A stretch of DNA of 64,000 bases from Erpobdella octoculata. Its lineage: Eukaryota; Annelida; Clitellata; Hirudinida; Erpobdellidae. The notes beneath the pieces were generated by a model. It was given only the letters and a program-made list of their open reading frames with translations, had not been told where the DNA came from and ran no database searches. The position numbers and the translations under genes were made by a program. Positions 1 to 64,000 of this stretch are shown here, piece by piece. Numbering within the stretch: the first letter of the stretch is position 1; the number at the start of each line of letters is the position of its first letter. The stretch is taken from the NCBI GenBank assembly GCA_963978895.1, contig OZ022242.1, positions 27,812,924 through 27,876,923 on the forward strand, read 5' to 3'.

Positions 1-1294
1 CAGATCTGATGGTAAAGGTAATTTCTCTTTTCAGAGCCTCTTTTCTTTGAATAAATCTTAGGTCAAGATTTTTGTCTGATGAGTTTTTTGCGATAGCATT
101 TGCTAACGCATTCGCTTTGTCTTTGTCAGAAAAAACGGTTTTATCTTCACTTAGTTTCAGCGCTGGAACGTTAAACCTGCATGTGTGTGGACCATATTTT
201 TCACCGCTTTCCACATGGTAGTCTGACTAGAGTTTAAGTTAAGAGAGCTACAGAATGTTTGCCAATGGTTCTCTTTTGCGGTCCTCACTATCTTCTGTGC
301 GATTTGTTTGATTTCTTGATACCGTTCAAAACCAGTCGTAGTATATTCTTTCCGAAGTGAGTATAAGACTTTGTTTCTTGCTTTGATTGCGTTTTCACAT
401 TCATCATTCCACCATGGTACTGGCCTAAGTCCTGATCGTCTTCCATTTTTGGTTGGTATTGATGCTATGGCTGCTTTGTTCAGACCTTGCGTTAACATGT
501 TTGTTGCTTCGTCAACATTTGTGAAAATTTAGAGTTCATTTAACACTACTGTTGAAAGCCGTTGGTATTAGTATCAATCGGCTTTTTCCAGGTTCCATAC
601 CTATCTGTTGTTTACCTCGTAATTGACCTTTTTATTTAGTGTGATCAATAGCGGGTAGTGGTCACTGCCCAGATTTTCATCTAACACCCTACACAAGGCT
701 TTTTGAAATAAAGAAGGAGAGCACATTGCTAAATCTATAGAAGTTGTCTTTCTGCTGGGAGTCAGGTAGGTACCTGATCCGGAAAAAGGGCAACAAGGCC
801 ATACTGGTCTAACAATTTCTCAATTAACTTTCCTCTATTATCTGAAGTTTCAGCACCGAAAACAACAGAATATGCATTGAAGTCACCTAATACAATTGAG
901 TTGGTATAAATGAATGACTTTTCCAGTGTAGATAGCAGTATTTGATGATTGGCATTTGGTGGAACGTATGCATTGATAATGGTGATGCTTGATCCCTTTT
1001 CAGAAAAAATGGTCACAAATAGTGACTCATATTCGTTTTGTTCTATGGTTTGCGAGGTTATGAGATGCTTTCTCGAGGGAGTGTTGCGACCCCTCCTCCT
1101 TGATGGAGGCCTCTATCTAGACTGACAATATTATAGCCTGAAATACTAAAGTTATTGCCTTCTTTCAGCCATGTTTCCTGCAGGGCAATGATGTCGGAAA
1201 TTTGTTCCATTTTTCCAAGAAAAATAGTTAGTTCGTTGACTCTCGTTCAAATACTCTGACAGTTCCACTGTAAAATGGTAAGATTGTTGTCCAT
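1..1294 (-). pseudogene. LINE ORF2: AP-endonuclease and start of RT linker (broken)
   Basis: Begins at an ATG (1294-1292) with MDNNLTILQWNCQSI, then IIALQETWL, the usual start of an APE-type endonuclease. The open stretch 1016-762 carries INAYVPPN and the catalytic GDFNAYS motif. The stretch 498-157 has PWWNDECENAIKARNKVLYS, typical of the linker between endonuclease and RT. A stop near 1247 and frame changes make it a pseudogene. The RT domain itself would lie left of the window. Confidence 0.8.
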
Positions 1295-1523
1295 GTTTAA
1301 TTTTTTAAACTGCTTTATCCCGTTTTCTAGAGGAATAAAATTTTAAAATTCGGAAACCTCCCTATCTCCAGGGTACGCCTGAAAGCCATTGTATTTAAGA
1401 ATGTAATTGAACATTTTTATAATGGCTTTCATTACAGCTTCCAAAAGCATTTGTGGTATGTCCTTTTTTATTTCCTGAATCTCCTCGACAAGCCCCTGTA
1501 TCGTTGGCAAGCTCATTGGTTCA

Positions 1524-2204
1524 TCACGTTTTTCTGTCTTTTTTCATCTTTTGATGCTTTCTTTTCTTCTTTTTTCTTTTTAGTAATAGCTTGTTTTTCC
1601 TTAATATGAGTTTGTGTGACAGGCGTTTTCTTTTCAGAGCCGCTCTTTTTTGGTGTGTCTTTGCACATTTGTTCTGGCTTTTTCTGTGCTGTATTTCTTT
1701 GGTAAAAGTCTTTTTTGTCACAACCTTTTTCAAGGCAGCGGCATAAGAAATACCTTCTTTCGCAAAAACTGAATTGACTTTCATGGAGAAAACATACTTT
1801 GGGCAGGCCTTACTTCCTGTGCAATGTCCATTCTTTCCACAGCTTGCGCATACACAAAGGCGTTCTTTTTTATCTTTTTCCTTCTCAGGACATGATTTGA
1901 AATCATGATCTTTGGTGCAAAGCGGACATTAAATTGCATTTCTGCAATCTTTTGCTTTGTGACCAAAACCGTTGCATTTGAAACAACGAAGTGGTTCTTG
2001 TACGTAGGGGGCGTGTACGAAAAACTAAGTAGGCGAATCTAACTCTTTCCGGTGCTTCGCCTTTGGGGTATGTAAAGATTACAGCCGTTGTTGTGCTTAC
2101 TACTCTTTTTATTTTTTTTTTGTAATTCGATACGCAGTTGTACTCCCGGTCGATGTCTTGATGTCTTCGGTTGTCAGTTCCAGGGGAACCCCGGTAATGA
2201 CAAC
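1524..2204 (-). pseudogene. LINE ORF1, gag-like CCHC protein (frameshifted)
   Basis: RNA-binding ORF1 protein of the LINE. Reading leftwards, the frame opens with ITGVPLELTTEDI, breaks at an A-run near 2110, and resumes with a PERVRFAYLVF-like stretch. A knuckle CFKCNGFGHKAKDC lies near 1960-1920, and further Cys/His pairs follow (CPLC, HDFKSC, CASCGKNGHC). A lysine-rich tail ends at about 1524. Knuckle spacing is CX2CX4HX4C. At least two frameshifts break it, so no full protein can be made. Family assignment is from established ORF1 architecture. Confidence 0.75.
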
Positions 2205-2540
2205 TGTAAACGTAGAGGAATATGCTCTCTAGCGATTCGTAACGTTAAAGTCGAAGTTATTTATAACACAATATTTCTCGAATTTATTTTAACTTTATTA
2301 TTCTTCCTTGAATATAATCCTTTTCTTGACTCTAAAACTGAATTATATCACTTTGCAGAAGTTAGCCCGGTTCTAACAAATCTTTTGTTAATTCCAATTT
2401 CTCTCTGCAGCACGTCTCTTCAAACTTTTATTATCTTCTCGAACACTCAACTTTTAACACACTGTCTAAATTCTCAAAATTCATGCCCAAAATAATATTT
2501 CCAATCTTACCATTAAAAATCCGGAAAAAGATATATATAT
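2205..2540 (-). repeat. 3' LTR of element A, distal segment
   Basis: Nearly identical to 6183-6520. It ends (minus orientation) in ACGTTTACA and lies outside PLE-1; the remainder of the same LTR is at 3868-4125. The split falls inside an (AT)n run. Confidence 0.85.
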
Positions 2541-2556
2541 ATATAACACTGAGATT

Positions 2557-3405
2557 TTGCGTAGAGAGCATTGTCCGATTCACCTTAAATTATCTGAAGC
2601 TTTGTATATTTCACAGGAAAACCCTAAAATTAATATGCAAAGAGATTTTACAGATGGCACATTGTCTCTGTTCAATATATCTGATGTTGGTGATGTTCAA
2701 TCAAATAGAATGAAACTTGATATTAATACTTTGATTTGTTCTGATCCAGCCAATGCAGGGGCTGCACAACCGAGTCTGCAGTCTGCAAATATTCAACTTG
2801 CTATAGAACATCAGATTGAAAATGCTGTCTCTGATGAAAACAAATCCGGACACGTAAATGACAAAGATACAAAAGAATGTTGTTCATTCAGGGTCGTGAC
2901 CGCGGATGACGTCAATATTGATAATTGTTTTTCTCCCTTACATGCATCTGATGGAAATAACCAGGATGGTGATTTAAAAGGCACCTCAATTACAGATAGC
3001 ATTATGCTTGATTTAAAGTGCGACGATATGCATCCTTCTACAATATGTTTTTCTTCCTCCCAAGCTTCTGAAATATGTAACATTGATGGTGATAAAAAAG
3101 GCGCCTCATCTACAGATGACTTGTTGCAGGGATTTAAAACTGTAGATACATGTTGCTTGTCGGGTTTGCCTGGTCAAAGTCTCGTTGATCGAACAGATGT
3201 TGAGTTTTATGATGATTGTTTATCCGGTTGCCATGATTCCGTCCGAATGCACCGGATAAAGGGTTGTGCAGAGATTTCTCAGGTGGATGACGGATCTTCT
3301 GGAATGTCTGTTGATGGTGCATGTGTTTCAGAGGGGATATCTGGTCCGTTGAGCTTGTCTCACTTAACTGATAACATTAATATTGCAATTAGACGGAGGA
3401 GATGA
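2557..3405 (+). CDS. PLE-1 protein, C-terminal fragment
   Basis: Open frame for about 280 residues corresponding to the end of a PLE polyprotein. It opens with the last part of the GIY-YIG endonuclease domain (HLKLSEALYIS, then PKINMQRDF). A long acidic, Ser/Thr-rich tail follows, containing two related modules of about 45 residues (each with a DGDxKG(T/A)S core), and ends NINIAIRRRR-stop. The first ATG-like start is artificial; this is a 5'-truncated copy. The basic end matches the ends of three other PLE lineages in the window. Confidence 0.75.
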   Translation: MRREHCPIHLKLSEALYISQENPKINMQRDFTDGTLSLFNISDVGDVQSNRMKLDINTLICSDPANAGAAQPSLQSANIQLAIEHQIENAVSDENKSGHVNDKDTKECCSFRVVTADDVNIDNCFSPLHASDGNNQDGDLKGTSITDSIMLDLKCDDMHPSTICFSSSQASEICNIDGDKKGASSTDDLLQGFKTVDTCCLSGLPGQSLVDRTDVEFYDDCLSGCHDSVRMHRIKGCAEISQVDDGSSGMSVDGACVSEGISGPLSLSHLTDNINIAIRRRR

Positions 3406-3670
3406 TATTGTTTTGATATGATATATAAGCCTCTTTGTCTGTTTCACATTTCTTAAAACTTTTGATGAATTTTATAAATTTAAATTATTATCTCTCGATT
3501 TAAATTAATATAATTTTTAAATTATTTTTATTTTGGTTTTATTATTATTATTTTATTTTTATTATTATTTTATTAATTATTTTCTGCTTAATTTAACGTT
3601 CATCGTCCCGATTTTAAGTATTATTATGTACTGTATGTATTAACTTTTAGTTACATTAAGACAATCAAAA

Positions 3671-3715
3671 CAACCCTGACGATGGCCGCAATGGCTGAAA
3701 CTTGCAAGTTGGTTG
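3671..3715 (+). ncRNA. Hammerhead ribozyme HHR1 (PLE-1)
   Basis: All core elements are in place. Stem I CAACC (3671-3675) pairs with GGTTG (3711-3715). Core CTGACGA is 3676-3682, stem II GGCC/GGCT with a 5-nt loop, GAAA 3697-3700, and a small self-complementary stem III CTTGCAAG. Predicted cleavage is after position 3710. The A of CTGACGA is the A of the ATG that starts the PLE reading frame. Hammerheads in PLE pseudo-LTRs are established knowledge. Confidence 0.85.
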
Positions 3716-3863
3716 CTAATAAAACGTTTGATTTTAGATTTAGTAAAAGTGTTTTCTCTCACTTAAAATATTTTAAGCGTTTAATTGACAAAACCGTGTC
3801 TTCTAAATGGCGTGTATATTTCAACAGAGCATGTTTAAATGAACATTTAGTGCCGAAATACTG

Positions 3864-3867
<4 letters not shown>
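3682..3867 (+). pseudogene. PLE-1 protein, N-terminal fragment
   Basis: Starts MAAMAETCKL inside the hammerhead and continues to [19 protein letters not shown], the conserved N-terminal block seen in the intact PLE at 42048. It runs into the (AT)n tract at 3868, giving only meaningless YIYI codons beyond. Confidence 0.75.
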
Positions 3868-3932
<65 letters not shown>

Positions 3933-3988
3933 TTCTAGATAAAAAAATAATAAACACACACACACACGTACACACATACATATATATA

Positions 3989-4023
<35 letters not shown>

Positions 4024-4125
4024 CTTATTGTTTCGACATATCCAATCATAATAAAATGCACACATAATAAAATAAAATAAACAAATACTATGAAAATATG
4101 TAAGATGAATCATCTTCATCTTACA
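3868..4125 (-). repeat. 3' LTR of element A, proximal segment with (AT)n
   Basis: Minus-strand LTR head starting TGTAAGATGAAGATG at 4125, preceded by a purine tract. It holds two (AT)n runs and a CA/CG-rich stretch, and matches 6521-6733. The first bases form an inverted repeat (TAAGATGA / TCATCTTA). Confidence 0.85.
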
Positions 4126-4153
4126 TATCCCCCTCTTCGAAAAAAGAAACGCG

Positions 4154-6085
4154 TCAGTGTTTCTTGATTACATCGTCACTCTCTTTACGACTAAGAAAGT
4201 CAGCACCGATGTTCTCCTTGCCTTTGAAATAGTTTCCTTTCAACTTATTCTCAATCTCTATCTCTCTGCGTGCTGTGTCAACAGGGCGGGCATTTCCGAA
4301 GATTGCCGAATTCAACTTTCCATCTTTCCCCACCCCTCCATTTTGGCCTCTAGGCAGAAGATTGAGCCTTGGTCTTTCTTTTGGCGGATTTAAAGCTTGA
4401 ACTTTTGCCTCAACTTTATTTCCTACCTTTGAAATGGCAGACGTGTTTCTTTCCTTGCTTTGATACAGCTCCGAGTTAGCCGACGATTTTCTAAAATTTA
4501 CCCGATCATTCCTCTGATTGCTGTCGTAGTTGGAAGCGGATTTCTGTGGTTTCCGACCAAAGCGATTTCCTGCCGCCATTGCATCAAAACCCCTTACCCC
4601 TTCAACATTTCCCAGCACGAGATCGCAAAGTAGGTTTTTCATGCACACCACCTCTCTGGTTCCTCTGAACCAGTCTGTTTTGATTTTTACCACTGCTGTT
4701 GGGGCTACCCGGACTGTGCCGTCGATCAAAACACAAGGTCTTGTTCTTCCGGTCATCTGACGCGGGTGCACTAATGATTCCTTTACTATTATGGAAGTAC
4801 AGCCAGTGTCCCTCAAAACCTTTACCGGTTTTCTGTTCACAAACCCTCTGGTTAATTTAAACTTTTCTCCTGAGTGAAAACAACCATCCGCTATTACCGG
4901 TGAAAAGCAGCCACATTTTAATTGGACCTCATTCATTTTACCATCCAACACCATGACCGCGCATGCATTCACTACTCCAGAGTCTTTGCATGGTGGTGTC
5001 ATGGTGGCCACTCTACGCGTTTGACACATGACTGGAGTTGCTTGAGTGCCTTGACTGTAGTCCCTCGCGATCTGTCCAGCGTGATGACAATCCTTTGCCA
5101 TATGGCCCAGCTTATTGCAATTGTAACAGCGTGGTCCAACCATTCCGGAGTCAGAGTCTGGTTGACCACGATTTCCGCTAATCCTGCTTGCGTTCTCGAC
5201 TTTTGCCAAGCTTTTGACTGGGTGAGCTTGATTGTACTGGTTGACCCAGCGACTTAGCTCATTGACGTCACCGCTTTTTTTCTCCAACAAATACTCAGCC
5301 ATTCCCGAGGGACACTTTCCAAAGAACTGCTCTTTTAGGAACAAAAACAAATAGTTTTTTGTACCCGCGAGATCCACCCAGCGCCTGAGGTAACTATCTA
5401 GTCGCACCAGATACTGTATCCAAGTCTCTTCTGGCTCAAGCTTTGACTCTCGAAACTTTATTCGGTAGTCTTCTGCCGACTTCCCAAAACGGCGAAGGAG
5501 TGCCTCTTTTACCGACTCGTAATCCTGCATTTGACTCTCGCTGTGTTGGCCAAACACTTCCAATGTCTTAGCACTGAGCAGGGAACCCAGAAGCATTCCC
5601 CAACCCTTTTTTGGATGATAATTTGCCGTGGCCAATGCCTCAAAACGGAGCAGAAATGCGTCCACGTCGTCACCTTCCGAGAACTTTGGATATGGAATCT
5701 TTGTTACCTCTACCTTTGGCTCTTTTTTCGTTAGGGCCTCTAATTCCAGCTTTTTCAATTCCAATTCATGCTGGCGTTGTTCGCGCTCACGTAGAAGTTG
5801 AAGTTCTCGTTCTTCTTTAGCTTGTTGAAGTTGGAGTTCTCGTTCTTCTTTAGCTTGTTGAAGTTGGAGTTCTCGTTCTTCTTTAGCTTCTTGAGTCTTT
5901 TTCTCTTCATGTTCACGTTCTTGTTGTGCTATTTTATCTTCACGCTCCTGCTGAGCCTTTTTTTCTTCCCGTTCCTCCATTCTCTTAACCCTTTCTTCAT
6001 TCTTCAACTCTTTGACATAACTCCTTAAATCCACTCCGGAATAGCCTAGAGCCTGTCCCATCGCAATGAATTTCTCGTCAGACAT
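4154..6085 (-). CDS. Gag-protease polyprotein of Ty3-like element A
   Basis: 643-residue ORF starting MSDEKFIAMGQALGYSG just inside the 5' leader. Residues about 25-120 are a charged coiled coil with repeated KEERELQLQQA units. A capsid-like region follows (KIPYPKFSEGDDVDAFLLRF; W..YLVRLDSYLRRW). One zinc knuckle CYNCNKLGHMAKDC is near residue 325, and an aspartic protease motif VLRDTGCTSIIV near residue 430. The tail GADFLSRK resembles a post-RNase H junction. RT, RNase H core and integrase are absent, so mobility would need a partner. The ORF is intact, which suggests fairly recent activity or selection on gag. Confidence 0.85.
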   Translation of the reverse strand: MSDEKFIAMGQALGYSGVDLRSYVKELKNEERVKRMEEREEKKAQQEREDKIAQQEREHEEKKTQEAKEERELQLQQAKEERELQLQQAKEERELQLLREREQRQHELELKKLELEALTKKEPKVEVTKIPYPKFSEGDDVDAFLLRFEALATANYHPKKGWGMLLGSLLSAKTLEVFGQHSESQMQDYESVKEALLRRFGKSAEDYRIKFRESKLEPEETWIQYLVRLDSYLRRWVDLAGTKNYLFLFLKEQFFGKCPSGMAEYLLEKKSGDVNELSRWVNQYNQAHPVKSLAKVENASRISGNRGQPDSDSGMVGPRCYNCNKLGHMAKDCHHAGQIARDYSQGTQATPVMCQTRRVATMTPPCKDSGVVNACAVMVLDGKMNEVQLKCGCFSPVIADGCFHSGEKFKLTRGFVNRKPVKVLRDTGCTSIIVKESLVHPRQMTGRTRPCVLIDGTVRVAPTAVVKIKTDWFRGTREVVCMKNLLCDLVLGNVEGVRGFDAMAAGNRFGRKPQKSASNYDSNQRNDRVNFRKSSANSELYQSKERNTSAISKVGNKVEAKVQALNPPKERPRLNLLPRGQNGGVGKDGKLNSAIFGNARPVDTARREIEIENKLKGNYFKGKENIGADFLSRKESDDVIKKH

Positions 6086-6182
6086 CTTTCACAAAAGAAA
6101 AAAAAATTCGGTCACTTGTGATCAAACAACTTCAGAAAATATATTTACGGATGAAAATGCGTAAATACGTCGAGGTCACCAA

Positions 6183-6594
6183 TGTAAACGTAGAGGAATA
6201 TGCTTTCTAGCGATTCGTAACGTTAAAGTCGAAGTTATTTATAACACAATATTTCTCGAATTTATTTTAACTTAATTATTCTTCCTTGAATATAATCTTT
6301 TAACTGGACTCAAAAAACTGAATTATCTCACTTTGTAGAATTTCGCACGGTTCTAACAAATCTTTTGTTAATTCCAATTTCTCTCTGCAGCACGTCTCTT
6401 CAAAATTTTATTATCTTCTCGAACACTCAACTTTTAACACACTGTCTAAATTCTCAAAATTCATGCCCAAAATAATATTTCCAATCTTACCATTAAAAAT
6501 CCGGAAAAAGATATATATATATATATATATATATATAAATTTCTAGATAAAAAAATAATAAACACACACACACGTACACACATACATATATATA

Positions 6595-6633
<39 letters not shown>

Positions 6634-6733
6634 TATTGTTTCGACATATCCAATCATAATAAAATGCACACATAATAAAATAAAATAAACAAATACTATG
6701 AAAATATGTAAGATGAATCATCTTCATCTTACA
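6183..6733 (-). repeat. 5' LTR of element A (551 bp)
   Basis: Runs from TGTAAGATG (6733) to ACGTTTACA (6183) in minus orientation and matches the split LTR at 2205-2540 plus 3868-4125. It contains (AT)n tracts at 6511-6535 and 6596-6627. A PBS-like TTGGTGACC begins immediately inside it at 6182. Confidence 0.85.
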
Positions 6734-6776
<43 letters not shown>

Positions 6777-6865
6777 TATATATATATACATATAGCCATA
6801 TATATATATTTATAGCCATTCAATAAATATAGCTATAAATCCATACTTGCAACACCTCCCTCTCT

Positions 6866-7854
6866 TTATAGAAAATCATATGATTTTCTACTAGGGTCCA
6901 GTACTATCCGTTTTGGAGGGTTGCAATAGCGTTTAGATCTTGCCTCCGGTTCTATTCCTGTTGGAATGTGTGTCAACTCCTCCGGATTGACTTCATTATC
7001 CATATGGCTCGGAACATGGTCTCTTTGTCTATTATCTCCATCCTCATTTTTCGTAACCCGAGGGGTTGCGTTTATGTCTGGTTTCAACATCTCTTCCTCT
7101 CCTGGGAATACAATTCTTACTGGGGCTTTCTCTCCATCACTTTTATTTTGCAGATTTACTGGCATGTCGAATGTCTCAAACATTTCTTTAAGTGCCCAAT
7201 CTAAATGTCAATCTCAACTTTGTAAATCGTTTTTCCAATTCTTTTCAAAATCTTTCCTGGTATCCATCTGGGATGGTTTGGATTTTTATAATCTCTAGCG
7301 TACACCGCTTCTTGTTCTTTAAAGACTTTCGGTCTTGCCCATTTCTTTTGTCAAACTGTCTCTTCATGCAAGATTTTTTTTTCTGAATACTTTTCGTCTT
7401 TTTTAGTACTTAGTTGTAAGTCTGATAGTGGTGTTCTAATTCGTCTTCCCAAAAAATTATCTGCGGGCGATTTTTGATGTGGAATAGATGGACATGGTGT
7501 AGATCTATAACACAATAAAAACTTTTGCACCAATTCCTCGGTAATTCCTTCACCTTTTCGCTTTTGTATGGTTCTTTTGAAAGTATCAACAAATCTTTCT
7601 GCTTGACCATTACTTTGTGGATGAAAGGGAGGTATTCGGATATAACTGATACATTTTGACTGACAAAACCTTTCAAATTCCATAGAAGTAAACTGTGTTC
7701 CGTTATCTGATACCAATGTCTTGGGAAATCCATACCGAGCAAACATTCTGTTCAGCTCACGAATTGTCGTTGTTGAAGTAGCCGCACTCATTTGTATTAT
7801 TTCTGGACATTTAGAATATGCGTCCACAACCATCAAAAACATTGAATTTTCCAT
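6866..7854 (-). pseudogene. Integrase and pol C terminus (Ty3/gypsy element 2)
   Basis: 7854-7351 encodes the integrase core: VVDAYSKCPEI (first Asp), SDNGTQFTS (second Asp) and HPQSNGQAERFV (Glu), in a DD35E-type layout. 7183-6866 is the basic tail (KRYCNPPKRIVLDPSRKSY). The segments are in different frames. The zinc-binding N terminus would fall at 7870-8270, where only scattered homology is visible (for example the frame 8177-7968). Confidence 0.75.
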
Positions 7855-8269
7855 TGGTCCTGCAAAATCAATGTGAATTCTCTCCCAGGCCTGTGATGGT
7901 TAAGGCCATGGTGACAACGTGTTTTCTATAGGCATTTTAGTTGTTTTTTGACATGCACCACAGCTTTTCACAATACTTTCAATATCCTCAGTATACGTTG
8001 TTGCAGTTTTTTTGGAATTACTGCTGTTATACCCATAAATAGAAAACCATCATGTAAAGTTAAATCAGTTGCTTTACTTTGGAATGCATTCCAGTTTGAT
8101 CCAGGTTTAACTTTTGGCCAAAATCCCTTTTTAATAATCTTACTTAACTCTCTGAGTTCAGAGTCTTCTTTTGTCATGATTTGAATATCTTTCTTACTAA
8201 CAGGTCATTGTCTCGTCGTATGCTCCTGTATCACTGTGATGTCTTCGTTTACACCTGCTATTATCAAAT

Positions 8270-8880
8270 CCTCATTTCCTGTTGTTTTTTGGAATCAATG
8301 AGTCTTGATAAAGCATCAGCTTGACCGAAATTTGCTGTTCGTCGATATTCGATCTCAAAATCATTGGCTAAAAGTATCAGTTCCCATCTCTGCAGTCTGT
8401 TTGCAGCGTGTGCAGATATTCCTTTTTTCAACCAAATACTGACAAGAGAGGTTTGTGATCGGTTAATAGTGTAAACCGACTTCCATAAACAAATCTATAG
8501 AATTTTCTTATCGCAAAAACTAGTGCTTAAGCCTCTTTTTCTATTTGGCCGTAATTCTTTTCTGTTTGGGTCAGCGCACGGCCTGCATGGGCGATTGCTT
8601 TTTCTGTTCCATTAAGAAATCGGTGTGAAATCACTGCTCCAATTCCGTATTCACATGCATCAGCAGCTATTACGATGTCTCTTTTGGGATCATAATGCGT
8701 CAGCAATAAATTTGATTGTAACACCTTCTTAAGACTTGTGAAAGATTCATGGTGTACTCTTAACCATTCAAATTTCTCATTTTATTCCAAGTCATCTAGT
8801 AGGCCTCTCATTTGTCTCATCTTTGGTACAAAAGCAGAATAGTTAACTAACCATACCGAAATACGATTTTAACTGTTTTC
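8270..8880 (-). pseudogene. RNase H domain (Ty3/gypsy element 2)
   Basis: The open stretch 8724-8527 has RDIVIAADACEYGIGAVIS and the TQTEKNYGQIEKEA motif. Beyond a stop, TDHKPLLS and a DALSRL end can be read to about 8290. Upstream, 8880-8725 gives the palm-to-RNase H connection (KSYFGM..YYSAFVPKMRQ). Stops and frame changes show it is not functional. Confidence 0.75.
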
Positions 8881-8900
8881 TGTCTTTTGGTGGGGGCTGT

Positions 8901-9372
8901 CAGTGCTGGACCCCCCCTTTTCTTTTTGAACCGAATATTGATTATACTTATTTTATTTCTAGCAATATGGCTTAGTATTTGTGAAACCCGATTTTGTATC
9001 TTCTGTTTATCGAATATGGTATTGTTTTAAGCGAGCCAATCAGAGCGCATGTAAACTCCCGCATTTATTAATTGGCGTACGTTTCTTGGTATAGCGACAT
9101 TTTTACCGATTAATTTTTGATAAAAATTTCATGGATTTAAGATTAGGATTATATCTTTATAGTCTAGCAAAATTTGATACACTCGCGATCGAGATTTTGG
9201 GATATAATTGCGTGTTTACATCAGCCTGTTTGGTATTAATTGATATTGATTTTTAGTCGGCGAATCAGATAGGCAGATTGTGATCACGTGATCAGATTTT
9301 GTTATATAAGGCTACACACGAATGCAGTAGTGTCGCAGTCCGGCTGGGTTTTTTGCTAGAGGGAAAGTCCTG
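8901..9372. mobile_element. Unclassified insertion splitting pol
   Basis: Pol homology stops at the GGTGGGGG near 8893 and resumes at about 9373, so these 470 bases are foreign. The ends CAGTGCTGGACCC (left) and GGGAAAGTCCTG (right) could be very weak terminal inverted repeats (CAGTGCTGGACC / CAGGACTTTCCC). No clear target duplication and no coding potential are seen. Confidence 0.4.
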
Positions 9373-9903
9373 TTTCTACAATTGCTGTTATTTTTCCTGG
9401 ATCTGGTTTTCGGCCTTCTTTGCTGATAATATGACCTAAAAATTTAATCTCTTTCTTGGCAAAAGAGCACTTGTCCATCTTGACTCTAAATCCAAAATCT
9501 GAAATCCGTTAGAATAGTTCAAAAACATTCGTATTGTGTTCTTCCAATGTTGTGCCGGTCACAATTACATCGTCCAGGTAAGCCGCACAACCTTTTAACC
9601 CTGAAGTTAAATTATCCATTGTTTCTTGGAAAATACCTGGTGCACTTTTTACTCCAAAAGGAAAGTCTCTGGTACTGATATACCCTTTTAGGAGTGTTGA
9701 TCATAACGAGCTCTTTTGACGATTCGTCCATTTCCAACTAGATATGCATCAGCAAAATCTACTTCAGTAAACCAAGCTCCTTGGTTTAATTTAAAAAAAA
9801 TTTCATCCGGTGCTGGAAGTGGATCTTGGTGTATCTCAAGCGCCTCGTTAAGGCCTGTTTTAAAACAGATGCGCACTGTTCCGCTTTTCTTTGGAACAAC
9901 CAC
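9373..9903 (-). pseudogene. Reverse transcriptase (Ty3/gypsy element 2)
   Basis: 9903-9688 encodes VVPKKSGTVRICFKTGLN and the FTEVDFADAYLV motif (RT motif A). After a frame change, 9680-9380 gives PFGVKSAPGIFQETM, the catalytic AAYLDDVIVTG (motif C) and FLGHIISKEGRKP. In-frame stops and shifts show it is dead. Confidence 0.8.
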
Positions 9904-9980
9904 AATCGGTGCCGCCCAGTGACTGTATTCAACTTTTTTAAGAACTCCTTCATTGACTAGTCTTTCAAGTTCCCTAATGG

Positions 9981-11523
9981 TTATTTCTTCGTAAGCAAAA
10001 GGTATTTTTCGTGGTCTGCAAAATTTTGGCTGAGACTCTGACTTAAGGAGAAATCTTGTTTATTTTTACTGCAATGGCCCAATTCTTCTTTGAAAACATT
10101 TGGAAACTCTGTTTGTAACCGAACAGCTAAACTGTTTTCTTCCTGCGAAGGCTTTTCTGCAACAGAACAACAGATTGCATCAAACGCTTTTATCATTGGT
10201 GGAAGTTGATCCATCCATTCAATTCCTAGAAGTTGTGTTGTATTTTTGACCACAAAACAGCGTCCATTGCCTGTAAAACCTGCGCACGAAAATTTGGTTT
10301 GAAATTCACCTAGTACTTGAATTTCAGTACCGTTTGCAACACCAATTTTTGTTGTTGCCTTATCTAGCCTTGGTGAACCAATCTTCACCCAAGTTTTTGT
10401 ACTGATGATTGTGACATCGGCTCCGGAGTCCAGTTGCATCCTAATTTCGACATCACCAAATTTCACCGTGGTGTATCTTCTATTGGCTGCTATAATTGTT
10501 CGATTGCTGGGAAATGCCTTGACTTGCCGTATTTCGTGTCGTCTATACGACAGACTTGGGCTCCTTCTTAAATTTAGGCTTCTATTTCTACTGAAATGTC
10601 TGTTGGGACTTTTATCATCAGTTCTGCAGTTGGCAGCAAAATGTCCCAGTTTTCCACCGGGAAAACAAACATTTTTCTTTACGGGTGAACCCCGGATAAC
10701 TTGGCTGGAAGATTTTTTAGGTGATCTTTCTGAATAGTGATTAGCCGTACTAACTAAGGTTTCTAAAATCATCATTTGTTCTGTATGTAACAGTTTTATC
10801 TTTTTACATTCTTCAATAAGCTCTTCCAGTGAGCACTCTTGTTCTACCCTGAGCAGTAATTTGTGCTTAATGTTTAAATATTTCGGATCCTTCAATCCCC
10901 ATATAAAATGTAAGCACATGCTGGCTTCTTTTGTGAAATTTTCCCATTGTGCTTCGTTGCACAGCCTGTTCACCCTTGTGCCGAATGCCCTGAAAGTCTC
11001 TGATTCCTTTATTTGGATGTTTTCAAAATCAAATCGTCTTTGATTAATGCTTTTTTCCAAACAGTTTTTCTAGCCAACCTTTTGACTCTCGAATGTTCTC
11101 GGCAATATACTACCTTTAAGTAACGTGTATTCGTTTTGTTGAAGCTTCCCGCTCAGAGTTCCTTTTTTTCTGAATCGCTCATTGATGCGCGTCCGACTGA
11201 CTGAACAGCTTCTTCAAATCGCCCAATCCAATCAGTGAATGTAAGTCCTTGATCTGGATTGTAAACAAAATGCTCAACTCGTTTGTAGAGGTCTGATCTT
11301 ACTTCGACGGATCTCTTGCCCTGTATCATTGAAATTAACTGAAGAAATTTTTTCTCAGTTTTTTCTTTTTCAATTCTCTTTTCTTCTTTTTCACGAGCTT
11401 CTTTTTCAAGTTTTTCTTGTTTTTCTTAAGCTTCCCTCTCAGGTTTCTCTTCTTTTCTCGAGCTTTTTTATCAAGTTTTTCTTGAATTTCCCTCTCAAGT
11501 TTTTCTTCTTTTTTCTCTATACC
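9981..11523 (-). pseudogene. Gag and aspartic protease (Ty3/gypsy element 2)
   Basis: The N-terminal part (11523-11061, frameshifted) has a Lys/Glu coiled coil then VEHFVYNPDQGLTFTDWIGR. The open frame 11060-9981 continues with FRAFGTRVNRLC and a damaged zinc knuckle (CFPGGKLGHFAANC; the second Cys is lost). A protease motif MQLDSGADVTIIST and LLGIEWMDQLPP, the typical protease-RT junction, follow. The missing knuckle cysteine and the broken N terminus mark decay. Confidence 0.8.
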
Positions 11524-12845
11524 TGGGTCAGAGGTATCGGGATAGGATTTTTTTAAGAGTGGCAAAACTTGTGCTATTTTGACTGACTTTAGAAAGTGAC
11601 CTTCTTCAAAAGAAATGTTGATTAAGTTTGATATGATGATGGAGAGTGTATCCGAGCAATTAATTAAAACTTGATGTGGGAAAGGGTCAAGAGGAGAAGT
11701 TTTGTTGCATGAGCTTTTAATGATTGCCTTTACGTCAGATGCGGTTATTGGTTGGAGAGAATGCATGTTGTGACAGGGAATGACTCTGGTTGCATATGAC
11801 GGAAGTGAGTGAGCAGGAGATGACAAACGTTGTTTTATATTTTGATGAATGTTACTTATTTTATTTATGAAATGGTTGCTGAAGTTGACAAGCGTCTTGC
11901 AGTTGTTGTCATCGATACTATTATGTTCAGTGGTGGTATGGAGAATCTTTAGATTGCGCAAAAGAGAGCGAGAATTGGCCGAAGAGCTCAATTCATGTCG
12001 AACGTAATCAACTCTGGAGTTAAGTATTGCAATTCTGGCCAGCTCTCTGGATTGGTCGTAAGCTAATTTGTTTGAAACAGATGAGTTCTTGCGGTAGAGC
12101 CTTTCCATCTTTCTCATGTGCCTCTTTGCACTCATGGCGTCTTCCGATAAGATGGTCCTTGTGACGCCCTTCCTGAGCGTCTTGATACGGATAGAGGCAT
12201 ACTTGTCGAGTAAACATTTCATGGTTGTTATCATGAGCTCGGTATACTCATCATCTGTGAGGTTGTTGTGATTGAGTAGTGATGAGTTGATTATGTCTCC
12301 GTTTAAGGCGAGCCAATCGATAGATTTTAAATTTCGATGATGGGTGGTGATGCGATTGCTGATGGGTTTTGAGTGAGTGATGATGGTTGAGACTAAGTAG
12401 TGAGTGGAATAGGATAAGCTGTGTGTGTTGACTTCCGTTAGTAGGTATGGTGTGCTGCTGCAAGAGATGAGTCGGTCGAGAATGTTGCCTCTCGAGTGGG
12501 TTAGTACAGAGACTTGCTGGATGAGGTTGAGTTCATCAAGCAACTCTTGGAGAGTTAGATCGATGGATGTTGAAGAGGAGGTGCATTGAAGTCGCCACAT
12601 ATTATAAATTTGTGACCAATGGAAGATATTAATTCGAGAAAATGAGAAAATTCGTTAATGAAGACGTGAGAGATGTGACCAGGTGGTCTGTAGATAACAG
12701 CTATGAGCAGATGTTGTTGTGAGATGGATATTTTTGCTACCAGATGCTCGAATTCATGCGTTGGAGCCGTGGGTACCTGGTAGCAGAGGAGGTTGTTGCA
12801 GTGAATGATAGCAAGCCCTCCACCTCTTTTGTCCTCATACGATAT
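11524..12845 (-). mobile_element. LINE fragment: endonuclease to N-terminal RT
   Basis: Minus-strand non-LTR fragment. 12845-12588 carries the endonuclease (GGGLAIIHCN, VIYRPPGHIS, FIICGDFNAPP). After a frameshift at about 12590, 12600-11524 gives the endonuclease end (ILDRLISC), a 200-residue linker and the start of RT (KTSPLDPFPHQVLI, KIAQVLPLLKKS). Both ends are truncated. At 11524 it joins the gag coiled-coil sequence of the surrounding Ty3/gypsy element. Confidence 0.8.
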
Positions 12846-12917
12846 ACACATACATACATATAGCCATATATATTCATAGCCATACAATAAATATGGCTAT
12901 AAATCCATACTCCCAAC

Positions 12918-13140
12918 AATTTTGTAATGAATAGGTTTGGAAAAGACTTGAAATTCTTAAATATCTGCCAATTATCAGAACTATTGATGGTTGAGAGGTG
13001 AATTTAGTAAAGATAAAGTGTCAGGATACAGACGAACAGAATAAAATTGCAAGCTAATTAAAAAATTAATGTTTAATTTTTTTTAAAACTTCTAGGATTA
13101 ATTAAAAGTAATGGTTTTCTGAATAACAAGGGGTTCGCAT
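12918..13140. other. Unassigned AT-rich spacer
   Basis: Between the Ty3/gypsy LTR remnant and the hAT terminus. I see no coding potential or repeat match here. Confidence 0.4.
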
Positions 13141-13189
13141 CAGGGACGTCAATTAGGGGGGCAGGGGAGGGGCGACCGTCACTAAAATT

Positions 13190-14115
13190 TGCCCTACGCT
13201 CTTAAGTGGATCCCTGCCCTTAAGTGGTTCCCCCATGCTTAAGTAGGCCCTCGGCACCTGAGTGGGTCTTTTCTTATTTCTAAGTGGCATTTCCTGGACT
13301 TTTAAGCGGGCCCCATGCACTTAAGGAGGCACTCGGCACTAAAATAGGCCCCACGCACTTAAGGGGGCCCTTGGCAATGAAGTAGGTCACACGCACGTAA
13401 GCGGGCCCTCGGCACTTAAGTGGGCCCTTCACACTTAAGGGGCCCTCGGCAATTAAGTTAGCCCGACACACTGAAGGAATCCCTGGCACTGAAGTGAGCC
13501 CTGCTCTTACGTGAGCCTCTGCACTTAAATGGACCCCACGCATCTAAGAGGTCCCCGGCACTGAAATGGGTCCCACAGACTTAAGGGGGCACTTGAAACT
13601 AAAATGGGCCCTTTGTACTTAAGGGTGCCCTTGGCAATGAAGTGAACCCCACGCACTTAAGTGGGCCTCCTGCACCTAAGTGGGCTATTCCTGATTTTTA
13701 AGTGACTTTTCCTGGATTTTTCAGTGGGCCCCACGCACTTAAGGAGGCACTGGCACTAAAGTGGGCCTCACGCACCTAAGGGGGCCCCCGGCACTGAAGT
13801 GCGTCTCACGCACTTAAGGGGGCATTCGATACTAAAGTGGGCCCCTCGGTAATGAAGTGAGCCCCACGTACTTAAGGGAACCCTGGCATTAAAGTGGGTC
13901 ATGCACTTACGTGAGCCTCTGCACCTGAGTGGGCTCCCGCCTTTAAGTAGGTCTCCCCCCACTTAAGTGGGCTCCGGCACTCAAGTGGGTCCCTCTTGAC
14001 TTTTAACTGGCTTTTTCTGACTTTTCACTGACCCTCTCCTGACTTTTTTCATGACTGTTAAGTAGCCCTCCCTGGCTCTTATGTAAGCTCCTAACTTTTA
14101 AGTGGGCCCATGGTT
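13190..14115. repeat. Subterminal degenerate array (CACTTAAGTGGGCCC type)
   Basis: About 900 bp of irregular 20-35 bp units built from GGGCCC, CACTTAAG and its mirror, and GGCACTAAAGTGGG. Apparent ORFs here on the minus strand are translations of the repeat. The same array occurs in the second hAT copy at 56160-56840. Confidence 0.8.
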
Positions 14116-15436
14116 AATATATGGGCACCTTTCAGACCGTTACTTTCAAAACTAAGAGACATCATTTAAGGGAGACTGAGCTTCCTGACTTTCATGTAAT
14201 AGTTATTAAATATGGGCCCCTGTTAGATGTTTTTTTTTTTAGATGTTTTAGTGAGATTTTAGAAAAGAAAAGCCGAAGCTTTTGTAGTTATAGGATGGGG
14301 TCATATATAGAAAAAATGCCGTCCCGGTTATAAGGATGGTTAGCGTTATTCATAGCCTGGTTGAGTAGGCTGTCCATAGAGATTAGAAGAGAAATAATAT
14401 GTTAAAGAAACTAGGAAACTAAAAGGTCCACATCGAGATGGAGAGGTGTTAAAAAGTTATGAACAGTCCAGGCCTTATTGTAAGGAATATTTGGAACTAA
14501 ACAGATTGAGGAACGAAGTTCCGAAAGTCGATGCGCGGAGCGCTGAGCTAATTCGGGGGAGGGGGTCTCGGTGAGGCCCCTCCCCAAGAAAATTTTGAAA
14601 AAATGCTGCATCAAAGGTGTGATTTAAAGCCTGTTGTAGACAATAATGTGATTATTTATTCCAGAAATGTTTTGAATAATAAATTCTATATTGGTAGTTA
14701 TTAGTTTAGTTGCTCAGTACAGTACACAACAATTGAATGCTAATAATGAAAATGTAATAGAATATTGTCAGTATCAATATTAAACCAATAAAAAATCTTA
14801 AAAATCAATCGTAAAAACAGGTGCGATACAGCGGTAGTGTATAATTTTAAAATAGTCTTAACTAATTAAAACTTTCTTTTTACAATCTTTTTAACTTTAG
14901 TTGATAATATTAAATATTGAAAACTAAGACTTTAAATAATAATAAGACAGGGCATTTGAAGAATTTATTTGCTAAAATCCTAAAAGTGGATGAATAAGCA
15001 ATACTCAAGTTGGAGTTGTTCCTTATTTACAAATTATTCAAATTACAACTTTTTACAAAATAAACAAATACCCAACTACACATTTTACGATTTGGAACTG
15101 CACATTTTAAGTTTGGAACTTCACAAATTTTCCCAACTACACACTTAGAATAAGGCCTGGAACAGTCCAAAGAGGAACGAGATAGGTAACAGATTTTGTA
15201 TGCATGCACCGATCTATTTAGTCTGAGTTGAACGCACGATTTACACAAAACAGTGATCTTCATGCATGCCTGAATTTTTTCAATCCGCAATCTTATGATT
15301 TCCTCTCTGCAAACCAAATAAGCACGCTTGCGAAGCTTAATCTAGCTTTGGATATCGACCCTCTCGTGGTTGAAGTTGAAGCTGGCACTGCAAAATCGTA
15401 CACATTTTTATTGCAAAATCCTATTTTTAATTTGGA

Positions 15437-15631
15437 ACTTAGCAAAAATACCAAATGCATTTTCACTTAGCAAAAATACCAAATGCATTTTCACTTAGCA
15501 AAAATACCGAATGCATTTTCACTTAGCAAAAATACCAAATGCATTTTCACTTAGCAAAAATACCAAATGCATTTTCACTTAGCAAAAATACCAAATGCAT
15601 TTTCACTTAGCAAAAATACCAAATGCATTTT
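15437..15631 (+). repeat. 28-bp minisatellite, about 7 units
   Basis: Tandem near-perfect copies of CTTAGCAAAAATACC followed by AAATGCATTTTCA. The unit exists once in the homologous hAT copy (near 57430), so it expanded inside transposase coding sequence. A 28-bp unit is not a multiple of three and scrambles the frame. Confidence 0.9.
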
Positions 15632-15971
15632 ACAATATGATTCGCCTTGGAAATCTTGTTTTGACTTTGCCTGTCACTTCGGTAGAAAACGAAAGAACGT
15701 TTAGGGGAGACTCGTACTGAATGGACCACAATTTCCTGAAATGCGCTTAAAAATTCACAATAAATTTATTTACATAGATTTTCTAAATATTTTAATGACA
15801 AATGTAAGGTAAGGCTGATACATGTAGAGACAAATAATTAAATTTAAATACATTTTAAAAATCAGGTTATTACTAAAAACGACTTTTTGTGAACCCACCT
15901 CTAAAACTTAGGTGGTCCATTCAGGACGTCGTGGTCGTAATGAATGGACCACCCCATGTACTGAATGGACC

Positions 15972-16168
15972 TGTTATGCAAATAACTATTATTATCTTAA
16001 AAATGTGGTATCTTTGGTTGGTCCACGTGTACTCTATAGGAGCCGCGTTATATACTTTTTCATTGTCTCGTGTGTACTTTTCGTAATTCGTTAGCGCTTG
16101 TAATAAACAAATTAATTACAAGAAACTTGGAGTTTTGGCGTTATTGAAATCACTGTAAAAACACAACA
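15972..16168 (+). repeat. 5' LTR of Ty3/gypsy element 3
   Basis: 197 bp, TGTTATGCAAATAAC to AAAAACACAACA. A likely AATAAA signal occurs near its 3' part. Preceded by target duplication GGACC. Confidence 0.95.
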
Positions 16169-16222
16169 ATTGGCGCAGTCGACAGGATACTTTTCTACAA
16201 TCGTTTTTTTTAGGATTTCAAG
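16169..16222 (+). promoter_or_regulatory. Primer-binding site and leader
   Basis: Sequence directly after the LTR starts ATTGGCGCAGTCGAC, the expected place for a tRNA primer-binding site. The gag-pol ATG follows 54 bases downstream. The primer tRNA cannot be named without a search. Confidence 0.7.
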
Positions 16223-19200
16223 ATGTCGGACGTAGGCAAGCTCATCGCTCTTTTCCAAGAACAAATGGTCAAGATGCAGGAAAGTCACCAAAAACAAATA
16301 GAGACAATTTTATCTCGAATGGGACCAGTGAACGCATCGATACCAAATTTCGCAAACTTCGACTCAACAAAAGAAATTTGGAGAGATTACTGGGCACGTT
16401 TCACAACATTCGCCAGGGCTCATTCTGTTTCTGCAGATAAGATGCCACAAGTTTTTCTCATGAGCCAAAGTCCCACCATCTACAAACTTCTCGACACTTT
16501 CGCAGAACAACAAACTCCACCAAGAAACATCAACACTCTGACCATGGAAGAGATTGTACAACACATGGAAGTACAATTTAATCCAAAAAGATTCATTGTC
16601 AGAGAAAGATACAGATTTTGGTCAGAAATGAATCGAAACACTGGTGAAAATGTTCACGAACTAGCAGCCCGAATTCGACAAGAAGCTTCCACATGTGATT
16701 TCTCCGCCATCCAGGACCCTCAAGATGAAGCTATGAGAACAAAGTTTATTTGCGCAATAAAAAATGAAGCGGTCTTGAAGGCTATTTTCAGGATGGATGA
16801 TGATGAGTTGACATTCACGAAAGCTGTAGAATTGGCTGCCGGTGTGGAGGATGCGGCAAGAGTGGCAAAGGAAACGGTGTATGGTACGCCATCACAAAAC
16901 TCGAATCTGACGAACTCGATCAACAAAATAAAAAGCAGAAGGGTACCAGTCGTTCCTGAAAACAAACACTCTTCTCCATCTAAAAACATTTGTTTGCGTT
17001 GTGGAAAACAAAACCACACAGCGAAGAATTGCAAAAACAGCAACCTGAAGTGTAATTTTTGCCATAAGACGGGACACCTGGAGATGGTGTGTTTCAAAAA
17101 GAAAAAACAAACAGTCACGGTGGTCCTTGACTCATCAGTAAAAAACATCCAGGACTCAAAACCTTTGTTTCAGTCATTAACACTCGACAGCAAGAAGTAC
17201 AATTTTCTCATTGACAGTGGAGCAAGGGACAGTTTCTGTTCAAAGGAGGTCTGGTTGAGCCTGGGAAAGCCATCATTGCAGCCATCTGCAAAATTTTACG
17301 TTTCAGCAACAGGAAACCACATTCCAGTAATGGGAACGTTCAAAATAATGGCAAATTTAGAGAATAATAGCCATAAAAGACAAGTCGAATTCAATGTCTC
17401 AGAGGTCCATGACCTCAATCTTCTCGGACGAAGAACAATCCTTGATTTAGAAATAGATGTCACAGCTATGATGAGAAATGAGGTGTACAACGTCTCAGAA
17501 CAATCACACGTAAATTTGCAAATAGCTTGTAAACAACTTTGTTCAGAATTTCGGGAACTGTTCAAGCCAGAATTGGGTTGTCTTAAAAATTTTGAATTAG
17601 ACATTAAGTTCAAACCAGAAGTGGAACCAGTTTTTTGCAAACCCAGAACAGTACCATTTGCAATTATCGAGGATCTGAACCAAACTTATGAAGCTGGAAT
17701 AAAAAAGGGCTTGTGGATTCCTACACAGTTCAATAGTTATGGAACACCGGTTGTGCCAATTCGCAAACAACTTCAACCAGGACAGCTGAAACCCAGTTTC
17801 AGAGTTTGTGGCGATTATTCAGTAACAATCAACAAACAGCTAGAAACTCATCGTCACCCCATGCCATTACCCGAGGATTTAATGAGAAAGCTCGGTGGAG
17901 GTTATTTCTTCAGCAAGATCGACCTTGCAGATGCTTACCATCAGATAAGACTGTCACCTGAAAGCCAGAAAAAGTTAGCATTGAGTACTCACAAAGGTGT
18001 TTTACTCCAAACAAGACTTCCTTTTGGAATTACATCTGCACCAGGATACTTTCAAGAGATCATGGAAAAGTTGACAAGCGATCTACAGGGAGTTGCCGTG
18101 TATCTGGATGACATCCTAGTGAGTGGAAAAGCAGCAGCAGAACATCTAAACAACCTGAAAGCTTTACTCCAACGATTACAGGACAACGGGTTAAGATGTA
18201 ATCTGAGTAAGTGTAGGTTTGCAGAATCATCAGTGGACTACCTCGGACACATGCTATCAAAAGATGGAATAAAAATGGGTCAACAGGTGAATGCAGTAGC
18301 TAAGATGCCACCTCCTACAAATGTGTCAACACTGAAATCTTTTTTGGGGTCAGTTCAATTTTACAGTAAATTCATCCCAAATCTTTCCACAATATCAGAA
18401 CCGTTGACTCGTCTAACCAGAAAAGAAACAACTTGGCAATGGACAAAACAAGAAGAAGTAACGTTTCAACACTTGAAAGACCTTCTTATGAAAGATGTCC
18501 AGTTAGCCCATTTTGACAAAACACTCCCGATCGGAATTTCCTGTGATGCCTCTGAGGTAGGAATTGGAGTGGTTCTTTTTCAACGTTATGCAGACGGAAG
18601 TGAAAGACCTTTGTTCAATGTGTCTAAGACACTCACCGACACACAACGACGATACAGTCAGATTCAAAAAGAGGCATTAGCTATTGTTTATGGTCTCCAA
18701 AAATACCACAATTATCTCTATGGCAGAAAATTTATTTTGGTTACAGATCACAAGCCTCTTCTCTCACTATTTAATCCAACAAAGGGAACTCCGGCAATGG
18801 CTGCCAATCGCCTTGCTCGATGGGCACTTAGTCTGAATCAATATGAATACTCCATCGAATACAGAAAAACAACTGAGCACGGAAATGCGGATGCACTCAG
18901 CAGATTGCCAGTTGGAGGAGAACAGGATTTTGATGCAAAAGAAGAAAAGGCAGAAATATCAACAGTTTGTATGATTCACACCATCAGTCAACAGATCAAA
19001 CCAGCAGATTCTAAAATATTGGCTAAAGAATCTAGCAGAGACCCAACAATCTCAACAGTCATGAGATATGTGAAAGAAGGATGGCCTAAACTGATGGAAA
19101 AAGACGAAATAAAACACTACGCAAAATTAGCAGACTCTCTAGTTACAGAAGGAGGATGTCTAAGATATGGAGCAAGACTAGTCATCCCAGAAAAAATCCG

Positions 19201-20308
19201 AAACCAAGTAGTCCAACTGCTACACCTAGGACACTTCGGAATACAAAGGATGAAGCAACTGGCTAGATCAGTTGTCTACTGGCCAGGCATAGACCACGAC
19301 ATTGAAAATCTTTGTCGTAGCTGTACAACTTGCGCAGAACACCAGAACAAAGCAGCAAAGTTTCCAAACCATCCATGGATGCTGCCAGAAAAGCCTTGGA
19401 GCAGAATACACCTAGACCATGCCATAAACTTCATGGACACTAACTGGTTAGTATTAATTGATGCTTATTCCAAATACCCATGCATCCATGCTACCGGTTC
19501 AGTAACAGCCAAGTCAACAATCCAGCTGTTAGAAGAGGATTTTGCACATTTTGGATATCCCCATGCATTGGTGACAGACAATGCACCAGCATTTCTATCA
19601 GATGAATTCCAGGAATGGTGCAGACAGCGTGGCATCACACATCTAACAGGCGCTCCATATCACCCAGCAACGAATGGAGCAGCAGAAAGACTTGTACAGA
19701 CATTCAAGCAATCACTAAGAAAATCTTCACACTCTCCAAGACAGGCACTGCAAGAATTCCTTCAACAGTACAGACGGACGCCATTAGATTCTGGCTACTC
19801 ACCCAGCGAATTATTAAATGGTCGTCAGATTCGAAGTCAGTTAGATGCTTTACTTCCATCTCCAACACAAGCCATCCAGAAAAAACAAAACCAAAAGAAA
19901 GTGACACAACCTGAGAGAAGATCGCAAATATTCCAGGAAGGAATGCCATGTTACGCCCTCCACTGTGGTCCTAAAAAGAACAAAGAACCCAGATGGATTC
20001 CTGCAGTCATAACAAAAGTGATGGGGCCTCGCAACATAAAAGTTCGAATTTTGCCAAATGGACCGATCTGGAAAAGACATGTAAATCAATTGAGAATCAG
20101 ATACGGGGCAGATCAAGACTCTGATCCAGGAGAACCCCCTGAAGGCAGACAACCACCAGCAGACCGGGAACTGTCGGAAGAGGAGAGTGACGGATTGTCT
20201 ATTGCGGATTCGGAGCAGGTGCCGGTGCAGTTTCGAAGATCACAGCGTGCCCGAAGACCACCACAAAGACTCATCATGGACCCAAACTTTGGAAACTCCC
20301 ACAGTTGA
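16223..20308 (+). CDS. Gag-pol polyprotein, Ty3/gypsy element 3
   Basis: 1361 residues in one frame, with no gag-pol frameshift. Gag covers about 1-240. Two zinc knuckles follow, CLRCGKQNHTAKNC (near 256) and CNFCHKTGHLEMVC (near 278). The protease motif FLIDSGARDSFC is near 328. RT shows YFFSKIDLADAYHQI (near 562) and catalytic AVYLDDILVSG (near 625). RNase H shows CDASEVGIGVV (near 773) and ends with DALSRLP. The integrase has a zinc domain (H..H near 1001, CTTC near 1034) and a DDE core: LIDAYSKYP, VTDNAPAF and TNGAAERL with 35 residues between the last Asp and Glu. All catalytic motifs are present, so it may be active. No envelope gene is seen. Confidence 0.97.
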   Translation: MSDVGKLIALFQEQMVKMQESHQKQIETILSRMGPVNASIPNFANFDSTKEIWRDYWARFTTFARAHSVSADKMPQVFLMSQSPTIYKLLDTFAEQQTPPRNINTLTMEEIVQHMEVQFNPKRFIVRERYRFWSEMNRNTGENVHELAARIRQEASTCDFSAIQDPQDEAMRTKFICAIKNEAVLKAIFRMDDDELTFTKAVELAAGVEDAARVAKETVYGTPSQNSNLTNSINKIKSRRVPVVPENKHSSPSKNICLRCGKQNHTAKNCKNSNLKCNFCHKTGHLEMVCFKKKKQTVTVVLDSSVKNIQDSKPLFQSLTLDSKKYNFLIDSGARDSFCSKEVWLSLGKPSLQPSAKFYVSATGNHIPVMGTFKIMANLENNSHKRQVEFNVSEVHDLNLLGRRTILDLEIDVTAMMRNEVYNVSEQSHVNLQIACKQLCSEFRELFKPELGCLKNFELDIKFKPEVEPVFCKPRTVPFAIIEDLNQTYEAGIKKGLWIPTQFNSYGTPVVPIRKQLQPGQLKPSFRVCGDYSVTINKQLETHRHPMPLPEDLMRKLGGGYFFSKIDLADAYHQIRLSPESQKKLALSTHKGVLLQTRLPFGITSAPGYFQEIMEKLTSDLQGVAVYLDDILVSGKAAAEHLNNLKALLQRLQDNGLRCNLSKCRFAESSVDYLGHMLSKDGIKMGQQVNAVAKMPPPTNVSTLKSFLGSVQFYSKFIPNLSTISEPLTRLTRKETTWQWTKQEEVTFQHLKDLLMKDVQLAHFDKTLPIGISCDASEVGIGVVLFQRYADGSERPLFNVSKTLTDTQRRYSQIQKEALAIVYGLQKYHNYLYGRKFILVTDHKPLLSLFNPTKGTPAMAANRLARWALSLNQYEYSIEYRKTTEHGNADALSRLPVGGEQDFDAKEEKAEISTVCMIHTISQQIKPADSKILAKESSRDPTISTVMRYVKEGWPKLMEKDEIKHYAKLADSLVTEGGCLRYGARLVIPEKIRNQVVQLLHLGHFGIQRMKQLARSVVYWPGIDHDIENLCRSCTTCAEHQNKAAKFPNHPWMLPEKPWSRIHLDHAINFMDTNWLVLIDAYSKYPCIHATGSVTAKSTIQLLEEDFAHFGYPHALVTDNAPAFLSDEFQEWCRQRGITHLTGAPYHPATNGAAERLVQTFKQSLRKSSHSPRQALQEFLQQYRRTPLDSGYSPSELLNGRQIRSQLDALLPSPTQAIQKKQNQKKVTQPERRSQIFQEGMPCYALHCGPKKNKEPRWIPAVITKVMGPRNIKVRILPNGPIWKRHVNQLRIRYGADQDSDPGEPPEGRQPPADRELSEEESDGLSIADSEQVPVQFRRSQRARRPPQRLIMDPNFGNSHS

Positions 20309-20327
20309 TCTTTTTTAAAAAAGGAGG

Positions 20328-20524
20328 TGTTATGCAAATAACTATTATTATCTTAAAAATGTGGTATCTTTGGTTGGTCCACGTGTACTCTATAGGAGCC
20401 GCGTTATATACTTTTTCATTGTCTCGTGTGTACTTTTCGTAATTCGTTAGCGCTTGTAATAAACAAATTAATTACAAGAAACTTGGAGTTTTGGCGTTAT
20501 TGAAATCACTGTAAAAACACAACA
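20328..20524 (+). repeat. 3' LTR of Ty3/gypsy element 3
   Basis: Same 197-bp sequence as 15972-16168, preceded by a purine tract and followed by the target duplication GGACC. Confidence 0.95.
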
Positions 20525-20639
20525 GGACCGCTCTATAAATCGATGTTCCTCTTATAAAAAACATTAAACCAATCATAATGCATAGTTTTACATTACAAAC
20601 TGCAACAATTTTATTTTTCACCACCCCAAATAATCACAT

Positions 20640-21110
20640 TAAACGATTTTTTAATACATTTAATTGAATAAAAATGTCAAACACTGCAGAACGACATTTA
20701 ACTGGACAACTGAAGAACCTAACATCATGACAGATAAAACTTCATGGTTATTCAATATTAATGAGATTGGTGATGTTTTTATTGTTGCTTTACAAGCAAT
20801 GTTGGAATCACTTGAAAAGAGTTGTTTCCGCTACCCAGCCGCCAGTTGATTGAGTCCTACTTGTGCATCACGGTGGTTCATTTGGCAAAAAAGTGTCTTT
20901 AAAATTCGCTCGTGGAATGATGTAAAATGATGTTATTAAGCACCCACAATCGTTAACCACATTGAAAATAGTAACAAGTGTTTCCTGTTCATCACTTGTC
21001 ACCGTCGAGTCATCGCTGCCACTTAGCGATCGCCTATGTAGCATGTATGTTGTGACATGCTCTGAAACTTCAGAAACTTGCTCAGTTTTCATTTCTGTTT
21101 CGTCGCATTT
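20640..21110 (-). pseudogene. Pogo-like DDE transposase fragment
   Basis: The open frame 21092-20868 reads TIFNVVNDCGCLITSFYIIP then RANFKDTFLPNEPP. Continuing past stops it gives ISLILNNHEVLS, where pogo/Jerky transposases usually have the LLLDNHESH block with the second catalytic Asp (here Asn). Only this middle portion survives; the DNA-binding N terminus and the third catalytic residue are not seen. Confidence 0.6.
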
Positions 21111-22130
21111 TTAGATGTTCCTTGTCTCAATTTTATATTTTGTCTTATACACACGTCCAACACTAACTCCTGGATGAGTGCTTGATCACTATTGTAATTG
21201 CAACTATAATCAGTAATAACTCTGTAATGAATTAACCGGTCCATTCAGTACCATGTAAGGTGGTCTATTCAGTACAACGTTAGTCCTAGTCATTTGACAC
21301 CGTAACAAAAAAACCTGGGATTGAATTAAGTACAAACTAATGTGCATAATAATTTTAGAAACGCTGCTGAATATTTTTGCCTTAAATAAAAAAAAATAGT
21401 ATGTTTCTGTGATTTGTAATTTGACAAAATTTGAAGACCAGAAAAATTACTTTTTTTACGAAAAATCTACGACAGAACTTTTAGACGTCTTGACCTCAAT
21501 ATTTTCTTGCAACAAAAAGTAAGCATGTACATCTGTCTAAAAGCAAGTTATAGTTAAAATTTGGGTTTAATCAGATGACAATTGAAATTTTAAAGCCAAA
21601 GGTCCATTCAGCATGCGATCCATTCAGCATTAGTCTCCCCTAGCTGCATGAAGAGTTAAAACTTATATCCGAACTCGCTGTGGCGATGATCGTTTAAGCG
21701 ATTTGCTCGTATTGGCTATTTTACAAGAAGAGGTTCTGCGAGTTGACGTCGAAAAGTTTTTGGCATTTTGTCTAATATGCGTAAAATTACCGTTTACAGC
21801 AGATTTTGATAGTAATAGCCTTGTTCACAGTCACAGCAGGCATCTGGAAATGCTCTTATGCTCACTCAGATGCTATGGTATGTTATCTCCCCGTGTTTTC
21901 CAAGTTTTATTGTGAGGAAAAATAAAACCAGGGTGTCGAAATTTTTTGTGAAAATTGGCTCCAACTCCGGTCATCAGGTTTTTTGGAGCAATAAGCAAAA
22001 GATGTTATGTAGGGGGCAGATTTTGTGTCTTGTGAGTTTTGTCCCCGGGCGCAGAAGACACTAGCTACACCCCTGAGTGGGCCCCTAAAACATCTCGCCC
22101 CCCTAAGGTTTTGCTGAAATGACGTCCCTG

Positions 22131-22310
22131 CATATAGTGAATGCAATATAAAGCTATGTTGAAAGTTTCAGCTTCCTAGCTAGTCAAAAAGCTGGTTAAA
22201 TTTCACTTGCAAGATTTGCGTACACGGAAATCCACACACACACACACACACGCACACACACACACACAAACATAGATTGTAACCTAAATAAAAGTTTGTA
22301 AAAAGAGTTT
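22131..22310. repeat. Dispersed repeat with (CA)n, copy 1
   Basis: Shares a stretch (GAAAGTTTCAGCTTCCTAGC, then AGATTGTAAC and AAATAAAAGTTTGTAAAAA) with 27357-27500 in PIGM intron 5. A (CA)n run lies at 22231-22268. It sits about 200 bp upstream of the PIGM start codon. Confidence 0.75.
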
Positions 22311-22508
22311 TTAATTACATGTTTTATTTACATTATTTTTTAGTTTATTTAATCAATTATTGTTTTATTTATACTGTAAAATTATTCAGTCAAAGCAGTT
22401 TAAACTAAAATAAAAAAGCCTATGAGCTCTTTGGTGAGTCTCCAGGTAAACAAATCGATACCAAACCGGCGATGTTTTGTTAAAGTGATAAATAAAAAAC
22501 AATGAGAA

Positions 22509-25500
22509 ATGATTGAATTATCTGTGAAACTTATTGTTGTGCTTTCCATATTTATAAGAGTGGCGTTAATGATTTACGGTCATATTCAAGATAAGTTTAT
22601 GACTGTTAAATATACAGATGTAGATTATGCAGTGTTTACTGATGCAGCAGAGTTCGTGCTAAAGGTACTGTTATGAATTATATTATTATACTACTGGTAA
22701 TTTTGTAGTAAAGCGGGTGTTGGTAATCCCGTCAGAGAGGTTGTATTGTATTGGCAAAACGAAAAAAAATCCGATTACGCAAGCTTCACCCACTGGCCTT
22801 TACGCTACACCTTAAAGGTAAAATGTAGTACAGCAACAACAAAAAATTTTAACCGAAATTTTAAATTTTAAAAATAATTATTAAAATAAGGCAAAAAAAT
22901 TTGTAACAAAACTATTATATTACAAATTTATGGATATCATTTTGGAAATAAGTTTAAGTTGGAATAAAAAAAAATTAAAATTACACAAAATTAGATAGAA
23001 AATAGTTATAAATTTAAATTATCAAAATTAAAAAATGCTAATCTGTTTAAGATAAATATTGTACGAGTTCGTGGAAGCCGCTCCATATTTAAATGGCGAA
23101 AATTTCTTTAACCCGTTTTAGACCATCGTACGTTTTACGAACACACTTATTTTTGGCATTGCATAAAATTAAGCTGTAGTTTTTTTTCTGTTAAACGTTT
23201 TTTTTATGTTAAGAAAGCTTCAATACACTGTATAAAATTTTTTAAATAATTTTTTCATTTGTGTTAAGTAGTTTAATCTGGGTTAGAATATGAGCATTCT
23301 CAAGGTTTTCGACCGATATTACTTTAAAAATTTATTATGCTAATTTTATGAGAGTTATCATAACAAAAGTTTGAAATATCGAAAGAGGATGTACTCAAAA
23401 GTAAACAGCAACGTTAATTAAATTTTATTGGGTTTACACTAACCCACAATCTGAAAATGTATGAGCCATGCTCGTTCTACGATCGTTGGTCGTATAGAGT
23501 ACTTTATGCGAACGAGTCGAAACTAGTTTATTCAGCTTATAGTTGTGCAGTGGATGAATTGGTGATAGTGTTTTTTGCAAATTTCATTCTTCGAATGAAA
23601 TGTTTGTAAAGTTTAAAAATGAAAGGCGTCAAACAGAAACTTTTTTCACGTTGAAAGAAGCTATGGAACTAATTCTTGATGATGATGATAGCATTGAGGT
23701 TGACATACTTGTCATTCTTCCGCCCGGCGCATCATAACACGTGACTGATGAATAAGCAAATGAAGAAGAAATGTTATTCTTTGTAATATATCCGGGAAGG
23801 TAGAAGTTGATTATAGTAATGATGGGATGGGATTAGACTGTGTCGGTTCCTTGGGTGAAGAAATGTAGGTCGCAAATACGGTCAGTTCAATGCCGCGGCA
23901 ACCAAAACGCTAAAAACAATTGAAATGCACTTGGACCAAAGAGAGTCATTTGAATAGCCATTTTTAAAACAGTCTATATATAACGAGTTTGAAATACCAC
24001 AATGGTGCTTTGCTTGAAAAACCCCATATAGGCTGTTTAGGTTGTTTTATACCGATGAAAAGAATTCATGCACGGTTGAAGAAACAAAACAATAGGGAAG
24101 ATTCAGCAACTGGCAATGGTCACGATCTGGAAAAGGTGAAAACAGTAGGTTGCTAAAAGCTAGAAAATTGTGGCAAAATACTGTACATGTGGACCAAGTG
24201 CGGCAAACGACTTCATCGGAATTGTTTTGGTGCTTTCCACACACTCCGGTTCTGAAACGACTATCATGAACTGCTTGACTGATTTATTGAATGTTAAATT
24301 TTTTGGATTTTATTGAACTGTGTTACTGATAAAGTCAGAAATGTGTTTTTAGCTTTTCTGTTTATAGCCTAAAATTTATATTATGATTGTTTGCGTTGAG
24401 AACAAAAAAAATTGACTTTTAAACATGTTGTCGTTTTCAGTAGTCTATACGACCACCGTTCGAAAAATGAGCATAGTGAATTTTCAAAGTTTTCTTTCAA
24501 ATAAAAAATAAATCTGTTAAAACATAAGCAAGTAACTTAGAAATAACAAAAAAAAATAATAGAAATATAATTAATAAAGTTTTGGACCTAAATGGGTTAA
24601 AGGCGGCGGTTTTGTCAATATGCCTTAATGCTATTGAATTTATTAAAAACTTATTCATATCATAGATAAGTTTCTGCTCAAGGCTCTGGTTGTTTTTCTT
24701 TAAATTTAAAGTGCATATTAAATAATTACCTGTTCTATTTTTTACATTTTTAAACTAATTTCATTGTAAAACAGTTATTTCTTATTTAATTTAACTATTA
24801 ACTTTTTATGACTTGAAATTATTGCATGATGGGTCAAACCTGCCTGTGGAGGTCCTTGAAGGGAGGGGGTGGAATGTGAGTCTTATTCAGGTGTAGGTGA
24901 ACAAAGAAGTAGGGACACCAACCCAATTTTTTGTCTGATTATAAATAGATGGCTTATAATTATTGTTTTATTGTTACAGAATGACTCACCATATAAAAGA
25001 TCTACTTACCGCTACACTCCAATTCTTGCATTTCTTTTACAGATAAATTTAACAGTGTCACCTTTATGTGGAAAAGTTTTATTTTGCTTATGTGATATTG
25101 TAGTTTCCCTGATTTCGATGCAACTATTGAAATGTAATAAAAATATTAAAGATAGGGTTATTATTCTGTTTTCCTTTAGCAGTTGGCTTTTGAATCCATT
25201 ATCTATAACAGTATCAACAAGAGGAAATGCAGAGTCATTTATCCTTGTTTTTATTATCCTCTGTCTGTATTATCTAACTAGTAGTCCTTTAAGAAAAATG
25301 GATTTAGCACTCAGTGGTTTCTTTTATGGGATTAGTGTACATCTCAAGTTTTATCCAATCTGCTACTCAGTAGCTATTTATTTTTATATAAACTACCATA
25401 TGAAAACATCAAACAAAGAAATATTATCCAAACCAGATGTCATTCAGCTGTTAAAGCCAACAACTGGAAGCATTATATTTGGTGGAGCAGCCTTTGCAAT

Positions 25501-28500
25501 ATTATTCTGCCTCACTTTTATCTTTTATATTTTGTAAGGTGATTGTTTAATTATACAAATTTAAGATAAAATTGTCAGTCTTAAAAACTCAATGACATGT
25601 TCTCTTTAAAGATATGGAAATGAATTCATCCATGAAACTTATTTATACCATATCACAAGAAAGGATGTTCGTCATAACTTTTCTCCATATTTCTATCTTC
25701 TGTATCTCTCTTCATCTCAAGCTCATCATGGACAGCTACTTTCCATATTTGCATTTATTCCCCAGGCAAGTGGAAAATTGATTAAGAACTCATGCAGCCA
25801 GCATGTATAAGTGCCATGCTGTCTGCTTACAATAATATTAGAAATTTATATTGTTGGTGCTAGGTGCTAGGATAGCACAGCTGGATGGGTATTTGGCTGA
25901 AGCTGATGTCAACACAATAAACTTAGTTAAACTAATGCTCACTATTATTAAAATACAATTTGATTTTTCCATTTGCTTGGCAGGTGATTTTGTTAGTACT
26001 AGTTGCAGCAAGATATTACAGAGATGTAGTGTTTTCCTGCTTTGTGGAAACTTTCATGTTTGTTACATTCAACAAAGTGTGCACATCACAGGTAGAATAT
26101 TATGAACATTGCTATCATTTAATTAATGTCCTTCTGACTGAGTCAGTTTGACTATAGCTTTGGAATTTCTGCTTGTTCTTATGCTTTCCATAAACTAGAT
26201 TTCTAAAGTCAGAAAACATTCAGATAGCAGGTGCAGAGTTAATTGTATAAACCTAACTTGATATGCATGGCATATCCTAAACCTATAAAATGTTGCTTGT
26301 AAGTTTTATTTTCTCAGCTGAATTTTTATGAATGTTGTTTTACTGTTTAGTATTTCCTGTGGTACTTAGGCCTGTTACCCTTAGTGATGTGGAGCATAGA
26401 TATGACAATTGGAACAGGCCTTAAACTGTTTCTGTTATGGATCACTGGACAGGTTAGTTGGGATTCTATTATCTTGTGATTAGTACAAGTTAAGCCTTTA
26501 AAAACAGCATTTTATTTAAAATTTCTCAGATTTAAAAAGTTTTTTTTGTTATCCTAGACACTTTAAGAATTTTAAATTGCCTTAGTTGAGACTCATTTCT
26601 CTACTTAGAACTTCAAAAATTGTATCCTGGTTCATGTCTTGGAAACTGAACTTGCATTTAAAATTTGGGCAAGATTGTATAACCACTAAAATTTAGTAAA
26701 TATTCCTTGACGATACACACCTAGTGAGCTAAATAAAGCACTGTAAAAATGAAACTATTAAAGGTGTTACATGCACTCTATCCTAGTCCGGTACTAGTTG
26801 CTCTTTTTATACTGAAACTTTTATCAAATTTAAACCTAGAATTTTGACAAATTGAAACCCTAACCTGAAGTTATGAAAAAAATAAATTCCGAAGCTTTGA
26901 AAAGTTGAAGCACAATCCCAATGTTTTTATATTTATTGAAATTTATTTATTAGAATCTAACTAGTATTACAAACTAATTTCAAGCAAGTTTTATTTTATG
27001 AACAACAACTTTTCTGCAGTCTACCCTGATAATTGATTTTGAAGTTTTTCATATATAGTAGTAGTGCCACTGAACAATTGAACAAGATGGAATGCTGGTT
27101 GCTTGCCCAGTGGTGCTATATGGAGAATAGATATTCAAACAGACTAATTTTCTTTGGATTTTTTGCATTCTATCTCCTCTACCAAATGACTTAACAATAA
27201 AAAAAAATTATCAACTAGACTAGATGTCAGTAAATTTAGAACAAGTAAAGGAAGAAAAGAGTTTTGCAGCACAAACTTTTGTTTCAAATACACTCGATTT
27301 AGAAATACAAAAGATGTTCAAATTTTTTTAAATTGAATCATGTGTTGTCATACAATATAAAGCAATGCTGAAAGTTTCAGCTTCCTAGCTAGTCATAAAG
27401 CTGGTTAAATTTTACTTGCAAAATTTGCCTACAGAGAAAGACACACATACACAAACAGAGATTGTAACGTAAATAAAAGTTTGTAAAAATAGCACTTAAT
27501 ACCAGTAAAACGACCCCAGGTAGTTTATCTGTAAAAAGAAACGATATAGCTTTGTAAATTACACATTAGGTATATTTTTTAGCATTTATAAGTTTGTTTG
27601 TTTTGTTTTATTAATATGTTAGTTTTTATTTTGTGTAATTGTTTATATTTTATTATATTTTTGTTATTTTATTGTTTTTATCTATGCCTGCTTACTAGCG
27701 ACATTCTTTTTTCTGGATTTTGAATAAATTCTTGGCAAGCTCTTGAATGTTTGCAAACCTTGAAAGGGAAATTAGTTATTTCCCATCATCCAATTGAGCT
27801 GAAATTTGAAATGTAGGGTCACTTCTTCTGACATGGCATTCTATTAAAGTTTAAAAAAATTTTTTATGGCTCCCTAGTTTATTGCTATATTGCTTGGTTT
27901 GATGTTAAAAATTAAATAATTTTAGAAAAAGTTTTTTTTTAGACTATAATATGAATTGAATTTGTTTATTGTCAGAATCAAAATTTTAAAAAGTATATAG
28001 AACATAGCAATAAATAATTTGACAAGTCTAAAAGTTATATTTTTGATCAATCAAGAGGAGCTACATCTGGCTCCTCTATACTGACAAAGGCTGGAGAATG
28101 CACGACTTCTAAGAAAAGCGATCCTTGAAGGCATTTAATGTTGGGACATCAATTGCGTGTTGTGTAAGGACATTCCGTGGAGCGAAAATCCTGTTTGTGA
28201 ATGAAATTGTATCACTCTTCGCAACCTCTGACATACTGGCACTCCAATTTGCAGTTGTGGCCACACAGGTTGCATGCTGAGGACGGGCTGCTGGAGTTTG
28301 CGGGACGAAAAAGCTGACATCGTCAATGCTGCTGATAATCTTGAACTGGTCGATCTGGTCACCTCTTAAACGGCAGTCTTGTAGTGTCGTGAGTCCAAGC
28401 TGTTGCAGACGATGTTCATAGGGCTGATGTCTTAGTGTTGCAATAATTTTTTTGCCCTGCGTTGGACCTGCTCAAGAAAGTTAATATCGCCATTGTCGCC

Positions 28501-30388
28501 CTTTCCATTTCAGGTACAAAGCTTTTTTGCAAACTAAACTTCCTCAGAATGACTTCTCTTAAAACCATCATTTTCAATCACTTATTTAAATAACCAACTG
28601 GCCAGTTTCAACAGTAATATCAGGTTATATGCTGAGTAGCATGAACAGTGATGTCTTATTTTGGAAAATCTAACTTTCTTCATAGGAGGTCCTAAATCTG
28701 ATTCTCATTTGAATAGAATAAATGATGCTGATGCTGTCGAACACACACAAGATTCTTCTATTTTTTCTACTTTAGCACCTAACGTAATTATTAGCTAGAT
28801 AGTTTCCGAAAAATGAAGCAATACAACAGTAAAATAACAGTGAAAACTTAAACTGAGGTTATCGGGCTTGCCATAGAATCGAAACCTTTAATTAAAAACA
28901 TAGAAATAATAAAGAAAAATTTTTTAAAAATGAATTATGAAAATACTTAGTTTTATCAATAGTTGCATTCTGCGTTCCATTATTTTTTTTTAAACGATAC
29001 GATACGACTTCTGAAATTTGTCTTGAATAAAACGATACGAGACGCCTCGTCCAATAACGAGACAAAACCGATATGATACGATATCGAGATCTCGACTGAA
29101 ATATCAACTGTGGAAATTTTGTCTTGAATAAAGCGAGATAACGAGACATTACGAGATAAATCCAGTCATTTTTTTTATTTTACAAAAATTTTAACTATTT
29201 GACGGTTTTGTCTCGTTATTGTTAGAGGCGTCTCGTATCGTATCGTTTTATTCGAGACAAAATTCATAAGTCTTATCGTATTCTGTCAATAGGTAGATTA
29301 ATTAATCAATGTTGATGAATATTGCAAATATTCACAGTTGTGACAATCGTTAAATATGTATGACTTATGCTATTTATTGAAAATTTTTTTTGTAAATCTC
29401 AGAATTTGTTTCGAGACTTTGATATGAGAACAAAATTTAAGTCTCGTTATTTTATTTCGATACGAGAATTTCCCGTAGGCTGTATCGTTTTAATAACGAT
29501 ACGGGATCTCCCGTATCATTTTGAAATCCCGGTTGATATCGAGATAACGATTACGGGACGCAGATGCCTAATCAATAGATTCAGATTCAGTTTTTCAAAA
29601 AGATTCAGCTTTAGTTGAAGTAGCTGAATCTAAATAAAGTTAACTGCATCTTTCAGTTTCAGTAACTGTAACAACCCTAGTTCAAGGAGCATTTCCAAAG
29701 TTAGAGAATTGACACTACCCTAACCTGAACCGACATTTTAAGACCTGGACCCGGAAGTTGGAAAATCGAAAATGAGATTCCGGCTCTTGGAAAATTGTAA
29801 ACCCAAACCTATACCCAGTTTTTAGGAAATTGTAAATTTAACATGAACTTAAAATTCAAGAAGCCGAACATTTCACAAAAGTCAAACATGTGACACTTCT
29901 TAAAACTATTGTATTTGGTATTAAAAAGAGAAATGAGTTACTGCAATTATAATGTTAAGAGTAATGAGACTTACAGTTTAAATGCTGTAAAACTTGCTAA
30001 GCTTATGGCAATTGTTTTACTTGACATAACATCAAAAAAGTGTTTTTTATTTTAGTTATTTTTACCAGGTAGTCATTTAAGAAAGTTTTAGTTGGGACAG
30101 AACATCCTAGTTTATACTTTTATTTTAACATTATTTTCATGGAAAAAAGTTAATTTCATAAATTCAAAATAGCTTAGATGCTTTGCTGATATTTCAATCA
30201 GATTTTTTTTAATTTTGTAGGGTTTGTGGTTGCTTCCCGCATACATGTTGGAGTTCCAGGGTGAGAACACTTTTATATACTTGTGGCTCTCCAGTTTACT
30301 TTTCCTGATCATCAACACATATGTCATTTCCCAAGTGTGTTCTCATTACCGACCTGATGTTCATAATCCAAAAACGAAGGTCACGTGA
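22509..30388 (+). CDS. PIGM: GPI mannosyltransferase 1 (PIG-M), six exons
   Basis: Exons 22509-22664, 24980-25533, 25612-25765, 25984-26091, 26351-26452 and 30221-30388 join in frame to 413 residues plus TGA; vertebrate PIG-M is about 420. PIG-M is the ER multi-pass enzyme that adds the first mannose from dolichol-phosphate-mannose to GlcN-PI in GPI-anchor synthesis, working with PIG-X. Family hallmarks are [13 protein letters not shown] (DXD motif, residues 35-47), [35 protein letters not shown]-like [37 protein letters not shown] and [13 protein letters not shown]. Introns have GT-AG ends except intron 3, whose donor is GCAAGT (GC-AG). Introns are phase 0 except intron 2. No stop or shift is seen, so the gene looks functional. 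Exon edges are inferred from splice signals plus homology remembered for the family. Confidence 0.95.
23112..24596 (+). mobile_element. Decayed piggyBac element in PIGM intron 1
   Basis: Bounded by TTAA on both sides (23108-23111, 24597-24600), with terminal inverted repeats CCCGTTTTAGACC / GGACCTAAATGGG. Inner inverted segments (GGTCGTATAG at 23488 and CTATACGACC at 24444) also pair. Plus-strand coding traces resemble piggyBac transposase: [19 protein letters not shown] then ILPPGAS near 23640-23735, and a [18 protein letters not shown] segment near 24050. The catalytic core is not seen; many stops. Confidence 0.75.
27357..27500. repeat. Dispersed repeat, copy 2 (PIGM intron 5)
   Basis: Same element as 22131-22310 but without the long (CA)n. 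Both copies share GTTTCAGCTTCCTAGCTAGT and the terminal AAATAAAAGTTTGTAAAAA. Confidence 0.75.
28109..28470 (-). pseudogene. LINE ORF2 C-terminal tail in PIGM intron 5
   Basis: Reading leftwards: [39 protein letters not shown], then [16 protein letters not shown] and [16 protein letters not shown] at 28109. This is the characteristic C-terminal block of CR1/Jockey-class LINEs. Only the 3' tail of the ORF remains. Confidence 0.8.
28990..29575. repeat. Foldback repeat rich in CGATACGAGAC motifs
   Basis: Arms around 29025-29070 (AAAACGATACGAGACGCCTC, AACGAGACAAAACCG) and 29203-29255 (CGGTTTTGTCTCGTT, GAGGCGTCTCGTATCG) are inverted copies. Further TCTCGTAT/ATACGAGA motifs fill the rest to 29575. 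Noncoding; class unknown. Confidence 0.65.
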
Positions 30389-30609
30389 CAACAAGAGAAC
30401 TTGCTGGGACTATATTTTTATGGCTCATTTTATAAATGATTTTAGATTATAATTAAGCTATATCTAACAGTAAAGTTAATGTGCTTGTATATCATCAAGA
30501 CATTAAGCATGCTAGGAAAATGTGTCAAAAATTCATTTCATTATTGATAAATATCACTTAATAATTGGACAATGAATTAAGCTAAATACATTTAATTATG
30601 GAAATTTTA

Positions 30610-31068
30610 TCATATTAGATTTATAGCCTTAAGTTTGTTTCGGAGATAAACGTCAACCAAAAATGTGGGTGAAATGCTGTCCAGGCACTGGATTTCTGCT
30701 TTCAATCTTGTATCTAGCATTAGAGTAAGCTAAAAATAATATAAACTATTTTTATCCTATGATTAAGCCATAAATAACCATAGTGTGTGGCTAATAGAAC
30801 CTCTTTTATCCAGTCTGTGTGTGTTTTTATGCAGTGTCTGGCAAGAAGTTCTCTGGCTTTTTTCAAATCATGCTCCTCCATGTCAATCATTACTCTACTT
30901 GGAATGTGAAGCCTGAGCATGAAACAGAAATGTAACTGGAAATTAAAACAGAAAAAAATTAAGCTAAAACCATATTATTTCAAACAAACACCTATAAATG
31001 TCTGATGGTAATATACCAAGCCAGCTCATGCATGGTGTAGCCAGACTGTCAGATTCTTTGTAAAGGGC
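30610..31068 (-). CDS. SPO11: SPO11 meiotic topoisomerase-like protein, C-terminal exons
   Basis: Three small exons on the minus strand, 31068-30992, 30912-30779 and 30713-30610, join in frame (phases 0/2/1) into 104 residues plus TGA. The introns are 79 and 65 bp with GT-AG ends. SPO11 makes the double-strand breaks that start meiotic recombination and is related to the topoisomerase VI A subunit. Diagnostic blocks are LATPCMSWLGILPSDIYRL, DLKKARELLAR and LKAEIQCLDSISPTFLVDVY, ending YLRNKLKAINLI (the family usually ends near KFGGWI, so the last residues diverge). This is the part after the Toprim metal site; the N-terminal and catalytic Tyr exons were not found in the window. Convergent with PIGM, 221 bp between stops. 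Confidence 0.85.
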
Positions 31069-31246
31069 CTTAAAAAACAAGACTTGTAGCTGTTACAAAT
31101 AGAGATAATAATAATTATCTACATCTTAACAGTTGATTACTGAGCAGAATGTGACACTGATAATTTAAGCTTATTCAAAATTAAAATTTTTTCTTTCAGT
31201 GTCAATAACTTGTAAAACGTTTATGAGTCTGTTTATATTTAGTTAC
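31069..31246. other. SPO11 upstream intron / end of host island
   Basis: AT-rich, no further SPO11 exon visible on the minus strand. Sequence turns into repeat mosaic at 31247. Confidence 0.5.
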
Positions 31247-31479
31247 TAGTGGGGTGCCCGGCGTTGCCCGGGAGCATATTTCTAAATGGTAGTTATGCAG
31301 TAATTCAGAGGTCGACTAGCAGCCTAAGAGGGGCGTGGCTTAAGGCTCTGCTTTAGATATCTAAGATTGCTCAAGGAATTCTAGATATACTTCAGTATAT
31401 CAAGAATTCCATGGATTGCTATACTCAGTATGGCACTAAAAAATCTAGAGAACGGAGAGATGAGCTGGTTTTATATAAG

Positions 31480-31541
<62 letters not shown>

Positions 31542-31759
31542 CTCGTGTCATAGTGTTTGAAATTGAACTCCTCCGAAACGGCTGAACCGATTTTTATGAA
31601 ATTTTGTGTGTACATTTGGTAGATCTGAGGATAGGTCCATGGCTATATAGAATATTTTTTTTAAATTATTTAAAAAAGTTATTTTGGAAAAACAAAAAGT
31701 TGCAAATATGGCCTTTTTATAGGAAAATGCAACAGACAGACAGTCATATATATATATAT
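31247..31759. repeat. CCCGGCGTTGCCCGG-headed dispersed repeat with (AT)n
   Basis: Starts ACTAGTGGGGTGCCCGGCG, a head shared with repeats at 38799, 52147 and 53340. After an (AT)n run (31483-31538) comes a segment from AAATCTCGTGTC to GGAAAATGCAACAGACAGAC that recurs at 40041-40210. Noncoding. Helitron-like 3' ends or a foldback class are both possible. Confidence 0.6.
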
Positions 31760-31862
31760 CGTAAGATGAAGATGGCTCATCTTACGTATTTTTGTGATAT
31801 TTGTTTACTTTATTTTATTATTTGTGCATTTTATAGTGATTGGTTATGTTTAAGCAATAGTC

Positions 31863-31922
<60 letters not shown>
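31760..31922 (+). repeat. LTR head fragment of the gag-protease Ty3 family
   Basis: GTAAGATGAAGATGGCTCAT matches the LTR starts at 37964 (plus) and 4125 (minus), followed by the same 90 bases and an (AT)n run. No internal element sequence follows. Confidence 0.75.
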
Positions 31923-31925
<3 letters not shown>

Positions 31926-32172
31926 CTTTCGTGCATGCTCCGTTAAAAATAACTGCCCATTTTTTTTTTATAATTTTTTTAACATAAGATTCTAATCTAC
32001 GGACAACAACTTTGTTTTTTACTTAAAAAACAAAGTTGTTGTCCGTAGATTAGAATCTTATGTTAAAAAAATAAAAAAATTATAAACAAAAAATGGGCAG
32101 TTATTTTTAACGGAGCATGCACGAAAGAAAATCTACTGCCGAGTTACGCAAAAAACACAAAATATAAGTTGT
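31923..32172 (+). mobile_element. PLE-6: foldback of PLE 5' coding end
   Basis: An almost perfect palindrome: 31923-32016 is the reverse complement of 32022-32132. The plus arm encodes the PLE N-terminal block KWAVIFNGACTKENLLPSY (around 32087-32150), so this is a PLE start joined head-to-head to its own inverted copy. It lies against an (AT)n run on the left and runs into the SINE-like cluster on the right. Confidence 0.75.
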
Positions 32173-33006
32173 ACGGCGTACAATCCGTCACTAGCTAATT
32201 TAATAACTATCGAAGATATATGTTTTATGATATATATTATAAGGAAACATAGCGTTGATATGTTTTTACGAGCCACATATATCAGAAACTTGGATGGCGT
32301 ACAATCCACCACGAAATAACACAAATATACATGTCTCAACTTCAGACTCGAACCCACGACTGTCGGATCGGCAACACCGCCTCGCATCATGCCAACTACC
32401 TTACCATCTGCGCCACTTCCACCGTCAAAAAACAGTGGTTGTTAAGCGCTTTTGTTGGGGTATATTGAACACAACACTCGACTATGAATGGGTACGAATC
32501 AATGCTCGATAGTATTATAAGTTCAATATACCCCAACAAAAGCGCTTAACAACCACTGTTTTTTGACGGTGGAAGTGGCGCATATGGTAAGGTAGTTGGC
32601 ATGATGCGAGGCGGTGTTGCCGATCCGACAGTCGTGGGTTCGAGTCTGAAGTTGAGACATGTATATTTGTGTTATTTCGTGGTGGATTGTACGCCATCCA
32701 AGTTTCTGATATATGTGGCTCGTAAAAACATATCAACGCTATGTTTCCTTATAATATATATCATAAAACATATATCTTCGATAGTTATTAAATTAGCTAG
32801 TGACGGATTGTACGCCGTACAACTTATAATACTATCGAGCATTGATTCGTACCCATTCATAGTCGAGTGTTGTGTTCAATATACCCCAACAAAAGCGCTT
32901 AACAACCACTGTTTTTTGACGGTGGAAGTGGCGCAGATGGTAAGGTAGTTGGCATGATGCGAGGCGGTGTTGCCGATCTGACAGTCGTGGGTTCGAGTCT
33001 GAAGTT

Positions 33007-33009
<3 letters not shown>
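32173..33009. repeat. Inverted/tandem cluster of three tRNA-like SINE units
   Basis: Each unit has an A-box-like TGGCGCAGATGG and a B-box-like GGTTCGAGTC. Unit 1 is minus (boxes near 32410 and 32350). Unit 2 is plus (32576-32587 and 32637-32646). Unit 3 is plus (32929-32940 and near 32990), cut by (AT)n at 33009. A 55-bp linker joins them. A-to-B spacing (61 nt) is long for a plain tRNA gene, so a tRNA-derived SINE is preferred. Matching ORFs on both strands here are translations of the inverted copies. Confidence 0.6.

Positions 33010-33088
<79 letters not shown>
33010..33088. repeat. (AT)n microsatellite left of PLE-2
   Basis: Uninterrupted TA dinucleotides between the third SINE unit and the start of PLE-2. 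Confidence 0.95.
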
Positions 33089-33089
<1 letters not shown>

Positions 33090-33136
33090 AATAATTAGGA
33101 ACAAGATGTTCTTTCAGACACGCTTTATTAAAGACT

Positions 33137-35197
33137 ATGGCCCATTTCTTATTACAAACTTTTTCTATCTTGGGCCCTCTATTTGCCGATTTTTATATGA
33201 GTCATTTAGAAAATCGTGTGTTCGACGCCATCAATAAACCTACATTATATGCAAGATATGTCGATGACATCTTTGTGATTGCTCGAGATACTACACATTT
33301 TGAAGAATTAAGAACTAAGTTTCAGCAATACTCTGTGTTGAATTTTACAATCGAATATAGCTACTGTAATCATACGTTACCTTTTCTGGACGTGTTGGTC
33401 TCTCAAACGGATTCCGGCCTTGCACATGAAATGTATGTCAAGCCTTCCTCCGAGGGTCTTTGCATGAACGGTGCCGGCTACTGTTCTGATATATACAAAG
33501 AGAGTGTTATACATAACCTTCTTGCTCGCGCTTATGGGCTGTCAGAAGATTGGTGTAAATTTCACACAGAAGTCAAACGTCTCAAAACGCTGTTGATCAA
33601 CAATAACTACACCAACACCATGGTTGATTCTGTTGTGAAAAGATTTGTGAATAAAAAGATTTCTGGCATTCCAGAAAACACTCCTAATGATGTCGTCAGG
33701 ACTGTTGATATCCGTTACTGTTCCCAAATGCAAGACAATTACCGTCTGGATGAGAGAATATTACGTCAAATTATTACAAGTTGCGTTAAAGTTAAAGATC
33801 GACTCCGACATAGACTGTCATTCTCCATATATTATAAAGACAGAAAACCACACAGCCTTATCATGAAAAATAACCCTCGTCACGCCAGCATTTTCCAGTG
33901 TACAAATGTAGTTTATAAATTTACTTGTCCTGCACCGCATGATGTCATTGCTACCTACATTGGCCAGACACGTACTACGCTCTCCCGCCGGGTTACTATG
34001 CATTTACAGGGTGGCAGTATTACAACGCATTCGCAACTGGCTCACAACACAAAACTCAACAGACAAACACTCGTCGATAACACTGTTATTCTCCATCACG
34101 AGGCCGACCCCTCTCGATTAAAAATTGCCGAGGCCCTCTACATTGTCCGGGATAAACCAATACTAAACGTCCAAGATGACCATTTTGGACGGACCCTTAA
34201 ACTATTCAACAATAGGCACCACTTGCAGTGCCACAGCGTTGGTGTGCCGCAGGGCTCGTCATCCGCTGTTGCCCCTAACACTTGTATATTGAATGATCAT
34301 GCACTTGACAGGCATAGCAAGAGCCCACGTTGTGATCCGGTTTCCTGTGCTCCGTCCACCGGCGCAATGGACCATGCTAACCTTATTGAAATTTGTGGTT
34401 TGCCAAATTGTGATCGGCCTACTGGTCCTCCGTCTGCCAGTTCTGTGGATGATACCGGTTGCATTGAGGCTGTGCGTTTGATCGAACAGTGCTTTATCGA
34501 TCCGTCGGCCATCTGCCGGCCTTCTTCGGACCCGGTGAATGGTGATATGCCACAGGCCTCACCATTGACTGTTCTCCCGCTTTCTCCCTTTGTCACACCT
34601 CGTCTCTTGCTCTCAGATTTATCTGTACTCCGTACTAGGAGTTCGGCAACCAAAACTACAGGTGTTCCCCATTACAGTTACGACCATCCTTGTGACCAGT
34701 ACGACAACGGTTCCATTTCTCGTCGTGTTTTATCTCCTTTGTCTGCCAACGCAATAGACGCTGCCAACGAAATAGACCCTACCAACTGTATCGATGTTTC
34801 AAATGCAACCGAACTGTGCCCTGCCGACATGCCAAGGACTCCGCTATTCACTGTTCTCCCGCATTCTCCTTTTGTCACACCTCGCCTCTCCTTTTCTGAT
34901 TTATCTGAACTCCGTACTAGGAGTTCGCCAACCAAGACTACAAATGTATCTTATCACAGTTATGATCATCCTTGCGACCAATACGACAACGGCCCAGTTT
35001 GTGGTCCTGTTTCCTTTTCTCCATCTACCAACCATATTGAAGTGTTGGACGCGGTCGAACAGTGCTCCACTGGCTTGTCAGCCATGAGCCAACCTCCTCG
35101 AGGCCTCGAGACTGCTGACCTGCATGATGGTGATGGGACTGGTCCGATGTGTCCGCATTTGATTGATAACTGCAATATTACTATACGTAGACGTTGA
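33137..35197 (+). CDS. PLE-2 protein: RT C-terminal half and GIY-YIG endonuclease
   Basis: 686-residue ORF; the first dozen residues come from the inverted arm. PLE homology starts LGPLFADFYMSHLEN, then the RT active site YARYVDDIFVIARD (near 45). A connector (EGLCMNGAGYC) follows, then a GIY-YIG domain (NVVYKFTCP, TYIGQTRTTLSRR, LKIAEALYIVRD). The tail holds two repeats of about 100 residues (VLPxSPFVTPR, SDLSxLRTRSS, SYDHPCDQYDNG) and ends NCNITIRRR. PLE proteins copy their RNA and cut target DNA. This copy lacks RT motifs A and earlier, so is inactive though open. Confidence 0.85.
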   Translation: MAHFLLQTFSILGPLFADFYMSHLENRVFDAINKPTLYARYVDDIFVIARDTTHFEELRTKFQQYSVLNFTIEYSYCNHTLPFLDVLVSQTDSGLAHEMYVKPSSEGLCMNGAGYCSDIYKESVIHNLLARAYGLSEDWCKFHTEVKRLKTLLINNNYTNTMVDSVVKRFVNKKISGIPENTPNDVVRTVDIRYCSQMQDNYRLDERILRQIITSCVKVKDRLRHRLSFSIYYKDRKPHSLIMKNNPRHASIFQCTNVVYKFTCPAPHDVIATYIGQTRTTLSRRVTMHLQGGSITTHSQLAHNTKLNRQTLVDNTVILHHEADPSRLKIAEALYIVRDKPILNVQDDHFGRTLKLFNNRHHLQCHSVGVPQGSSSAVAPNTCILNDHALDRHSKSPRCDPVSCAPSTGAMDHANLIEICGLPNCDRPTGPPSASSVDDTGCIEAVRLIEQCFIDPSAICRPSSDPVNGDMPQASPLTVLPLSPFVTPRLLLSDLSVLRTRSSATKTTGVPHYSYDHPCDQYDNGSISRRVLSPLSANAIDAANEIDPTNCIDVSNATELCPADMPRTPLFTVLPHSPFVTPRLSFSDLSELRTRSSPTKTTNVSYHSYDHPCDQYDNGPVCGPVSFSPSTNHIEVLDAVEQCSTGLSAMSQPPRGLETADLHDGDGTGPMCPHLIDNCNITIRRR

Positions 35198-35577
35198 TCA
35201 TTTTCAACTTTTAATTAAACTCTCAATTTTATCGATATCCTATTATCTTTGAATTGTAGCTTTAAATTCTTATTTTATTATTTTACCTCTTTGCTTTTAT
35301 TAGTAATTTTCTTTTAATAGTTATATTTTACTACTTAATTTGGTTGTATATTTTAGCACATGTAATTTTTTATTTTTTCTTATATTTTTGTTTATTTTTT
35401 GTTTATTTATTTACTCCGAGGCAAAAAATTTGGTTGTTTCTTAGCGGTTTTCATATTTTACTTTTACTCTTCTTTGTACTTTGACCTCGATTGATGTGTA
35501 AACATATCTGATATGTCTCGCCACACCACTTTATATATTTTCGTTGTAGCTGTAAATTGGTTTTATGAGTTCTGATG

Positions 35578-36147
<570 letters not shown>

Positions 36148-36239
36148 TTGGTGACCCCGTCGTATTTACACATTTTCGTCCGTAAATATATTTTTTGAGT
36201 TATTTGATCACAATTGACCGAATTTTCTTTTTGTGAAAA

Positions 36240-37973
36240 ATGTCTGATACAGAGAAATTCATCGCGATGGGACAAGCTCTGGGCTATTCCGGAGAAGAAT
36301 TGAAGAATTTTGTCAAAGAATTGAAGGATGAAGATCGAGATAGAAGAATGGAGGAACGGAATAAGGCTCAACTAGAACGGGAACGTGAGCGTGAACACCA
36401 ACTGCTGCGTGAGCGCGAACAACGAGAGCATGAGCGCGAACAACGAGAGCATGAGCGCGAAGAACGAGAGCATGAATTGGGAAAGCTAGAATTGGAGTCA
36501 CAAACGAAAAAAGAAACGAAGCCGTCAGTAGAGGCTACTAAGATTCCTTATCCAAAATTTTCTGAAGGTGACGACATCGATGCATTTTTGCTGAGATTTG
36601 AGTCATTGGCAAGAGCCAATGGTCACCCTCAGAAAGATTGGAGAATGCTTCTGGGTTCTCTGCTAAGTGCGAAGACATTGGAAGTGTTTGGCCAACTCAG
36701 CGATAGTCAGATGCAGGACTACAGAACGGCAAAGGAGGCACTCCGTCGTCGTTTTGGGAAGTCGGCGGAAGACTATCGGATTATGTTTCGAGAGTCAAAG
36801 ACCTGGGAACACTATCTTGTACGGCTGGATAGCTACTTCAGGCGCTGGGTGGACCTCGCCGGTGCACAAAATTTAATGTTTTTGTTTCTAAAGGAGCAGT
36901 TCTTTGGAAAGTGCCCGAGGGGAATGGTCGAGTATTTGTTGGGGAAAGACAGTAGCAATGTCAATGAGCTGAGTCTCTGGGTCAACAAATACAGCCAGCC
37001 CCACCCGGAAAAAAGATTAGCAAAAGCAAAAGTAGAAAATACTTATAGGATTAATGGAAATCGGTGTCAATGGGTCAGTGACTCTAAAATGGTTGGACAA
37101 GGCTGTTACAATTGTCATCAAGTTGGACATTTGGCGAAGGGCTGCAGACAAGGTCCTCAGGCAAGTCCAGTCATGTGTCAAGCAGGAAGAGAGGCCACCA
37201 TGCAAAGATTCCGGAGTAGTGAATGCTTCGCGGCCATGGTACTTGACGGTGAAAAGTTTAATTTCACTTAAGATTTTGTGAATAGGAAACCATTAAAGGT
37301 TTTGAGGGACACCGGCTGTACGGCCATAATGGTAAAGAAATCGTTAGTACACCCGCGTCAGATGACCGGAAGAACAATACCATGTGTTTTGATCGACGGC
37401 ACAGTCCGGATAGCTCCAACAGCAATAGTGAAACTCAAAACAGACTGGTTCAGAGGAACCAGAGAGGTTGTGTGCATGAAAAACTTACTTTGCGATCTGG
37501 TGCTGGGAAATGGTGAAGGAATAAAAAGTTTGGATGCAATGGCTGCATGGAAACGCGTTGGTCGGCAACCACAGAAACCCACTCCTAACTACGACAACAC
37601 ACAGAGAAATGATAGGGCATATTATAGGAAAACGTCGGCTAACTCGGATCTGTATCAAAGCAAGAAAAGAAACACGTGTGCCACTTCAAAGTTGGGAAAT
37701 AAAGTTGAGGCAAAAGTTCAAGCTATGAATCCGCCAAAAGAAAGACCAAGGCTCAATCTTCTGCCTAAAAGCCAGCATGGAGGGGTGGGGAAAGATGAAA
37801 AGTTGAATTCGTCAATCTTCGGAGATGCCCGCCCAGTTGACACAACACGCAGAGAGCTAGAGGTTGAGAGAAAGTTTAAAGAAAATCAAGCTACCAAGGA
37901 ACGGCTTGTCAACCAAAGTGGTTTAAAAAAACACCTAATTTTTTTTTCGGGAGAGGGGGGATATGTAAGATGA
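36240..37973 (+). pseudogene. Gag-protease of Ty3-like element B (one break)
   Basis: First frame 36240-37271: MSDTEKFIAMGQALGYSG, coiled coil of EREQREHE units, KIPYPKFSEGDDIDAFLLRF and the knuckle CYNCHQVGHLAKGC (last-His region intact). A deletion plus stop after LDGEKFNFT breaks it. The second frame 37278-37973 resumes with NRKPLKVLRDTGCTAIMV, the protease, and ends near the LTR. It matches the element A protein throughout and likewise carries no pol, showing that the two copies share the same deletion. Confidence 0.85.
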
Positions 37974-38095
37974 AGATGGCTCATCTTACGTATTTTTGTG
38001 ATATTTGTTTATTTTATTTTATTATTTGTGCATTTTATAGTGATTGGTTATGTTTAAGCAATAGTCATTTATATATGTATATATATATATACTCC
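37964..38095 (+). repeat. 3' LTR head of Ty3-like element B
   Basis: Starts TGTAAGATGAAGATGGCTCA; first 25 bases form an inverted repeat (GTAAGATGA / TCATCTTAC). Truncated in (AT)n. Confidence 0.8.
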
Positions 38096-38788
38096 GAAAG
38101 AGTCATTTTGCAGCAAAAAATGTGGATGTCAATGATTTAAATTTTAAGATACAGCAGTTGTTGACAGGCGAATTGGTGTCATACAAATCGATTGATACAG
38201 TTTGCGATGCCAGCGAAGCCGTAAATTATCCAACAGAGTTTTTGAACTCATTGGATTTGCCAGACACCGCATCATCTACAACTTAGAGTTGGATCTCCGG
38301 TTATTCTACTTTGGAATTTGAACCCACCGCGGCTGTGCAATGGCACGCGATTAGTACATAAAAATTGATAAAAAAAAACATTGTCGAAGCCTGCATTTTG
38401 AATGGCAAGTTCTGAGGCAAGAGTGTTTTGCTGCCACGGATCCCAATAGTTTCTACAGATGTGCATATCGAATTCAAATGAATTCAATTTACAATTAGAT
38501 TGGCATTCGCAATGACAATTAATAAGTCGCAAGGCCAAGCAATGTCTGTTTGTGGCTTAGATTTGGGCACGCCATGTTTTTCTCACGAACAATTACCTAT
38601 ACGTGGCATGTTCTTGCGAGGGCAAAAGTTTGTTTGCGTTGGCTAAAGATGGTGTGACAAAAAACATTGTACAATCGACTGCTCTTAGATATTGTTTTTT
38701 TTAAATTGACATAATTTGTACATTAAACTTTTAATAAAAAAAACTAAAATAATTTATACGACAAAAGAACGTTTGCTGGGTCAGCTAA
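38096..38788 (+). mobile_element. Helitron fragment, helicase C terminus and 3' end
   Basis: Frames shift several times but give the Pif1-like helicase tail of Helitrons: INYPTEFLNSL-like [55 protein letters not shown] and [11 protein letters not shown]. The sequence ends GCTGGGTCAGCTAA followed by T, matching a CTRR|T Helitron 3' terminus. The Rep nuclease domain is absent. Confidence 0.75.
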
Positions 38789-38798
38789 TATATATATA

Positions 38799-39679
38799 CT
38801 AGCGGGGTTACCCGGCGTTGCCCGGGGTTTTTAGAGGTTTTTCTAATGTTTGTCTCTCTCGCTCCCGTTCCCTTCTCCACTTTCCCGTTTTCGTAGCGTT
38901 CCCGGTCGCTTTTCCGTTCTCGGTCGTTTTCCAGCTCCCGGTCGCTTTCCCGCTCAGAAGTTCTGTTATCGATTTTCTCTCTTGCTCGCGTTTCCTTCCA
39001 AGCTTGCTCTCCCGATTCCAGTCGCTTTCCGCGTTCCCGGTCGCTTTCCGCGTTCCCGGTCGCTTTCCGCGTTCCCGGTCGCTTTCCCGTTCCCGGTCGC
39101 TTTCCCGTTCCCGGTCGCTTTCCCGTTCTCGGTCGCTTTCCCGTTCTCGGTCGCTTTCCCGTTCCCGGTCGCTTTCCCGTTCCCGGTCGCTTTCCCGTTC
39201 CCGGTCGCTTTCCCGTTCCCGCTCACGCTTGCTCTCCCGTTCCCGGTCATGCTTGCTCTCCCATTCCCGGTCACGGTTGCTCTCCCGTTCCCGTTCCCGC
39301 TCATTTTCTCTTTTACATTCTTTCATAACTTCTGTTAGCCTATAAAACGCAAAATAGATTTGCTAAGACTATATATATATATGAATGTTTGTGGGTTAGT
39401 TTGTCTATTATAGAAACGGGAAAGCACCCGGAACGGACAGCGAGCGGGAACAGAAAAGCAAGCGTGAGCGGGAATGGGAAAGCAAACGTGAGCGGGAACG
39501 GGGCAGCGACCGGGACGGGAAAACGACCGGGAGCGGGAAAGCGACCGGCAGTGGGAAAACGACCGAAAACGGGAAAGCTAACAGGAGTGGGAAAGCAGGT
39601 GGGAAAGGAAACGGGAGAGAAAGAGACAAACATTAGAAAAACCTCAAAAAACCTGGGCAACGCCGGGTATCTCCGCTAG
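38799..39679 (-). mobile_element. TA-flanked inverted-repeat element with 18-bp minisatellite, copy 1
   Basis: Ends are inverted copies of about 80 bp: CTAGCGGGGTTACCCGGCG at 38799, complement of CCGGGTATCTCCGCTAG at 39679, each with TTTTTCTAATGTTTGTCTC inside. TA lies on both flanks. The interior carries 18-bp GGAACGGGAAAGCGACC-type arrays; the 172-residue ORF 39326-38808 (Arg-Glu-Ser-Asp repeats) is their translation. The reverse complement of the whole unit recurs at 52147-53056. Confidence 0.7.
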
Positions 39680-40008
39680 TACATACATAAACACACACAC
39701 AGACACACATACATGCACATACACATACATACATACACACATACATACGCACATATATATATATAGTTCCCGCTCGCTCACCCGCTTCGCTCCGCTCATT
39801 TTGTGACGGATTTCAACAATTTTTTTTTTATTTTTGATTTCCATTGACTCTCAAGGTTGTGTGAAAATTTCATTACGATCGGACGAATGGTGTAGCAATG
39901 CATAAAGGACATTAACATACATATATACATATATACATATATACATATATACATATATACATATATACATATATACATATATACAAACATTCATTTTTAT
40001 ATATATAG

Positions 40009-40044
<36 letters not shown>

Positions 40045-40207
40045 CTCGTGTCAACCGATTTTTTTGATATTTTTTTGTGTACATTTGGTAGGGTTGAGGA
40101 GAGGTCCTAGGCTATTTAAAATATATTTTTTTAATTATTTAAAAAAGTTATTTTGGAAAAACATGAAGGTGCAATTATATCCTTTTTATAGGAAAATGCA
40201 ACAGATA

Positions 40208-40261
<54 letters not shown>
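39680..40261. repeat. Repeat mosaic: (ATGT)n, 150-bp repeat, (AT)n
   Basis: 39680-39760 is ATGT/ACAT-rich. 39766-39915 is the minus copy of a 150-bp repeat (GCGGAGCGGAGCGGG, then CGATCGTAATGAAATTTTC on the other strand) found five times in the window. 39918-40019 is ATATAC-rich. 40041-40210 repeats the 31546-31745 segment. 40211-40261 is (AT)n, the left target side of PLE-3. No gene. Confidence 0.75.
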
Positions 40262-40262
<1 letters not shown>

Positions 40263-40267
<5 letters not shown>

Positions 40268-41618
40268 TACAAGAAACGGACCACATCAACCTGATCGCTT
40301 GCAATCTACTAACGTCGTGTATAAATTCACCTGCCCTCTAAAACATACTTCAATAGAAACATACATTGGACACACCCGCACCACTCTATCTCGGCGCCTC
40401 ACTATGCACTTGCAAGGCGGTAGCATAGCAGCACATTTCCAGACTGCCCACGGTGTTAAACTCACTAGACAAACACTTGTGGATAATACCATTATTTTGC
40501 ATCACGTTCCAGAACCAGCTCGTTTGAAAATTGCCGAGGCACTTTATATAGTCCGTGACCGACCTTCCATAAATATACAAGAAGATCACTCCGGACATAT
40601 CCTAAAGCTTTTTACTACAGCTACTAATCACTCAGTTCATAACATAAACCTACTTCATAATGCTCATACCATTACTTCTAAAGATGTAATGATTAACGCA
40701 TTGCCTTCCTCTTCACTTGCCGTCGTTTCTTTGCCCTCCGTCGGTCACAAATCTGAACGTCCCATACGATCTAGTGTATCTGTACTCTGTACTAAGAGTT
40801 CGTCACCGGAGACTGTAAGGATTCCCCGTCAAAGATCTCGCTCTCATGACCATAATCTTGGTTCTTCTCCTTCATCATCTCTTTCACACCCTAGAATTGT
40901 TGCTAATAACTACCACAGCGAACGTTCTTCTCCACGACGCCCCATGCCAACTAATGAAACTCAGTACAGTCCTGGTTCTCTCTTTCATCCACCTACCTGT
41001 GCTTCTTCATCCTCCATCGACCACGAAGCAGCGTGTCCCAGAAAATCTATTGCACCTGACCTCTACACTGCGAGCATGTCACCAAAAACTATGAAAGTTT
41101 CCCGCCAAAGACCTCGTTCTCACGACCGTGATCCCCGTTGCTCAATTTCACCATCTTTCTTACTTTCTCGAATTGGTGTTTACAACTACCATAGTGAACG
41201 TCCTTCTCGTTTACGTCCGACCGTCAGCACGATTCCAGGCCAGCATACTCCATACAGTCTTCGTTTGCCTTTTCACCCAACTAATGTTGCCCCTGTGGAG
41301 CACAAACCTGAATGTCCCTTACAATGTATTAGATCTGCACTCGGTACTAAGAGTTCGTCACCAGGAAATACAAAGGTATCCCGCCAAAGATATCATTCCC
41401 AGAATTGTAGTCATGGTTTCTCCCCTTCGCCATCCTACTTACTTCCTAGAACCTGTCATAGTGAACGTGCTTCTTCTCGGAGACGGCCCCTCACCATGAT
41501 TCCTACCAGTCGAACTTTGTACATTCCTCGTTTGTTTGCTTTGACTAGTAATGGTGACCACAACACCCTCTTTTCTAATTTAATTAATAACCCAAACATT
41601 ACATTACGTAGACGTTAA
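40263..41618 (+). CDS. PLE-3 C-terminal duplicate (GIY-YIG and tail)
   Basis: 451 residues identical to residues 715-1165 of the full protein at 42000-45497. It is a by-product of the pseudo-LTR structure: the GIY-YIG domain (VVYKFTCP, TYIGHTRTTLSRR) and repeat tail without the RT. Whether it is translated separately is unknown. Confidence 0.75.
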
Positions 41619-41999
41619 TTTTAGATTTTTCTCGCTCTTGGTATTCTAGTTTATGTATTATTTTCGGTCATATTTATTTTATATTTGCTCTTATGATTTC
41701 AATGGTAATTAATACATCCCTTTGTTTTATTTTTTGCTCTTAATTCTATTGATTTATTTTCTTTCTATCTATGTATACTTCGACATTTAAGGCCTTCAAT
41801 TTTTATTTACAATTCTTATCGACGAAAAACTAACACCTGTATCGACGAAAACTAACACCAACAATTATTATGTTAAATTTAATTTATATTTGCTTCTTTG
41901 ATTTTAGTCTTAATTAATACCTTCCCTCGCATTTTATTTTGGTCATATTTTATTTTTATCTACGTACTTCCACATTTCATTATTTGTTTTTAATCGTCT
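41619..41999 (+). other. PLE-3 3' UTR with mini-copies of the element boundary
   Basis: T-rich noncoding segment. Near 41818-41870 it holds two short tandem versions of the boundary sequence (TATCGACGAAAAACTAACACC and TATCGACGAAAACTAACACC, each cut at 20 here), related to ATCGACGAAAAATTAACACC at the true pseudo-LTR edge (42211-42230). Confidence 0.7.
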
Positions 42000-44900
42000 T
42001 TGTTTATGTTCGGTTCCTGTACCGCCGGCCTTTTGCTTTTTCTGAAGATGGCTGAAAAAATAGCCGAAACTTGCAAGTTAAAAAGTAATAAAGATTTGTA
42101 TAATCGGGCGTTCTTTGAACAACTTCGTGGGCGAGTTAAATTACGCGAACTATCTCATTTAATAGAAAAAGTTTGCAACAAAACTTGGTCAATAAAATTT
42201 AACCGAGCCTGTATCGACGAAAAATTAACACCTAATTATTTGAATAATAAATACCGAGGCTCTAGGATTTCTAATTCATTTGATACTGTTCGTGATGCCC
42301 TAGAAAGAGAAATTACTGAAGCACAGCTCGAGGTGAATAAATTAACTGCTTCGCTACGTGCTTCAGTCAAGGCCTATCAGACTTTGCTCCCTAATAAAGC
42401 TTCCACTGATGCTTTTCAGCAGTTCATTGATTCTAGCACTGACAGAGTTAATCGTCGGAAAAAGAACATCATTATCAACAAACTGTCCTCATTGTATGGC
42501 GCAAAGTTTTTACTCAGGGATGAACCAAACCATTTTATGAACTTGTCCTCATACTCTCCCACAGAACCTGAGATCAGATTTTTGCAGCTTGGTTACAACT
42601 ACCACGTCCCCGGCAAATATTGTTCAATAAAGAAACAAATTGAACTAGAAATGTTGATGATGCAGTTTGAGCCACATCTTCTAAATCGTTCTATTTCTGT
42701 TGATAATCGATTCCAAACACTACTCAAAGCAGAAGGATTGAAACATCGTCATGCTTCACATGGAATCGATCGAGAACTACACACAGCTGCCCACTCATTG
42801 AAAAATAATTCCACCATTACTATACGAAAAGCAGACAAATCGCATGCCTACGTCATTTTGAATACATCAGATTATCTAAATAAATTGAATGATATAGTAT
42901 CTGATACAACTAAATTTTTGGAGATTACCAAAGATCCAACTTTGGAAATCAAACGAAAAACTAACAAAGTAATAGGCAACATTCTTCGGAAAAATCCCAT
43001 AGCCGGCATGCATCAGATTATTGGAGATTTCTCACCGGGATATATTTACGGCAACGTAAAAACTCACAAATCTGATTTCCCAATTAGGCCAATAATTTCG
43101 CAAAGCCCCACTCCTACATTTGATATTGCGAAGTATCTTGTTAAAGTGATTTCTCCATACTGCCCTTGTCAATATACAGTGAAATCATCTTTCGAATTTA
43201 TTAATTTAGTCAAAGGCAACCGTCATACCACCGGTGTTATGAGTTCATTGGATGTCGTTGACTTGTTCACAAATGTGCCTACTGATGAAACCATCAAAAT
43301 TATCCTGCAATACTTATACCATAACTCTAAGTTATCACCTCCCATCATACCCGAAGAATCCATGTCTGAACTGCTATCGTTATGCACCAAGGAATTACCG
43401 TTTCGGCACCCAGATGGACGACTGTTTCGACAAATTAACGGCATTGCTATGGGATCTCCCTTAGGTCCCATCTTTGCCAACTTTTATTTGGGCCATATTG
43501 AAAGTATCGTTTTTGACACCTTTGCCAAACCGCCAATGTATGTACGTTACGTCGACGATATTTTTGTAATTTGCCAAGACGCTACCCAACTTGAAGACCT
43601 CCGGGTTACATTACAACAACATTCAGTTTTAAAGTTTACAGTAGAAAATAGCGATCCACAACACGGGTTGGCATTTTTGGATGTGTTGCTTACCCAATGT
43701 GATACCGGTATAGCGTACTCATCGTATGTAAAGCCATCATCCGAAGGTCTTTGTATGAACGGGGCTGGTTACTGTCCAGTTAAATACAAGGAAAGTGTTA
43801 TCTTTAACTTATTAGCTCGTGCTTACGAGTTATCTGAAGACCGGTCTCATTTCCATACAGAGGTTCAGCGTCTCAAAACACTACTTGTGAACAATAATTA
43901 TACTAATACCATGATTGACGCCGTCATCGAGAGGTTTGTTCGACGAAAAACTAACAATATCTCAACTCCCGTAAATAATATAAAGACTATCGATGTTCGG
44001 TATTGCGCTCAAATGCATGACAATTATCATCTTGATGAAAAGATTTTACGTCAGATTATCGGAAATTGCGTGACAGTTAATGACCGAAACCGACATCGAC
44101 TTCAATTTTCTATATATTATAAAAACAAGAAATCACACTCTATGATTACAAGAAACGGACCACATCAACCTGATCGCTTGCAATCTACTAACGTCGTGTA
44201 TAAATTCACCTGCCCTCTAAAACATACTTCAATAGAAACATACATTGGACACACCCGCACCACTCTATCTCGGCGCCTCACTATGCACTTGCAAGGCGGT
44301 AGCATAGCAGCACATTTCCAGACTGCCCACGGTGTTAAACTCACTAGACAAACACTTGTGGATAATACCATTATTTTGCATCACGTTCCAGAACCAGCTC
44401 GTTTGAAAATTGCCGAGGCACTTTATATAGTCCGTGACCGACCTTCCATAAATATACAAGAAGATCACTCCGGACATATCCTAAAGCTTTTTACTACAGC
44501 TACTAATCACTCAGTTCATAACATAAACCTACTTCATAATGCTCATACCATTACTTCTAAAGATGTAATGATTAACGCATTGCCTTCCTCTTCACTTGCC
44601 GTCGTTTCTTTGCCCTCCGTCGGTCACAAATCTGAACGTCCCATACGATCTAGTGTATCTGTACTCTGTACTAAGAGTTCGTCACCGGAGACTGTAAGGA
44701 TTCCCCGTCAAAGATCTCGCTCTCATGACCATAATCTTGGTTCTTCTCCTTCATCATCTCTTTCACACCCTAGAATTGTTGCTAATAACTACCACAGCGA
44801 ACGTTCTTCTCCACGACGCCCCATGCCAACTAATGAAACTCAGTACAGTCCTGGTTCTCTCTTTCATCCACCTACCTGTGCTTCTTCATCCTCCATCGAC

Positions 44901-45497
44901 CACGAAGCAGCGTGTCCCAGAAAATCTATTGCACCTGACCTCTACACTGCGAGCATGTCACCAAAAACTATGAAAGTTTCCCGCCAAAGACCTCGTTCTC
45001 ACGACCGTGATCCCCGTTGCTCAATTTCACCATCTTTCTTACTTTCTCGAATTGGTGTTTACAACTACCATAGTGAACGTCCTTCTCGTTTACGTCCGAC
45101 CGTCAGCACGATTCCAGGCCAGCATACTCCATACAGTCTTCGTTTGCCTTTTCACCCAACTAATGTTGCCCCTGTGGAGCACAAACCTGAATGTCCCTTA
45201 CAATGTATTAGATCTGCACTCGGTACTAAGAGTTCGTCACCAGGAAATACAAAGGTATCCCGCCAAAGATATCATTCCCAGAATTGTAGTCATGGTTTCT
45301 CCCCTTCGCCATCCTACTTACTTCCTAGAACCTGTCATAGTGAACGTGCTTCTTCTCGGAGACGGCCCCTCACCATGATTCCTACCAGTCGAACTTTGTA
45401 CATTCCTCGTTTGTTTGCTTTGACTAGTAATGGTGACCACAACACCCTCTTTTCTAATTTAATTAATAACCCAAACATTACATTACGTAGACGTTAA
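42000..45497 (+). CDS. PLE-3 reverse transcriptase with GIY-YIG endonuclease (intact)
   Basis: 1165 codons open; the start conserved among PLE copies is the ATG at 42048 (MAEKIAETCKL), giving 1149 residues. N-terminal block: [32 protein letters not shown] (near 280), GYIYGNVKTHKSDFPIRP (near 344), SLDVVDLFTNVP (motif A, near 415), GIAMGSPLGPIFANF (near 482), YVRYVDDIFVI (catalytic, YVDD at 517-520). Linker: EGLCMNGAGYC. GIY-YIG: VVYKFTCP and TYIGHTRTTLSRRL (near 725-760). Tail: three Arg/Ser/His-rich modules (RQRSRSHDHN, RQRPRSHDRD, RQRYHSQNC, each followed by HSER) and an end NPNITLRRR. PLE proteins are telomerase-related RTs that prime on nicked DNA. All key residues are present, so it may be active. 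Confidence 0.95.
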   Translation: MFMFGSCTAGLLLFLKMAEKIAETCKLKSNKDLYNRAFFEQLRGRVKLRELSHLIEKVCNKTWSIKFNRACIDEKLTPNYLNNKYRGSRISNSFDTVRDALEREITEAQLEVNKLTASLRASVKAYQTLLPNKASTDAFQQFIDSSTDRVNRRKKNIIINKLSSLYGAKFLLRDEPNHFMNLSSYSPTEPEIRFLQLGYNYHVPGKYCSIKKQIELEMLMMQFEPHLLNRSISVDNRFQTLLKAEGLKHRHASHGIDRELHTAAHSLKNNSTITIRKADKSHAYVILNTSDYLNKLNDIVSDTTKFLEITKDPTLEIKRKTNKVIGNILRKNPIAGMHQIIGDFSPGYIYGNVKTHKSDFPIRPIISQSPTPTFDIAKYLVKVISPYCPCQYTVKSSFEFINLVKGNRHTTGVMSSLDVVDLFTNVPTDETIKIILQYLYHNSKLSPPIIPEESMSELLSLCTKELPFRHPDGRLFRQINGIAMGSPLGPIFANFYLGHIESIVFDTFAKPPMYVRYVDDIFVICQDATQLEDLRVTLQQHSVLKFTVENSDPQHGLAFLDVLLTQCDTGIAYSSYVKPSSEGLCMNGAGYCPVKYKESVIFNLLARAYELSEDRSHFHTEVQRLKTLLVNNNYTNTMIDAVIERFVRRKTNNISTPVNNIKTIDVRYCAQMHDNYHLDEKILRQIIGNCVTVNDRNRHRLQFSIYYKNKKSHSMITRNGPHQPDRLQSTNVVYKFTCPLKHTSIETYIGHTRTTLSRRLTMHLQGGSIAAHFQTAHGVKLTRQTLVDNTIILHHVPEPARLKIAEALYIVRDRPSINIQEDHSGHILKLFTTATNHSVHNINLLHNAHTITSKDVMINALPSSSLAVVSLPSVGHKSERPIRSSVSVLCTKSSSPETVRIPRQRSRSHDHNLGSSPSSSLSHPRIVANNYHSERSSPRRPMPTNETQYSPGSLFHPPTCASSSSIDHEAACPRKSIAPDLYTASMSPKTMKVSRQRPRSHDRDPRCSISPSFLLSRIGVYNYHSERPSRLRPTVSTIPGQHTPYSLRLPFHPTNVAPVEHKPECPLQCIRSALGTKSSSPGNTKVSRQRYHSQNCSHGFSPSPSYLLPRTCHSERASSRRRPLTMIPTSRTLYIPRLFALTSNGDHNTLFSNLINNPNITLRRR
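42036..42085 (+). ncRNA. Hammerhead ribozyme HHR3 (PLE-3, left)
   Basis: Stem I CTTTTT (42036-42041) pairs with AAAAAG (42080-42085). Core CTGAAGA is 42042-42048, stem II GGCT/AGCC with an 8-nt loop, GAAA 42066-42069, stem III CTTGCAAG, cleavage predicted after 42079. It covers the ATG at 42048. Confidence 0.85.
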
Positions 45498-46128
45498 TTT
45501 TAGATTTTTCTCGCTCTTGGTATTCTAGTTTATGTATTATTTTCGGTCATATTTATTTTATATTTGCTCTTATGATTTCAATGGTAATTAATACATCCCT
45601 TTGTTTTATTTTTTGCTCTTAATTCTATTGATTTATTTTCTTTCTATCTATGTATACTTCGACATTTAAGGCCTTCAATTTTTATTTACAATTCTTATCG
45701 ACGAAAAACTAACACCTGTATCGACGAAAACTAACACCAACAATTATTATGTTAAATTTAATTTATATTTGCTTCTTTGATTTTAGTCTTAATTAATACC
45801 TTCCCTCGCATTTTATTTTGGTCATATTTTATTTTTATCTACGTACTTCCACATTTCATTATTTGTTTTTAATCGTCTTTGTTTATGTTCGGTTCCTGTA
45901 CCGCCGGCCTTTTGCTTTTTCTGAAGATGGCTGAAAAAATAGCCGAAACTTGCAAGTTAAAAAGTAATAAAGATTTGTATAATCGGGCGTTCTTTGAACA
46001 ACTTCGTGGGCGAGTTAAATTACGCGAACTATCTCATTTAATAGAAAAAGTTTGCAACAAAACTTGGTCAATAAAATTTAACCGAGCCTGTATCGACGAA
46101 AAATTAACACCTAATTATTTGAATAATA
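44141..46128 (+). repeat. Right pseudo-LTR of PLE-3
   Basis: Second copy of 40262-42249. It contains the ORF end, 3' UTR, HHR4 and an N-terminal fragment (45927 onward) ending TPNYLNN where (AT)n begins. Confidence 0.95.
45915..45964 (+). ncRNA. Hammerhead ribozyme HHR4 (PLE-3, right)
   Basis: Exact duplicate of HHR3 at an offset of 3879. Two ribozymes per element would release a unit-length RNA. Confidence 0.85.
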
Positions 46129-46154
46129 TATATATATATATATATATGAATGTT

Positions 46155-46206
<52 letters not shown>

Positions 46207-46210
46207 TGTT

Positions 46211-46259
<49 letters not shown>
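46129..46259. repeat. (AT)n array with ATGAATGTTTGT interruptions
   Basis: TA repeats broken twice by GAATGTTTGT. YIYI ORFs here are artefacts. Confidence 0.95.
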
Positions 46260-46263
<4 letters not shown>

Positions 46264-46523
46264 TGTAAGATGGCATAAGATTTTCTTTAAGACAAGCTCG
46301 ATTAAAAATAAGTCTCCATTTAGCCGCTATGAGTTTTATAGATACTTTCTCAATATTTCGAAACGGCCCGTAAGTCTGAAATAAAGAAGGTCTTAAATGT
46401 TAATACTTTTCTTAATACGTGTTGCAGTAAACAAAAAACGTTGTTCCGAAATATTGAGAAAGTATCTATAAAACTCATAGCGGCTAAATGGAGACTTATT
46501 TTTAATCGAGCTTGTCTTAAAGA
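46260..46523. mobile_element. PLE-4: foldback PLE 5' end
   Basis: 46274-46361 is the reverse complement of 46449-46522. The plus arm starts in the middle of a hammerhead (CGAAACGGCCCGTAAGTCTG near 46358) and encodes [20 protein letters not shown]. No RT or endonuclease sequence. Sequence type matches PLE-5. Confidence 0.8.
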
Positions 46524-47136
<613 letters not shown>

Positions 47137-47144
47137 TGTAAGAT

Positions 47145-47321
47145 GGCATAAGATTTTCTTTAAGACAAGCTCGATTAAAAATAAGTCTCCATTTAGCCGC
47201 TATGAGTTTTATAGATACTTTCTCAATATTTCGGAACAACGTTTTTTGTTTACTGCAACACGTATTAAGAAAAGTATTAACATTTAAAACTTTCTTTATT
47301 TCAGACTTACGGGCCGTTTCG
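47145..47321 (-). pseudogene. PLE-5 N-terminal fragment, inverted arm
   Basis: Minus strand: [15 protein letters not shown], then [20 protein letters not shown]. It runs slightly further into the protein than the plus copy at 48901-49077. Confidence 0.75.
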
Positions 47322-47344
47322 GCTTTCGCCATCTTCAGAGTCTG
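47302..47344 (-). ncRNA. Hammerhead ribozyme HHR6 (PLE-5 inverted arm)
   Basis: Reverse complement of HHR5: stem I CAGACT/AGTCTG, core CTGAAGA, stem II GGC/GCC closed by GAAA, then GAAA and a minimal stem III. Confidence 0.85.
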
Positions 47345-47398
47345 TAAATACGATCGCGTAAAAGGAGGCAAAAGATAATCGATTTCTATAGAAATCAG

Positions 47399-48460
47399 AT
47401 GCATTCCGATTATAAATTGGACGAATCTGTTTTACGTAGAATTATCAGTAAAGAAGTTTCAGTTATACATCCTAATAATAACGTGTTGAAGTTATCTATT
47501 TACTATAAAAACCTCAAACTGTTTAACCTTGTAATTACCAACAATAGAACCCGGAAAAAAGATGATATCCTACAGCAAACCAACTTGGTATACCAATTTA
47601 AATGTCCGTTGCCACACAGTAAGGTGGAACAATATATTGGTCATACCAGAACTAAACTGTCTCGTAGGTTAACAATGCATCTGCAATCCGGCAGTATTCG
47701 ACAGCATTTTGAAACAATACATCATCGAAAACTCACACGTGAAGTTCTTGTTGCTAATTCGAATATTGTTGTTAAAGAATACGATCCTCTTCGACTTAAA
47801 ATAAAAGAAGCTCTTTATATTCAGAAACTCTGCCCTTCAATTAATAAACAATTTGAAAAGTTTTCTACAACTCTTAGATTATTTGGATTCACTGAAGACA
47901 TTGCTTCACGACCGAATTTTGAAAAGAGTAACAATGTTTTGACTGCCTCTGACAATGTTGACACTTCGATTAACGGAAATGGCATGGGTCCTATTGATCT
48001 TTCAAATGGTCATCTTCTCGATACTTTTTCTAACGCGACTCTTGATGTTTCCAATGTTAATGAATTCCACGACATCGGTACCTGCTCCTCTGTTGATCTG
48101 GTTCAATCACTTGATAATTTTCTTGAAACTGATTCACCTGATGAGTTTCAACTTAATCATAAGTGTGATAGGTATAAAACAAACAGTCCTGACGTTTTGG
48201 ACGCATGCTCTTTTTCGCAATATTTCGATACCATGCAAGATCCGTCATCTAAAGATACTTTAGAAGATATCCTCACAGAAAGTCCTTGTTCCTTCACGAC
48301 CGTTGTTGATGACTTGGATCAACCTGTTGGTCCTGTTGATACCGCGCGCACCTGTGTCGAAGAAGAATGTCCGATTGATGACAATTGTTCGTACTCATCC
48401 AGTTCCTTCCTCCATTTACTTTCAAACGAGAACATCACTGTTCGACGAAAGCGGAGATAA
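47399..48460 (+). CDS. PLE-5 protein, GIY-YIG endonuclease and tail
   Basis: 353-residue open frame lacking the RT. It starts HSDYKLDESVLRRIISK (the connector), then GIY-YIG: NLVYQFKCP, QYIGHTRTKLSRRLTMHL, LKIKEALYIQKLCPSINKQF. A long acidic tail rich in Asp/Ser follows, ending NENITVRRKRR. Related to but clearly diverged from PLE-2 and PLE-3. Confidence 0.8.
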   Translation: MHSDYKLDESVLRRIISKEVSVIHPNNNVLKLSIYYKNLKLFNLVITNNRTRKKDDILQQTNLVYQFKCPLPHSKVEQYIGHTRTKLSRRLTMHLQSGSIRQHFETIHHRKLTREVLVANSNIVVKEYDPLRLKIKEALYIQKLCPSINKQFEKFSTTLRLFGFTEDIASRPNFEKSNNVLTASDNVDTSINGNGMGPIDLSNGHLLDTFSNATLDVSNVNEFHDIGTCSSVDLVQSLDNFLETDSPDEFQLNHKCDRYKTNSPDVLDACSFSQYFDTMQDPSSKDTLEDILTESPCSFTTVVDDLDQPVGPVDTARTCVEEECPIDDNCSYSSSSFLHLLSNENITVRRKRR

Positions 48461-48532
48461 TCTTGATTTTATTTATTTAAATATCTTATGTAATTTCGAC
48501 TTAATTTAATTATTTATTATCATAATACTTGC

Positions 48533-48665
<133 letters not shown>

Positions 48666-48888
48666 GCTACTATTATTTTATCCTTTAATTAAACGTTTTT
48701 AATTATACTTATTTTATCCTCATAACTCCAGTTTATTTTATGTACGTTATTTAATTACATTGTCTAAATTTGATTATTTTTATTAATATCCTTCTATTGA
48801 GATGATTCCTTGAGGATATTAGTTTATTTGTATATTTAGTTATTACATGTTTTCTTATCTTTTGCCTCCTTTTACGCGATCGTATTTA

Positions 48889-48931
48889 CAGACTCTGAAG
48901 ATGGCGAAAGCCGAAACGGCCCGTAAGTCTG
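48889..48931 (+). ncRNA. Hammerhead ribozyme HHR5 (PLE-5)
   Basis: Stem I CAGACT (48889-48894) pairs with AGTCTG (48926-48931). Core CTGAAGA is 48895-48901, stem II GGC-GAAA-GCC, GAAA 48913-48916, a two-pair stem III CGGCCCG, cleavage predicted after 48925. It contains the ATG of MAKAETA (48901). Confidence 0.85.
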
Positions 48932-49078
48932 AAATAAAGAAAGTTTTAAATGTTAATACTTTTCTTAATACGTGTTGCAGTAAACAAAAAACGTTGTTCC
49001 GAAATATTGAGAAAGTATCTATAAAACTCATAGCGGCTAAATGGAGATTTATTTTTAATCGAGCTTGTCTTAAAGAAT

Positions 49079-49313
49079 ATATATATATATATATGTATGT
49101 GCGTATGAATGTGTGTAGGTATGTATGTATGTGTATGTGCATGTATGTGTGTCTGTGTTTATGTATGTATGTATGTATGTATGTATGTGTTTTTACAATA
49201 TTTCGGCACTAAATGCTCATTCAAAGTATGTATGTGTGTGTATGTATCTATGTATGTATGTATGTATGTATGTATGTATGTGTGTATGTATGTATGTATG
49301 TATGTATGTATGT
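49079..49313 (+). repeat. (AT)n and (ATGT)n microsatellite
   Basis: Short AT run then ATGT repeats, with a small PLE-1-like fragment (TTTCGGCACTAAATG near 49200). Supplies the target duplication of the next hAT element. Confidence 0.9.
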
Positions 49314-49578
49314 CAGTGATGGGTTTAACTACTTTAAAAGTAGTTAACTACTATATTTAACTACTCATAAAAAAGTAGTTAGTAACTATTTCCTAACTAC
49401 TTTTAACAGCAGTAGTTATTAACTACCTCTTAACTACTGCCTAGTAGTTAACTACTAGTTAACTACTTTTTAACATTAACCAAAAAAACCTTTAACATTT
49501 GGAATTAATTACAAGTTAAATAAACCTGGTTTTTCAAGCTCTTGGTTCATTTCATTTATGTATGCCAACAAATTTTCT

Positions 49579-50139
49579 TTAATCAAATATTTTTTGCTCG
49601 TTGTTCAAAAAATTCAATTTAAATTGGGAAATTATCGCTGTTGCTAAAAGATATTCTTCATTTTCAAAAACAGGACCAAATCGTTTTCCTATACCTTGAG
49701 ATAGTGTTTGTAAAAGAGCATTGATGGTTTCATCTGAACATGGTGTTATTTTTTTTAATCCTATGATGGTTTGAATAATGTGACTGGTGTATGACTTTTC
49801 ACTTTGGAAGATATCCATTGCGGTGACTATTGGTTTTATAATCTGAATGAATGATTTCAAAAAAGCAAACTCAATCTCTCAATCAATGCAGCTTGCCCTA
49901 ACTTCTTCTGACAATCACAAACATTATTGAAAACTAGATTAACAATCCTTTCAACGAAATTTTGAGCACCGCTGTGTAACATTTGGCTTTATAAATGTTG
50001 AACCACTAATGTCCTGTACAACCTCAGCATCTTTTACATTGCGATGAATGGAGTTTGGTACAACATTTGCCATTGATCTATCATAAAGTTGTTTGTATTT
50101 CAAATTATCCCTTACTTTCAATGCACCAACACTCGCCAC
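49579..50139 (-). pseudogene. hAT transposase fragments (element 2)
   Basis: 50139-49951 reads NLKYKQLYDRSMANVVPN and FIKPNVTQRCSKFR, like the hAT block containing TRWxS. 49950-49861, in another frame, gives FVERIVNLVFNNVCDCQKKL. 49860-49579 gives AMDIFQSEKSYTSHIIQTI and FENEEYLLATAIISQFKLNF. The VExxFS dimerisation end and the catalytic region are not found, so it is nonautonomous. Confidence 0.7.
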
Positions 50140-50950
50140 GAAATTTAAGGTATGACTAGAAGTAGCCTGTCAAAAATGATCATTTTTGTGGTTTTTATCG
50201 AACTATCAGATATTAAATAAAGAACGTTTTCTTCTATACCATTATTAAATGTGGATGTTTTACCTGCTCAGCAATATAAAAAAATGTCCAATGCTTTGGA
50301 TCAGACCTGGTTTATGCAAATTAAAATCACTTATTTTTATGCGTACCTTTCAACATCTAGCGATGTTTTATTTTAAACTTTAAACCCAGCATTATGTTTG
50401 ATGCAATCAGATAAAACTCTTGCATAATAAGCTTAGGAAAAACGTTTTGGATCTTTAGTAATGACAGTGTACAATTGTGTACAAACTTTTATTACACGCA
50501 ATCAGATAACTTCTTGCATAAAAGCATAGGAAAAACGTTTTGGATATTTGGGACTGATAGTGTACAATTGCGTAATAACTTTGATTACACGACTGCGTGC
50601 ACTAATTTTACTGACTACTGACCACCCCAGCCTCCGCATTATGCAAAATTGCTAACATACATACATACAGACCATGGATATCTTGATAAAATAATGTACC
50701 GTTTAGGCCTATTTCATTAGGTTGTGGATCCAGTAGTTATATCAAGATATCCATGATACAGACATAGGTAATTATGTATGTAAATTACCACAGTGCTTAT
50801 GAATTATTAATATTATCTTTCTCACTTTTTATCAAATCTAATATACTTTCACCACTAGATCTTCATTATTTACATACATGTCATATACTGGCTCATCCAC
50901 TTCAGTTTCATCATCTATAGAGTTTTTTTCAGCCACCAAAAAAGTAAAGT
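50140..50950. other. hAT 2 internal noncoding stretch
   Basis: Apart from the 83-bp inverted-repeat insert I see only two similar 100-bp AT-rich segments (near 50395-50490 and 50490-50595, sharing AGGAAAAACGTTTTGGAT). No gene. Confidence 0.5.
50673..50755. mobile_element. Small inverted-repeat insert (MITE-like) inside hAT 2
   Basis: 16-bp perfect inverted repeats CATGGATATCTTGATA and TATCAAGATATCCATG enclose 51 bases. Noncoding. Confidence 0.6.
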
Positions 50951-51117
50951 AGCTAAAAAAATAGTTAACTACTGTAGTTAATAACTATTTTAAAAAGTAG
51001 TTAACTACTAGTTGTTAACTAGTTTAACAAAAAGTAGTTATTAACTATTTCTTAACTACTGTAGAGTAGTTAATAACTAGTAGTTAACTATTTATGGTTA
51101 GTAACTACCCATCACTG

Positions 51118-52146
51118 ATGTATGTATTTATGTATGTATGTATGTATGTATGTATGTATGTATGTATGTATGTATGTATGTATGTATGTATGTATGTATG
51201 TATGTATGTATGTAGAATCATATCTAGGGGTGGGGGCAACTGAGAGCGAAAGAATGAGCGGGAAAGCGACAGGGAACGGATAACGACCGGGAGCGGGAGT
51301 GTGTATGTATCTATGTATGTATGTATGTATGTGTGTATGTATGTATGTATGTATGTATGTATGTATGTATGTATGTATGTATGTATGTATGTATGTATGT
51401 ATGTATGTATGTATGTATGTGTGTGTATGTATCTATGTATGTGTGTATGTATCTATGTATGTGTGTATGTATCTATGTATGTATGTATGTATGTATGTAT
51501 GTATGTATGTATGTATGTATGTATGTATTGTATGTATGTATGTAGAATCGGATCTAGGAGGGGGGAACTGAGAGCGAAAAAATGAGCGGGAAAGCGACAG
51601 GGAATGGATAACGACCTGGAGCGGGAGCGCAAGCGGGAAGGAAACGGAAGCGAAAAAGAAACGCATTAGGTAAACCTATAAAAACCCCGGGCAATATGTA
51701 TGTATGTATGTATGTCCTTTATGCATTGCTACACCATTCATCCGATCGTAATTAAATTTTCACACAACTTTGAGAGTCAAGGGGAATCAAATATAGAGAA
51801 AAAAATTTGAAATCCGTCTCAAAATGAGCGGAGTGGAGCGGGTGAGCGAGCGGGGCTATATATATATATATATCTATATATATAAAAATGAATGTTTGTA
51901 TTTATGTTAATGTCCTTTATGCATTGCTACACCATTCATCCGATCGTAATGAAATTTTCACACAACCTTGAGAGTCAATGAAAATCAAAACTAAAAAAAA
52001 AATTTTTGAAATCCGTCACAAAATGAGCGGAGCGGAGCGGGTGAGCGGGCGGGAACTATATATATATATGTATGTGCGTATGTATGTGTGTATGTATGTA
52101 TGTGTATGTGCATGTATGTGTGTCTGTGTGTGTGTTTATGTATGTA
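51118..52146 (+). repeat. (ATGT)n arrays with dispersed 150-bp repeats
   Basis: ATGT arrays at 51118-51213 and 51300-51540. Partial 18-bp-minisatellite fragments lie at 51220-51300 and 51545-51700 (ending CCCCGGGCAAT). Two copies of the 150-bp repeat are at about 51714-51857 and 51905-52055, and more ATGT follows up to 52146. CMYV/VCMY ORFs are artefacts. Confidence 0.85.
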
Positions 52147-53056
52147 CTAGCGGAGATACCCGGCGTTGCCCAGGTTTTTTGAGGTTTTTCTAATGTTTGT
52201 CTCTTTCTCTCCCGTTTCCTTTCCCACCTGCTTTCCCACTCCTGTTAGCTTTTCCGTTTTCGGTCGTTTTCCCACTGCCGGTCGCTTTCCCGCTCCCGGT
52301 CGCTTTCCCGCTCCCGATCGCTTTCCCGCTCCCGGTCGTTTTCCCGTCCCGGTCGCTGCCCCGTTCCCGCTCACGTTTGCTCTCCCATTCCCGCTCACGC
52401 TTGCTTTTCTGTTCCCGCTCGCTGTCCGTTCCGGGTGCTTTCCCGTTTCTATAATAGACAAACTAACCCACAAACATTCATATATATATATATATATAGT
52501 CTTAGCAAATCTATTTTGCGTTTTATAGGCTAACAGAAGTTATGAAAGAATGTAAAAGAGAAAATGAGCGGGAACGGAAACGGGAACGGGAGAGCTACCG
52601 CGACCGGGAATGGGAGAGCAAGCATGACCGGGAACGGGAGAGCAAGCGTGAGCGGGAACGGGAAAGCGACCGGAAACGGGAAAGCGACCGGGAACGGGAA
52701 AGCGACCGGGAACGGGAAAGCGACCGAGAACGGGAAAGCGACCGGGAACGGGAAAGCGACCGGGAACGGGAAAGCGACCGGGAACGCGGAAAGCGACCGG
52801 GAACGCGGAAAGCGACCGGGAACGCGGAAAGCGACTGGAATCGGGAGAGCAAGCTTGGAAGGAAACGCGAGCAAGAGAGAAAATCGATAACAGAACTTCT
52901 GAGCGGGAAAGCGACCGGGAGCTGGAAAACGACCGAGAGCGGAAATGCGACCGGGAACGCTACGAAAACGGGAAAGTGGAGAAGGGAACGGGAGCGAGAG
53001 AGACAAACATTAGAAAAACCTCTAAAAACCCCGGGCAACGCCGGGTAACCCCGCTA
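52147..53056 (+). mobile_element. TA-flanked inverted-repeat element with 18-bp minisatellite, copy 2
   Basis: CTAGCGGAGATACCCGGCG at the left; right end CGCCGGGTAACCCCGCTA, then TA. It is the reverse complement of 38799-39679, including flanking repeats. Arrays of GGAACGGGAAAGCGACC units run about 52650-52850. The 168-residue ORF 52542-53048 reads MKECKRENERERKR then RERESD repeats; no known domain. Confidence 0.7.
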
Positions 53057-53339
53057 TATATCTATATATATAAAAATGAATGTTTGTATATATGTATATA
53101 TGTTAATGGCGTTTATGCATTGCTACACCATTCATCCGATCGTAATGAAATTTCCACACAATCTTGAGAGTCAAGGGAATCAAATATAGAGAAAATTTTT
53201 TTGAAATCCGTCACAAAATGAGCGGAGCGGAGCGGGTGAACGAGCGGGAACTATATATATATGTATGTGCGTATGTATTTGTGTTTGTATGTATGTGTAT
53301 GTGCATGTATGTGTGTCTGTGTCTGTGTTTATGTATGTA
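53057..53339 (+). repeat. 150-bp dispersed repeat and (ATGT)n spacer
   Basis: Copy of the CCATTCATCCGATCGTAAT repeat (53100-53253) followed by ATGT/GTGT sequence. It has the same order as 51905-52146, so repeat plus element form a tandem higher-order unit. Confidence 0.8.
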
Positions 53340-54073
53340 CTAGCGGAGATACCCGGCGTTGCCCGGGTTTTTTAGAGGTTTTTCTAATGTTTGTCTCTTT
53401 CTCTCCCGTTTCCTTTCCCACCTGCTTTCCCACTCCTGTTCGCTTTCCCGTTTTCGGTCGTTTTCCCGCTGCCGGTCGCATTCCCGCTCCCGCTCGCTGT
53501 CCGTTCCGTGTCGCATTCCCGCTCACACTCGCTGTCCGTTCCGGGTCGCTTTCCCGTTTCTATAATAGACAAACTAACCCACAAACATTCATATATATAT
53601 ATAGTCTTAGCAAATCTATTTTACGTTTTATAGGCTAACAGAAGTTATGAAAGAATGGAAAAGAGAAAATGAGCGTGAACGGGAACGGGAGAGCAACCGT
53701 GACCGGGAATGGGAGAGCAAGCATGACCGGGAACGGGAGAGCAAGCGTGAGCGGGAACGGGAAAGCGACCGGGAACGGGAAAGCGACCGGGAACGGGAAA
53801 GCGACCGGGAACGGGAAAGCGACCGGGAACGCGGAAAGCGACCGGGAACGCGGAAAGCGACTGGAATCGGGAGAGCAAGCTTGGAAGGAAACGCGAGCAA
53901 GAGAGAAAATCGATAACAAAACTTCTGAGCGGGAAAGCGACCGGGAGCTGGAAAACGACCGAGAGCGGAAAAGCGACCGGGAACGCGACGAAAACGGGAA
54001 AGTGGAGAAGGAAACGGGAGCGAGAGGGACAAACATTAGAAAAACCTCTAAAAACGCCGGGTATCTCCGCTAG
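53340..54073 (+). mobile_element. TA-flanked inverted-repeat element with 18-bp minisatellite, copy 3
   Basis: CTAGCGGAGATACCCGGCG to CGGGTATCTCCGCTAG, TA on both flanks. Shorter than copy 2 (fewer 18-bp units, about 53740-53860). The coding-like ORF 53647-53916 has the same MKE(C/W)KRENERERE start. Confidence 0.7.
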
Positions 54074-54094
54074 TATATATATATATATATATAC

Positions 54095-54572
54095 ATAAAT
54101 GAGCGGAAACGGGAAGCCAACTGAGAGCGAAAGATCGAGCGGGAAAGGGAACGCGACCGAGAAAGCGACCGGGAACGGGAAAGCAACCGGGAGCGAAAAA
54201 GCGACCGAGAGAGGAAAAGTGACCGGGAGCGGAAAAGCAATCCGGAACGGGAAAGCAACCGGGAGCGGAAAAGCGACCGAGAGAGGAAAAGTGACCGGGA
54301 GCGGGAAAGCAACCCGGAACGGGAAATCGACCGGGAGCGCGAAAAAACCGGAAACGGGAAAGCGTCTGGGAGCGGAAAAACGGCCTGGAGCAAAAAACCG
54401 ACCGGGAACGAGAAAGCGACCGGGAGGAAAAACCGACCGAGAACGGGAGAGCAAGCAGGAACGGGAAAGCGACCGGGAGCGGGAAAACTAGCAGGGAAGG
54501 AAACGGGAGCGAGAGAGACAGGCATTAGAAAAACCTTTAAAAACCCCAGGCAACGCCGGGTACCTCCGCTAG
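54095..54572 (+). mobile_element. Half copy of the minisatellite inverted-repeat element
   Basis: Only the right end is present (TTAGAAAAACC, GGCAACGCCGGGTACC, then TCCGCTAG). The interior units differ (GGAGCGGAAAAGCGACCGAG type). Confidence 0.6.
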
Positions 54573-54748
54573 TGTATATATATATATATATACTAGTGGT
54601 TTTGCTCCTCCCAAGGACGGATGTTTTAAAATTACGATTAAAATTGTTTTATCGTTCATATGCATTCCAAAACAAATGAAAAGAAAAAGATTGATTGAAA
54701 TATTAATAATTTTTTATATATATCAATTAATTTAAGTAAGGTAAATAT

Positions 54749-56158
54749 ATGGAAGAACTCCATATCTCAGAAATGACATTATGTACACCATTTAAGGAGG
54801 CTTTGTGCATAAAGCTGGCCCTAACCAACAAGACGATGAATTTATTGTTAGTATACAGAAGTCCCAATTCCTGTGGTGCAAATAATGACCTTCTCATCCA
54901 GTTACTTGAGGAGTTTATTTTATTGAGAGGTGAACATGTTATTATTGGTGATTTCAACTTCCCGGACATTAACTGGAATACCTTTAGTTGCAACGGTTCA
55001 GCTGAGAAGATTAAAAATAAATTCCTCAATTTCTTAAATGACAGTTTTTTGCTTCAACATGTTGATGAGCCTACTAGGAGGGCTGCCAATCAAACTTCGA
55101 GTGTCCTGGATCTGGTGATTACGTCTGGCGACAACATCACTGACATTCAATATTACTCTCCGATGGGGAATGGTGATCATTCAATCTTGGGGTTTAAATT
55201 GGTTGGTTTCACAAAGAACTTGAGACCGGACGAAAAGAGGTTTTGTTATGAACTGGGTGATTATGGTGGTCTTAGCATGGCTTTAGATGAGTGTTTGTCT
55301 AACACTGACAGACCTCAGGAGTCCTCTGTGGATTCCGAATGGAGGTTTTTTCGCAATACTCTAAATGAACTCACAAGTCGATTTGTGCCTAAAAAGCAGA
55401 TTTATAAGAAGTTTACCTTTCGGATGACACCTGAGCTGAAATGTCTCATTGAATTAAAACATCAGCTTTGGAGAAGAATTTACAAATATGGAGATGACAT
55501 AATGACTGAGTTCCGAGTAACCAGAGATAAAGTCAAAAGGTTGTCAAAACAGCTCAACATCGAGAGTCAGAGCCGTATTGCCTCAGAGTATAGAACCTGT
55601 CCGAAGTTGTTTTGAAGCCGTGTTACAAAAATTACCAAGGTTAAAGTGAGTATTGGTGCTCTAAATGTTGATGGTACTGACTTAATGTGTGACAGAGATA
55701 AAGCAGAAGCACTCGCTAAATTCTTCTCGTCGGTTTATATACGGGAAGATCTCTTTGAAGGCGATGATACATTTCACCCAATTGTGCCGGCTTGTGGAAT
55801 GACAGAATTGAAAATTGATAGTGGCATTGTTGAGAAAAAATTGATGGCCTTGAACAGGGGAAAGTCTGCGGGACCGGATGGCATACATTCAAGAATTCTG
55901 AGCGAAACAAGACTGGTTTTAAATGAACATTTGTTGAGGATTTTCAGATCATCATTGACTTCGGGGGTGGTTCCATGTGATTGAAAGTCAAGTGTTGTGG
56001 TTCCGTTGTATAAAAAAGGTAGCAAAGCTAAGGTCGAGAATTACAGACCAATAGCTTTGACATCAGTATGTTGCAAAATTCTTGAGTCAATAATTAAAGA
56101 CCACATTATGAGCTACTTTTTGCAATATGATATCTTCACTCATAGACAATTTGGATTT
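54749..56158 (+). mobile_element. LINE fragment, CR1/L2-like: endonuclease to RT fingers
   Basis: Plus-strand ORF2 piece. 54749-55615 encodes the endonuclease C-terminal part (LLLVYRSPNSCG, HVIIGDFNFPDINWN, VLDLVITSGDNI, GNGDHSILGF) and linker. After a stop, 55646-55984 gives LNRGKSAGPDGIHSRIL, and 55997 onward VPLYKKGSKAKVENYRPIAL, TSVCCKILESII and RQFGF, the first RT motifs. At 56158 RT stops abruptly and hAT-B sequence begins. Two stops break the frame. Confidence 0.85.
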
Positions 56159-57855
56159 CCTGGACTTTTAAGTGGTCCCCATGCACTTAAGGAGGCACTC
56201 GGCACTAAAATGGGCCCCACGCATTTAAGGGAGCCCCTGGCATTGAAGTGGGTTCCACGCACTAAAGGGGGCCCTCAGCACTAAAGTGGGTTCCTCGCAC
56301 TTAAGGGGGCCCTCGGCAATGAAGATAGCCCCACACACTGAAAAGGACCCCTGGCACTGAAGTGGGCCCTGCTCTTACGTGAGCCTCTGCACTTAAGTGG
56401 GCCCCAAGCACCTAAGGGGGCCCCCGGAAATGAAGTAAGTCCCACGCATTTAAGGGGGCACTTGGCCTAAATTGGGTCTCTAGCACTCAAGGGGGCCCTC
56501 GGCACCTAAGTGGGCACTTCCTGATTTTAAGCAGTTTTTCCTGGACTTTTCAGTGGGCCTCGCAGTTAAGGGAACCCTCGGCAATGAAGTGAGCCCCACG
56601 TACTTAAGAAAACCCCGACACTAAAGTGGGCCCTGCACTTACGTGAGCCTCTGCACTTTAGTGGGCTCCCGTCCTTAAGTAGGTCTTTCCGCACTTAAGT
56701 GGGCTCCAGCACTCAAGTTGGTCCTTCTTGACTTTTAACTGGCTTGTTCCTGACTTTTTACTGACTTCTCCTGACTGTTTTCTTCACTGTTATGTAGCCC
56801 TCCCTGGATTTTATGTAGGCTCCTGCCTTTTAAGTAGGCCCATGGTTAATATATGGGCACATTTCAGACCGTTACTTTCAAAAATGAGAGACATCATTTA
56901 AGGGGGACTGGGCTCCCTAACTTTCACGTAAGCCAATAGTTATTAAATATGGGCCCCTGTTAGATTTTTTTTTAGATGTTTTAATGAGATTTTAGAAGAG
57001 AAAAGCAGAAGCTTTTGTAGTTATAGGATGGGGCCGTATATAGAAAAAATGCCGACCTGGTTATAAGGAAGGTTAGCGTTATTCATAGCCTGGTCGAGTA
57101 GGCTGTCCATAGAGATTAAAAAAGAGATAAAATGCAACAGAAACTAGGAAGCTAGAAGGTCTACTTCGAGAACAGTTATGAACAGTCCTAAGTGGAACGT
57201 GATAGGTAACAGATTTTGTATGCGTGAACGCACGATTTACACAAAATAGTGATCTTCTTGCATGTCTGAATTTCTTCAATCCACAATCTTATGATTTCTT
57301 CTCAGCAAACCAAATAAGCACATTGCGAAGCTTAATCCAACGTTGGATATCGACCCTCTCGTGGTTGAAGTTGAAGCTGGCACTGCAAAATCGTACGTTT
57401 CTTCATTGCCTTAATTTGGAATACTTGCGTTTTCACCTAGCAAAAATGCCATATGCATTTTGCAATATGATTCGCATTGCAGATCTTGTTTTGACTTATG
57501 CGTCAAATTACAGTTTACAATAGATTTTGATAGTAATATACTTGTTCACAGAGTCACAGCAGACATCTGGAAATGCTCTTATGCTAACTCAGATGCTATG
57601 GTATGTGATCTTCCCGTGTTTTCCCGGTTTTTTTGTGAGGAAAAATAAAACGAGGGTTTCGATTTTTTTTTGTAAATTTGCTCCAACTACCCCCCACCCC
57701 CTGTCATCAGGTTTTTGGGACAAATAAGCAAAAGATGTTATGCAGGAGGCAAATTTTGTGTTTTGTCCCCGGGCGCAGAAGACCCTAGCTACACCCCTGA
57801 GTGGGCCCCTAAAACATCTTGCCCCCCCTAAGGTTTTGCTGAAATGACGTCCCTG
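56159..57855 (+). mobile_element. hAT element A-type, second copy (5'-truncated)
   Basis: Matches 13288 onward of hAT A: subterminal array (56160-56840), a 14110-14340-like stretch (56840-57080), transposase traces and the right end TGACGTCCCTG at 57855. The left terminus is missing; the copy starts inside ATTTCCTGGACTTTTAAG, a stretch shared with the LINE junction. No nested insertions. Confidence 0.8.
57224..57620 (+). pseudogene. hAT transposase remnant (second copy)
   Basis: MNARFTQNSDLLACLNFFNP, PQSYDFFSANQISTL as at 15228, then frame loss. Only one copy of the 28-bp unit (near 57430) exists here, and the C-terminal dimerisation segment is deleted. Confidence 0.65.
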
Positions 57856-57939
57856 ACTTTATCTTTTAAGTAGTATCTAGTTACTAATTTGTATATCTTT
57901 AATATTTTTAGTTTCAGAGTCGCAGTTTTTCTACAAAAA

Positions 57940-58640
57940 ATAAAACCTTATTCCCCTCACATTTGAAGTCCTGGAAGTAAAATTTTCTAAAATTAATAAA
58001 ACATGTATTTTGTTATTTTGTGAAAATAATCTCGGTACTAAATTGCAAAACGTTAACACTTTTAGTTTTTGGAGTTTTTAATCAAATTCTTTTTTTCACC
58101 CCACATTTGAGGTCCTGGAAACTAAATTTTATAAAAATGGCGAAACACGTATATCATTATTTTTTGAGTAGATACTAATTATTAATTTTTACATCTGTAG
58201 CATTAACATTTTCTGAGCAGCTGTTACTTTAAAAAACAAATAACCCTATTTTCCATCCCACATTTGAGGTCCTGGAAACCAAATTTTAAAAAATGGTGAA
58301 ACACGTATGTAATTACTTGTTGAGTAGATACTAATTATTAATTTTTACATCTGGAGCATTTACAGTTTCTGAGTAGCTGTTACTTTAAAAAACAAATCAA
58401 ACTATTTTCCACCCCACATTTGAGGTCTTGGAAACCAAATTTTCAAAAAATGGTGAAACACGTATATAATTATTTGTTGAGTAGATACTAATTATTAATT
58501 TTTACATCTGTAGCATTCACAGTTTCTGAGTAGCTGTTACTTTAAAAAACAAATAACCATATTTTCCACCCCACATTTGAGGTCCTGGAAAACACATTTT
58601 CAAAAAAATAGTGAAACACGTATTTTCTCATTTTGTAATA
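57940..58640 (+). repeat. Tandem repeat of about 155 bp, four to five units
   Basis: Units marked by CACATTTGAGGTCCTGGAA near 57957, 58103, 58259, 58415 and 58570, with GTGAAACACGTAT and TTGAGTAGATACTAATTATT between. Divergence rises towards the ends. Noncoding. Confidence 0.85.
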
Positions 58641-58777
58641 AGAATCTAGATACCAAATTTCAAAAACCCTCCATTTTTTGTTTTCGAGATATACGTTGTT
58701 TTAGAAAAACATTTGTTTTCCAGTTTCATCCTCTCATGAGCAAAATTTTCAAAAATCCTTTTGTAGTGGGTGCTTAC

Positions 58778-59696
58778 CAGAGATGTAGTACTTGGTACTC
58801 GTACTCGTACTCGAGTACAACTCGAGTACCGTTTTCAAGTACTCGTACTCGTACTTGTACTCGGAACCTTGGTACTCCTACTCGTTATTCCACTCAGTAC
58901 TCGTACTCGTACTCGTTATTCCACTAAGTACTCGTACTCGTACTCGCACATGCGACACCTTCTCTAAAAAAAGTTTGCTTGTTTACTAAACAGTTGTTTG
59001 GGATAATATTTCGTTTATACTTGCTGAACTCTAGTATAACATTAAATTCTTCGTTGAATCAACTAATTCTCTCTTTGGCATCATTACTCAGTCACCTGCT
59101 GTTACGTTGGTGCCGCCATCTGGGTCACCCCACCAGCCAAAAAGTCAAAGTTGTTTCACAAGTATTCATCGGCGTTAGATGACACCTGCCTTGATGTCGA
59201 TGCACAGTTGACCAGATATCTTGAGATGAGGATCACTGGTGATGTGGATGATGCACTAACGTTCTGGCAGAATCATTCCAGTGACCTTGACCAACTGTAT
59301 CACCCAGCACTTCGTGCCTTAAGTATTCCAGCTTCAAGTTCACCAGTAGAACGTGTGTTCAGCCACGGCGGAATAATTTTAAGACCCCATAAGGCTAAGA
59401 TGTCGTACTCTAAACTGTCGTCGCTAATTTTTCTGAAATGTAATAGTTTTTTGATGTAGAATAAACTATTATTTTGTTGACTTTAAAAAGTACCCGAAAA
59501 GTACTCGCTGAAAATTTCTTGCACTCGTACTCGTACTTGAGACCTCAGTACTCGTACTCGTACTCGATAACTTGATACCATGGTACTCGTAGTCGTACTC
59601 GATACCATGGTACTCGTACTCGTACTCGATACCATGGTACTCGTACTCGATACCATGGTACTCGTACTCGGACCATAAGTACTCGCAACATCTCTG
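58778..59696 (+). mobile_element. Small hAT element 3 with GTACTCG arrays
   Basis: Ends CAGAGATGTAGTACTTGG and AAGTACTCGCAACATCTCTG. Target duplication GTGCTTAC (58770-58777) and TTGCTTAC (59697-59704), 7 of 8 matching. Both subterminal regions are packed with GTACTCGTACTCG repeats. 919 bp. Confidence 0.9.
59151..59459 (+). CDS. hAT transposase C-terminal dimerisation domain
   Basis: 102 residues: LTRYLEMRITGDVDDALTFW, HPALRALSIPASSSPVERVF, SHGGIILRPHKAKMSYSKLS. This is the conserved hAT C-terminal domain (SSxxVERxFS and following), the oligomerisation region. The upstream catalytic domain is absent from this short element, so the transposase is truncated. Confidence 0.85.
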   Translation: MFHKYSSALDDTCLDVDAQLTRYLEMRITGDVDDALTFWQNHSSDLDQLYHPALRALSIPASSSPVERVFSHGGIILRPHKAKMSYSKLSSLIFLKCNSFLM

Positions 59697-59704
59697 TTGC
59701 TTAC

Positions 59705-61984
59705 GCTATAAAAGTAATATAAGTTCCAAATTTAACGTTCCTAGGATGAGGCGTTTGAGCTCGGCGTTGATTATCAGTCCGTCAGTCATTCAGGACATGT
59801 TCTTTTATATATATAGATTAGCTACAATGTTTAAAAAAACACCATCGTATGGAATTCGCGGACAGACAAAATCTCAAACAAACAAACAGACAAGAAAGTG
59901 ACCTAATATAAACGTTGTAAAATTGCTCCAATTTAGAGAAAACTCTTAGACTCTGGTGTTGACACTAAGAGAAAGCTTTTGCAGTAGTAAATGTACATTT
60001 ACAAAATTATTAAGCAAAGATCCACAAAAGTTCCGGTCGCTTTCCCGTTCCCGCCTGCTCTTTCGTTTTCGCATTCCCGTTCCAACCATATATATATAGA
60101 ATAGGTATATCGGCAATCCTGTAAAATGGCTTTTAAATAGGCAGCCTATGAACCAGACCAAAGAACGATTTAGAGTCTTTTTTATTTTAATTATTATTAT
60201 TATTGCTAAATGCTGTATAAAATTTAAAATTTTCCTATTTCTTTATCGGTTTATATCGGTAAAGTTATTGCCGATTAATATAAATATTAATAAATAATGA
60301 ATATTCATGGAACCAAAAAGAATTTAAATCGTTTTCGGTAGGCCATCTTGGCATCTCACTCAAAACTTGCTTATCTCCGATAAACCTATTATATATATAT
60401 GGTTCCAACTAGCTCTCTCGTTCCCGCTCGCTCTCCCGTTTCCACTCGTTTTCCTAACCCCGCTCACTCTCTCGTTTCCACTCTATTTCCTAACCCCGCT
60501 CGCTCCTACTACCGCTTTCTTTCCCGCTCTCGCTCTTTTTCTGTCTTCCTCTCTCCCCTAACTATTTTTGCCCACAAAACGTAAAATAGATTTGCTAAAA
60601 GCTGATTGAAACCTTTAAACTTTTTTACGTAAACTAAATTTGAATTTTTGTTACGGAATAACCTTTGATGGTCGTACATAGGCATTTTTGGCCTGAAAAC
60701 GACTACCTTATGTCTTTCTACCTTTTGAGATCTACCTCCATGTCAAATTTATTTAAAATTGGTACAGCGGTTTTGATTTGCATAAAAGACAGACAGACAG
60801 ACAAACAAACAGTCTTTTTCTATATATAGATAACAACTCTATAAGCTGATCGTATTTTGTATTTCTATTTTTTACTTATATTTATAATAAAATGGATTTT
60901 GTTAAACGTTACGGAAATGTTTCTTTTAAGTCGTGAAATAATCGTTGAATTTTTGTTGCATTGATCAGTCACGTTACTTTTAGGGTCGGTAACGGTTTTG
61001 TAACCAAAGTTAACCGGAAAGTAACAAAGTTAATGGGCATAAGGATGGACGTAGTGATCGTTGACTTTGCAAATCCACGTGGGCTGGGCGTTGTTCGGAA
61101 GTGATTTTCTAATGAAAAATTTATGAAATAAGTTTTTTCGCGTTATCTATATAAGAAAATCTCTAATTATTTTCCATACAAGCAATAGTAGTAATTAAGG
61201 CCTACGAATTTATAATGAATTATTAACAAGGATTCTTACATGAGTGTTTGTTTTTATCGTCACAAAAACCAGTTAATTAGAATATTTTTAGGATTGTTTA
61301 ATTTTGTTGGGACGGGGGAGGTTATAACCCCAGAAGTCCCCATTGGATGCGCCACTTTGTTCTACAGTGAGTTTTTAAATAAAGGAGTGAAAGGCTGGGA
61401 AATTATGTAAGTAGATACTATACCATATACCATATATCTGTTAACGTGTAATGATTAGCTTCATTCTTTATCGTTTCTATAAAAAAAACTCTTGCCCGAT
61501 TGAAGAGATCCCGGTATCACATTTATATTTAAAAAGAACTGCATACCTTAGATCCATATTTGTAAACTGTCATTATTTCAACTCCTGTTATAGTAAAAAA
61601 AATAGTTAAGAATGTAAAACATCACGCATACAACCTGTACACAGTCCAGGGCATAGTACTGCATGGGACGGGATTTCAGGTCTGTTAAAACGGTCCGGAC
61701 CGGGCCTTAAAATTTGACCTATGAAACGGGCCGGGTCGAGTTTCCAACGGACCAGTCCGGAAAAAATCAACCCGTACAGTACTCTAGTCTATGGCCATAG
61801 CCAAACAGGATGGGTTCAACTTTTATTTTTATTTAGAGCTTCAGAGTTTATCATATTTATTGTGCTCAATTCATCAGACGTTTAAGGTTTTTATAATTAT
61901 CAAAATACATAATTACTAATATTTGAATGATTGCATGTATGTATACTGTATATAGTATATATTATAATAGGTGACTAGACGGAA
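59705..61984. other. Repeat-rich region without a recognised gene
   Basis: Fragments of the 18-bp minisatellite element occur near 60030-60090 (minus-like) and 60405-60560. Repeat ends with TATATATAGAT occur at 59810 and 60825 after CAGACAGACAGAC-type sequence. A GGTCCGGACCGGG-rich stretch lies at 61645-61790, possibly a small inverted element. No coding homology seen elsewhere. Confidence 0.5.
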
Positions 61985-62672
61985 GGAAAAGTTGATTGAT
62001 TGATTGATTTTTTTATTGGACAACAACAAAGTTAACAAAATAAACAAATACTATATTACAATTGTCAAAAAGGTCCATCCGAAGGGATATACTCCCGCTT
62101 ATGGATGACCTATAATTGAAAAAGTATACGGAACCTGGCCTAGACTATACATATAAATTTATATTATATATATATGAAAAAATAATAATGACGAAAACGC
62201 GCAAACTGGCACAAACACAAACATACAGACTGCAAATTCTAAACTGTAGTATTTTCTTAAAATCCTAAACCAGAGTACTATAATATATGCATACGAGTAC
62301 AAAATTTAGTAATATCATAGATTCATAACACAAGCCCTAAGACCGACAAAGAATCAGAAAATGACATTTTACCTGAAAAAAGAGCAAATTTACGTGGACC
62401 AGAACATTTAACAGAAAATGTTTTTAATGTGGTATGTGCAAAATCAGGCCGAAAACTATCGGATGATCGCAATGAACGAGAATGAATATCAGTGGATCTA
62501 GTAAAAAAGTTACTGAAAGGTAGCGGTAATAAATAGTTAATATATTTATACATTAAGAGACCCATTTGAAAAGAGTTCAACTGAAAAATATTCAACAAGT
62601 TATGTTCAGTAAATTGTAATGTACAGGATAAAGTTGGTGGCAGACGGAACATCACACGAATAAGGTGCTTAT
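61985..62672 (-). mobile_element. LINE 3' end with ATTGATTG tail
   Basis: Minus-strand 3' end: ORF2 tail in 62672-62323 (LNIFQLNSFQMGLLMYKYIN, LPLPFSNFF, HTTLKTFSVKCSGPR). A 3' UTR follows, ending AATAAAAAAATCAATCAATC near 61990. The repeat tail instead of poly(A) fits CR1/L2-like LINEs. 5'-truncated. Confidence 0.75.
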
Positions 62673-63165
62673 AACATAACATAACTTTATTATAGTGAAT
62701 AAGGAATCAAAAATGACTGTATAATATTCACTACTTTTTTTAAAAACTAAAAGTTACATAAAAAAAGTTTCAATTTGAATTTATTCAAAGTCTGAGCATT
62801 TGCAGCATGTTCTTTTAGTTTATTTCACTCGTTGATGATTCTTGCGCTAAAAAACGTCCGCTTCAAAGGTCCTGTTCTGTCCTTGTAAAGCTTCATCGGA
62901 TGACCTCTTGTATTTCTGTTGGAAACTCTAGTAAAGAACTTGTCTGGATCAAGATTAAGACCATTATTCAATAAATTATACACTAGTATTAAGTCTCCTC
63001 TTATTCTCCTTCTCTCAAGGGTCGTCAGCCTACACCTCAACAATCTCTCTTCATAGCTTAAACCATGCATTCCATTAATTATTTTCGTAGCTCTCCTCTG
63101 TACCCTTGCTAGAATAATAATGTCTTTGTAAGGTGTTTGATTCACCTCACAAATTTTTATGAGTT
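62673..63165 (-). mobile_element. Second LINE 3' end, adjacent
   Basis: Minus strand 63145-62825: ARVQRRATKIINGMHGLSYE, RLTTLERRRIRGDLILVYNL, TRGHPMKLYKDR, FFSARIINE, the classical CR1/L2 C-terminal block. The 3' UTR ends near 62675 with AATAAAGTTATGTTATGTTA. Directly abuts the previous LINE tail. Confidence 0.8.
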
Positions 63166-63199
63166 TTTTTTTGTAAATTAGTTTATTTAGTAACGGTAT

Positions 63200-63779
<580 letters not shown>

Positions 63780-63838
63780 TTGGTGACCCCGACAGTTATT
63801 TGATCACAAGTTACCGATTTTTTTTTGATTTGGTAAAG

Positions 63839-64000
63839 ATGTCCACTGATGCTGAATATATAGCAAACGGAGAGAAGCTTGGCTTTTCTGGTGGGGCGCT
63901 GCTGAAGTATGTCGAAGACGGTCGAGAGCGGGCCGAGCGACAAAAAGAGCGGGAAGAAAAAAAGGCTCAGCAAGAACGGGAAGAGCGGGAACGGGAACGT
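63839..64000 (+). CDS. Gag of Ty3-like element C, start only (cut by window edge)
   Basis: Open from ATG 63839 to the window end (54 codons): MSTDAEYIANGEKLGFSGG then a charged EREEKKAQQERE coiled coil. It is homologous to the starts at 6085 (minus) and 36240, but more diverged. PBS-like TTGGTGACCCCGAC at 63780. Whether pol follows cannot be seen. Confidence 0.8.
   Translation, partial: MSTDAEYIANGEKLGFSGGALLKYVEDGRERAERQKEREEKKAQQEREERERER

What the first reader, a model, noticed from the sequence alone, without database searches (positions are those of the whole stretch)
42036..42085. Hammerhead ribozyme built on the start codon of the Penelope-like polyprotein
In every PLE lineage here (3671, 35565, 42036/45915, 48889) the ATG is formed by the last A of the CTGANGA core plus the first two bases of stem II. 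The conserved peptide MA..AETC is therefore read from the catalytic core (TGGCN..GCC, GAAAC). Predicted cleavage (after 42079 in PLE-3) falls about 31 nt downstream of that ATG, so self-cleavage would cut the start codon off the ORF. Either uncleaved RNA is the mRNA, or translation starts elsewhere on the cleaved RNA. PLE hammerheads are known; I do not know whether this dual coding and its regulatory consequence have been described.
Basis: partly seen in the sequence, partly recalled or inferred. Interest (0 to 1): 0.9.

Follow-up and report, generated by a model that had tools for sequence, protein, structure and literature searches.

The report
Ribozyme core spells retrotransposon start codon
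In the Penelope-like jumping genes of this genome, the core of a predicted self-cutting RNA (hammerhead ribozyme) also spells the predicted start codon of the element's own protein, so cutting would remove the start signal; this overlap was already reported for one lizard element, and here it extends to at least eight families but apparently not to all.

Summary
All six hammerheads in the window carry an ATG made of A9, an extra unpaired U (position 10) and G10.1. At 42048 that ATG heads a 1,149-codon Penelope-like ORF; the predicted cut lies 32 nt downstream. Stem I pairs leader with coding sequence and covaries between families. As dimers, 4 of 4 window lineages fold into a double hammerhead. 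The 386 Mb genome has 2,626 exact matches to the GGC-stem pattern with this U, 13 with another base there and none without an insert.
The overlap is not new in principle: Frangieh et al. 2024 reported it for the Anolis element PAc, whose hammerhead cut only with its protein present.
New here:
(1) The extra U makes the AUG, with invariant A6 at -3.
(2) Eight families keep the ORF in frame with that AUG although loop lengths differ.
(3) In homologous proteins, residue 2 and the residue before Glu-Thr are codon-complementary in 10 of 18 stretches (3.1 in shuffles), as stem II predicts.
A regulatory switch is plausible but untested.

The parts
42036..42085 (+). Hammerhead C (5' copy). Stem I 5' strand 42036-42041; core CTGAAGA 42042-42048; extra U10 at 42049; stem II plus loop 42050-42065; GAAA 42066-42069; palindromic stem III CTTGCAAG 42070-42077; U16.1 42078, U17 42079; predicted cut after 42079; stem I 3' strand 42080-42085
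42048..45497 (+). Penelope-like polyprotein ORF, 1,149 aa, whose ATG (42048-42050) is A9-U10-G10.1 of hammerhead C; RVT_1 domain at residues 383-524
42006..42008 (+). Upstream in-frame ATG (T at -3, T at +4). Shifted out of frame by a 1-nt insertion in the long open copy L052, so probably not the start
45915..45964 (+). Hammerhead C' (3' copy, identical to C); ATG 45927; predicted cut after 45958. Cut-to-cut unit with C is 3,879 nt
45959..46128 (+). 3' tail: first ORF codons repeated after the 3' hammerhead, ending at (TA)n
40262..42249 (+). Upstream 5'-truncated unit (C-terminal ORF, pseudo-LTR, hammerhead, start of ORF), 100% identical to 44141-46128: head-to-tail tandem
3671..3715 (+). Hammerhead A; ATG 3682-3684 (MAAMAETC); predicted cut after 3710; 3'-terminal copy
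35563..35615 (+). Hammerhead B; ATG 35578-35580 (MANKAETC) with an in-frame stop 4 codons upstream; predicted cut after 35606; 3'-terminal copy
48889..48931 (+). Hammerhead D; ATG 48901-48903 (MAKAETA); predicted cut after 48925; 3'-terminal copy
47302..47344 (-). Hammerhead D' on the minus strand, in a 226-nt copy inverted to D (arms 47153-47378 and 48855-49080, 99%); ATG 47332-47330

Best explanation
The predicted start codon of these Penelope-like ORFs is A9-U10-G10.1 of a hammerhead core, so that predicted self-cleavage 25-32 nt downstream would cut the start codon off, and the uncleaved RNA is therefore likely the mRNA while cleavage likely acts as an off-switch. Shown here: an extra U, absent from the textbook core (recalled), makes the AUG. 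The invariant core base A6 sits at -3 of that AUG, a favourable context (recalled). Eight families keep the ORF in frame with this AUG. Stem I pairs leader with coding sequence. Stem III is a short palindrome or nearly so, so the fold closes as a dimer of two hammerheads. Inferred: while ribosomes use the RNA it is not cut. When element protein accumulates, it binds the first part of the ORF (proposed for Anolis PAc in PMC11167929) and brings two hammerheads together. They then cut, which would end translation of that RNA. In the families where the hammerhead AUG opens only a short uORF, the same cut would instead free the main ORF from the uORF.
For: Hammerhead: 14 pairs over 11 family representatives are 94.6% paired, with 35 double-sided changes against 12.0 in shuffles (0 of 500), and all six stem I pairs covary. 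Extra U, GGC-stem pattern, exact matches: 2,626 with T10 (reversed control 0), 13 with A, C or G (control 1), 0 without an insert (control 0). Of 65 copies the finder sees in fetched DNA, 62 have U10 and the other three are C10 copies fetched on purpose (most of this DNA was fetched by patterns that ask for U10). Dimer: 4 of 4 window lineages give a double hammerhead with CUGANGAU unpaired. Start codon: long ORFs run from this ATG in two lineages (1,149 and 1,127 aa in C; 1,020 aa in D). Families A, B, F3, F7 and F9 have no in-frame ATG between the last upstream stop and the core. pN < pS in 36 of 36 family pairs beyond the cut (the alignment was made in that frame). Frame: of 101 strings copied from the GGC-stem listing, 80 have an ATG-to-GAAAC distance divisible by 3. 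F7 (13 of the 101) loses the AET peptide, but in its less decayed copies the ORF is still in frame with the ATG. Cut RNA: the first in-frame ATG comes after 152 codons, behind four out-of-frame ATGs. Protein-assisted cutting: PMC11167929.
Against: No cleavage or 5'-end data exist for this genome. In Anolis no RNA-seq ends map to the cut, and hammerhead mutants insert normally in vitro (PMC11167929). Family C folds no better than shuffles as a monomer (z 0.16), and the dimer gain exceeds most shuffles only for A and C (10 and 9 of 200 as low; B 144, D 52). In one search two measures are not exceptional: pairs with a double change (9 against 6.9; 34 of 500) and further pair types (18 against 16.8; 178 of 500). 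The representatives were picked by a pattern that fixes core and stem II, and most also passed a finder that asks for 4 bp of stem I, so part of the pairing is by selection. U10 is kept in families whose AUG does not head the ORF (F8, G1, G3, G4), so it may be kept for catalysis alone. C and D have an upstream in-frame ATG in some copies. Rfam hammerhead models do not reach threshold.
Confidence: 0.5

Rival explanations
1. The overlap has no regulatory role. U10 is kept because it helps catalysis, an AUG arises automatically, and some families adopted it as their start. Cutting is rare in vivo and serves, if anything, to trim tandem transcripts.
For: U10 persists where the AUG heads only a 3- to 18-codon uORF. 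No in vivo cut ends and no effect of hammerhead mutants on insertion in Anolis. I recall, without having been able to read it, that De la Pena and Flores 2001 (JBC) found a U at this position to raise the cleavage rate 3-4 fold; only its title was seen, in a reference list.
Against: Eight families hold the ORF frame to this AUG across different loop II lengths, and in lineages C and D it heads long open ORFs.
Confidence: 0.33
2. Cut-to-cut RNA is the functional form. Two cuts in a tandem transcript release a 3,879-nt unit that is ligated into a circle. The junction rebuilds the hammerhead and its AUG, so the circle again encodes the whole ORF.
For: Tandem units are 100% identical over 40262-42249 and 44141-46128. 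The unit joined end to end in silico reads 1,149 aa from the rebuilt AUG. Retrozymes of plants and animals are reported as circular RNAs (PMC7229834, PMC7761336; passages read).
Against: No circular RNA of an autonomous PLE is mentioned in the passages I read. A circle lacks a cap and would need internal initiation.
Confidence: 0.1
3. Translation starts at the upstream ATG 42006 and the hammerhead codes for an internal stretch.
For: 42006 is in frame in the window copy and several others.
Against: It is out of frame in L052, which keeps a 1,127-codon ORF. Families A, B, F3, F7 and F9 have no such ATG. Its context is poor (T at -3 and +4).
Confidence: 0.05
4. All families start beyond the cut and the class 1 N-termini are translated only by chance.
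For: 119 of 232 homologues from other sources start 34-40 residues before the conserved FN..C motif, nearer than hammerhead-type starts.
Against: In lineage C the first in-frame ATG beyond the cut comes after 152 codons, behind four out-of-frame ATGs. The codon-complementarity of residue 2 and the residue before Glu-Thr would be unexplained.
Confidence: 0.05

Closest known systems
Anolis carolinensis PAc (Poseidon) element hammerhead, Frangieh et al. 2024, PMC11167929 (parts 1-3 of 4 of the text read; no supplement)
   Same: ORF starts at the hammerhead; [quoted passage not shown] hammerhead in the tandem pseudo-LTR; insertions end inside the first part of the ORF. The RNA printed in its Methods also has the extra U (CUGAGGA-U-GCC..GGC-GAAAC; my reading by eye).
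   Different: There stem II is GCC:GGC and residues 2 and before E are P and G; here mostly A and A. The parts I read do not mention the extra U, frame conservation across families, or families whose hammerhead AUG opens a uORF.
[quoted passage not shown] Lunse et al. 2017)
   Same: Minimal type I layout with almost no stem III, location in PLE pseudo-LTRs, likely action as dimers (as told in reviews PMC6155905 and PMC7761336, passages read).
   Different: Neither original paper is held in the library, so I could not check whether they note the start codon or the extra U.
HDV-like ribozymes of R2 and other non-LTR elements
   Same: Self-cleaving motif at the 5' side of a retrotransposon, linked to 5'-end processing and translation initiation (passage in PMC7761336).
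   Different: As I recall, those leave the ORF start on the 3' product. Class 1 here would cut it off; class 2 families here are closer to that layout.

Membership tests
Type I hammerhead ribozyme | Core CUGANGA ... GAAA with A15.1-U16.1 and H17 not G | tested here: met
   Six of six window copies; invariant columns in 11 family representatives
Type I hammerhead ribozyme | Three helices supported by compensatory changes | tested here: met
   double changes in six of six stem I pairs, two of four stem III pairs (A15.1-U16.1 counted with it) and one of four stem II pairs; covariation score 0.583 against 0.242, 0 of 500 shuffles as high; two weaker measures not exceptional (34 and 178 of 500)
Type I hammerhead ribozyme | Catalytic self-cleavage | not testable with these tools
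   Needs an in vitro assay. Rfam models stay below threshold (best HH9, 21.7 bits, E 0.84; no hammerhead among the matches in six other loci): a practical, not a defining, test
Penelope-like element | Reverse transcriptase of the PLE kind | tested here: met
   RVT_1 E 8.3e-08; 247 homologues at E <= 0.001; PLE assignment of the family itself is by recall and by the layout shared with PMC11167929
Penelope-like element | GIY-YIG endonuclease domain | tested here: inconclusive
   Not called by Pfam in this ORF. A TYIGHTRTTLSRRL stretch is seen by eye. Four listed homologues carry PF01541 (P0070, P0129, P0200, P0225), which I recall to be GIY-YIG
Penelope-like element | Tandem or partial tandem with pseudo-LTRs holding hammerheads, and 3' tail from inside the ORF | tested here: met
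PAc-type start codon inside the hammerhead | ORF ATG at A9-U10-G10.1, predicted cut 25-32 nt downstream | tested here: met
   Families A, B, C, D, F3, F7, F9, F12; not met in F8, G1, G3, G4; five families open
PAc-type start codon inside the hammerhead | Cleavage only with the element's protein | not testable with these tools
   Shown in vitro for PAc

The most novel reading that the evidence does not exclude
The hammerhead AUG is a translation switch whose sign depends on the element. In class 1 the cut removes the ORF's own AUG and turns translation off. In class 2 the cut removes a uORF AUG and frees the ORF. In both, the trigger is element protein pairing two hammerheads, so the ribozyme measures protein dose and converts mRNA into transposition template. 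A visible consequence is that base pairing in a ribozyme dictates amino-acid covariation in the protein: residue 2 against the residue before Glu-Thr.
Probability: 0.22. Interest if true: 0.85.

Novelty: new member of a known kind. Interest (0 to 1): 0.56.

Why it matters
The activity and role of PLE hammerheads in vivo are called a mystery in a 2020 review (PMC7761336, passages read). If the core doubles as start codon in many families and as uORF start in others, the question becomes directly testable: break the cut without touching the AUG and measure protein. It would also be a clear case where a ribozyme and a protein N-terminus are read from the same bases, with catalytic pairing visible as residue covariation.

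Tried and rejected
Rfam scan as detector: the PLE hammerheads fall below threshold. Monomer fold of C: no better than shuffles. Cross-species DNA for PLE homologues: viral contigs and genome contigs gave pattern matches but no relatives, so the cross-species test rests on proteins only. The covariance model R1 could not be used on the whole genome. No-insert control for the GAC:GTC families: asked repeatedly, never answered. Cervera 2014, Lunse 2017, Arkhipova 2017, Craig 2021, Schostak 2008 and De la Pena and Flores 2001 are not held (one search was a wrong identifier for Lunse). 'In every lineage' was given up.

Full report
WHAT IS THERE. Around 40262-46128 lies a head-to-tail tandem of a Penelope-like element (PLE). 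A 5'-truncated unit is followed by a full unit, 100% identical over 40262-42249 and 44141-46128, spacing 3,879 nt. The full ORF, read from 42048, has 1,149 codons and an RVT_1 match, with 247 database homologues. Five further hammerheads belong to this element's 3' end and to three other PLE lineages, one of them twice.

THE HAMMERHEAD. At 42042 the sequence reads CTGAAGA-T-GGCT-GAAAAAAT-AGCC-GAAA-CTTGCAAG-TT^AAAAAG. A scan for core, stem II, GAAA, UH site and stem I finds six copies in 64 kb, all followed by PLE N-terminal codons, and none in 100 shuffles. Eleven family representatives from window and genome, aligned, give 94.6% paired cells, 35 double-sided changes (shuffle mean 12.0, 0 of 500 as high), and a sharp optimum against slid versions. 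Two further measures of that call are not exceptional (34 and 178 of 500). Core and stem II were fixed by the search pattern, and most representatives also passed a finder that asks for 4 bp of stem I, so the independent evidence is the rest of stem I, the letters of its pairs, and stem III. Stem I pairs leader with coding sequence. Stem III is a palindrome or nearly so without a loop, so it closes between two copies: dimer folding gives a double hammerhead in 4 of 4 lineages, with CUGANGAU unpaired (stem I 5, 6, 6, 6 of 6 pairs; stem III 10 of 10, 9 of 10, 10 of 10, 7 of 9 residues paired across). The energy gain of the dimer stands out from shuffles for A and C only (10 and 9 of 200 as low; B 144, D 52), and C as a monomer is not stable beyond chance. 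Rfam models miss these forms.

THE EXTRA U. The textbook core (recalled) joins A9 directly to G10.1. Here a U stands between them, so A9-U10-G10.1 is AUG. Its -1 is the invariant G8 and its -3 the invariant A6; +4 is G in the GGC-stem families. Genome-wide the GGC-stem pattern with T10 has 2,626 exact matches and its reversed control none. A, C or G at that place gives 13 (control 1): 9 with C, 2 with A, 2 with G, most of them otherwise like a known form (by eye). Without any insert there are none. Other stems with T10 add 1,280 matches against 35 in controls, many of those listed with stem GAC:GTC. The no-insert control for GAC:GTC stems was not obtained. I recall that a U at this site speeds cleavage (De la Pena and Flores 2001; only the title was seen).

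IS THAT AUG THE START? In eight families (A, B, C, D, F3, F7, F9, F12) the frame from this AUG continues into a conserved N-terminal domain (..K.W...FN.AC..E); F8 is the ninth row of the alignment. All 36 pairs of the nine have pN below pS beyond the cut, and differences by codon position are 838, 615, 954 (the alignment was made in that frame, which favours this). In A, B, F3, F7 and F9 copies with the family's leader have no in-frame ATG between the last upstream stop and the core. In C the upstream ATG 42006 is in frame in the window but shifted out by one inserted base in L052, whose ORF stays open for 1,127 codons. D has a long open copy (L057, 1,020 codons from the hammerhead ATG), with an upstream in-frame ATG 18 codons earlier. 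Among 101 strings copied from the listing of the GGC set (of 2,626 matches, the first on contig C1) the ATG-to-GAAAC distance is divisible by 3 in 80. The exceptions are informative: F7 (13 of the 101) has a UUCG-type loop and no AET peptide, yet in its less decayed copies (L034, L065, L068, L069, L071) the ORF is still in frame with the ATG; in L034, L065, L069 and L071 a stop lies a few codons upstream. Other F7 copies (L024, L064, L070) have stops. So the ATG, not the peptide, is what is kept.

WHERE THE RULE FAILS. F8 (eight copies read: L029, L043, L058-L063; L042 holds the L029 copy): ATG GCT TTT TAT AGC TGA; the ORF domain resumes beyond stops, and seven of the eight have an ATG there (at +100 in L061; L060 has a valine codon instead). 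G1 (L077): an 11-codon uORF, then an ATG at +49, the cut being at +28. G3 (L079): MTS*, ORF in another frame with an ATG at +50, and a VETGQL remnant upstream in the ORF frame, as if the start had moved. G4 (L080 and L065): an 18-codon uORF, then an ATG at +67. For G1 and G3 a single copy each was read, though the three exact G3 core strings in the listing share the early stop. That the ORF starts at these downstream ATGs is inferred. F5, F11, G2, G5 and G6 could not be classed. In the GAC:GTC strings listed, the ATG-to-GAAAC distance takes 12, 13, 14, 15, 16 and 17 nt (by eye), with no sign of a preference for multiples of three. Thus of 17 families 8 are class 1, 4 are class 2 and 5 are open.

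CROSS-SPECIES CHECK IN PROTEIN SPACE. If stem II is coded by codon 2 and the codon before GAA, the first two bases of those codons must be reverse complements, so residue 2 and the residue before Glu-Thr should covary. Three searches (247, 748 and 776 hits; the best 120 of each listed; 232 distinct proteins) hold 18 stretches of the form M-x-(1..7)-x-E-T ahead of the domain. Ten are compatible (A..A, E..S twice, D..S, S..D twice, T..V, K..F, L..S, L..N), against 3.1 in shuffles (fraction 0.0001) and 7% for random residues. In the ETS/ETC subset it is 7 of 9 against 2.4 (0.00135). The true register gives 10 of 18 and the best shifted one 6 of 16. Three of the ten come from one clade about 61% identical, P0152 supplies two of the 18 rows, and I had looked at some N-termini before framing the test. 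Anolis PAc (M-P-AIDV-G-ETS, from the RNA printed in PMC11167929) fits as well. No DNA was available for these proteins. Against universality, 119 of the 232 start 34-40 residues before FN..C, which would be close to or beyond the cut; 36 start at 41-70, 7 nearer, 6 farther, and 64 had no anchor.

WHAT CUTTING WOULD DO. Linear cut RNA of C would have its first in-frame ATG after 152 codons, behind four out-of-frame ATGs; a ligated circle would restore the AUG and the 1,149-codon ORF (in silico). In class 2 the main ATG would stay on the 3' product, 19-69 nt from its new end. Known from Anolis (PMC11167929; parts 1-3 of 4 of the text): cutting in vitro needs the element's protein, the protein is proposed to bind within the first 172 nt of the ORF, reverse transcription starts 111-118 nt inside the ORF, hammerhead mutants insert normally in vitro, and no reads begin or end at the cut. 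My preferred reading, that cutting is a dose-dependent off-switch in class 1, is inference.

PRIOR ART. PMC11167929 states the overlap for one element. Seven searches showed no other held paper that describes it, judged from titles, starts of abstracts and passages read in PMC6155905, PMC7229834, PMC7761336, PMC6431247, PMC6466107, PMC10085705, PMC8490949 and PMC3088659. The two original PLE-hammerhead papers are not held, so I cannot say it is absent from print.

Noticed in passing
window 3676-3870, 35572-35760, 45921-46128, 48895-49080; 3'-terminal copies in L013-L076: Insertions end inside the ORF start (first (TA)n about 159-209 nt after the hammerhead ATG in the 3'-terminal copies) and run into (TA)n repeats. 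This resembles the internal reverse-transcription start of PAc (111-118 nt) and suggests TA-rich targets.
   Followed up: partly
window 47153-47378 and 48855-49080: A 226-nt mini-copy holding only the hammerhead and tail sits inverted to the 3' end of lineage D (99% complementary); opposite-strand D pairs also lie close together at C1:1060906/1061486 and C1:10684395/10685661.
   Followed up: no
window 41820-41870 and 42207-42232: Two AC-rich repeats (tatcgacgaaaaactaacacc) in the pseudo-LTR resemble the stretch near the end of the 3' tail, perhaps traces of earlier insertions or the reverse-transcription start site (by eye).
   Followed up: no
window 31978-32067 and 46323-46485: Near-perfect inverted repeats that hit plant miRNA models below threshold; probably foldback elements.
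   Followed up: no
window 16223-20308, 4154-6085, 36240-37271: By eye: a long open Gypsy-like gag-pol ORF (1,361 aa) and two related gag-like ORFs with zinc knuckles.
   Followed up: no
L024, L026, L034, L045, L064-L066, L068-L071: Family F7 has replaced loop II by a UUCG-type (or UUCA) tetraloop, giving up the AET peptide, while in its less decayed copies the downstream ORF stays in frame with the AUG.
   Followed up: partly
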